Shown here: one piece after another, positions 1 through 33,999 of the stretch
Layout: every line of letters starts with the position of its first letter
How positions within the stretch are numbered: the stretch's first letter is position 1
From: Minisyncoccota bacterium
Lineage (GTDB): Bacteria > Patescibacteriota > Minisyncoccia > JAHIHE01 > JAGLIN01
Direction: 5' to 3'
Assembly (NCBI GenBank): GCA_023142595.1
Contig: JAGLJF010000015.1
Coordinates: 1-33,999 of the forward strand
DNA: 33,999 nt
Position numbers and translations under genes: made by a program
The notes under the pieces: model-generated
Seen by the model: only the letters and a program-made list of their open reading frames with translations
The model's database searches: none
What the model was told of the DNA's origin: nothing

Positions 1-150
1 TTTACCTTACCAACAAGCTGATAGTGCGTGGGCTCTTCTCAAAGCGATAAATCTTTACCCTTTCGGGACCATCAAATATTAGCTTCAATTTCTCGAAGTT
101 ATTCTTGACTTTGAGGTAGATTCCCACGTTATACTCACCCGTTTGCCGCT

Positions 151-473
151 CCCAGCACCTTCCTGCTTGCTTTATACATTAATTCATAGTGAGTCAAAAC
201 TAATTCTCTTCTTTAGTTCAGAAAAAGCTTTGCCATATTTTTTTAATGTATTTTCTCTTTTAATCGCATCAGACTTTAAAACATAAGATTCATAATAAAC
301 AAGTTTCCATGGTCTAAATTTTTTAGTATGAGAAGATCCTCCATTATTATGTTCTGAAAATCTTTTCTTCAGATCTCCAGTAAATCCAATGTAAATTTTG
401 TTTTCATTTATACTTTTTAGAATATAAAGATAAAACATAATTTTGATATTAAAGTAAACAAAAAGGTGCTGGG
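151..473 (-). other. Insertion in 16S V1 (helix 6): 24-nt pairing arms 151-174 / 450-473 with the ORF in the loop
   Basis: RNA arms CCCAGCACCUUUUUGUUUACUUUA and UAAAGCAAGCAGGAAGGUGCUGGG pair at 23 of 24 positions (three G-U wobbles, one A-C mismatch). Confidence 0.85.
184..438 (-). CDS. Single-domain GIY-YIG endonuclease-like protein encoded inside the 16S rRNA insertion
   Basis: MFYLYILKSINENKIYIGFTGDLKKRFSEHN..: YLYIL / YIGFT / LKKRFSEH pattern of GIY-YIG (UPF0213/YhbQ-like). The track start at 513 lies in conserved 16S sequence, so the internal ATG at 438 is preferred. Confidence 0.8.
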   Translation of the reverse strand: MFYLYILKSINENKIYIGFTGDLKKRFSEHNNGGSSHTKKFRPWKLVYYESYVLKSDAIKRENTLKKYGKAFSELKKRISFDSL

Positions 474-504
474 CGCTCGACTTGCATGCCTTATCCACGC
501 CGCT

Positions 505-535
<31 letters not shown>

Positions 536-551
536 AATAAAGTTAAGAGTC

Positions 552-573
552 CTATTTCAACAAATTGAAATAG
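552..573 (-). promoter_or_regulatory. Hairpin just upstream of the 16S 5' end (possible rRNA processing or leader element)
   Basis: CTATTTCAA-caaa-TTGAAATAG, 9-bp perfect stem. Confidence 0.5.
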
Positions 574-770
574 ATCATTCTTAAAGTATATTTAAATATA
601 ATTTAACAAAATTAAATTTGTCTAAATTATAAAAAAGTTTCATTCTGAATCTTTCCATAAATAAATTTATGAAATAATTTTTAGGACAACTGCACAAAAT
701 TTATAATAATAAGTTGTGTGATTGTGATTTATTTTATTCACTTGTCAATGAACTCGTTTCTTACTGAGTC

Positions 771-798
771 ATAATAGCACAAACAAAACACCTGTCAA
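771..798 (-). promoter_or_regulatory. Probable rRNA promoter
   Basis: Minus strand TTGACA-(16 nt)-TATTAT, about 230 nt upstream of the 16S 5' end. Confidence 0.65.
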
Positions 799-964
799 GC
801 CTTTTGAAAACTTAACAAAGTACTTTTAAAATTTGTATTTAATTTTCGTAAGTTTTATTAATAACCGTATTTCTATCTTATATTAAGGAATGACTTATGT
901 CAAATATTGGGTTCATTTTAGCATACTAACATTTCAGCAAAAACTGTAGCGAAAGAGTTAATTT

Positions 965-1864
965 TTAGTCAGAATATTTTAAATCTTTAATTTCTTTATT
1001 TCCTAATTCCTTATATAAAATGTCCATTAATACGCCTATAACCTTAAGAAAAGCATCATAATTTTCTTTTGCATTAAAAACCATATGAATTTTTTCTTTT
1101 TTACTTTTAGAAATAAAAGTATTGAAATGTTCAATAGTAGAAATTGTTGGATGCGTTTCAGTTGAAATACCCGTATACACATTTTTTATAAAATCAGTAG
1201 TAATAACGGAAGGAAATATACCAATTTTTTTTATTTTCTCTATTAATGTTTGAAATCTTTCATTGCCTTTTATTACATTACCATAATTCACCTTGCTGTA
1301 TCTGTAATATTTAAATCCAAAATTACTTTTAAAATCTTTTTCTTTTCTGCTTGAAAGTAAATTTAAGTTATTAGTAGAAAAAAAATTCTCAATATCGTCT
1401 GGAACAAGTTGTGAAATTTTAGAATATTTTTTTAAAAAATCAATATAATTTTTCCTACCATTTTTCACAGCATTTATACAATTAATATTTGAAGGATCGA
1501 AAGCAAGAATATCTTTATTCATAGAGTGAATATTTATTTTTTCACTAACCGCAAGAGAAAAACAAAGATTATTTTTTTCTTGATCGCTGGCTTTTGATAC
1601 AATTTCCAAACTCGTAAGAAAAAGTTCTAATAAAAACCTAACACCATTAAACTTGGTATTATAAAAAAATCTATATAATTCTAATCCATCTGAATCTTCC
1701 AAAGAATCATTTTGGTCGGATATAGAGAGAATGTATATTGAGAAGAATATATTAAGTTGCTCTTTGAGAATATCATTAAATAATATATTATCTAAATTTA
1801 AACAAAAAGTATCACGCTCATTCTCCAAACTCTTACCAATCAATGATGGTTTTATTTTCTCCAT
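965..1864 (-). CDS. Hypothetical protein (299 aa)
   Basis: Long uninterrupted ORF; no family recognised with confidence. Confidence 0.7.
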   Translation of the reverse strand: MEKIKPSLIGKSLENERDTFCLNLDNILFNDILKEQLNIFFSIYILSISDQNDSLEDSDGLELYRFFYNTKFNGVRFLLELFLTSLEIVSKASDQEKNNLCFSLAVSEKINIHSMNKDILAFDPSNINCINAVKNGRKNYIDFLKKYSKISQLVPDDIENFFSTNNLNLLSSRKEKDFKSNFGFKYYRYSKVNYGNVIKGNERFQTLIEKIKKIGIFPSVITTDFIKNVYTGISTETHPTISTIEHFNTFISKSKKEKIHMVFNAKENYDAFLKVIGVLMDILYKELGNKEIKDLKYSD

Positions 1865-1887
1865 ATATAATCAATGAACATATTATT

Positions 1888-1915
1888 CTGTCATCCTGAA
1901 CTTGTTTCAGGATCT
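1888..1915 (+). repeat. 28-nt palindromic repeat, left copy
   Basis: CTGTCATCCTGAACTTGTTTCAGGATCT; internal hairpin CCTGAA..TTCAGG. Confidence 0.8.
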
Positions 1916-1929
1916 TTATTGATTTACTT

Positions 1930-2232
1930 CTAATTAATATTCAAATCAACAAAACCAGGATTTTCAGTTGTGATTAAATTCATTTTCCATTTCCTATGCC
2001 AGTTTTTTAATTGTTTTTCTCTTGCAATTGCCGATTCAATATTATTTGTTATTTCATAATAAACCAATTTACAAAGATTATACTTTTCAGAAAATCCTTT
2101 TACTAATTTATTCTTATGTTCATAGACTCTTCTTTGTAAGTTATTAGTAACTCCAATATACAACACAGCATCATTGATATTTGTCATAATATAAACATAA
2201 TATGTTTTGCTTGTTCTATCCATAATTTTCAA
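1930..2232 (-). CDS. GIY-YIG nuclease family protein (URI-like)
   Basis: YYVYIMTNINDAVLYIGVTNNLQRRVYEHKN...LVYYE....AIAREKQLKNWHRKWK. Confidence 0.92.
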   Translation of the reverse strand: MKIMDRTSKTYYVYIMTNINDAVLYIGVTNNLQRRVYEHKNKLVKGFSEKYNLCKLVYYEITNNIESAIAREKQLKNWHRKWKMNLITTENPGFVDLNIN

Positions 2233-2242
2233 TCTTCAATGA

Positions 2243-2270
2243 AGATTCTGAAATAAATTCAGAATGACAG
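2243..2270 (-). repeat. 28-nt palindromic repeat, right copy, inverted relative to 1888-1915
   Basis: Minus strand CTGTCATTCTGAATTTATTTCAGAATCT; 24/28 identical to the left copy with a paired compensatory change. Confidence 0.8.
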
Positions 2271-2311
2271 AAATTGTTATTTCCAATTGTCATTACACTA
2301 CATGTTTTATT

Positions 2312-2347
2312 CTATACGTTACACGTCTCGCGTTATACGTTATACAC
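2312..2347. repeat. Short degenerate tandem repeat of TATACGTTAYACG type
   Basis: ctatacgttacacgtctcgcgttatacgttatacac directly abutting the smc stop codon. Confidence 0.5.
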
Positions 2348-4624
2348 CTACTTCCCCACATCTTCCAAATTCAAAGAAATAATCTTCGACACACCATCAT
2401 CCATCATGGTGACGCCGTATAAAATTCCTGCTTGTTTCATCATCTCACGATTGTGAGTAATGATAATAAATTGTGTGCTTTTTGAAACATCTCCAATAAT
2501 CTCAGAAAGTTTGGCTGAGTTTGCTTCGTCAAGCGCTGCATCAATTTCATCAAGCACAGAAAACGGTGGCGGATTATTGGCAATGATAGCAAAAAGAACC
2601 GCGATAGATGCAAGCGCCCTCTCTCCGCCAGAAAGCATATTCAAACTAGAAATTTTCTTTCCGGGAGGAGTCACATTGATTTCAATCCCAGCAATTCTCT
2701 TTTGCTTTTCAGGTTTTTCAATGTCAGAATTTTCATCTTCTGCCGAATTCTCATCGCCGTCCTCTCCATCTTTTTTATCCTCTTTGTTTTCAGAATATTT
2801 AATAGACAAATTTGCCTTTCCACCTCTGAAAATAATCTTGAAATATTTATCAAATTCTTCATTAATCTTTTTAAATGAACCTTTGAAAATTTCTTCAATT
2901 TTTCGATCAAGCTCTTTGATAACCTCTCGAAGTGCATCCGAAGCTTGTTGTAAATCATTTGCCTGCGCAGAAAGAAATTCAAACCTATTTTGAGTTTCCT
3001 CGTACTCTTCAACAATCAAAGGATCAATCCCACCAATTTGTTCAAGCTGAAATTTCAATTTTCGAATTTTTGCTCTGCATTCTTCTTGATTAAAATAATT
3101 TCCATCACTATCTTTTTGTATATTATTATTTTGCAAATTTTCCAAAAATTCCATTCCCTCAAATTCCTCTTTGATTTCATTAATCAAATCTTCTTTTCGC
3201 ACTTCAAACTTTGCCAATTCAATATTAACTAAATTTAAATTATCCTTGAACCGATCTAGCTCATTTTGCTTTATCCTTAAACTTCTTTCCAATTCAAAAA
3301 ACAATTTTCTTCTCTCTTGTTCATCTAAATTCAACCTATTAATTTTTTCTCTGACTTCTCGATGCCCATCATTAAATTCTTGAATTTTACTTTCAAATTC
3401 TTGTTTTTCTTTTTCCAGTTTTAGAAAATTAGTGTCATCAAAAATAATCTTCTGATCATTATAGTTGATTTTTCCAGATTGAACTTCCGCAAATAAAAAT
3501 TCAATTTTCTTTCTAACTTCAACACTGTCCTTTTTAATTTTCTCGACATCCGTCATATCTTTTTTATCAAAAAGACTGAGAAATCTATTATATATTGAAA
3601 TTATGCTAGAAAGCTTTTCCTTAACATATCCAAGATTAATCGGAACATATTCCGGATGCTCAATTTTATCCTTTCTTTCATTTTCAATTTGAATTCTTCC
3701 ATCAATAATTGAAACATTTCGAGCCAATTCATTCAATTTAGTTTGAAAAACTCCCAGATCTTCTTGAAGCTTATTTAATTGAGGTTGATAGTTTTCATTT
3801 TTATTATCATTTTGAGAAAGTTTGATTTGAATTTGTTCAAGTTCTTTTGACGCATCACCAATCAATTTATCAAGATTTTCTCTATCAGTTTGATTCTTTT
3901 TATTGTTCTGATTTAAATTTTTCCAAACATTGAAATACAAATTCTCCTGCTCACTTTTCAAGCCTTCTTCAACTTCTCCTCTTTTTTGAGCACGCGTAGC
4001 TTGTCTTCGAAGCGATGTGAGTCTCGGTTCAATTTCACTTAAAAGATCTGTCACTCTCTCCAAATTTCTTTTTGTCGCTTCCAATTTATTAATCGCTTGC
4101 TGTTTTTTGATCTGGAATTGCCTTACGCCAGTCGCCTCTTCAAAAATTACCATTCGCTCCGCTGGAGTTGCTGCCAAAATTGAATCAGCCATTCCCTGAT
4201 TGATAACGCAATAACCTCTTTGAGAAACTCCAGATTTTGCCAACAAATCAATAATGTCACCCAGTCTAACTTTTGACTTATTGATCAAATATTCACTATC
4301 TCCATTTCGAAATATCTTACGAGTAATAACAACTTCATCAAAATCAATTGGAATTTTTTTATCATTATTATCCAAAAAAAGCGAGACACTAGCTGCGCTC
4401 ATTTTTGCTTTTTTGTCAGTTCCAGTGAAAATGATATCCTCACTTTTTTTCCCTCTCAAGCTTTTCATACTTTGCTCGCCCAAAACCCACTTCACTGCAT
4501 CAGCAACATTTGACTTTCCCGAACCATTTGGACCAACAATAGCTGTCACCCCTCTCGGAAAATCTAAAACAGTCTTGTTTGCAAAAGACTTAAACCCAGT
4601 TGTTTCTATTTTCTTTAAATACAT
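2348..4624 (-). CDS. smc: Chromosome segregation SMC protein, short form
   Basis: N-term MYLKKIETTGFKSFANKTVLDFPRGVTAIVGPNGSGKSN (Walker A), C-term LSGGERALASIAVLFAI..FSVLDEIDAALDEAN (signature/Walker B). About 758 aa from the likely start at 4624. Confidence 0.93.
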   Translation of the reverse strand: MYLKKIETTGFKSFANKTVLDFPRGVTAIVGPNGSGKSNVADAVKWVLGEQSMKSLRGKKSEDIIFTGTDKKAKMSAASVSLFLDNNDKKIPIDFDEVVITRKIFRNGDSEYLINKSKVRLGDIIDLLAKSGVSQRGYCVINQGMADSILAATPAERMVIFEEATGVRQFQIKKQQAINKLEATKRNLERVTDLLSEIEPRLTSLRRQATRAQKRGEVEEGLKSEQENLYFNVWKNLNQNNKKNQTDRENLDKLIGDASKELEQIQIKLSQNDNKNENYQPQLNKLQEDLGVFQTKLNELARNVSIIDGRIQIENERKDKIEHPEYVPINLGYVKEKLSSIISIYNRFLSLFDKKDMTDVEKIKKDSVEVRKKIEFLFAEVQSGKINYNDQKIIFDDTNFLKLEKEKQEFESKIQEFNDGHREVREKINRLNLDEQERRKLFFELERSLRIKQNELDRFKDNLNLVNIELAKFEVRKEDLINEIKEEFEGMEFLENLQNNNIQKDSDGNYFNQEECRAKIRKLKFQLEQIGGIDPLIVEEYEETQNRFEFLSAQANDLQQASDALREVIKELDRKIEEIFKGSFKKINEEFDKYFKIIFRGGKANLSIKYSENKEDKKDGEDGDENSAEDENSDIEKPEKQKRIAGIEINVTPPGKKISSLNMLSGGERALASIAVLFAIIANNPPPFSVLDEIDAALDEANSAKLSEIIGDVSKSTQFIIITHNREMMKQAGILYGVTMMDDGVSKIISLNLEDVGK

Positions 4625-4736
4625 TAAGTTAAATTGATATATTGATAAACAAATATTCACGGAATTCAGATTTCAATCTGTAAGTCTTAAAATTTGTAAT
4701 TTAATTTTATTCATTATTCCCAAGCAAAATTCAAAC

Positions 4737-5345
4737 CTATTCCAAAATTCCATCCAAATTAACATCATATAAAATTTCTTCCGCAATCAAGCGATAATCG
4801 AAAATATCTTCTTCGTTAAACCAAAGAGAAATCTCAGCTCCTGCATCTTCAAGTGAACCAGAAGAATGAATCAAATTTCGAATCGGTCTACCATCAACAT
4901 CGGCCATTTGGTATGAATCCAATGTATAATCCCCTCGGATTGTTCCCACATCCGATGAAAGCGGTTCAGTTCCACCAGTGATTTTTCGCACAAGTCCAAC
5001 AGCTTGATTTCCCTCCCAAATCATTGCAATAACTGGACCAGAGGTCATATATTTTTTCAAACCATCAAGCACCTTTTGTCCAACCGCTTTTTTATCTCTT
5101 GATGGCGGTTCAACTCCTCTTCTTTCATAAGAAGATATTGATTTTTCTCCAACTTTCTCAACCCATTCTGGATCGATTAAATAATGTTGCTCAACTTTTT
5201 CTTCGGTTGCTTGAATCATTTTTAATGCTTTCAGTTTCAAACCAGTTCTTTCATATTTCTTAATTATCTCGCCAACCAATGTCCTTTGAATTCCATCTGG
5301 TTTAATAATTACCAGCGTTTGTTCTTTCTTCGGATGATTTTCCAT
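4737..5345 (-). CDS. ndk: Nucleoside diphosphate kinase (long form, 202 aa)
   Basis: QTLVIIKPDGIQRTLVGEIIKKYERTGLKLKALKM...GPVIAMIWEG...GTIRGDYT...RNLIHSSGS. Confidence 0.93.
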   Translation of the reverse strand: MENHPKKEQTLVIIKPDGIQRTLVGEIIKKYERTGLKLKALKMIQATEEKVEQHYLIDPEWVEKVGEKSISSYERRGVEPPSRDKKAVGQKVLDGLKKYMTSGPVIAMIWEGNQAVGLVRKITGGTEPLSSDVGTIRGDYTLDSYQMADVDGRPIRNLIHSSGSLEDAGAEISLWFNEEDIFDYRLIAEEILYDVNLDGILE

Positions 5346-5363
5346 TTTTTTATTATTTAATTA

Positions 5364-5987
5364 TTAACTTATGAGATTTATTATAGCATTCAAATTATCT
5401 TTTTCATAATCGAATACTCCATTTGCTTCTATATTTAATTTTCTAATATATTCATAAAAATCTTCTTTTTCAAAAATACTAAGACCTAACTCTCCGATGA
5501 ATTTCGATATTTTATCTATCGCTTCTTGTTTTGAATTTTGATCTGCCATGATTTCTGCCTCAAAAAATCGACTATGAATCTGATGAGGATTATTACATTT
5601 TTTCATTTCATGAATAGTAATTTCGATCCCATCTATATTATATTTTTTAATACTTTTATGTGCGGTGATACCTTTTTTATAGCCGAGCATAGCCATGAAT
5701 GCCAACGCATTTTTCAAATTACCTCCTTCGATGAAAACTGATACTTCCTCACGCGCATGACCACCAAAAGTTCCTTTTTTCACAATCAACTCAACTTCTC
5801 CATTTGTTATTCTTGCTCTGATGTCGGATTTTCTTCCACTCACCCCTTCCAAAAAAGTTGAATAATCCACCAAAAATCTATTTTGTTCATCCACAAACTC
5901 ACCACTTTCATCCAAATATTCTATCAGTTTTTTATTAGAATCTTCATCAAGAGGACCCCTAAGTTCAACTTCAATATTTTTTGTCAT
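5364..5987 (-). CDS. CYTH domain protein
   Basis: N-terminal IEVELRGPL, RARITNGEVELIVKKG, FFEAEI: CYTH (CyaB/ThTPase) pattern. Confidence 0.7.
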   Translation of the reverse strand: MTKNIEVELRGPLDEDSNKKLIEYLDESGEFVDEQNRFLVDYSTFLEGVSGRKSDIRARITNGEVELIVKKGTFGGHAREEVSVFIEGGNLKNALAFMAMLGYKKGITAHKSIKKYNIDGIEITIHEMKKCNNPHQIHSRFFEAEIMADQNSKQEAIDKISKFIGELGLSIFEKEDFYEYIRKLNIEANGVFDYEKDNLNAIINLIS

Positions 5988-5995
5988 TAAAATTA

Positions 5996-6538
5996 TTAAT
6001 TATTTAAAATTTCCTGCATTAAATCTCCATATTTTCTATTTTCTATTTTTACATTTGAATCAATCTTTTTTAATAAATTTAAACACTCTATCCTTGCTTG
6101 ATTTTCATCTTCTGAAAATTCGACCATCTTTTCAATTTCAATAAAATCTCCCAAACAATCAACGCTATCAATACAAATCGTAAAATTATTATATAAATAT
6201 ATTTCCCTTGATTTTGAAACTACAAAAACCTCTTTAAATTTCAATTTCTCCAAAAACTTTATTCCAATTTCAATCTCACTTAAGCTGGTTTCAATTTCAA
6301 ATCCACCTTTTTGTCTGAAAATTTCTTTAAATTCTAACGTTTTTTTATTTTCAACCTCTCTTATCCTAGCACTTAAACCTCCCTCAACAATCATATTATC
6401 TGAATCTAAAAACATAGGATTTCCAAAAACCCTATCAATTTGTTTCTCAGTTTTATTATAAATTGCACCAATTTCTTTCAATTTTTTTTGAAATTCATCC
6501 TTACCTTCTATTCTCGCTCTAATCTCAACTTCAATCAT
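5996..6538 (-). CDS. CYTH domain protein (class IV adenylate cyclase/ThTPase-like)
   Basis: MIEVEIRARIEGKDEFQKKLKEIGA...ARIREVENKKTLEFKE...FIEIEKM. Confidence 0.78.
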   Translation of the reverse strand: MIEVEIRARIEGKDEFQKKLKEIGAIYNKTEKQIDRVFGNPMFLDSDNMIVEGGLSARIREVENKKTLEFKEIFRQKGGFEIETSLSEIEIGIKFLEKLKFKEVFVVSKSREIYLYNNFTICIDSVDCLGDFIEIEKMVEFSEDENQARIECLNLLKKIDSNVKIENRKYGDLMQEILNN

Positions 6539-6631
6539 AAATTCATTTATTGTTCATAGTTTCTTTATATCATAATTTTTCAAAATTTGCAATCAATAGT
6601 TATAAACTTTACCATTAACAAAACCAAAAAA

Positions 6632-6655
6632 GAAGTGTTCATCTCGAAACACTCC
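6632..6655 (-). terminator. Intrinsic terminator downstream of 6678-7145
   Basis: Minus strand GGAGTGTT-tcgagatg-AACACTTC followed by TTTTTT. Confidence 0.7.
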
Positions 6656-6677
6656 TTTCTTTAATTCTTTGTTTAAC

Positions 6678-7145
6678 TTATTTATTCAAATAATCACATT
6701 GTCCATCACCATCTGCATCAACGTATCTCCCACCAGAATTTTGACCTCTTTGTGAATTATCTTTCATTCTATTATAATTTCCTTGTCCTCCTTTTTTCAC
6801 ATTGCCATTTCTGCCTTGTCCTTGACCAAGTCCAAGTTCAGCACGAATTGCATTCACACCTTCAATGTCACCTGCCAATCGCAATTCCCTCATTTCAACA
6901 AATTTAGCAAAATTTTCTTCATTACTAACTACTTCCATCATACGACCATTTTTCATATCGCCTCGAGCTTCTTTCCAAGCATTGAAATCTTTATTTTCAA
7001 ATGCTTCAGTCATTGCTTCATGTCTTTCGGAAGTGTAATTTGGACCTTCAACATTTGGATCTCCTTGATAAGCATAAGCCGAGCTAAGCCCCAAACTCGC
7101 AACACCAAGCATCAAAAGAGAAAGAGTTAAAATTTTTGTATTCAT
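6678..7145 (-). CDS. Small secreted protein with signal peptide and DADGDGQCD motif
   Basis: MNTKILTLSLLMLGVASLGLSSAYAYQ signal sequence; C-term RYVDADGDGQCDYLNK. Confidence 0.85.
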   Translation of the reverse strand: MNTKILTLSLLMLGVASLGLSSAYAYQGDPNVEGPNYTSERHEAMTEAFENKDFNAWKEARGDMKNGRMMEVVSNEENFAKFVEMRELRLAGDIEGVNAIRAELGLGQGQGRNGNVKKGGQGNYNRMKDNSQRGQNSGGRYVDADGDGQCDYLNK

Positions 7146-7199
7146 AGTTTTAATTTAATGATTATTTTTTAGATATTTTAATTGATTAAATTTCAATTG

Positions 7200-7265
7200 T
7201 TGTCGACTTTTCTGCCTAACGAACTTTTCCATTAAAGAGGATAATGGATGTCGCCTGACCTCTTC
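7200..7265 (-). ncRNA. Structured 5' leader candidate upstream of the secreted-protein gene
   Basis: Minus strand AGAAGAGGTCAGGCGACATCCATTATCCTCTTTAATGGAAAAGTTCGTTAGGC..; CCATTA..TAATGG hairpin at 7229-7247; begins just after a promoter-like motif. Confidence 0.35.
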
Positions 7266-7271
7266 TATAAT

Positions 7272-7302
7272 TATTACAATCCAAAAGCAAATTTTATTTC
7301 AA
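7272..7302 (-). promoter_or_regulatory. Candidate ECF-sigma promoter, copy B
   Basis: Minus strand TTGAAATAAAAT-N11-TTGTAATA. Confidence 0.6.
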
Positions 7303-7316
7303 TCTTTATAAACAAT

Positions 7317-7394
7317 GTTAGGACCAAGAGCAAGGGTCGAATCTAAGCATATTGTCCTCTTGATTGGTCCTTTGCTTGTTCGACCCTTTCTAAC
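7317..7394 (-). ncRNA. Candidate pseudoknotted structured RNA (about 78 nt)
   Basis: Stem AAGGGTCGAA (7388-7379) / TTCGACCCTT (7341-7332); loop GGACCaatCAAGAG (7370-7357) complementary to downstream CTCTTGGTCC (7330-7321); outer GTTAG/CTAAC. Confidence 0.5.
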
Positions 7395-7396
7395 TA

Positions 7397-7427
7397 TAAT
7401 ACAACCCAAATCACGATTTTATTTCAA
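7397..7427 (-). promoter_or_regulatory. Candidate ECF-sigma promoter, copy C
   Basis: Minus strand TTGAAATAAAAT-N11-TTGTATTA. Confidence 0.6.
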
Positions 7428-7485
7428 AATAAAACCCCCTTATTTTTGGAGTTTTATTAATTAATATTCTTTTTTAATAATAATT

Positions 7486-8358
7486 TTATTTCGTCGCGCA
7501 ACTATCAAAACATCTTCTACGGTATTCATTAAGCTCAAAACATTCATCCATACATTTTTTCATTTCCTTATTTTCAATTATAAATCCGTTATTTATCTGA
7601 CATAAATCATTACAACCGCTCTTTTGTCCTCTGCGAATTCCACGACCGATCATTGGCATATCAGTTTCATTAACAATTCTAATTCGACCTGCTATAAAAA
7701 TATCTTCTTTTCTTTCTCCAATTGCAATAATAAATTGATTCTTTTCTAATTTCAATTTTTCTTCAAACTTTAAATTTTTTAAATCAACTTTCTGCAAGCC
7801 ACTTGGGATTTCCATAACAATATAATCATCACTAATTTCAAATATTTTTCCTGATATTCCATTTCGATGTAAGCCTACTGCACGGTTCAAAAATGGTTTC
7901 AAAACTACTCCCGACAATCCATCGCTAAAAGCTTGTTGTTCAATTTTTTCAGATACATCCGTGTAAGCAAGTACTATTCCAGCAAGCATAACTGTTGCAA
8001 CTAAACTTACTGCAAAATATTTAAAAGGTTTTTTATAGGAAAAATCTGCTTTCATCATCAAATAACCCGCCAAAAATAAAAAGAAAATAAAACCAATAAC
8101 CAATAAATAAGGGAATGACTCCAAAAAAGCCGCTATTCCACTAGTACCAAAACCTAAATACTCAAGATTACCTGTTGATTTTAGATAAAACAAAACTAAA
8201 TTAAAAAACAAAACAGATAAAATGACACTTAAAATAAAAGCGCTTTCTAATCCCAATTTTTCAGCAAGAAAAAGATACTTTGAACGCAACCTAACTTTTC
8301 CGCTTTTAATTTCGGACATAACCTTGTTCTCTAGTTTTTTTGAATCTTTATTTTCCAT
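7486..8358 (-). CDS. Membrane protein, probable anti-sigma factor (Cys-rich C-terminus)
   Basis: Overlaps the 3' end of an ECF sigma gene by 11 bp; hydrophobic segments in the first half; C-term CNDLCQINNGFIIENKEMKKCMDECFELNEYRRRCFDSC. Confidence 0.65.
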   Translation of the reverse strand: MENKDSKKLENKVMSEIKSGKVRLRSKYLFLAEKLGLESAFILSVILSVLFFNLVLFYLKSTGNLEYLGFGTSGIAAFLESFPYLLVIGFIFFLFLAGYLMMKADFSYKKPFKYFAVSLVATVMLAGIVLAYTDVSEKIEQQAFSDGLSGVVLKPFLNRAVGLHRNGISGKIFEISDDYIVMEIPSGLQKVDLKNLKFEEKLKLEKNQFIIAIGERKEDIFIAGRIRIVNETDMPMIGRGIRRGQKSGCNDLCQINNGFIIENKEMKKCMDECFELNEYRRRCFDSCATK

Positions 8359-8911
8359 ATATTTCTCCTTTCTTTAATTCTTCTTTAATCATTTTTTTTC
8401 CTCTTGAAATGAGCGTCCCTACGCTGCTTGTTGGAATTCTCAAAATATCACTAATTTCCTCATATGATTTTTGTTCAAAATAGAACAAAATCAACGGCTC
8501 CTGATATTTTTTCTTAATATTTTTCAACAATTTTTCCACACTATCTTTCAAAATTTTTTTATCAACATCGCCACCAATATCTATCTTTTCGTCGATTATC
8601 ATATATTCAACTTCATCCAGGGAAATTCTCTCTTTAGAATATTTCTTCAAATGATTCAAGGCCTCATTATGCGCAATTCTGTATATCCATGAAGAAAATT
8701 TTTTATTAATATTAAATCCATAAAGATTTTTATATACCTTTATGAAAACAACCTGAAGAACATCTTCAAGCTCATCTGGATCGTAAATAAATTTACGAAG
8801 ATAATGAGTCAGTTTTTGATTATAGCGTCGAATAATTTCGCTATATTGTTCTTGATTATTCTTCCTTATTATCTCGACTAGTTGTTCATCAGATAAATCT
8901 ATTGATTTCAT
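8348..8911 (-). CDS. ECF-type RNA polymerase sigma factor
   Basis: Region 2 DELEDVLQVVFIKVYKNL..FSSWIYRIAHNEALNHLKK; region 4 YQEPLILFYFEQKSYEEISDILRIPTSSVGTLISRGKKMIKEEL. Confidence 0.92.
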   Translation of the reverse strand: MKSIDLSDEQLVEIIRKNNQEQYSEIIRRYNQKLTHYLRKFIYDPDELEDVLQVVFIKVYKNLYGFNINKKFSSWIYRIAHNEALNHLKKYSKERISLDEVEYMIIDEKIDIGGDVDKKILKDSVEKLLKNIKKKYQEPLILFYFEQKSYEEISDILRIPTSSVGTLISRGKKMIKEELKKGEIYGK

Positions 8912-8934
8912 ATTTATAATTATACCAGTATACT

Positions 8935-8965
8935 TATTACAATTCAACTATGAATTTTATTTCAA
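8935..8965 (-). promoter_or_regulatory. Candidate autoregulatory ECF-sigma promoter, copy A
   Basis: Minus strand TTGAAATAAAAT-N11-TTGTAATA, about 24 bp upstream of the sigma start codon. Confidence 0.6.
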
Positions 8966-9001
8966 ATCCATAACAAATCTGTTTAAAGAATTGAGTATTT
9001 A

Positions 9002-9838
9002 TTAATTTGAATTAAAAATCAAATCACCATTTTTGTCTATTCTAAAAATTTCAATATTCATATTTTTGAGACGATTCATAAGTTCTTCGGCTGGATGACC
9101 ATAGCTATTTTTTCCAACAGGAATAACTGCTTTTTGAGGATTAACCTTCATTAAAAATTCGTTTGAAGTTGCATTTTTGCTTCCGTGATGTGCAATTTTG
9201 AGAATTCTTGTTTTAATATTAATATTTTTTTCAATCAATTCATTCTCGACATCAAATCCCGCATCTCCTGTTAATAAATAGGAATTGTTTTCAGTATCAA
9301 CTCGAAGAACAATTGAAGATTCATTATCGTCTTTCACTCTCTGATTATTTAAATTATTAAAAGGATATAAAATTTTAATATCTATATCATTTATTTTTAT
9401 CATCTGTCCAAACTCCGCATATTTAATTGGAATATTTTTCTCCTTAATTAATTTGTCCCATTCTTTGCAAATTGCAGTTTCACAAACAATTCCCGTTTCC
9501 AAAATTTGACCTACTTCGTAAAATTTTAAAACCTCCACTAATCCACCCATATGATCCTTGTCAGGATGAGTCATAATCACAAGTTCAATTTTACGATCAA
9601 GTAGCGGCATATATTTTCCAAGTTTATCTAAAATTACATTACCATCTCCCCCATCAATCAAAATTTGTATATTATTCCCAGCGTCAATCATTGCTGAATC
9701 CCCTTGCCCAACATCAAAAAATATAATTTTTGAGTTTTTAGTCGTGTCTTGATTATCAAAAGAAAACACCAAAAAAACATCCAATATAAAAAATATAGCA
9801 AAGATTATAAATAATATGTTTTTAAACTTAATTGACAT
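9002..9838 (-). CDS. ComEC C-terminal-type metallo-beta-lactamase-fold hydrolase
   Basis: IIFFDVGQGDSAMIDAG..LIDGGDG..IMTHPDKDHMGGL...LLTGDAG..ILKIAHHGSKNAT. Confidence 0.9.
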   Translation of the reverse strand: MSIKFKNILFIIFAIFFILDVFLVFSFDNQDTTKNSKIIFFDVGQGDSAMIDAGNNIQILIDGGDGNVILDKLGKYMPLLDRKIELVIMTHPDKDHMGGLVEVLKFYEVGQILETGIVCETAICKEWDKLIKEKNIPIKYAEFGQMIKINDIDIKILYPFNNLNNQRVKDDNESSIVLRVDTENNSYLLTGDAGFDVENELIEKNINIKTRILKIAHHGSKNATSNEFLMKVNPQKAVIPVGKNSYGHPAEELMNRLKNMNIEIFRIDKNGDLIFNSN

Positions 9839-9994
9839 TTTTAATTCTTATTTATAATTCAATTTCTTCAATAAACAAATCACAAGATATAGCCTCTTTG
9901 AAATATAGAAAATTTTGAAATGTTTTGGTCACAATAAAATAAACATTACTATCTTAATAATCCCGTTTTATGAATTTCGATATTGCATAATTTT

Positions 9995-11557
9995 TTATCT
10001 GAACTTATTTTTTATATTTTTTAAGTTCAATAAAATAATCAAAACTCCATAATAAACCACTCCAAATAAAACGCTGACATTCTCAAAACTAAAAAATCCA
10101 ATTTCAAATCCTGCGAAAATTTTAATGACATAGAGCTGAAAAAATAAAACCAACCAAACCGGAATTGCTATTATTTGTCCGAATAATAAATTCACAAATC
10201 CTGCCATAATCGAAATAATCCCACCAATCATAACAATCGGCACAAAAGGTAGAATCATAACATTTGTAAAAACAGAAAAAACAGAAAATTGACCAAAACT
10301 ACTAATTATAACTGGCAAAGTGGCAATTTGCGCTGAAATGGTAATCAAGAAAATGGTTTTGATTTTCAAATAATCGGGATATTTTTTAAAGATAGAATCA
10401 AGTTTTGGATATATATAAATTATACCAAGCACAGCCAGAAACGAAAGTTGAAATCCTGTGTCATATCGTAATAAATTTGGATTATGTAAAAGCATTAAAG
10501 AGCCAGCAAAAATAATTGCGATCCCTGCGCTTGAAAGTCTACCGACTCTTACTGCTAATAAAATCATCACACTCATCACAGATGCCCGAACAGCCGAGGG
10601 AGGAAATCCAACTAGTGTCACATAAAATCCAATTCCAATTACAGCAAGATAAAAAGCAGAACTACGATTTAATCCAATGGCAAGTAATAAAAACATAATC
10701 AGAACCCCAATAATTGTCATATGAAGACCTGAAATTGCAATGATATGTCGCGTACCAGTTCGATTAAAACTTTCCAGAGTTTCGTCACTTAAATCAGATT
10801 TTTCACCCAAAACCATCGCATTTATAATTCCCGCTTGTGGTTGCGAAAATATTTTTTTGACAATCTCACTCGCGCTTTTTCTATAACTTGCAATTTTTAT
10901 ATAAATATCCTCATCAGATTTTTTTAACAGCTCAACTTTTGGATAATATTCAACAAAAAATATTCCCTGAGCAAACAAATAATTCTTATATTCAAATCCA
11001 TCAAAATCTTCAGGAATATTCAACTTGCCCTTAAAACTAATTTTATCTCCCATATTATACTTTGGATATCTTTCCAGATAAATAATAATGCTACCAGACT
11101 CAAGTGATCTATTCTTTAAATTATCTGAACTAATTTCACCTAATAAAATTTTTTGTTTACCATTTTTGATTTCAGGAGATTGTAATATTTTTCCTCTTAG
11201 TAAAATTTTTTGCTCGTTTAGACTTTCAATTAACGCAATCTCATTTGTACTGAGTTTATTACTTTCAACTCTAATAAAACCGAAAGAAAAAAAGGTGGTG
11301 AATATTAAAAAGAATATCAGAAAGTTTTTATTGTCAGGCGATGCCGAGTCATTCTCTTTAACCCCCCAACCCCCCTTGTCAGGGGGGACTTTTAAATTAT
11401 TAGGAGAAAAAATTTTTCCTCCAAATAAAAAAATAAGCGGGATACAAAATCCCACAATTAAAAACAAAATCCAAACCTGAATTGAAGCAAAAGATCCGAT
11501 TGCAATACCAAAAATAAAAGAAAGGCAGCTCAACAAAAAATATTTTGATTTAGTCAT
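9995..11557 (-). CDS. comEC: ComEC/Rec2 competence membrane protein (channel part)
   Basis: GEKSDLSDETLESFNRTGTRHIIAISGLHMTIIG; GFPPSAVRASVM; many hydrophobic segments. Confidence 0.9.
   Translation of the reverse strand: MTKSKYFLLSCLSFIFGIAIGSFASIQVWILFLIVGFCIPLIFLFGGKIFSPNNLKVPPDKGGWGVKENDSASPDNKNFLIFFLIFTTFFSFGFIRVESNKLSTNEIALIESLNEQKILLRGKILQSPEIKNGKQKILLGEISSDNLKNRSLESGSIIIYLERYPKYNMGDKISFKGKLNIPEDFDGFEYKNYLFAQGIFFVEYYPKVELLKKSDEDIYIKIASYRKSASEIVKKIFSQPQAGIINAMVLGEKSDLSDETLESFNRTGTRHIIAISGLHMTIIGVLIMFLLLAIGLNRSSAFYLAVIGIGFYVTLVGFPPSAVRASVMSVMILLAVRVGRLSSAGIAIIFAGSLMLLHNPNLLRYDTGFQLSFLAVLGIIYIYPKLDSIFKKYPDYLKIKTIFLITISAQIATLPVIISSFGQFSVFSVFTNVMILPFVPIVMIGGIISIMAGFVNLLFGQIIAIPVWLVLFFQLYVIKIFAGFEIGFFSFENVSVLFGVVYYGVLIILLNLKNIKNKFR
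11359..11395. repeat. G/C-rich palindromic repeat inserted in frame within comEC
   Basis: taaccccccaaccccccttgtcaggggggacttttaa; shares sequence with 26504-26534. Confidence 0.75.
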
Positions 11558-11595
11558 AATTTATAATTAATATAAATATTGACTTATTAAGATAA

Positions 11596-11871
11596 TTGTC
11601 TATACTATTATTAATAGGAGATGATATTATAAATAATATTAAAAAAAGAGATAAGGCAAGAGTTCGGAAACCAAAAGCAAAAAATTTTATTAATTGGTTT
11701 TTTTCATTATTTAGAAAAGACCAACGCCTAAAATATTTTGACAAAAACCAAATCTACGAAGTTGAAGAGGTATCTGCTAATCATATTTGGGTAAAAAATG
11801 ACCAGCTTTTAAAAGTACATTTTCTTGACAATGATCCATGCATTAAAATCACTAAAAAAGGTTCGGAATGA
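11596..11871 (+). CDS. Small hypothetical protein (start uncertain)
   Basis: ORF with basic N-terminus; track start is TTG. Confidence 0.45.
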   Translation: MSILLLIGDDIINNIKKRDKARVRKPKAKNFINWFFSLFRKDQRLKYFDKNQIYEVEEVSANHIWVKNDQLLKVHFLDNDPCIKITKKGSE

Positions 11872-11897
11872 TTATTTATAATTATTCCTTTTTTATT

Positions 11898-12170
11898 TCA
11901 AAATAAAATCTCAATTATTTTTTCACTCTTCTTTTCACCTTTTATTATTTCAACTTTACTCTTTCCAATTTTCAACTCCTTTGCCAATAATTTCACAAGT
12001 TCCTTGTTTGCTTTTCCATCAACAGGAATAGCAGTCAAATAAATTTTCAAAAAAGGCAAATCATCTTCGCCATTCTTTTTCTTAAAATTCAAACCTAATT
12101 TATGCAAGCTTTCTAAGCCCACAACCTCATTTCTTGATGATCTAGTTATGACCTTACACTTAATTTTCAT
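11898..12170 (-). CDS. DUF167/YggU family protein
   Basis: IYLTAIPVDGKANKELVKLLAKELKIGKSKVEIIKGEKKSEKIIEI. Confidence 0.88.
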   Translation of the reverse strand: MKIKCKVITRSSRNEVVGLESLHKLGLNFKKKNGEDDLPFLKIYLTAIPVDGKANKELVKLLAKELKIGKSKVEIIKGEKKSEKIIEILF

Positions 12171-12201
12171 AAAATTTGAAAAAATATTTTAATTTCAAAA
12201 A

Positions 12202-12924
12202 CTAACCAACCATCACCACATTATCACAAACCTTTTTCATTTTCTCTGTTATCTTTTTTAAATAATTTTCATCATACGGCACGACATTTCCAAAATCTTT
12301 ATGAAGTGTTTTTTCTGACTTGAAATTCTGGATTGAATATCGATATAATTTTGAAAATATTTCTGGATTTATGTTATTTATCCAATCTATAATTTTATCA
12401 AAATCATCAGAAGTAACATATCCAGGAACAATTGTAGTTCGAAGCTCGAGATCCCCTCTGCTTTGTGTAATCATATCTATACTTTGTTCAATATTTTTTA
12501 TAATATCTTCTTTCTTCGTCATAATTCCATATTTTTCTGGAATCGTTTTTATATCTATCGCCCAATAGTCAATCAAATCTTCGTTCAATAAATTTTTCAC
12601 AACATTCGAGTGAGACGCGTTGGTGTCAAGCTTTATCAAAAATCCCATCTCTTTTATTTTTTTGATAAATTCTGTCAAACCAGATTGAAGCGTTGGTTCG
12701 CCTCCTGTAATACAAACCCCATCAAGGCTGCCTTTTCGGTCTTCTAAAAAATCAATAATTTCTTTTTCTTGAAATCCAATTTCATAATCAATCAGTTTTG
12801 GATTTACAATTTCCGCATTATGACAATATGGACAACGAAAATTACAACCAGTGGTAAAAACAGTTGCCGCCACTTTTTCTGGATAATCCAACATTGTAAA
12901 TTTTTGAAATCCGCCTATAAACAT
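12202..12924 (-). CDS. nrdG: Anaerobic ribonucleoside-triphosphate reductase activating protein (radical SAM)
   Basis: TTGCNFRCPYCHN radical-SAM motif, GFQKFTMLDYPEK; adjacent to nrdD. Confidence 0.9.
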   Translation of the reverse strand: MFIGGFQKFTMLDYPEKVAATVFTTGCNFRCPYCHNAEIVNPKLIDYEIGFQEKEIIDFLEDRKGSLDGVCITGGEPTLQSGLTEFIKKIKEMGFLIKLDTNASHSNVVKNLLNEDLIDYWAIDIKTIPEKYGIMTKKEDIIKNIEQSIDMITQSRGDLELRTTIVPGYVTSDDFDKIIDWINNINPEIFSKLYRYSIQNFKSEKTLHKDFGNVVPYDENYLKKITEKMKKVCDNVVMVG

Positions 12925-12996
12925 AACTATTATATTAGATTCTCAACATATACAATTTTTAAAATATAATTTCAAAATTTGAAATCAACAATTCTC

Positions 12997-14739
12997 CTAG
13001 TCCTTCATCGTCGCCGTGATAATATCAGGATATTTCTTAACATCTTTTCTCGCCAAGCTATAGGATGTTCCTTCTCCGGGAGTAGCCTCAAGATTAAATA
13101 ATCCCCCTGTTTCTTCTTGATATTTAATCATTTTATCACGCATAAACTCCAAAACCTCTTCAGCAAATTTATTTCCCTTTTTCGTAGCAATGCTTGTTTT
13201 TGTTCCAGTAAAATTTTGCAAAGCTTCGTTCATACCGATAATACCAATTGTTGAAAAATGATTTCCCCAATATTCTCCTCTTTGAAGTTTTATATTTGAA
13301 AGAAAATATTTTGAATATGGATATAAACCTTTTTCTGTAAAACTTTCCAAATTCTTTCTCTTGATCTCAAGACTTTCCTTAGCAAGATCCATATTTCTTC
13401 CCAAACGATTATAAAACTCTTTCTTAGTTTTTGACAAATATCCGATTCTTGGTAAATTAATCGTAACTACTCCGATTGATCCTGTGAGCGGATGTGCTCC
13501 AAAAAGACCTCCTCCTCGTTTATAAAGCTCTCTATTATCAAGACGCAATCTGCAACACATTGATCTTGCATCCTCTGGCTTCATATCACTGCCAATATAA
13601 TTTGCAAAATATGGAATACCATATTTTGCAGTCATTTCCCAAATCGGTTCCAAGTTTGGATCATCCCAATTAAAATCTTTGGTAATATTATATGTTGGAA
13701 TTGGAAATGTAAAAACTCGACCGCTTGCATCACCTTCAAGCATCACTTCTGCGAAAGCCTTATTCAAAAGACTAATTTCATTTGTAAAATCTTTATATTG
13801 CTCTTTTTGCGGCACACCTCCGATAATAACATATTCATTCGCAAGTGTAGAGGGAACGACTAAATCCATCGTGATATTTGTAAATGGAGTTTGAAATCCA
13901 ACTCTTGTCGGAACATTCATATTAAACACAAATTCCTGAATAGCCTGTTTTACATCCCTGTATGTCAATTGATCATATTTGATAAACGGCGCTAGAAGAG
14001 TATCAAAACTAGAAAAAGCTTCGGCTCCTGCAGCCTCTCCTTGAAGCGTATAGAAAAAATTCACAACCTGACCCAAAGCAGATCTGAAATGTTTTGGAGG
14101 CTTACTTTCGATTTTTCCAGTCACTCCTCCAAAACCATGAGTTACCAATTCTTTCAAATCCCAACCGCAACAATAAACTGCCAAGAGACCAAGATCGTGA
14201 ATATGGAAATCACCACTATCATGAGATTCTCTTATCTCTGGTGGATAGATTTTTTCAACCCAATATTTTGCAGTTATAATCGATGAAATATGATTATTTA
14301 GCCCTTGCAAAGAAAAAGCCATATTGCTATTTTCTTTCACTCTCCAATCAATTTCTTTCAAATAGTCATCGACCAAATCAGTAGATTTTTTCAAAATATC
14401 CTGACTTTCCCTCATCAACCTATGCTGTTCACGATAAATTATATATGACTTTGCAGTTTCAATATAATTTTCCCTAATTAAAAAACTTTCCACAATATCT
14501 TGAATTTCTTCTACGCTTGGAATTTCAACTTTCAACTTTCCACCACCATTTCTCACTGTAAATCTTTTACTCATTTCACACTCAACTTTTTTTGCAAGAT
14601 CCATAGCATTTCTTTTCGAACCCTCTTCGGTAGCGCTAAAAGCTTTATAGATTGCATTGATGAGCTTGCTCTTCTCGAACTTCACAATTCTTCCATTTCG
14701 CTTTCTTATCTGTTTTATTTTTATTTTTTTCACATTCAT
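12997..14739 (-). CDS. nrdD: Anaerobic ribonucleoside-triphosphate reductase, catalytic part without the glycyl-radical domain
   Basis: N-terminal ATP-cone (IRKRNGRIVKFEKSKLINAIYKAF), MCCRLRLD, LFNLEATPGEGTSYSLARKDVKKYPDIITA; ends at ATMKD*. Confidence 0.9.
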   Translation of the reverse strand: MNVKKIKIKQIRKRNGRIVKFEKSKLINAIYKAFSATEEGSKRNAMDLAKKVECEMSKRFTVRNGGGKLKVEIPSVEEIQDIVESFLIRENYIETAKSYIIYREQHRLMRESQDILKKSTDLVDDYLKEIDWRVKENSNMAFSLQGLNNHISSIITAKYWVEKIYPPEIRESHDSGDFHIHDLGLLAVYCCGWDLKELVTHGFGGVTGKIESKPPKHFRSALGQVVNFFYTLQGEAAGAEAFSSFDTLLAPFIKYDQLTYRDVKQAIQEFVFNMNVPTRVGFQTPFTNITMDLVVPSTLANEYVIIGGVPQKEQYKDFTNEISLLNKAFAEVMLEGDASGRVFTFPIPTYNITKDFNWDDPNLEPIWEMTAKYGIPYFANYIGSDMKPEDARSMCCRLRLDNRELYKRGGGLFGAHPLTGSIGVVTINLPRIGYLSKTKKEFYNRLGRNMDLAKESLEIKRKNLESFTEKGLYPYSKYFLSNIKLQRGEYWGNHFSTIGIIGMNEALQNFTGTKTSIATKKGNKFAEEVLEFMRDKMIKYQEETGGLFNLEATPGEGTSYSLARKDVKKYPDIITATMKD

Positions 14740-14921
14740 TATAATTTTTTGTTAATCTGTTTAAATGAATTAAGTTTTTTAATACAGACACTATCAAATT
14801 TGATAATTGCACCAATATTTTGAAACAACACTTTTCCATTAAAAAAATGCCTTTAAAAATAGTTCGGACAACCGCAACAACTCTATCTGAGTCTAAAGGA
14901 CACTTTTTGTTTTTGTAAAAT

Positions 14922-14951
14922 AAAAAATTATTATTACAATAATAATTTTTT
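14922..14951. terminator. A/T-rich palindrome downstream of ftsZ
   Basis: AAAAAATTATTATT-ac-AATAATAATTTTTT, 14-bp perfect arms. Confidence 0.55.
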
Positions 14952-14954
14952 ACT

Positions 14955-16199
14955 CTATTCTTCTTTTTTTATTTTTTTTCTTATAAATGCTGGAACATCA
15001 TATTCATCATCAGTACTTACGGGACTAATTTTTGAAGAAAACGCATTGTTTTCAACTTCGTTTTTTTTGTTGGCATTTTCAAATTTATCTTTTTTTCCGT
15101 TATTTTCCGTGTCATCACTATCTATATTCTCATCTGTAAACACAGTTTCATCGCTTAATTTTTCACAATTAGCTTCTTTGTTCATAAAATTAATTTCTTC
15201 GTCAACTACATTATCAATGTTTATTCTTTTGTTATTGTTATTGCCATCACTGAAACCTGTGGCAATTACAGTAACCTTAATCTCCCCTTTTTTAAGGTTC
15301 TCGTCAGTTACAGCCCCAAATATTACTCTTGCTTCATCATCAATAAATTCAGTTATAATACTTGCCGCTTCATTAATTTCCATCATTGTTAAATCAGCCC
15401 CTCCACTCACATTAAACAAAACTCCATTTGCACCATCAATAGATAATTCCAGAAGAGGACTATTAATCGCTTGCTTAGCTGCCTCAACTGCACGATTTTC
15501 TCCAGAGGCTTTTCCAATACCCATTAAAGAAGATCCTGTATTTTGCATAATTGATTTTACATCAGCAAAATCAACATTTACAATTCCTGGAATAGTAATT
15601 AAATCTGAAATGCCCTGAATACCTTGCCGCAATATATCATCAGCGAATTTAAAAGAATCTAACAATAATGTTTTTTTATCAATTACTTGAAGTATTTTGT
15701 CATTTGGAATAGTTATGATTGTGTCAACATGTCTTGTTAAACTTTCCAGACCATCTTCAGCAATTCTTTTTCTTTGCATTCCTTCGAACATAAATGGTTT
15801 CGTCACAACTGCAACTGTCAAAGCTCCTGCCTCTTTTGCAGCTTCTGCAACAATTGGCGCAGCTCCCGTTCCAGTCCCTCCTCCAAGTCCACAAGTTATA
15901 AAAACCATATCAGTATTTTTCAAAACATCTTGAATTTCATCTCTATTTTCTTCAGATGCTTGCCTGCCAACATCTGGATTCATTCCAGCTCCCAATCCTC
16001 TTGTTAAATTTTTTCCAATATGAATTTTTTCCGAAGCTTTACAATGGTGAAGATCTTGAGAATCTGTATTAATTGCTACAAAATCAACTCCACTTAAACC
16101 GGCTTCAATCATCCTGCTAATAGCATGATTACCACTTCCACCAACTCCCACAACTTTAATTCTGGCAAATGTCTCAAACTCTGGTTTAATTTCTTTCAT
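14955..16199 (-). CDS. ftsZ: Cell division protein FtsZ
   Basis: GVGGSGNHAISRMIEAGL, FITCGLGGGTGTGAAPIVAEAAKE; C-terminal DEYDVPAFIRKKIKKEE. Confidence 0.98.
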   Translation of the reverse strand: MKEIKPEFETFARIKVVGVGGSGNHAISRMIEAGLSGVDFVAINTDSQDLHHCKASEKIHIGKNLTRGLGAGMNPDVGRQASEENRDEIQDVLKNTDMVFITCGLGGGTGTGAAPIVAEAAKEAGALTVAVVTKPFMFEGMQRKRIAEDGLESLTRHVDTIITIPNDKILQVIDKKTLLLDSFKFADDILRQGIQGISDLITIPGIVNVDFADVKSIMQNTGSSLMGIGKASGENRAVEAAKQAINSPLLELSIDGANGVLFNVSGGADLTMMEINEAASIITEFIDDEARVIFGAVTDENLKKGEIKVTVIATGFSDGNNNNKRINIDNVVDEEINFMNKEANCEKLSDETVFTDENIDSDDTENNGKKDKFENANKKNEVENNAFSSKISPVSTDDEYDVPAFIRKKIKKEE

Positions 16200-16322
16200 A
16201 AATATGAAAATTAAATTATTACAATAATGATACTTTCATTTTACCTTTTTTCTGAAATTCTTGCAAGCGAAACTGGAATTATGAATCAATTTATACTTTA
16301 ACTATAAAGTCATAAAGGAAAA

Positions 16323-16406
16323 TTAGAAAGAAGGATCACGATAAAGCATATAAACCCACAAGCACATATAAAGAAAAGCTAAAATAATTAAAGCAACTAT
16401 AAACAT
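16323..16406 (-). CDS. Possible 27-aa single-TM small protein upstream of ftsZ
   Basis: MFIVALIILAFLYMCLWVYMLYRDPSF*; below the ORF-track size cut-off. Confidence 0.35.
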   Translation of the reverse strand: MFIVALIILAFLYMCLWVYMLYRDPSF

Positions 16407-16473
16407 AATAGTATTTTCTAATGCATAGATTATTAATCCAGTCTACGATAAAAAAGTTTTAAAAATTTTTTAT

Positions 16474-16880
16474 TTATATTATTTTCCTATTAACCAAATC
16501 TGGTATAATTTTATTTTTTATAATTGGTGACACCTTTTTCATATTATCGTTTTTACCAAGCCAAATTAATTCGATAATCTCACTTGATGGTTTTGGATCT
16601 TTTAATAAATTACCCTGATAAAGTTTTATTATAACTTTTCCCTTCTTAGTGCCAGCAGCTTTATCTTTATAAGTTCCGATATAGTTCAGCTTTTTTGAAT
16701 CAAAAAGGATTCTAACTCTTCTTTAATTTCTTCCTTCAAGCATTCAATTTCATCATCCTTGTCAATTTGTCCTCCTGGCATAATATATTGATTTGTAAAA
16801 TTATCCTTTTGACACACTAAAAACTTTTTTTCACCATCAAATTCTTTCAAAATCAACAATCCAATTTTTAGAAAATTCAT
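16474..16880 (-). pseudogene. NUDIX hydrolase, apparently frameshifted
   Basis: ORF MNFLKIGLLILKEF..QYIMPGGQIDKDDEIECLKEEIKEELES stops early; homologous-looking continuation DSKKLNYIGTYKDKAAGTKKGKVIIKLYQGN..EIIELIWLGKNDN.. lies in another frame; one extra T in the 5-nt T run (16702-16706) restores one ORF. Confidence 0.65.
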
Positions 16881-16921
16881 TTGTTTTTTAATATATTTTA
16901 AATTTTATCAACCGCTCCAAT

Positions 16922-18157
16922 TTAAGGCAAAAAAGTTTTAAAAATTTTTCTTGTTTTTTGCATAATACTGTTAAAATCAGGAAGCCATTTTCCACTTGAA
17001 TGTCTAGAAACATCTTCTGGTTCCCACATGATAAGCCCGACAGAAGTTACAAAAGAAGGATCATCAACCCTATCAACAATACCATTAAGTTCCATTGGGA
17101 ATCCAATTTGAGCAGGCAATCTCAACACTTCTTTAGCGGTGGTTATTGCACCTGTTATTTTTGCCCCACCTCCAGTTATTACAGCACCAGCTGGAAGCAT
17201 TCCGCTTCTATCAATTTTCTTGAGTTCCTTATCAACCATTATAAAAATTTCTTCCATTCTTGCCTCAATGATTTCTGCAATATATTTTCTAGTAAATACT
17301 CCGTCTTCGTCTTTACTAATTTTAGATAAATCTATTCGATCTTTTTTATTCGTTTCTTTGACAAGAGTGGTTCCATATTCAAGCTTTATTTTTTCAGCAA
17401 CATCAATTGAAGTACGAAGTCCGATGGCAATATCATTTGTAATATGACCAGATCCAATCGGCACAACAGCTGAATGTATTATTCCACCATCTTCAAAAAC
17501 AGAAACTCCAGTAGATGCTTTTCCAATATCAATTTCCACAACACCAAGTTCCATTTGCCTTTTTGACAAAACAGCCTTTGAAGCTGCAAGAGGAGCAAAA
17601 ACCAAATCATCTATATCAATTCCACACCTCTGAACGCATTTATATAAATTTTTCATATAGGGAGCCATACCTTCTACTATCAAAGCATTGATTTCCAATC
17701 GAACACCATTCATTCCGATTGGATCTTTTATCTGTTCTTGTCCATCTATAGTATAACCACAAGGAATGACTGTAATAATATCTTTATTATTTGGCATTGA
17801 GATGGCTTGAGAAGCTGTTATAACTCGATTAACATCCTCTTCGCTGACTTCACCATCTGCTCGCGAAACAGCAACAACTCCTTTTGAAAATTGAGAAGAT
17901 ATATGATTTCCATTTATACTAACATATGCATGTTCAATTGGGATACCAGCTGTTCTTTCTGCAGCTTCTTTTGATTTTGTAATAGCATTAATAGTTTCTT
18001 CGATATCAACTATGACTCCACTATTAATACCCGTAGAAAGCGCTGTTCCCACTCCCAATATCAAAGGCTTAATATCCTCTTCTTGCTTTTGAGAAATAAC
18101 AGTTCTGATAACACTGCTCCCAATATCAATTCCAATTAAAATATCTCCTCTTGACAT
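16922..18157 (-). CDS. ftsA: Cell division protein FtsA
   Basis: DILIGIDIGSSVIRTVISQ; AYVSINGNHISS; AVITGGGAKITG. Confidence 0.95.
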   Translation of the reverse strand: MSRGDILIGIDIGSSVIRTVISQKQEEDIKPLILGVGTALSTGINSGVIVDIEETINAITKSKEAAERTAGIPIEHAYVSINGNHISSQFSKGVVAVSRADGEVSEEDVNRVITASQAISMPNNKDIITVIPCGYTIDGQEQIKDPIGMNGVRLEINALIVEGMAPYMKNLYKCVQRCGIDIDDLVFAPLAASKAVLSKRQMELGVVEIDIGKASTGVSVFEDGGIIHSAVVPIGSGHITNDIAIGLRTSIDVAEKIKLEYGTTLVKETNKKDRIDLSKISKDEDGVFTRKYIAEIIEARMEEIFIMVDKELKKIDRSGMLPAGAVITGGGAKITGAITTAKEVLRLPAQIGFPMELNGIVDRVDDPSFVTSVGLIMWEPEDVSRHSSGKWLPDFNSIMQKTRKIFKTFLP

Positions 18158-18297
18158 AATTTTTAATTAAAACGAAATAAATTAAAATTAATAAAATATA
18201 AATAATATACATTTTACAATCAACAAATAAACACAGTTTTGTGTACAACTTTATTATAATACATTTTCAAAAAATATCAAAGCTTTTGATATAAAAA

Positions 18298-18660
18298 TCA
18301 TACGAGACCTCTGAAATACGGCCAAAAAATCAAACATCCGACAATTAAAGCACCTAGCGATGCAACCAAAACTGCTGCTGCCATCATATCTTTTATATTT
18401 TTTGCATAAGGGTGAACTCTAGGCTCAAGGATATCAACGATTCTTTCAAAAATTGAATTTATAATTTCAAGAACTAAAACTAAAACAATCATCATAAGCA
18501 AGACGATTGTTTCCCACAATTTTAGCTGAAAAATTATTATAAAAAAAATAACTATAATTGAAAATAATATTTGAATCCTAAAATTTTGTTCTCTAAAAAC
18601 GCTTCTTAAGCCCCTGCCCGCAAATGAAATACTTTTCACAAATTTTTTAAGATGAAACAT
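18298..18660 (-). CDS. dgkA: Diacylglycerol/undecaprenol kinase family protein
   Basis: SISFAGRGLRSVFREQNFRIQ; EIINSIFERIVDILEPRVHPYAKNIKDMMAAAVLVAS. Confidence 0.88.
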   Translation of the reverse strand: MFHLKKFVKSISFAGRGLRSVFREQNFRIQILFSIIVIFFIIIFQLKLWETIVLLMMIVLVLVLEIINSIFERIVDILEPRVHPYAKNIKDMMAAAVLVASLGALIVGCLIFWPYFRGLV

Positions 18661-18670
18661 TGTAATTATA

Positions 18671-19123
18671 TCAAAATTTAAAATTATCTAAAACTTTTAG
18701 CTCTATGTCTTTCATCTCTGAATTCTCATAACTCCCCTTATGATCATACCCAGCTAAATGTAATATACCATGAATCAATAAAATTGAAAACTCTTTTTTG
18801 ACAGAATGTTTTTTTTCTTTTGCCTGTTTTTCAATTTTTGGATAACATATAAAAATTTCTCCGAATTGTAAAATGTCATTTGGTGGAATTACAAATTTTA
18901 TATCATCGCCAGAATTTTCGTTTCCAAACGACAAAACATCCGTCACCCTGTCAATCCCTCGATGCTTTTTATTCAAAGATTTAATTCTCTTTTCTCCAGC
19001 AATCACCAAACTGATTTCAACTGGTTTTTTTATCTTGACAACTTTTAAAGTTTCTTCCGCAATCCTATCTAAATATTTTTTATTTATTTTTTGCTTAGTG
19101 AAATTTTTTATTTGTAAAATCAT
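18671..19123 (-). CDS. ybeY: rRNA maturation endoribonuclease YbeY
   Basis: HRGIDRVTDVLSFGNE; HGILHLAGYDHKGSYENSEM. Confidence 0.95.
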   Translation of the reverse strand: MILQIKNFTKQKINKKYLDRIAEETLKVVKIKKPVEISLVIAGEKRIKSLNKKHRGIDRVTDVLSFGNENSGDDIKFVIPPNDILQFGEIFICYPKIEKQAKEKKHSVKKEFSILLIHGILHLAGYDHKGSYENSEMKDIELKVLDNFKF

Positions 19124-19165
19124 AATAAACTATTCTAAATTATAAAATTAGTAGTGATAGATGAT

Positions 19166-19192
19166 AGATTCTGAAATAAATTCAGGATAACA
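19166..19192 (-). repeat. Solo copy of the GIY-YIG-associated palindromic repeat
   Basis: Minus strand TGTTATCCTGAATTTATTTCAGAATCT, close match to 2243-2270. Confidence 0.7.
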
Positions 19193-19263
19193 AAATTCAA
19201 ATAGATTTTGTCCGTGAATTAAATAATATTTATATGGATAACATTTTTATATCTCAAAATATA

Positions 19264-19292
19264 ACACAAGAGCGTATATAATACGCCCTTGT
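19264..19292 (-). terminator. Hairpin downstream of yqeY
   Basis: ACAAGgGCGTAT-tat-ATACGCtCTTGT on the minus strand. Confidence 0.5.
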
Positions 19293-19319
19293 AAAAATCT
19301 AAACAATCATCAAAAATTT

Positions 19320-19766
19320 CTATTTATTCAATTCTTCCTTCACAATTTTACTAACCACACTGCCATCAGCCATTCCTTTTGTTTCTTTCACAGACATACC
19401 AATTATTTTCCCAAAATCAGAAGGGCTTACTTCTCCAAACTCTTGAATAACTTTTTGAACAATTCTGCGAACTTCATCTTCGCTCATTTGCTCGGGCATA
19501 TATTTTTCTAAGACTAATAATTCCTCATTTTCTTTTTCTACCAAGTCTTTTCGATCTCCTTTTGTATATTGCTCAATCGAATCTTTTCTTTTCTTTACAT
19601 TTCTTTTTACAATTCCAAGAATATCATCATCGCTCGCTTCCGTCTTTTTCTCAATTTCGAAATTTTTGATATCAGAATTTAGCATCCTCAAAACTCCACG
19701 GACTTTTGCATCTCCGCTTTTCATAGAGTCTTTGAGGTCAGAATTAATTTTTTCTTTTAAATTCAT
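19320..19766 (-). CDS. yqeY: GatB/YqeY domain protein
   Basis: LKEKINSDLKDSMKSGDAKVRGVLRMLNSDIKNFEIEKK...YMPEQMSEDEV..KGMADGSVV; sits next to rpsU. Confidence 0.92.
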   Translation of the reverse strand: MNLKEKINSDLKDSMKSGDAKVRGVLRMLNSDIKNFEIEKKTEASDDDILGIVKRNVKKRKDSIEQYTKGDRKDLVEKENEELLVLEKYMPEQMSEDEVRRIVQKVIQEFGEVSPSDFGKIIGMSVKETKGMADGSVVSKIVKEELNK

Positions 19767-19786
19767 TTTCACGATATTTAACAAAA

Positions 19787-20032
19787 TTAATTTGATCGAT
19801 AATTTGTTCTGTAGTCGTCTTCCAATTTGCCAAGTTTTCTCAGCTTTTCCTTTTCACCAACGATTTCATTTCTTCGCAAAGCGCCTTTTCTTCTTTCTGT
19901 TCTACTTGGAGTTTTTTCTTTAAATCTTGAACTTCTTGCTTGTATAAGAAGACCACTTTGCTGGACTTTTTTTGAAAATCGTCTCAAAAGACTTCCAATA
20001 CTCTCGTTGTCTTTTTTCTTAACTTCTATCAT
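19787..20032 (-). CDS. rpsU: 30S ribosomal protein bS21
   Basis: IEVKKKDNESIGSLLRRFSKKVQQSGLL...RRKGALRRNE. Confidence 0.9.
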   Translation of the reverse strand: MIEVKKKDNESIGSLLRRFSKKVQQSGLLIQARSSRFKEKTPSRTERRKGALRRNEIVGEKEKLRKLGKLEDDYRTNYRSN

Positions 20033-20266
20033 CTTTATATCACTCTCACTTTCTATTTATTTTTAATTAATCTAAAAAACCTTTCGAAAATAGTATAGCA
20101 CAAAAATATAATTTAGCAAGGACAAAATCAAAAGATTAGATTTTAATTTTATAATACAAACAATCCCTTGTTTATAGGATAATTCATCGTGTACACTTCT
20201 GCAACAAGAATCGGAACTCCTTAATTAAAGAGTTAAAGAGATTAGGGAGTTGAAGAGACTTAATAA

Positions 20267-20755
20267 CTAAAAACTATTTATTTTTATTTTATTTAAGATT
20301 TTTTTAGACATGTACACATCGTGGTGATCTTGATGCTTTTTTACTATGTCAATTTTGTATCCTAATTTTTTATAATATTCAGGAAGTTGTTTTTCCTGTG
20401 CGCAGTCAAGTAATATTTTTGTGAATCCTTTTTTCTTCGCAACTACTTCAATTTGTTTTATCAATGACTCACCTATTCTTTTATTTCTATATGTTTTTAA
20501 AACTGCCAATTTATAAATATATAAACTATTTTTTTCGAGTATTTTATATCTTACAGCGCCTACAATTTTCTTATCTACAGCGGCAACAATTATAAAAAGT
20601 TTTTTACTCAAGAAAATGTCTTTTAGGTTATTCGGCTCATGAGACCGAGTTATAAATGAATTTTCTTTATAAGAAATCTTATACGCTAATTTTGTAATAT
20701 ATTTTACACGCGTTAAATCATTTAATTTAGCATGCCTGAATGATATGCTATTCAT
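20267..20755 (-). CDS. GNAT family N-acetyltransferase
   Basis: LAVLKTYRNKRIGESLIKQIEVVAKKKGFTKILLDCAQEKQLPEYYKKLGYK. Confidence 0.88.
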   Translation of the reverse strand: MNSISFRHAKLNDLTRVKYITKLAYKISYKENSFITRSHEPNNLKDIFLSKKLFIIVAAVDKKIVGAVRYKILEKNSLYIYKLAVLKTYRNKRIGESLIKQIEVVAKKKGFTKILLDCAQEKQLPEYYKKLGYKIDIVKKHQDHHDVYMSKKILNKIKINSF

Positions 20756-20840
20756 AAAAATAATATTATCTTAAATAAAATTCCTTAATTATTTCATTAC
20801 ATTTATTTTCAGAGATTCTTTAATACAAATTAAATCAGAA

Positions 20841-21164
20841 CTACTTCTTCCCACCAATTAAATGCAAATGAATGTGCTGAACTTCTTGTCCACCATCTTT
20901 TCCAACCCTAAAAAGAAGTTTATATCCTTTCTGCGAAACACCAGAATTATCAGCAATTTTCTTGGCTGTAAAAATTAATTTCCCCATCAAATCCGAATCT
21001 TCACTTTTTATATCGACAACGGAACTTATATGTCTTTTTGGTATTACAAGAACGTGAACTGGAGCAATGGGATTTATATCATTAAATGCGATTACATCAT
21101 CATCTTCAAAAACAATATCAGCAGGAAGTTCTTTATTTATAATTTTACAAAAGATACATTCCAT
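20841..21164 (-). CDS. HIT family (HINT-like) protein
   Basis: CIFCKIINKELPADIVFEDDDVIAFNDINPIAPVHVLVIPKRHI; QHIHLHLIGGKK. Confidence 0.95.
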   Translation of the reverse strand: MECIFCKIINKELPADIVFEDDDVIAFNDINPIAPVHVLVIPKRHISSVVDIKSEDSDLMGKLIFTAKKIADNSGVSQKGYKLLFRVGKDGGQEVQHIHLHLIGGKK

Positions 21165-21182
21165 ATAAATTAAATTATAAAT

Positions 21183-22508
21183 TTATCCTTTTAGTCTTTT
21201 TTTCACTTCTTTCACAACACTATCCATCACAACAACTTCTTGCATTCCGCTTTCCATATCTCTTATAATAACCGTATCATCTAGCGCCTCTTTTTGACCA
21301 ATAATCAAAGCGAACCTTGAATTGAATTTATTCGCCATTCTTAGTTGAGATTTAATACTTCCCCTTCCCAAAGATTCACCAGCGGTAATATTGCTATCTA
21401 TCAATTTATCAAAAAGTCTTAATATTTTTTTTCTAGCCTTATCTCCCAATTGAACCAAAAAAACTTCCTTCTTAACACTATGATTTAATTGAATTCCCTT
21501 TCTAAGAAGGCTTTCTGCTACTCTCTCGACACCAAAAGAAAATCCAACTGCTGGAGTTTCTTCTCCACCCAACATTTCCACCAAGCCATCATATCTTCCT
21601 CCACCACCTAATGAAGATTGCCCGCCCTCAGAATTATTCTCCCAAACCTCAAAAACAGTCCTTGAATAATAATCCAAACCTCTTACTAATCTTGAATTTA
21701 AAACATAAGTAATTTCAATTTCATCCAAAAATTCCAAAACATTTTTGAAGTGATCGTGACAAGGCACACACAAATGATCAATAATTTGCGGAGCGGATGT
21801 TGCAACTTGCATACATTTTTCTTCCTTACAATCCAAAAGACGCAAAGGATTACTATCTAATCTTCTTTTACAATCCATACATAATTTATTAATTTTCATT
21901 TCATAATAATCTCGAAGAAGTTTTTTATAAGCCGATCTACATTCAACACAACCAATGCTATTAATCTGAATATTTATATCCTTGATGCCTAGTTTTTGAA
22001 ATATTTTCCAAGCCAAATATATAACTTGAGCATCTATTGCCGCGTCATCATCTCCGAAAATTTCAAAACCAAATTGATGAAACTGTCGATATCTTCCTGC
22101 TTGTGGTTTTTCATATCGAAACATCGGACCCTCGTAGTATAACTTTACAGGCTGAGACCATCTACTCATCCCATTTTCAATATATGCTCTCGCTAATCCC
22201 GCTGTTCCTTCAGGTCTCATGGAAAGTTTGTCTTTGCCTTGAGTTTCAAACGAAAACATTTCTTTTTCAACTATGTCAGTATTATCTCCAACCCCTCTTT
22301 GAAATAACTCAGTTCGTTCTAAAATTGGAGTTTCAATTCTTCCAAATCCAAAATCTTTACATAATTTTCTGCTATTTTCCAAAACATAATCCCAGAGAAG
22401 CTGTTCAGGAGGCAAGATATCTTTCATTCCTTTAACAATCTGAATGGGAGATGTTTTTTTTCTTCTTTTCTTTTTTACTTCTTGCTGTTGTTTTTTTACT
22501 CTTGGCAT
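21183..22508 (-). CDS. hisS: Histidyl-tRNA synthetase
   Basis: MSMRPEGTAGLAR-type motif (LSMRPEGTAGLARAYIE), GRYRQFHQFGFEIFG, GGGGRYDGLVEMLGG. Confidence 0.96.
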   Translation of the reverse strand: MPRVKKQQQEVKKKRRKKTSPIQIVKGMKDILPPEQLLWDYVLENSRKLCKDFGFGRIETPILERTELFQRGVGDNTDIVEKEMFSFETQGKDKLSMRPEGTAGLARAYIENGMSRWSQPVKLYYEGPMFRYEKPQAGRYRQFHQFGFEIFGDDDAAIDAQVIYLAWKIFQKLGIKDINIQINSIGCVECRSAYKKLLRDYYEMKINKLCMDCKRRLDSNPLRLLDCKEEKCMQVATSAPQIIDHLCVPCHDHFKNVLEFLDEIEITYVLNSRLVRGLDYYSRTVFEVWENNSEGGQSSLGGGGRYDGLVEMLGGEETPAVGFSFGVERVAESLLRKGIQLNHSVKKEVFLVQLGDKARKKILRLFDKLIDSNITAGESLGRGSIKSQLRMANKFNSRFALIIGQKEALDDTVIIRDMESGMQEVVVMDSVVKEVKKRLKG

Positions 22509-22530
22509 AACTTTTGATATAAATTAATAA

Positions 22531-23067
22531 TTAATTTTGACCGATTATGTTTTTTGTAAATTCGTCAATTTTCGCAATTTTTTCGTTATCATTTTCAATG
22601 TCTTGATAATCTTTCGCAATTAAACTTAAGTCTCCTACAATAACAAACTCAAGACATCCAGGTAATAATTCAAAATATTTCACAACTTTATTATTTACTG
22701 AAATGTCTTGACCAACATTTATAATAGCAACTTTTTTATCTCTGAGTTTTTTGTTTTCGACATATATATTCAGTCTATCAATAAAATTTTTCATCATTCC
22801 AGTGACATTGTCAAAATATGTCGGACTTCCGAAAATAATCAAATCTGCATCTTCTAGTTTTGAACATACCATTTGCATATCATCTCTTTTGTTGCACACA
22901 AAAGAAGAATCGCACGACAAACAGCCATCACAAAATTCAATTCTCTGATTTCGAAGCAAAATTAAATCTGTATTAATTTCACTTTTTTCTGCTTGAGTCA
23001 AAACTCTTTTCAATATAAATTCAGTATTTCCTTTGCGCGGACTACCACAGACAGCAACAATTTTCAT
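22531..23067 (-). CDS. NADPH-dependent FMN reductase/iron-sulfur flavoprotein family
   Basis: VAVCGSPRKGNTEFILKR; CDGCLSC; IIFGSPTYFDNVTGMMKNFIDR. Confidence 0.87.
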   Translation of the reverse strand: MKIVAVCGSPRKGNTEFILKRVLTQAEKSEINTDLILLRNQRIEFCDGCLSCDSSFVCNKRDDMQMVCSKLEDADLIIFGSPTYFDNVTGMMKNFIDRLNIYVENKKLRDKKVAIINVGQDISVNNKVVKYFELLPGCLEFVIVGDLSLIAKDYQDIENDNEKIAKIDEFTKNIIGQN

Positions 23068-23114
23068 TTTTTTATTGTTATCTTATTTATACTATCGTAA
23101 CACAAATATATATT

Positions 23115-23723
23115 CTAATATCCAATTTTTTCAAAAACAGAAATATTATCAAGTGGCCACGGTCTCATCCAAGCCTTGCCAACTATAAAATTTTTTTTAA
23201 GAACACCCCAAACTCGAGAATCAGCGCTTGCCACTCTGTTATCACCCAAAACATAATACTCATCATTTTTCAATTCTTTTATATAATTGCCAATAATTAC
23301 TTTTTCTGATGGTATATAAAAATTCTCATCAAGTTTCATTCCTCCTGGATTTTCAGCATTATATATTGTAATTACATTATCTTTTATTTCAATTTTTTCT
23401 CCCGGAAGACCAATTATTCTTTTTATATAAAACAATCTTGTGTCATTTGGATAGTGAAAAATAATTGCATCTCCACGCTCTGGATCTCCGAGTCTATAGC
23501 TAATCTCGTCAACAATTAAATAATCTCCATCATGAAAATTAGGCTCCATACTTTGCCCACTCACAAAAAATGGTTGCATAACAAAAGACCTAATCCCAAC
23601 GATAATGATTAAACTGAAAATCACGATTTTAATTGTCTCGAAAGAAAAACTTTTTACTTCAGAAAAAAAACCTAACTCAGATTTATTATCATTTGAGTCT
23701 TCAATATTGTTATTATTTATCAT
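23115..23723 (-). CDS. lepB: Signal peptidase I
   Basis: VSGQSMEPNFHDGDYLIVDE; FYIKRIIGLPGEKIEI; YVLGDNRVASADSRVWG. Confidence 0.95.
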   Translation of the reverse strand: MINNNNIEDSNDNKSELGFFSEVKSFSFETIKIVIFSLIIIVGIRSFVMQPFFVSGQSMEPNFHDGDYLIVDEISYRLGDPERGDAIIFHYPNDTRLFYIKRIIGLPGEKIEIKDNVITIYNAENPGGMKLDENFYIPSEKVIIGNYIKELKNDEYYVLGDNRVASADSRVWGVLKKNFIVGKAWMRPWPLDNISVFEKIGY

Positions 23724-23918
23724 TTTATTTATAATAGATTATCATTTAATTAAGTTAAGAATACAACTTCTAAACCAAAAAGTCAAACATCAAAAATCTT
23801 ACTAAATTCTAGCTAAAAAACCTTTTTACAATATAACAATACTGCCATTATAATGCGGGTAATATGACCTAAAAACGAACATACCAAATCTATTCTATAA
23901 TATAAATAATATAAAGAC

Positions 23919-23947
23919 TTGCCAAAATGAAAAATATCTGTTAGAAT
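23919..23947 (+). promoter_or_regulatory. Promoter of rpmE
   Basis: TTGCCA-(17 nt)-TAGAAT. Confidence 0.6.
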
Positions 23948-23993
23948 TTGCTTGCATTTGAAAAATGTGAATTTTAATTATATTAAAAAAAGT

Positions 23994-24290
23994 ATGAAAA
24001 AAGATATACATCCAAAATATGAAGAATGTAATGTGAAGTGTGTTTGCGGAAATGCATTTGTCACAAAATCTACCATTGCCGTTATTAGTGTTGAAGTGTG
24101 CGGTGCATGCCACCCAGTTTATACTGGAAAACAAAAAATGGTTGATTCTACTGGAAGAGTTGAAAGATTCAAGAAAATGGCAGAACAAAAGGGTATTTCA
24201 CTGAGATCAAAAGCAACAAAACGAGAAGAAAAATCAAAGAAGAAAATTGAAGCCAAACAGAAAATTGAAGATGCCAAAACAGAAAAATAA
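23994..24290 (+). CDS. rpmE: 50S ribosomal protein bL31 with lysine-rich C-terminal extension
   Basis: [27 protein letters not shown]...[25 protein letters not shown]; likely start at 23994, since the track start is upstream of it. Confidence 0.93.
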
Positions 24291-24300
24291 CTTTAATGAT

Positions 24301-24353
24301 AAATGACCCTATTTTGCCTATATTAAAAAATGTAAGCTAAGATAGGGTCATTT
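24301..24353 (+). terminator. Long hairpin between rpmE and prfA
   Basis: AAATGACCCTAT (24301-24312) / ATAGGGTCATTT (24342-24353), 12-bp perfect stem. Confidence 0.5.
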
Positions 24354-24366
24354 AATATATAAAAGC

Positions 24367-25428
24367 ATGAAAAACAAACTAGACAAAATCAAAGAAGAAT
24401 ACGACCAAATTACAAAAGAACTCAGTGATAGCGAGGCTGTTTTTGATGCAAAGAAATTCAAAAATCTCAGCAAAAAGCAAAGTAAGTTAAAAGAAATTGT
24501 TGATAAATACGAAGAATATTTGAAAATAGAAAAAGAGATTGAAGAAAATAAACAAATTATCAAAAAAGAACAGGACAAAGAATTAATTGCTCTTGCAGCT
24601 GAAGAAAACGAATCCTTAGAAAAAAAGATTATAGAAATAAAAGAAGAAATCAAATTTTTAACAATTCCTAAAGACCCAAAAGACGAAAAAGATGTCATTG
24701 TTGAAATCAGAGCTGGGGCTGGAGGAGATGAAGCTGGACTATTTGCCAGTGAACTTTTTCGGATGTATGCAAAATTTGTGGAAAAACAAAGTGATTGGAA
24801 AACGGTGATTTTGAGTTCGAACAGAAGTTCGGTTGGTGGATTCAAGGAAATTATTTTTGAAATTAACGGACAAGATGTCTATTCAAAGATGAAATTTGAA
24901 AGTGGAGTCCATCGCGTACAAAGAATTCCTGAAACCGAAAAACAAGGCAGGGTTCACACTTCAACTGTTACCGTTGTCGTACTGCCTCAAGCAGAAGAAA
25001 CAGATTTAGTAATCAAAAACGAAGATATAAAAGTTGATGTATTTCGATCATCTGGTCCAGGAGGACAAAGCGTTAACACTACCGACTCTGCCATCAGAAT
25101 TACTCATGCTCCAAGTGGATTAGTTGTTTCTTGCCAGGATGAAAAATCACAACTCAAAAACAAAACAAAAGCGATGCAAATCTTGCGTTCTAGACTTGTG
25201 GCTCTCGAAGAAGAAAAAAGAGAAAAAGAAGAATCTGGCGCGCGAAAAAGTCAAATTGGAACGGGAGATCGAAGCGAAAAAATCCGAACCTATAACTTTC
25301 CACAAGACCGAATTACTGATCACAGAATCAAAAAAAGTTGGCATGAAATTGATAGCATTCTTGAAGGAAATGTTGAAAACATCATCGAATCTCTTTCTCA
25401 AGCAGAACAAGAATTGAAAGAAGAATAA
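24367..25428 (+). CDS. prfA: Peptide chain release factor 1
   Basis: [30 protein letters not shown] (PxT-type RF1 motif). Confidence 0.96.
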
Positions 25429-25460
25429 TTTGAATTTTCAAGATATATAAAAGAATCTCA

Positions 25461-25490
25461 AAAAATGACATCCCACTGTGTCATTTTTTT
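25461..25490 (+). terminator. Intrinsic terminator of prfA
   Basis: AAAAATGACA-tcccactg-TGTCATTTTTTT. Confidence 0.8.
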
Positions 25491-25519
25491 ATTTTTAATA
25501 TTTATATTTTAAAAAAATA

Positions 25520-25548
25520 TTGACACTTGTTTTTAGATAATGTATAGT
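25520..25548 (+). promoter_or_regulatory. Strong sigma70-type promoter
   Basis: TTGACA-17-TATAGT with extended -10 TG. Confidence 0.8.
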
Positions 25549-25593
25549 TTTTAAAGTTATCCCGTATGATTATGAACACTAGGAGGTGAAGAT

Positions 25594-25995
25594 ATGGGAC
25601 AAGAAGGAGAAATAAGAGAAATAATTATAAACTTAAAAGATGCACGAAATGAAATATTTCATGTTTTCGTTATTGGAGAGAAATTACATCTTCAAGCTTC
25701 CAAACAATCTTTGTCTGGAGATGAGATTACTTTCTTGAAAAAAATTAGTTTCGCTACGAAAAATGTAGAAGATACGATGAACTGGTTTAACGATATATGC
25801 AAAGGACTTACAATCGAACTTAATAAACTAAAAATAATTGTAAAAAGAGCTGATACGGTTTTTGTCATAGTAGCAGTGAAAGAAATCATTCCATTTAATG
25901 CTCTGGGCATTCTTACAGATGAAGATCCAAAAGGCACAATTGGACACATTGATGATGCTGTCGAAGAAATCAAGGCAGTCTTATCAAAACAATAA
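25594..25995 (+). CDS. Hypothetical protein (133 aa)
   Basis: Strong Shine-Dalgarno AGGAGGTG at 25581-25588, own promoter and terminator; family not recognised. Confidence 0.85.
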   Translation: MGQEGEIREIIINLKDARNEIFHVFVIGEKLHLQASKQSLSGDEITFLKKISFATKNVEDTMNWFNDICKGLTIELNKLKIIVKRADTVFVIVAVKEIIPFNALGILTDEDPKGTIGHIDDAVEEIKAVLSKQ

Positions 25996-26008
25996 CGCCA
26001 TCCTAACA

Positions 26009-26050
26009 GAGAATAGAAAGTTTGCATGAACAAACTACTATTCTTTTTTT
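26009..26050 (+). terminator. Intrinsic terminator of the 25594-25995 gene
   Basis: GAATAG..GTTTG-catgaa-CAAAC..CTATTC followed by TTTTTTT. Confidence 0.75.
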
Positions 26051-26083
26051 ATGACTAATTATTTTTCAACATCTATTAACATA

Positions 26084-26135
26084 TTTTCAGCTAAATAACC
26101 ACATATTTTAGCTATTTTCAAGCTATTTTCAGCTA
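26084..26135 (+). repeat. Four TTTTCAGCTA-like motifs upstream of a promoter
   Basis: GCTA cores at 26090, 26111, 26122 and 26132 (steps 21, 11, 10). Confidence 0.6.
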
Positions 26136-26164
26136 TTGACAGAATTTTAAAAGTATGATAGATT
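26136..26164 (+). promoter_or_regulatory. Promoter of candidate ncRNA
   Basis: TTGACA (26136-26141)-17-TAGATT (26159-26164). Confidence 0.7.
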
Positions 26165-26170
26165 GTCATG

Positions 26171-26378
26171 TTGGCCTGAGACTAATCCGTTGCGAAAGAA
26201 AAAAGAACGGATAGGAAAAATCATTACAATAAAAAAACTCAGGTCAGAAGAAGAAGAGAAGGATGTGACATTATAAATGTCACAAAATAAATCCCGTCAC
26301 CACCAACCCTTCTCTCTTCTTTCCTCTTAAAAACCCATTTTTAAATACAATCAAGATAAGGCGAAAGCCTGTTTTTTT
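26171..26378 (+). ncRNA. Candidate structured non-coding RNA (about 208 nt)
   Basis: Stems GGCCTGAG/CTCAGGTC, ATCCGTT/AACGGAT, GAAGAAGAGAAGG/CCTTCTCTCTTCTT (bulged), GTGACATT-ata-AATGTCAC; ends in AGGC-GAAA-GCCT-GTTTTTTT. Confidence 0.6.
26359..26378 (+). terminator. Intrinsic terminator of candidate ncRNA
   Basis: AGGC-gaaa-GCCT followed by GTTTTTTT. Confidence 0.7.
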
Positions 26379-26503
26379 ATTTTTAAAACAAGTAATATTA
26401 TATACAAGGGCTACTGATTTTTATCTATTTATTAGAAAAATAAATAAAGTTTTAAGGTCTTAAGAAAATAATCTAACTTTTCTTAGCTATTTTTCCCGTA
26501 TTC

Positions 26504-26590
26504 AAACCCCCTAACCCCCTTGTCAGGGGGAACTAAAAATAAATGTCGCTTACTTAAAAAATTCCCCTCTTGAGAGGGGCAGGGGTGTGT
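26504..26590. repeat. Inverted doublet of G/C-rich palindromic repeat
   Basis: AAACCCCCTAACCCCCTTGTCAGGGGGAACT ... ATTCCCCTCTTGAGAGGGGCAGGGGTGTGT; the two units are in inverted orientation and each forms its own hairpin. Confidence 0.75.
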
Positions 26591-26629
26591 TTTTAATATT
26601 AATTATTTACCAATCCTTAAATCCAAAGC

Positions 26630-29443
26630 CTATTTCCCAAACAACTCTTTCAAAGCAATTCCCGTAAATGACTTTTTGTGTTTTGCCACTTCTTCTGGAG
26701 TTCCCGTGACAACAACTCTTCCGCCGTCTTCCCCTCCTTCAGGACCAAGGTCAATAATATAATCAGCAGATTTAATAACATCGAGATTATGTTCAATTAT
26801 TATCACTGTATTTCCAGAATCAACAAGACGATTCAATATGTCTAATAATTTTTTTACATCATCAAAATGCAACCCTGTTGTCGGTTCATCGAGAAGATAT
26901 AAAGTCCTGCCAGTTGCTTTTCTGGAAAGTTCTGATGCCAACTTAATTCTCTGTGCCTCCCCTCCCGAAAGTGTTGTGGCAGCTTGTCCAAGATGGATAT
27001 AACCCAAACCCACTTCTTTCAAAATTTTCAAAACATCATAAACCTGAGGAATATCTTTCCAAAAATCTTCCGCTTCGTCCACTGTCATATCCAAAACTTG
27101 TGCAATATTTTTTCCTTTATATTTTATTTTCAAACTTTCTTGATTATATCTTTTTCCCTTACAAACTTCACAAGGAAGATATACATCTGGAAGAAACTGC
27201 ATTTCAACTTTGATAAAGCCCTCACCTTTACAAACTTCGCATCTTCCACCTGCAACATTAAAACTAAACCTGCCAAGCTGATATCCTCGCGCTTTTGCCT
27301 CCTTTGTCAAAGTGAAAATTTCTCGAATTGGCGTAAAAAGACCTGTATAGGTTGCTGGATTGCTTCGCGGAGTTCTGCCAATTGGAGATTGATCAATTTG
27401 AATTATCTTATCAATATTTTCGATTCCATCAATTTTCTGATGCGCTCCTGGTTTTTGCATTGAGTGATGAAGTTTTCTCGCCAACGATTTATAAAGTATT
27501 TCATTTACCAAGCTTGACTTTCCGCTTCCAGAAACTCCTGTCACGCAAACAAAAGATCGAAGCGGAAAACTTACATCAACATTTTTCAAATTATTTTCCG
27601 TCGCTTTATAAACTGTCAAAAAATTCTTGCCAATTTTTCTTTTGTTTTTTGGAACTTCAATTTTCTTTTTACCAGAAAGATATTGACCCGTAATTGAATC
27701 TTTACATTTCATAATTCCGCTATAACTTCCTGCGAAAACAATTTTACCACCATGAGCCCCAGCTCCTGGTCCAATATCAACCAAATAATCTGCCTCTCTC
27801 ATTGTTTCTTCATCGTGCTCAATGACAATCAAAGTGTTTCCAATTTTTCTCAAATGCTTCAATGTATCCAGAAGCTTTCTATTATCCCTTGCGTGAAGAC
27901 CAATTGAAGGTTCGTCAAGAACATAAAGAACCCCAACAAGAGCGCTACCAATTTGAGATGCCAAACGAATTCTTTGAGCTTCCCCTCCTGCAAGCGTCAT
28001 TCCTGTTCGATCAAGCGTTAGGTAATTCAACCCAACATCCACCAAAAAACCCAGACGATTTTTGATTTCAATAACAATTTTTCCCACGGTCAATTCTTCT
28101 CTTCTTGAAAGTTTCAAATTATGAAAATATTCATAGGATTGATTAATTGACATAGCAGATATTTCACCAATATTTTTTCCATGAACTTTGACCGACAAAG
28201 CCTCCTTTTTTAGCCTTGAACCAAAACAAGTTTTGCAAGAACTAACGCTCATATACTTTTCTATTTCCTTTCGAACAGAAGAAGAATCGGTTTTAAAATA
28301 TCTTCTTTCCAAATCATTTACAAGACCATTAAATTTCAAATGAAAAACGTTACTTCCTTTTTTTGTATAATAACGAACTTCCAATTGCTCCTCTTCTTTT
28401 CCGCCATACAAAATTATATCCAGCTTTTCTTTTGAAATATCTTTCAGCCTGACATTTAAAGGAATACGGAATTGTTGCGCAACAGAATCCAAAAGCGAAC
28501 CATAATAATTATTTGGCTTATAACTCCAAGGCAAAACACCCCCTTCACTGATTGTTTTATTGAAATCTGGAATAACAAGTTTTGCATCGATTTCCATCTT
28601 GTTGCCGAGTCCATTGCAATTAGGACACGCACCATATGGACTATTAAACGAAAACAGACGAGGCTCGATATCAACAAAAGCAAGACCACAATCAAAACAA
28701 GAAAGATTTTTATTCATTATCAATTCTTCTTTTCTGAAAATAATTGAAATCAAACCATCAGACAAATTCACTGCCTGCTCAACATCTTCAAAAATTCGAC
28801 TCAAATTATTTTCATTAACTTCAATTTCATCAATGAAAATATCAATATTATGTATCTTATATCGCGCCAAATCAATTTTTTCATCGAGATTAATTATCTT
28901 TCCATCAATTTTTGCTTTATGGTATCCTTTTTTATATATGTCATTTAAGAGTTGAAGATATTCCCCTTTCTTTCCGCGAATCATTGGAGAAAATATTTTT
29001 ATTTTTTTCCCTTCAAATTTATCTAAAATATTATCAACCATTTGCTCTATGGTCATCGCCGAAATAGGCTTGTTACATTTTACACAATAAGGAACTCCAA
29101 TCTTCGCAAAAAATAAACGCATGTAATCATAAATTTCCGTGATTGTCCCAACCGTTGAACGAGGATTATGCGAGGCTGCTTTTTGAGAAATCGAAATTGT
29201 TGGAGAAAGTCCTTCAATGTGATCTACATTAGGTTTCTCCATTTGTCCCAAAAATTGACGAGCATAGCTTGAAAGACTTTCCAGATATCTTCTTTGTCCT
29301 TCGGCAAAAATTGTATCAAAAGCCAGCGTGGATTTTCCCGATCCCGATATACCCGTAAAAACAATAAATTTGTCCCTCGGCAACTCCAAATCAATATTTT
29401 TCAGATTATGTTCCCGAGCACCTTTGATAGTTATTTTATTCAT
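26630..29443 (-). CDS. uvrA: Excinuclease ABC subunit A
   Basis: [73 protein letters not shown]. Confidence 0.98.
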
Positions 29444-29551
29444 AAATCAATTAATATATACTGTTTTTTAATTCTAATCTACTTTTGTTTTTTTGTCTAA
29501 AAACTACTAAGGAATAATTTTTTGTATTTTTACGATTTAAACAAAAGAAAA

Positions 29552-29568
29552 AAGTGACATAGTCACTT
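29552..29568 (-). terminator. Intrinsic terminator of the 29591-30019 gene
   Basis: AAGTGAC-tat-GTCACTT with flanking T/A runs. Confidence 0.6.
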
Positions 29569-29590
29569 ATTTTTTTAATGCCAAGCTTAT

Positions 29591-30019
29591 TTACGAATTA
29601 ATAGCTACAATCAAATACCCTGCGACAAATAAAAAAACTTGAACCAATAAAGCGCTAAAGACAAGTATATACGAGGCTAATTTTTCTCTCAGATACAAAA
29701 AATAACCCAAAGCAGAATTTATGATGAGAATAATCAAGCCTATCAAAACAATCAAATAAATCTGTTCATAATCTCCTCGATAGTCATCACCAAAAATAAA
29801 ATTATAATGTAATATAATCGGATATCCTCCTTCTTTTTTATTATACAAAAGATATGTCAGTAACAAAAAATTTACAAACAAACTCGAAACTGTCAAATTC
29901 ACAATTAATTTATCTTTCCAATAAGATTTGGAAAATAATAATTTTACTCCGCTTAATAAAAGCTTTTTCAAAATCAAAATTCTTCGCAAAATTACTTTTA
30001 TTTTATTTTCTTCTGACAT
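29591..30019 (-). CDS. Hypothetical multi-pass membrane protein
   Basis: ORF with several hydrophobic segments. Confidence 0.7.
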   Translation of the reverse strand: MSEENKIKVILRRILILKKLLLSGVKLLFSKSYWKDKLIVNLTVSSLFVNFLLLTYLLYNKKEGGYPIILHYNFIFGDDYRGDYEQIYLIVLIGLIILIINSALGYFLYLREKLASYILVFSALLVQVFLFVAGYLIVAINS

Positions 30020-30118
30020 TTATAGTTTTATTAAAATTAAATTATCTAGTTCAAATCAAATATCTAAAGCATATTATGTCTTTATCTTATACTAAATTTG
30101 TCTAAATGACAATTCAAA

Positions 30119-30144
30119 AACTGTCACAAATTAATGTGACAGTT
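30119..30144 (-). terminator. Terminator of the 30170-30931 gene
   Basis: AACTGTCACA-ttaatt-TGTGACAGTT followed by TTT. Confidence 0.65.
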
Positions 30145-30169
30145 CGGTTATATCTTCAAACTTCAATTA

Positions 30170-30931
30170 CTATTTTGCAAACCACCTAAACAGCCAACCA
30201 AATAAACTAACGCCTTTTTTCTCATTATTAACTTCATTCTCTAACTCCGCCTGAACTTGTTCCATGACTTGAATTTGTTGCTCCATAATATTTTTGTCAT
30301 CACTATCTGTAATTTGATCACGCAACTCCTTAAGCTCTTCTAAATTTTTATTATGATTTTCTAAACGATTTTCAACTTTTTTTAACTCCTTGTAATTTGG
30401 ACCTATAATCATTTTGACTATACCGCTTCTGCTCTTTGCTTTGTTAAGCTCTGTCTCTAGTTCCTCTTGATTTTGATTTTGGCTTTGAGCAACAATTCTA
30501 ATTTTCTGTCCAACCTCTCCGCTTCTGTCTGCAACTGCTAACATTGTCTGAACTGCATTGGATACGCGATTTTGTGTTTGCTCTCCTTGATTACTCTGGT
30601 TTTGATTTATTTGGTTTTGAACTTTCTGTCCATTTTCTGAGCCATTTTCATTACCCTCTCCTATGGTCTGTTCTGCGCCAGCTTCAGTTTTTCCTTTATC
30701 TTCATTGTTGCCAGTATCAAGATTCTTATTCTCTCCAACTTGCTCCGTTGTTTGATTTTGAATCTCCTTTTCTTCTGCTTGATTTTGTTGCTGTACCGCT
30801 TCTATATTTTGTACTTCTGTCGTTCCCATATTTTTTCCTTCAGAATTGTTTTGCACAGCAATACATGAGAAAGAAAAGACTGTAAATATTAGCAAAGAAA
30901 CGCTAATAACTCCAACACTTCGCATTTTCAT
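30170..30931 (-). CDS. Secreted Q/N/E-rich hypothetical protein
   Basis: N-terminal signal-like segment VGVISVSLLIFTVFSFSCIA, low-complexity QNQNQ region, C-terminal charged coil. Confidence 0.8.
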   Translation of the reverse strand: MKMRSVGVISVSLLIFTVFSFSCIAVQNNSEGKNMGTTEVQNIEAVQQQNQAEEKEIQNQTTEQVGENKNLDTGNNEDKGKTEAGAEQTIGEGNENGSENGQKVQNQINQNQSNQGEQTQNRVSNAVQTMLAVADRSGEVGQKIRIVAQSQNQNQEELETELNKAKSRSGIVKMIIGPNYKELKKVENRLENHNKNLEELKELRDQITDSDDKNIMEQQIQVMEQVQAELENEVNNEKKGVSLFGWLFRWFAK

Positions 30932-31015
30932 ATTTTTTTAAATTAATAATTAAAAACGAATCATTATCCTTATTTATATTATACCATAAAAATATATAAT
31001 TACATAATTTTCAAT

Positions 31016-31144
31016 TCATTGTTTTTTATTTCTTGTTTTTGTTTTACTAAACTTATTCTCTTTATCCTTAGTGACTATAAAAACACTCGACGTTCTAAAT
31101 CCCGTTTTACTTTTCATACGTTTTTTTGACGAATGTTTTTTCAT
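31016..31144 (-). CDS. Possible 42-aa basic protein
   Basis: MKKHSSKKRMKSKTGFRTSSVFIVTKDKENKFSKTKTRNKKQ; the track start at 31213 overlaps the CAP gene, so the internal Met is preferred. Confidence 0.4.
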   Translation of the reverse strand: MKKHSSKKRMKSKTGFRTSSVFIVTKDKENKFSKTKTRNKKQ

Positions 31145-31154
31145 AATTTTATTA

Positions 31155-32126
31155 TCAATCCGCAAAATTTTGCACAAATATTTTTCCATATTCTCCTCCG
31201 TCGATAACACCAATACCCACTCTATGATAAAGTGGCTGAAGAATATTTTTTCGATGACCCGTACTGTTCATCAAACCGTTATGAGCCGATGGCAAGTCTT
31301 TTGAAAGCGCAAGATTTTCACCTGAAAAATTAAACTCTACTCCTCCCTGTTTCATACGATAAGAAGGAATTTGATTTTCAAGATTAACATGAGAGAAATA
31401 TCCCTTTTGAAACATATCAATTCCGTGTTTTCTTGCAGTTTGTTTTGCTTGTTCGTCTTCAATTAGTGGCAATAAATTTCTAGATTCTCTCTCTTGATTT
31501 ATAAGCTTCAACATATCTGCCTCATCTTTTTCATCAACCTTCACATCCGATGTCGTATAGCCCAAATAAATCGTTTCAGACTTGCCGTCTCCTACAGTCA
31601 TAAAATCAAATTTGCTCATCGTAGTACTCAGCACATCTCCAAAAATATTTTCAAGACCTTTGTTAATCCTCACAGGATCAACAACAACAACTTTTCCAAA
31701 CGACGACGAGGCTACCTGATTTCGAAAGATAAACGGCAAAGAAAAAGAAAGAGTTATCGATAATAACAAAAAAACAACTATAGAACTATATAATAAGGAA
31801 GTAAATCCACAAGTGACTCTTCTCTTAAAACATTTATTAAATACGAAAAGAGAATCTGGAAGTTTTCTTCGAGACATTACCAATATAATAAATTTTATTA
31901 CAAACATATTCAAGAAAAATCCAATTATGTTTGCATAAACGTTTTCAAGACCAAAAAGCGAGATAAATATATGAGCTGTGTATGAATATGTAAAATATGA
32001 AATTATTAACGCAACAACAAAACTGACCATATTTACAATAATAGAATAAAGTCCTCTTTTCGCTCCGTCCGCAAAATGCGTTAAGAGATAAAAAATTATT
32101 ATCAAATCAATCCAATTTCCAATCAT
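31155..32126 (-). CDS. CvpA-like membrane domain fused to CAP/SCP domain
   Basis: N-term WIDLIIIFYLLTHFADGAKRGLYSIIVNMVSFVVALIISYF; C-term LINQERESRNLLPL...HVNLENQ...GENLALS...HRKNIL. Confidence 0.87.
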   Translation of the reverse strand: MIGNWIDLIIIFYLLTHFADGAKRGLYSIIVNMVSFVVALIISYFTYSYTAHIFISLFGLENVYANIIGFFLNMFVIKFIILVMSRRKLPDSLFVFNKCFKRRVTCGFTSLLYSSIVVFLLLSITLSFSLPFIFRNQVASSSFGKVVVVDPVRINKGLENIFGDVLSTTMSKFDFMTVGDGKSETIYLGYTTSDVKVDEKDEADMLKLINQERESRNLLPLIEDEQAKQTARKHGIDMFQKGYFSHVNLENQIPSYRMKQGGVEFNFSGENLALSKDLPSAHNGLMNSTGHRKNILQPLYHRVGIGVIDGGEYGKIFVQNFAD

Positions 32127-32172
32127 ATTTAAAATAAATTATTATATCTCTATTTTATCACAAAAAAACAAA

Positions 32173-32196
32173 AAGCCCAAGGTTTATTTGAGGCTT
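32173..32196 (-). terminator. Terminator-like hairpin
   Basis: Minus strand AAGCC..GGCTT followed by TTTGTTTTTTT. Confidence 0.4.
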
Positions 32197-32215
32197 AATT
32201 TATGATAAAAAAATT

Positions 32216-32243
32216 ACTCTAGGAACTTTTGCTCCCAGAGTAT
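32216..32243 (-). terminator. Terminator of the lipoprotein gene
   Basis: Minus strand ACTCTGGGAGC-aaaa-GTTCCTAGAGT then AATTTTTTT. Confidence 0.7.
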
Positions 32244-32259
32244 CAATCTACGTTTGTTA

Positions 32260-32706
32260 TCAATCTCCCGTTTTTCTATTTATTACTTTGATTTTATCTT
32301 TTTCTATACTCAGCTTCTCTTCGACTGTTGTTTTTGCTTCATCGATGTTCTCAACCTTTTCCATTAAAGCTTGTCCATCTGGATATAATGCCAGATAAAC
32401 AATAATTACTTCTTCATCATTGTCCAAATTATCAAAAACTAGAACATTTCCTGGATTCATCTCTACTTCATTTTTAAGTTGAGATTTCCATTCAAAAGCC
32501 TTCCAGTGATCCATTTTAACTTTGATCATGCTGTTTTCTTTTGAAACATAACTCATTCGATAATCTTCTGCTCCAAATTCATTAAATTTAATATATCTAG
32601 TTTCTTTATCCTCACTTTGAGAATATTTATAAGTCACACAACCAGCCGATAATGTCACAGATATTAACATTATCAATAACAAAAATATTTTTATCTCTTT
32701 ATACAT
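32260..32706 (-). CDS. Putative lipoprotein
   Basis: MYKEIKIFLLLIMLISVTLSAGCVTYK lipobox (LSAGC); likely start at 32706. Confidence 0.78.
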   Translation of the reverse strand: MYKEIKIFLLLIMLISVTLSAGCVTYKYSQSEDKETRYIKFNEFGAEDYRMSYVSKENSMIKVKMDHWKAFEWKSQLKNEVEMNPGNVLVFDNLDNDEEVIIVYLALYPDGQALMEKVENIDEAKTTVEEKLSIEKDKIKVINRKTGD

Positions 32707-32787
32707 GTAATATTGCCTCCAATCAAAATGATATATATCTGAAAATAGACTATAATAAAATTTAATAAATGTCAATGCACAGATTGT

Positions 32788-33999
32788 CTATTTATATCGG
32801 AATCTATCAACGACTGCGTAGGCAATGTTATCGGAATGATCTCCAATTCTTTCAAGATTCATCAAAATTTCTGAAAAATATTTTCCTTTTTCCAAAGAAC
32901 ACACCCCTTTGTTCATTCTTTCTAAATGGTTGTCCTGAGCTTTTTTTACTATTTCATCTACCTTATTTTCATGCTTGATAATCTCATGAGCAAGATGTAA
33001 ATTATCCTCTGCTAACGCCTTGATCACTAAATTCTGCATAATTTTCAACTTACCAAATATGGCAGTTAATTCTCGATTCGCTTTTTCTGAAAATTCAATA
33101 TTTTCCTCTTTTAATTCCACGAACAATTCAGAAACTGTCAAAATATGGTCAGACAAATGCTCAAGATCAGTCACAGAATGCATCATACTATAAAGTTTCA
33201 TTAAATCTTTTTTACTTAAATTTTGCTGTGAGATTTGAGACATATATTCTGAAATTTTTCCGGTCATCTCGTCCATATCATTTTCATATCTTTCAATTTC
33301 TTCTAAAAGTTCTATTTTATTATCAAAAAATATCGTTCTCGAAACCTCAAGCATTTCAGCCACTTCCTTTGCCATTTCAACAACACCACGATTAGCTTGT
33401 CTCAAGGCAACTGATGGAGTATAAAGAAGCTTTCTGCTTAGATAAGAAAATTTGGATTCCTCCACTTCACTTTTTGGGGCATATTTATTAACAAATTTTA
33501 CAACAAGAGGGATGAAAGGAATGACAATTAATGCTGTAATAATATTATACAATGTATGCGCATTTGCAATTTGTCTTCCTGCGTCAGATGAAGTAATGCT
33601 CGATATATACTCAAAATGTTCAAAGAATGAGATAAAAATAAGTACCCCTGCCAAATTAAGCAATATGTGAGTTATAGCAAGATCACTTAAAAATCCCCTT
33701 CTTTTTGCACCTATATAAATCACTTTCAAACTAGAACCAAAATTAACTCCCAGAATCATATATAACGCAGTTTGGAGGTCTATGATTTGCGTCGCTCCCA
33801 GAGCAACTACAATTACAGAAGTAGCGCTACTGCTTTGAAGTAATAATGTCAAAATTGCTAAAATAATTATATAAACAAATGTAGATGAAGAAAACGAATT
33901 TATCAAATTCACAGCCAAATCATCGTGAGACAAAGAATGAGCGCTGGAAAAAATATAATTCATACCGAGAAACAAAAAACTAAAGCCCACAAGAGCTTC
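32788..33999 (-). CDS. Na/Pi cotransporter family protein with C-terminal PhoU-like region (5' end probably outside window)
   Basis: LLQSSSATSVIVVALGATQIIDLQTALYMILGVNFGSS; C-term helical LERIGDHSDNIAYAVVDRF. Confidence 0.9.
   Translation of the reverse strand, partial: EALVGFSFLFLGMNYIFSSAHSLSHDDLAVNLINSFSSSTFVYIIILAILTLLLQSSSATSVIVVALGATQIIDLQTALYMILGVNFGSSLKVIYIGAKRRGFLSDLAITHILLNLAGVLIFISFFEHFEYISSITSSDAGRQIANAHTLYNIITALIVIPFIPLVVKFVNKYAPKSEVEESKFSYLSRKLLYTPSVALRQANRGVVEMAKEVAEMLEVSRTIFFDNKIELLEEIERYENDMDEMTGKISEYMSQISQQNLSKKDLMKLYSMMHSVTDLEHLSDHILTVSELFVELKEENIEFSEKANRELTAIFGKLKIMQNLVIKALAEDNLHLAHEIIKHENKVDEIVKKAQDNHLERMNKGVCSLEKGKYFSEILMNLERIGDHSDNIAYAVVDRFRYK

Follow-up and report, generated by a model that had tools for sequence, protein, structure and literature searches.

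A GIY-YIG nuclease gene in helix 6 of a 16S rRNA gene: a probable hairpin-bounded mobile element

The 16S rRNA gene at the start of the analysed DNA is interrupted in helix 6 (variable region V1) by an insert that is probably one copy of a small mobile element—about 0.3 kb in length, bounded by a hairpin, and with a single minimal GIY-YIG gene. What we observe are the boundaries of the insert, empty sites, a family of relatives, sites that are used repeatedly, selection on the stem at the RNA level, and selection on the protein. As far as the accessible part of the literature goes, GIY-YIG ORFs in non-intron insertions of CPR rRNA were already known (PMC11270868 and previous studies that it cites), and so were the intervening sequences (IVS) of bacterial rRNA, which have been described for a long time and whose origin and function are still called unclear (PMC4990558).

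The insert in helix 6 and its nuclease gene

The window—the whole stretch of 33,999 nucleotides that was analysed—opens contig C7 of a 1.04 Mb genome in 74 contigs. Its 16S gene is encoded on the minus strand (Rfam RF00177, 541..1, model positions 1–261, 117.7 bits), and the match leaves the window at its start, where the contig also ends. The contig includes about 225 nt of 16S; the remaining 16S and all of the 23S were not found in the MAG itself. The 16S 5′ end up to helix 6 (E. coli ~1–68) occupies 474..541 on the minus strand according to RF00177 and is 100% identical to G002, a genome of the same genus, over query 1–71. On the other side of the insert, the same model places the continuation of the gene at 1..150 (minus), running to about model position 261 and off the contig end, with 98% identity to G002 over query 389–541. 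Helix 6 of G002 is uninterrupted and reads CCCAG-TTTA-CTGGG, and it is also empty in four genomes of the same family. Hence, an insert of about 313 nt (156–468) stands in place of the tetraloop, and the location in V1 given for 151–473 in a preliminary description is confirmed by the Rfam match and by the empty helix. With both flanks matching G002 at 98–100%, chimerism is unlikely.

The extended helix 6, as read from sequence and fold, is formed by the 5′ arm CCCAGCACCTTTTTGTTTACTTTA (473..450, minus) and the 3′ arm TAAAGCAAGCAGGAAGGTGCTGGG (174..151, minus). By comparison with the empty site and with the left and right arms of the family consensus described below, the 5′ arm is made up of host CCCAG (469–473) and the element arm CACCTTTTTGTTTACTTTA (450–468), and the 3′ arm of the element arm TAAAGCAAGCAGGAAGGTG (156–174) and host CTGGG (151–155), all on the minus strand. 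The element core therefore spans 156..468 (minus; 313 nt) and stands where the empty helix has its TTTA tetraloop. The comparison indicates that CCCAG/CTGGG belong to the host and that CACC...GGTG arrived with the insert.

Within this stem, 23 of 24 positions pair, three of them as G-U, with one A·C mismatch, just as had been described from the sequence. The fold of 140–480 reaches −90.6 kcal/mol (z = −7.4), and none of the shuffles was equally stable. Swapping flanks between relatives yields a score of 28 in only 0.4% of pairs; the window's stem scores 29, and its arms are beyond chance. The ORF at 184–438 (minus) lies entirely inside the stem loop and leaves 9 + 11 = 20 nt of non-coding sequence between ORF and stem, again in agreement with the first account. 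The same account had argued against a group I or II intron, and an Rfam cmscan of the window matched SSU rRNA only and no intron. It had also raised the question of whether V1 primers miss this lineage. The 27F primer sequence is found in the window, so that V1 primers should anneal, with an amplicon that overshoots the usual length by about 0.3 kb.

The contigs of three genomes of this genus stop inside 16S—the window at position 1, G002 at the end of its contig C9, and G001 at the end of its contig C6. Two of these ends fall at the same base, and that of G001 falls exactly at the insertion point, which fits, and does not prove, a mixture of filled and empty alleles.

The ORF encodes a single-domain GIY-YIG nuclease of 84 amino acids (184..438, minus; Pfam PF01541, 64.9 bits). 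It bears all family-invariant residues—Y5, Y16, G18, R26, H30, and E62, which are kept in all aligned relatives—and AlphaFold2 predicts one confident domain (pLDDT 91.5), whose nearest structural matches are UPF0213 (1zg2) and Slx1 (7cq3), a structure-specific nuclease. The Pfam match, the invariant columns, and the fold all place the protein in the GIY-YIG superfamily. Homing endonucleases of the I-TevI type have the same catalytic fold (PDB 1ln0, Foldseek probability 0.91) and the catalytic-type residues Y, Y, R, and E in common with it, but the window's protein has neither an intron host nor a separate DNA-binding domain. No such domain beyond the catalytic fold is present in the predicted 84-residue structure, and targeting might be provided by machinery acting in trans. 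Among eight measurable close pairs, seven show dN/dS values of 0.036–0.153, including two pairs inside 16S, in helices 6 and 9; these ratios, mostly 0.04–0.15, indicate that the ORF is under purifying selection.

Relatives, their sites, and their ends

Relatives of the ORF are numerous in CPR and occur in some other bacteria, and viral contigs yielded no relative of the nuclease profile. Taken together, the class-level and CPR relatives suggest that the host is probably of a Parcubacteria-type (Paceibacteria) lineage. The species collection contains 74 such loci; within the same class, 172 of 384 genomes carry relatives at E <= 1e-15, with up to seven copies each. Their positions, typed with Rfam, ARAGORN, and BLAST against E. 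coli rRNA, are far from random. In 16S, copies sit in helix 6 (the window, L008, L021, L035, and L176), helix 9 (two loci), helix 17 (three), and helix 44 (one); five further copies lie in 23S at E. coli 131/177, 275/285, and 540/554, and six in RNase P RNA, all of them in sense orientation. The inserts of L008, L021, and L035 lie inside complete 16S genes. The V1 hairpin-cap form, which had been called notable in the preliminary description, is not unique to the window.

A co-oriented tRNA starts at −20 to +53 nt from the ORF stop in 21 of the 74 loci, and an antisense tRNA in one. At such sites a 5′ tRNA fragment precedes the ORF and an intact tRNA follows it, or the order is reversed, the partial tRNA copies being about 11–37 nt long. 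Copies are also found directly before the start codons of leuD, typA, pyrG, recR, and others, with these four names read by eye from the translations. A strict automatic test of start-codon adjacency gives 8 of 36 versus 4.9% at random positions, which is modest, so that this class of sites rests mainly on the read cases.

On the tree, 29 changes of site type over 10 labels are required, as compared with 48.8 after shuffling. A nuclease lineage specific to V1 was considered and rejected, as the helix 6 copies need four changes on the tree. The neighbours of the window's copy include RNase P and helix 17/helix 9 copies, with many forks being weakly supported.

Inverted repeats with a score of at least 18 flank the ORF in 53% of 105 relatives versus 6% for swapped flanks, and with a score of at least 24 in 46% versus 1.2%—a conservative control, because the arms share a consensus. 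This consensus reads CCCnCACC(T) beside the start and (A)GGTGnGGG beside the stop, and the arms of the window fit it. Repeats of the same consensus also bound ORFs in 23S, RNase P RNA, and tRNA genes and before start codons. Being common to unrelated sites, the arms of the window are hence both an RNA stem and the ends of an element. Clear inverted repeats are missing from about half of the relatives, mostly tRNA-linked ones, and one mechanism may therefore not cover all of them.

The position upstream of recR allows for a direct comparison of a filled site (L183) with an empty one (L190, from another genus of the same family). The flank matches of these two loci overlap by 7 nt, and ATGGATC stands on both sides of the insert. 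Such a 7-nt target duplication is read precisely at recR only; in 16S it is not definable, because the site itself is a palindrome. A species of the same genus as L183 carries a second copy at another locus (L167), and the match between both copies spans the 20-bp inverted repeat end to end and stops exactly there. In RNase P RNA, P3 is a plain, empty hairpin in relatives of L159. The ends of L183 and L167 together with the empty recR and P3 sites show that the inverted repeats travel with the ORF.

In one bacterial family, the recR position is an insertion hotspot (L187, L188, L189, and L190) that is found empty or filled with a GIY-YIG element, an S23 element, an ORF-less hairpin (L188, in another species), or an unrelated sequence of 129 nt.

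Other GIY-YIG ORFs were seen in different surroundings. At L018 (3001–3762), the ORF runs in frame into a prepilin-like N-terminus (GFTLIELVISIFILAFAIIG), and a copy of the left end of the element follows the ORF stop. The genome of the window itself carries one at 1340–1792 of locus L078 (contig C60), between two tRNA-Ser-like sequences, the first of which is interrupted in its T loop by hairpins, while the second only begins before the contig ends. Within the window, a second GIY-YIG ORF (1930–2232, minus) is flanked by a REP-like palindrome, TGTCATYCTGAAYTTRTTTCAGRATC, as an inverted pair at 1889–1914 and 2244–2269. The genome contains about 95 occurrences of this palindrome (49 forward and 46 reverse, with at most three mismatches; reversed control, 0), and a related ORF on contig C23 also lies among such palindromes, about 0.5 kb from a LOOT RNA (RF03000, 67 bits; L079, 2223–2348). 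One might conceive of a GIY-YIG counterpart to the REP-associated transposases. Another ORF of the window, of 299 amino acids (965–1864, minus), has no match in Pfam or NCBIfam.

The stem in RNA and the fate of the insert

If the arms act in the transcript, as RNA, deviations from Watson–Crick pairing are predicted to be G-U rather than A-C. This is the case for rRNA, RNase P, and tRNA sites (28 G-U versus 3 A-C, p = 5e-6), whereas other sites show 14:14; the contrast between both groups (Fisher p = 0.0012) is weakened, though not removed, by some of the sequences being related (L021 and L035 with four each). The suggestion that pairing is kept at the level of RNA, made at first from the window only, thereby gains support from the family, and the wobble bias argues that the stem is maintained as RNA within RNA genes. 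Arms existing only at the RNA level were also considered and rejected, since those at non-RNA sites show no such bias.

We propose that the element, with imperfect inverted repeats of the consensus CCCnCACC...GGTGnGGG as its ends, would insert wherever the host tolerates it—into the loops at the tips of rRNA and RNase P helices, into tRNA genes, and just before start codons—and at RNA-gene sites always in the sense orientation. In a tRNA gene, the insertion would leave a partial tRNA copy. In V1 of 16S, the ends would extend helix 6 such that the rest of the 16S could fold, and the ORF would be read from the rRNA transcript. The nuclease might cut empty sites, into which the element would be copied by homing or transposition. 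RNase III would then cut the stem of the transcript without religation, leaving a 16S with a break at helix 6, whose pieces the ribosome would keep together as it does with 23S IVS. Counted against a mobile element is that sites in essential RNA genes are also expected from selection alone.

For the RNA, excision by RNase III without ligation appears to be the likeliest fate. The genome has an RNase III gene, and this enzyme cuts 23S IVS stems of similar length, such as the 28-bp stem of Coxiella (PMC4990558). The stem of the window, with 24 positions and one mismatch, barely exceeds two helical turns, which makes cutting plausible and not certain. The main rival with respect to RNA fate is that the insert is neither excised nor cut and stays in the mature ribosome, where it would enlarge helix 6 at the surface. 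This helix is variable and lies on the ribosomal surface, V1 expansions of about 30–190 nt that carry no ORF are common in the class, and the pairing kept at the RNA level would fit a stem that must persist. Retention would, however, expose a single-stranded coding loop of 255 nt to nucleases, would have to withstand the RNase III of the genome, and would require the RNA to serve as mRNA too, as the ORF is under selection. We hence regard it as the less likely of the two fates. Five loci of the same class bear V1 inserts of about 100–190 nt with no recognised ORF and often with long complementary ends, and these are possibly decayed or non-autonomous copies.

With respect to mobility, the element resembles insertion sequences and MITEs in its inverted-repeat ends, multiple copies, apparent target duplication at recR, and the ORF-less hairpin found there, and its ends are common to copies at unrelated sites as in insertion sequences. 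It differs from these in having no known transposase (DDE, HUH, serine, or tyrosine), the GIY-YIG nuclease being its only gene. GIY-YIG homing and restriction enzymes are known, some of which are said to cut palindromes. The main rival here is a classical homing endonuclease gene that uses the DNA of helix 6 by chance, the repeats being half-sites of a palindromic host target. A conserved protein would suit such a gene, and at tRNA and RNase P sites the right arm does indeed consist of host sequence in its outer portion. Yet CACC...GGTG is missing from the empty helix 6 and the empty recR site and hence came with the element, the same ends recur at unrelated sites, and the recR position of another species holds a hairpin without any ORF. 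Classical homing into host palindromes thus seems rather improbable to us, and we keep to the hairpin-bounded element as the preferred reading.

Insertions are found in 48% of CPR 16S genes, many of them introns, and a non-canonical intron—self-splicing or spliced by enzymes—could be thought of for the window as well. The 20 nt outside ORF and arms are too few for a ribozyme, no Rfam intron model matches, and the survey that gives this percentage reports all GIY-YIG ORFs of CPR rRNA insertions from inserts unlike either intron type (PMC11270868); an intron is thus very improbable. An assembly artefact or a dead copy—a chimeric join, or a relic accompanied by an intact rrs—might be suspected from the contig stopping in 16S 150 nt from the insert, from G001 stopping at the insertion point, and from the absence of the remaining rRNA operon from the MAG, but is hardly credible with complementary arms joining both sides, flanks 98–100% identical to a genome of the same genus, an intact ORF with all invariant residues, and the same type of insert in the complete 16S genes of L008, L021, and L035.

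Relation to intervening sequences

Like a bacterial rRNA IVS, the insert of the window lies in the loop of a variable rRNA helix and has complementary ends and no catalytic intron core. In particular, the 23S IVS of Coxiella likewise consists of a stem of inverted repeats with one small ORF in its loop and no ribozyme; its S23 ORF is decaying (PMC4990558), unlike the conserved GIY-YIG ORF here. The preference for an IVS over an intron, expressed in the preliminary description, holds insofar as the insert is IVS-like and as the V1 loop of some relatives carries S23 IVS ORFs. It falls short insofar as the insert exceeds an enlarged helix 6, with inner arms that follow the family-wide CCCnCACC/GGTGnGGG consensus. 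An S23 (23S_rRNA_IVP) ORF is usual, though not strictly defining, in IVS that carry an ORF, whereas the window codes for a conserved GIY-YIG nuclease under purifying selection, whose family has copies with the same ends outside of rRNA and a target duplication at one site.

The S23 ORFs meet the GIY-YIG elements at more than one position. Pfam 23S_rRNA_IVP ORFs are found in the V1 loops of a locus from the same order (L124, E = 3e-24) and one from the same class (L128, E = 1e-23), and at the recR site of L187 (E = 1e-36). The S23 loci of the class (n = 30) share the layout of the GIY-YIG elements: inverted repeats flank 77% versus 18% of swapped flanks, and a start codon or a tRNA often comes immediately after the right arm. 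At loci L216–L245, S23 ORFs lie outside of rRNA, and their flanking inverted repeats are built of AT-rich tandem units.

Tentatively, and with slightly less than even confidence, we suggest that IVS and GIY-YIG inserts form one previously unrecognised class of minimal mobile elements, which is hairpin-bounded and carries one gene—either for a GIY-YIG nuclease or for an S23 four-helix protein. Its members would insert in sense orientation into the loops of structural RNAs, tRNA genes, and positions just ahead of start codons, and their hairpin would shield the host gene. For CPR rRNA, the window is a case of the non-intron 16S insertions with GIY-YIG ORFs surveyed before, a survey whose accessible part describes no bounding inverted repeats, no V1 hairpin-cap form, and no relatives outside of rRNA (PMC11270868). 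The literature searched, which covers few subscription journals, contains no report of shared ends, of non-rRNA sites, or of sites shared with S23.

If the one-class reading is true, IVS would be the rRNA-resident subset of a general class of transposons. The empty sites, the target duplication, and the shared ends and sites make the idea of IVS as mobile elements directly testable. On a practical level, V1 amplicons of such lineages run about 0.3 kb over the expected length, and in this genus MAGs break off within 16S. More generally, the hairpin ends suggest a simple rule for the life of a parasite inside essential RNA genes.

Follow-up and report, generated by a model that had tools for sequence, protein, structure and literature searches.

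A predicted family-restricted gene for a structured non-coding RNA downstream of prfA in a Patescibacteria genome

The locus and the predicted gene

The window analysed here is the whole stretch of 33,999 nucleotides (contig JAGLJF010000015.1), which is contig 7 of a 1.04-Mb genome that is 98% complete. This genome, a member of the Parcubacteria/Paceibacterota, is labelled G000 throughout. The following features lie at the locus.

24367..25428, plus strand: prfA, encoding peptide chain release factor 1 and conserved as the neighbour upstream; NCBIfam NF001859/TIGR00019 above cut-off
25594-25995, plus strand: 133-aa ORF separating prfA from the RNA; matches no family of Pfam or NCBIfam
26136..26164, plus strand: promoter, TTGACA, 17-nt spacer and TGA-TAGATT (extended -10), from the sequence and a promoter scan
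26170..26378, plus strand: predicted transcript of ~205-209 nt, delimited by the promoter and the U-tract
26359..26378, plus strand: intrinsic terminator, AGGC-GAAA-GCCT-G-TTTTTTT, read from the sequence
26630..29443, minus strand: uvrA, convergent and downstream in the window and in some relatives; NCBIfam NF001503/TIGR00630

Taken by itself, the segment at 26136-26378 on the plus strand is very probably an independent gene whose product is a structured non-coding RNA. The -35 element at 26136-26141 is a perfect TTGACA, the -10 element TAGATT is located at 26159-26164 and is classed as extended because TGA directly precedes it, and the promoter scan scored 10 of 12 matches. An earlier note on this DNA had reported the TTGACA-17-TAGATT promoter at this place, leaving the TGA unmentioned, and had read AGGC-GAAA-GCCT as a terminator, which the sequence bears out, with its end at 26378. 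Transcription is predicted to start about 7 nt past the -10 element, at ~26170, so that the 5' end of the RNA would sit directly at helix H1 described below. The terminator stem comprises four pairs (AGGC/GCCT), which is below the size limit of the terminator scanner, and is followed by G and T7. The terminator stems of relatives are longer and of different sequence, in the same position (for example, CAGCATTTATGCTGATTTTTTT in genome G003). Just upstream of the -35 element, AGCTATTTTC repeats were observed at 26092-26135, and AGCTATTGACA of this repeat region is kept in G003, G001, G011, and G012.

A reading similar to the 133-aa ORF was found in the congener G001 (L046) and is absent between prfA and the RNA in G002, G003, and G011. 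The placement of the RNA in the uvrA 3' intergenic region, as first described, holds for the window and some relatives; 'downstream of prfA' is the better description because G004 and G008 keep the prfA-RNA arrangement with no adjoining uvrA.

Fold, covariation, and coding potential

The earlier note had proposed folding with RNAfold, covariation from relatives, and an Rfam/Infernal scan as checks. Using RNAfold and dinucleotide shuffles, the minimum free energy (MFE) was -54.5 kcal/mol versus -33.1 kcal/mol (sd 4.2) for the shuffles (z = -5.05), and 0 of 200 shuffles were as stable; with the terminator removed, z was -5.3. The single MFE structure contains all helices that had been listed by eye and consists of two successive closed domains in tandem, all on the plus strand:

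26171..26247: domain 1, helix H1 (26171-26180/26238-26247) around hairpin H1b; same fold in G003
26182-26184 and 26186-26191 / 26206-26214: hairpin H1b, with the A-rich loop GCGAAAGAAAAAAG
26247..26322: domain 2, long helix H2 (26247-26262/26308-26322) around hairpin H2b and a C-rich stretch
26264-26272 / 26276-26284: hairpin H2b, GTGACATT-ata-AATGTCAC
26285-26307: C-rich single-stranded stretch of 23 nt inside H2
26285..26357: 3' segment poor in G and rich in C/U/A, made up of the C-rich loop, the pyrimidine strand of the helix, and a single-stranded tail; the proposed pairing surface

The core of H1, GGCCTGAG/CTCAGGTC, is located at 26173-26180/26238-26245 with ATCCGTT/AACGGAT inside, and the first helix is thus as originally drawn. 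The 5' strand of H2 is purine-rich and its 3' strand is pyrimidine-rich, and this helix, its inner hairpin, and the C-rich stretch likewise appear in the MFE structure as they had been described.

A DNA search of 57 related genomes returned one clear homologue, in the congener G003 (L002, minus strand), which has the same prfA-RNA-uvrA order and folds independently to the same shape as the window RNA. The two sequences share 33 identical nt across the promoter; since the uvrA genes of these genomes agree at 80% of their four-fold degenerate sites, 33 identical bases would be expected by chance at ~6e-4 (0.8^33). The primary identity of the transcribed part is hardly above this four-fold rate, so that it is the promoter and the base pairing, and not raw identity, that show selection.

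Within 35 explicitly aligned pairs of H1, H1b, the H2 core, and H2b, ten substitutions separate G000 and G003, giving four double compensatory changes, two single compatible changes, and no broken pair. H1 accounts for one of the doubles and one of the singles, H1b for two doubles and the other single, and H2b for the remaining double. When ten transitions were placed at random, at least four doubles occurred in 2.4e-4 of trials and zero broken pairs in 6e-3. The count concerns two sequences, the only pair alignable base by base, and was made on an explicit, post hoc alignment by hand because MAFFT placed the 3' strands of both H1 and H2 wrongly. Such covariation is good, though shallow, evidence for the predicted structure.

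The same comparison bears on whether the transcript is instead the mRNA of a small protein, a 17-residue peptide starting from the AUG at 26276, which we consider highly improbable. The window sequence has the open frame AUG UCA CAA ... UAA, but its start is AUA in G003, where the pairing partner has co-changed and the H2b hairpin is kept, and G011 has no corresponding ORF. Because the start is lost by a compensatory change that preserves H2b, the ORF is judged not to be coding, in agreement with the original description of the segment as non-coding. A 5' mini-ORF of the form NTG-TTG-NNN-TGA was rejected since its stop is lost in G008 and G012.

Relatives, range, and comparison with RNA families

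Distant relatives were found by walking with the promoter pattern and with prfA. Related genes are present in other genera of the family, mostly straight after prfA, with lengths of ~130-355 nt and differing internal helices.

G011 (L049): after prfA, ~170 nt
G002 (L047/L063): after prfA, two tandem RNAs of ~130 and ~320 nt
G008 (L050): after prfA, ~255 nt
G004 (L052): after prfA, ~310 nt
G001 and G009: after prfA, partial or cut by contig ends
G012 (L042): elsewhere, not after prfA, ~355 nt
G007 (L166): partial gene

These genes have in common the grammar of their promoters, a last helix that is long, a 3' segment almost devoid of G, and a terminator with a U-tract. TTGACA-N14-TGN-TANNNT was present in all nine compared promoters and TGTTG at the predicted start in seven of the nine sequences; the promoter-plus-start pattern gave no control (reversed-pattern) match in 15 genomes. 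Over the 55 nt that precede the terminator, the nine sequences are rich in pyrimidines, with a G content of 0-16% versus 17-26% in the remainder. A strong 5' helix domain is found in most relatives and is missing in the shorter G002 tandem RNA (G002b) and in the G006 copy. Without the terminator, seven of the nine sequences gave a fold z between -4.6 and -7.3, the exceptions being G004 (-1.8) and G006 (0.1); the G006 copy is likely a decayed, structureless remnant. An A-rich stretch (AAAGAAAAAAG / GAAGAAAAAAG / AAAGGAAAAAG) recurs in G000, G003, G004, and G008 and is shorter in G011. A helix at the H2 position with a G-poor 3' side is also found in G003, G011, and G002b. The C-rich single-stranded segment, AAAUCCCGUCACCACCAACCC in G000, is C-rich also in G003 and G011 and is absent in G002b, which lacks domain 1 and has the loop AAACAAA in its place. 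A covariance model built from the window RNA alone matched G003 at E 1e-19 and G011 weakly, at the orthologous place, at E 0.0023; the other relatives were unmatched. For the distant members, homology is argued from synteny, promoter, and architecture and not from alignable sequence. At L047 of G002 (835-1394, minus strand), the interval from prfA to uvrA holds the two tandem RNA genes, both of which have a promoter and a terminator of their own. In the shorter one, CCUCC follows a hairpin GUGGGAGGUG/CACCUCCCAC, in which Shine-Dalgarno-like and anti-Shine-Dalgarno-like strands are paired together.

These data also address the proposal that the locus yields a poorly constrained spacer RNA, arising from promoter noise or a decaying gene and having little or no function. 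Divergence of the primary sequence at about the four-fold-site rate, the highly variable size among relatives, and the structureless G006 remnant would fit such an origin. It is nevertheless unlikely in view of the compensatory changes in four pairs, the independent strong folds of most relatives, the 33 identical promoter nucleotides, and the retention of the gene beside prfA across genera.

Beyond the family, the same covariance model was run against 241 genomes of the class, and nothing convincing was found except the window's own copy. Three weak matches were judged to be false positives because all lie within same-strand ORFs (117-389 aa), which are RuvC-, RnpA-, and FtsA-like by eye alone. 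Weak matches may escape the strict filters of this search, which did not recover G011, so that absence outside the family means an absence of close homologues. Phage records gave no match to the window RNA, and its own genome contains no paralogue with the same promoter and a similar RNA.

No Rfam 15 family matched region 26136-26378 at the gathering threshold; up to E = 10, implausible matches were returned, mostly to eukaryotic microRNA families, and a scan of the relatives' RNAs likewise gave no credible match. The novelty suggested by the earlier note therefore stands, as does its remark that no motifs of tmRNA, RNase P, SRP, or 6S RNA were recognised: the tmRNA of the genome lies at G000:C19, and its one RNase P match lies at G000:C31 (E = 9e-19, below the gathering score). 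The 6S (RF00013) and small SRP (RF00169) models had no match anywhere in the genome. In the family as a whole, RF00169 matched 0 of 15 genomes at E <= 0.1, whereas 12 of 14 control genomes were matched; the SRP RNA of the family has either diverged strongly or belongs to a different type.

This leaves the group's SRP RNA unaccounted for and would give an opening to the view that the window RNA is a divergent housekeeping RNA (SRP 4.5S RNA, 6S, tmRNA, or RNase P). The chance of this is very small, given that tmRNA and RNase P are located elsewhere, that the window RNA evolves far too fast for SRP or 6S, and that it has no Rfam match to these families at E = 10. With no Rfam match, covariation present, and a promoter conserved across several genera, the 'probable novel structured ncRNA' of the earlier note is supported as a clade-restricted (family), fast-evolving novel sRNA gene; its kind, the bacterial sRNA, is already known, and the transcript is predicted.

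Several further RNA loci were observed. At L074 (G000:C4, ~7100-7330, plus strand), a second, unannotated RNA with the same type of promoter is much more strongly conserved; it forms an irregular hairpin of ~190 nt with closing stem GTAATTTGTAGGCAG.../...CTGTCTGCAAATTAT and a conserved GGTCTATTCCTCGGAAAT, and occurs in eight family genomes including G000 (orthologues L185, L187, L188, L189, L197, L198, and L199). Six orthologues (L185, L187, L188, L197, L198, and L199) had no Rfam match up to E = 1, and this RNA is possibly the 6S RNA of the group. Leader-like transcripts at L037 (G007:C22), L175 (G004:C27), and L206 (G003:C4) combine short ORFs with purine stretches of the GAGGAGAGAGTT type and CUCUCUUU stretches that match them; in two of the three cases the promoter is of the same type as that of the window RNA, and these transcripts are possibly attenuators. 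Similar ~300-nt leaders with the shared promoter precede ORFs at L033 (G008:C27), L200 (G009:C58), and L084 (G000:C15), with CACTATCCTGTTTATGAGCGG / AACAGGATAGTG-like arms in the first two and a related arrangement in L084.

Possible function and comparison with known systems

The leading reading, a tentative one, is that the window RNA may be a trans-acting regulatory sRNA that pairs through its nearly G-free C/U-rich segment. According to this proposal, a strong sigma-70-type promoter would start the RNA at ~26170 and the intrinsic terminator would end it at ~26378; domain 1 would lock the 5' end in a helix, while domain 2 would present the C/U-rich segment as loop, helix strand, and tail. 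This segment could then pair with stretches of mRNA rich in G, ribosome-binding sites for example, and thereby alter the translation or decay of its targets. The helices would stabilize the RNA and present its pairing segment, and this would account for the retention of architecture and promoter despite sequence turnover. Trans action, the target class, and the effect are all inferred, and the model is drawn from sRNAs in which C-rich/UCCC segments bind Shine-Dalgarno regions (LhrC, RsaE, RNAIII, SprD, and FsrA; PMC4132741, PMC9217828).

In a crude genome-wide duplex scan of the C-rich loop against 754 start regions, taken from predicted gene starts, the tenth best energy was -17.1 kcal/mol, and shuffled queries gave -16.1 to -17.2 kcal/mol; with the tail and the A-rich loop as queries there was likewise no excess over shuffled queries. 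The backing for the pairing mechanism thus comes down to resemblance. The pyrimidine strand is largely locked in H2 and the G002b loop is AAACAAA and not C-rich, both of which count against pairing.

The main alternative is that the RNA binds or sequesters a protein (RNA polymerase, as does 6S, or an RNA chaperone or RNase III), with RNA pairing secondary; the contacts would be domain 1, including the A-rich loop of its hairpin, and the long duplex of domain 2. The recurrence of the A-rich loop, the constancy of architecture while sequence changes, and the strength of the promoter are in its favor, although A-runs are common in DNA so AT-rich, G002b is without domain 1, and a different RNA, at G000:C4, is more 6S-like. 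There being no 6S match, and two tandem domains in place of a single rod with a central bubble, protein binding is regarded as doubtful. It is rather improbable that the prfA-linked RNAs of the family make up a class of RNA with a new mechanism, such as a scaffold RNA that works with a protein partner and is confined to Patescibacteria with reduced genomes. The traits at issue would be a length of ~130-355 nt, a promoter that stays constant, a 5' helix domain in most members, a 3' segment almost without G, and an interior that changes freely.

No paper on regulatory RNAs, ncRNAs, or 6S RNA of Patescibacteria was found in a search that covered part of the literature, and an sRNA gene with its own promoter and a conserved structure, carried by one of the group's genomes of ~1 Mb, would offer a concrete entry point. 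RNA turnover is fast: within one family, architecture and promoter persist and sequence and length do not, so that catalogues based on covariance models, such as Rfam, will miss RNAs of this sort. The conserved promoter TTGACA-N14-TGNTANNNT-N4-TGTTG can be used for finding more RNA genes in these genomes.

Among characterized RNAs, tmRNA, RNase P, and small SRP RNA (RF00023, RF00010, and RF00169) resemble the window RNA in being non-coding structured bacterial RNAs. However, tmRNA is recognized by a tRNA-like domain and a covariance-model match, neither of which is seen in the window RNA, and small SRP RNA by the domain-IV GGAA/AGCA signature, which it lacks. The likeness to 6S RNA (RF00013) lies in a length of ~200 nt, a strong promoter of its own, and a high degree of structure; 6S RNA is one irregular rod with a closing stem and a central bubble, whereas the window RNA comprises two tandem domains. 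The C-rich sRNAs of low-GC bacteria, namely LhrC of Listeria, RsaE, RNAIII, and SprD of Staphylococcus, and FsrA of Bacillus, differ in architecture and have no sequence homology or Rfam match to the window RNA, but share with it a stand-alone gene, hairpins, a G-poor, C-rich, single-stranded segment, and an intrinsic terminator (PMC4132741, PMC9217828).
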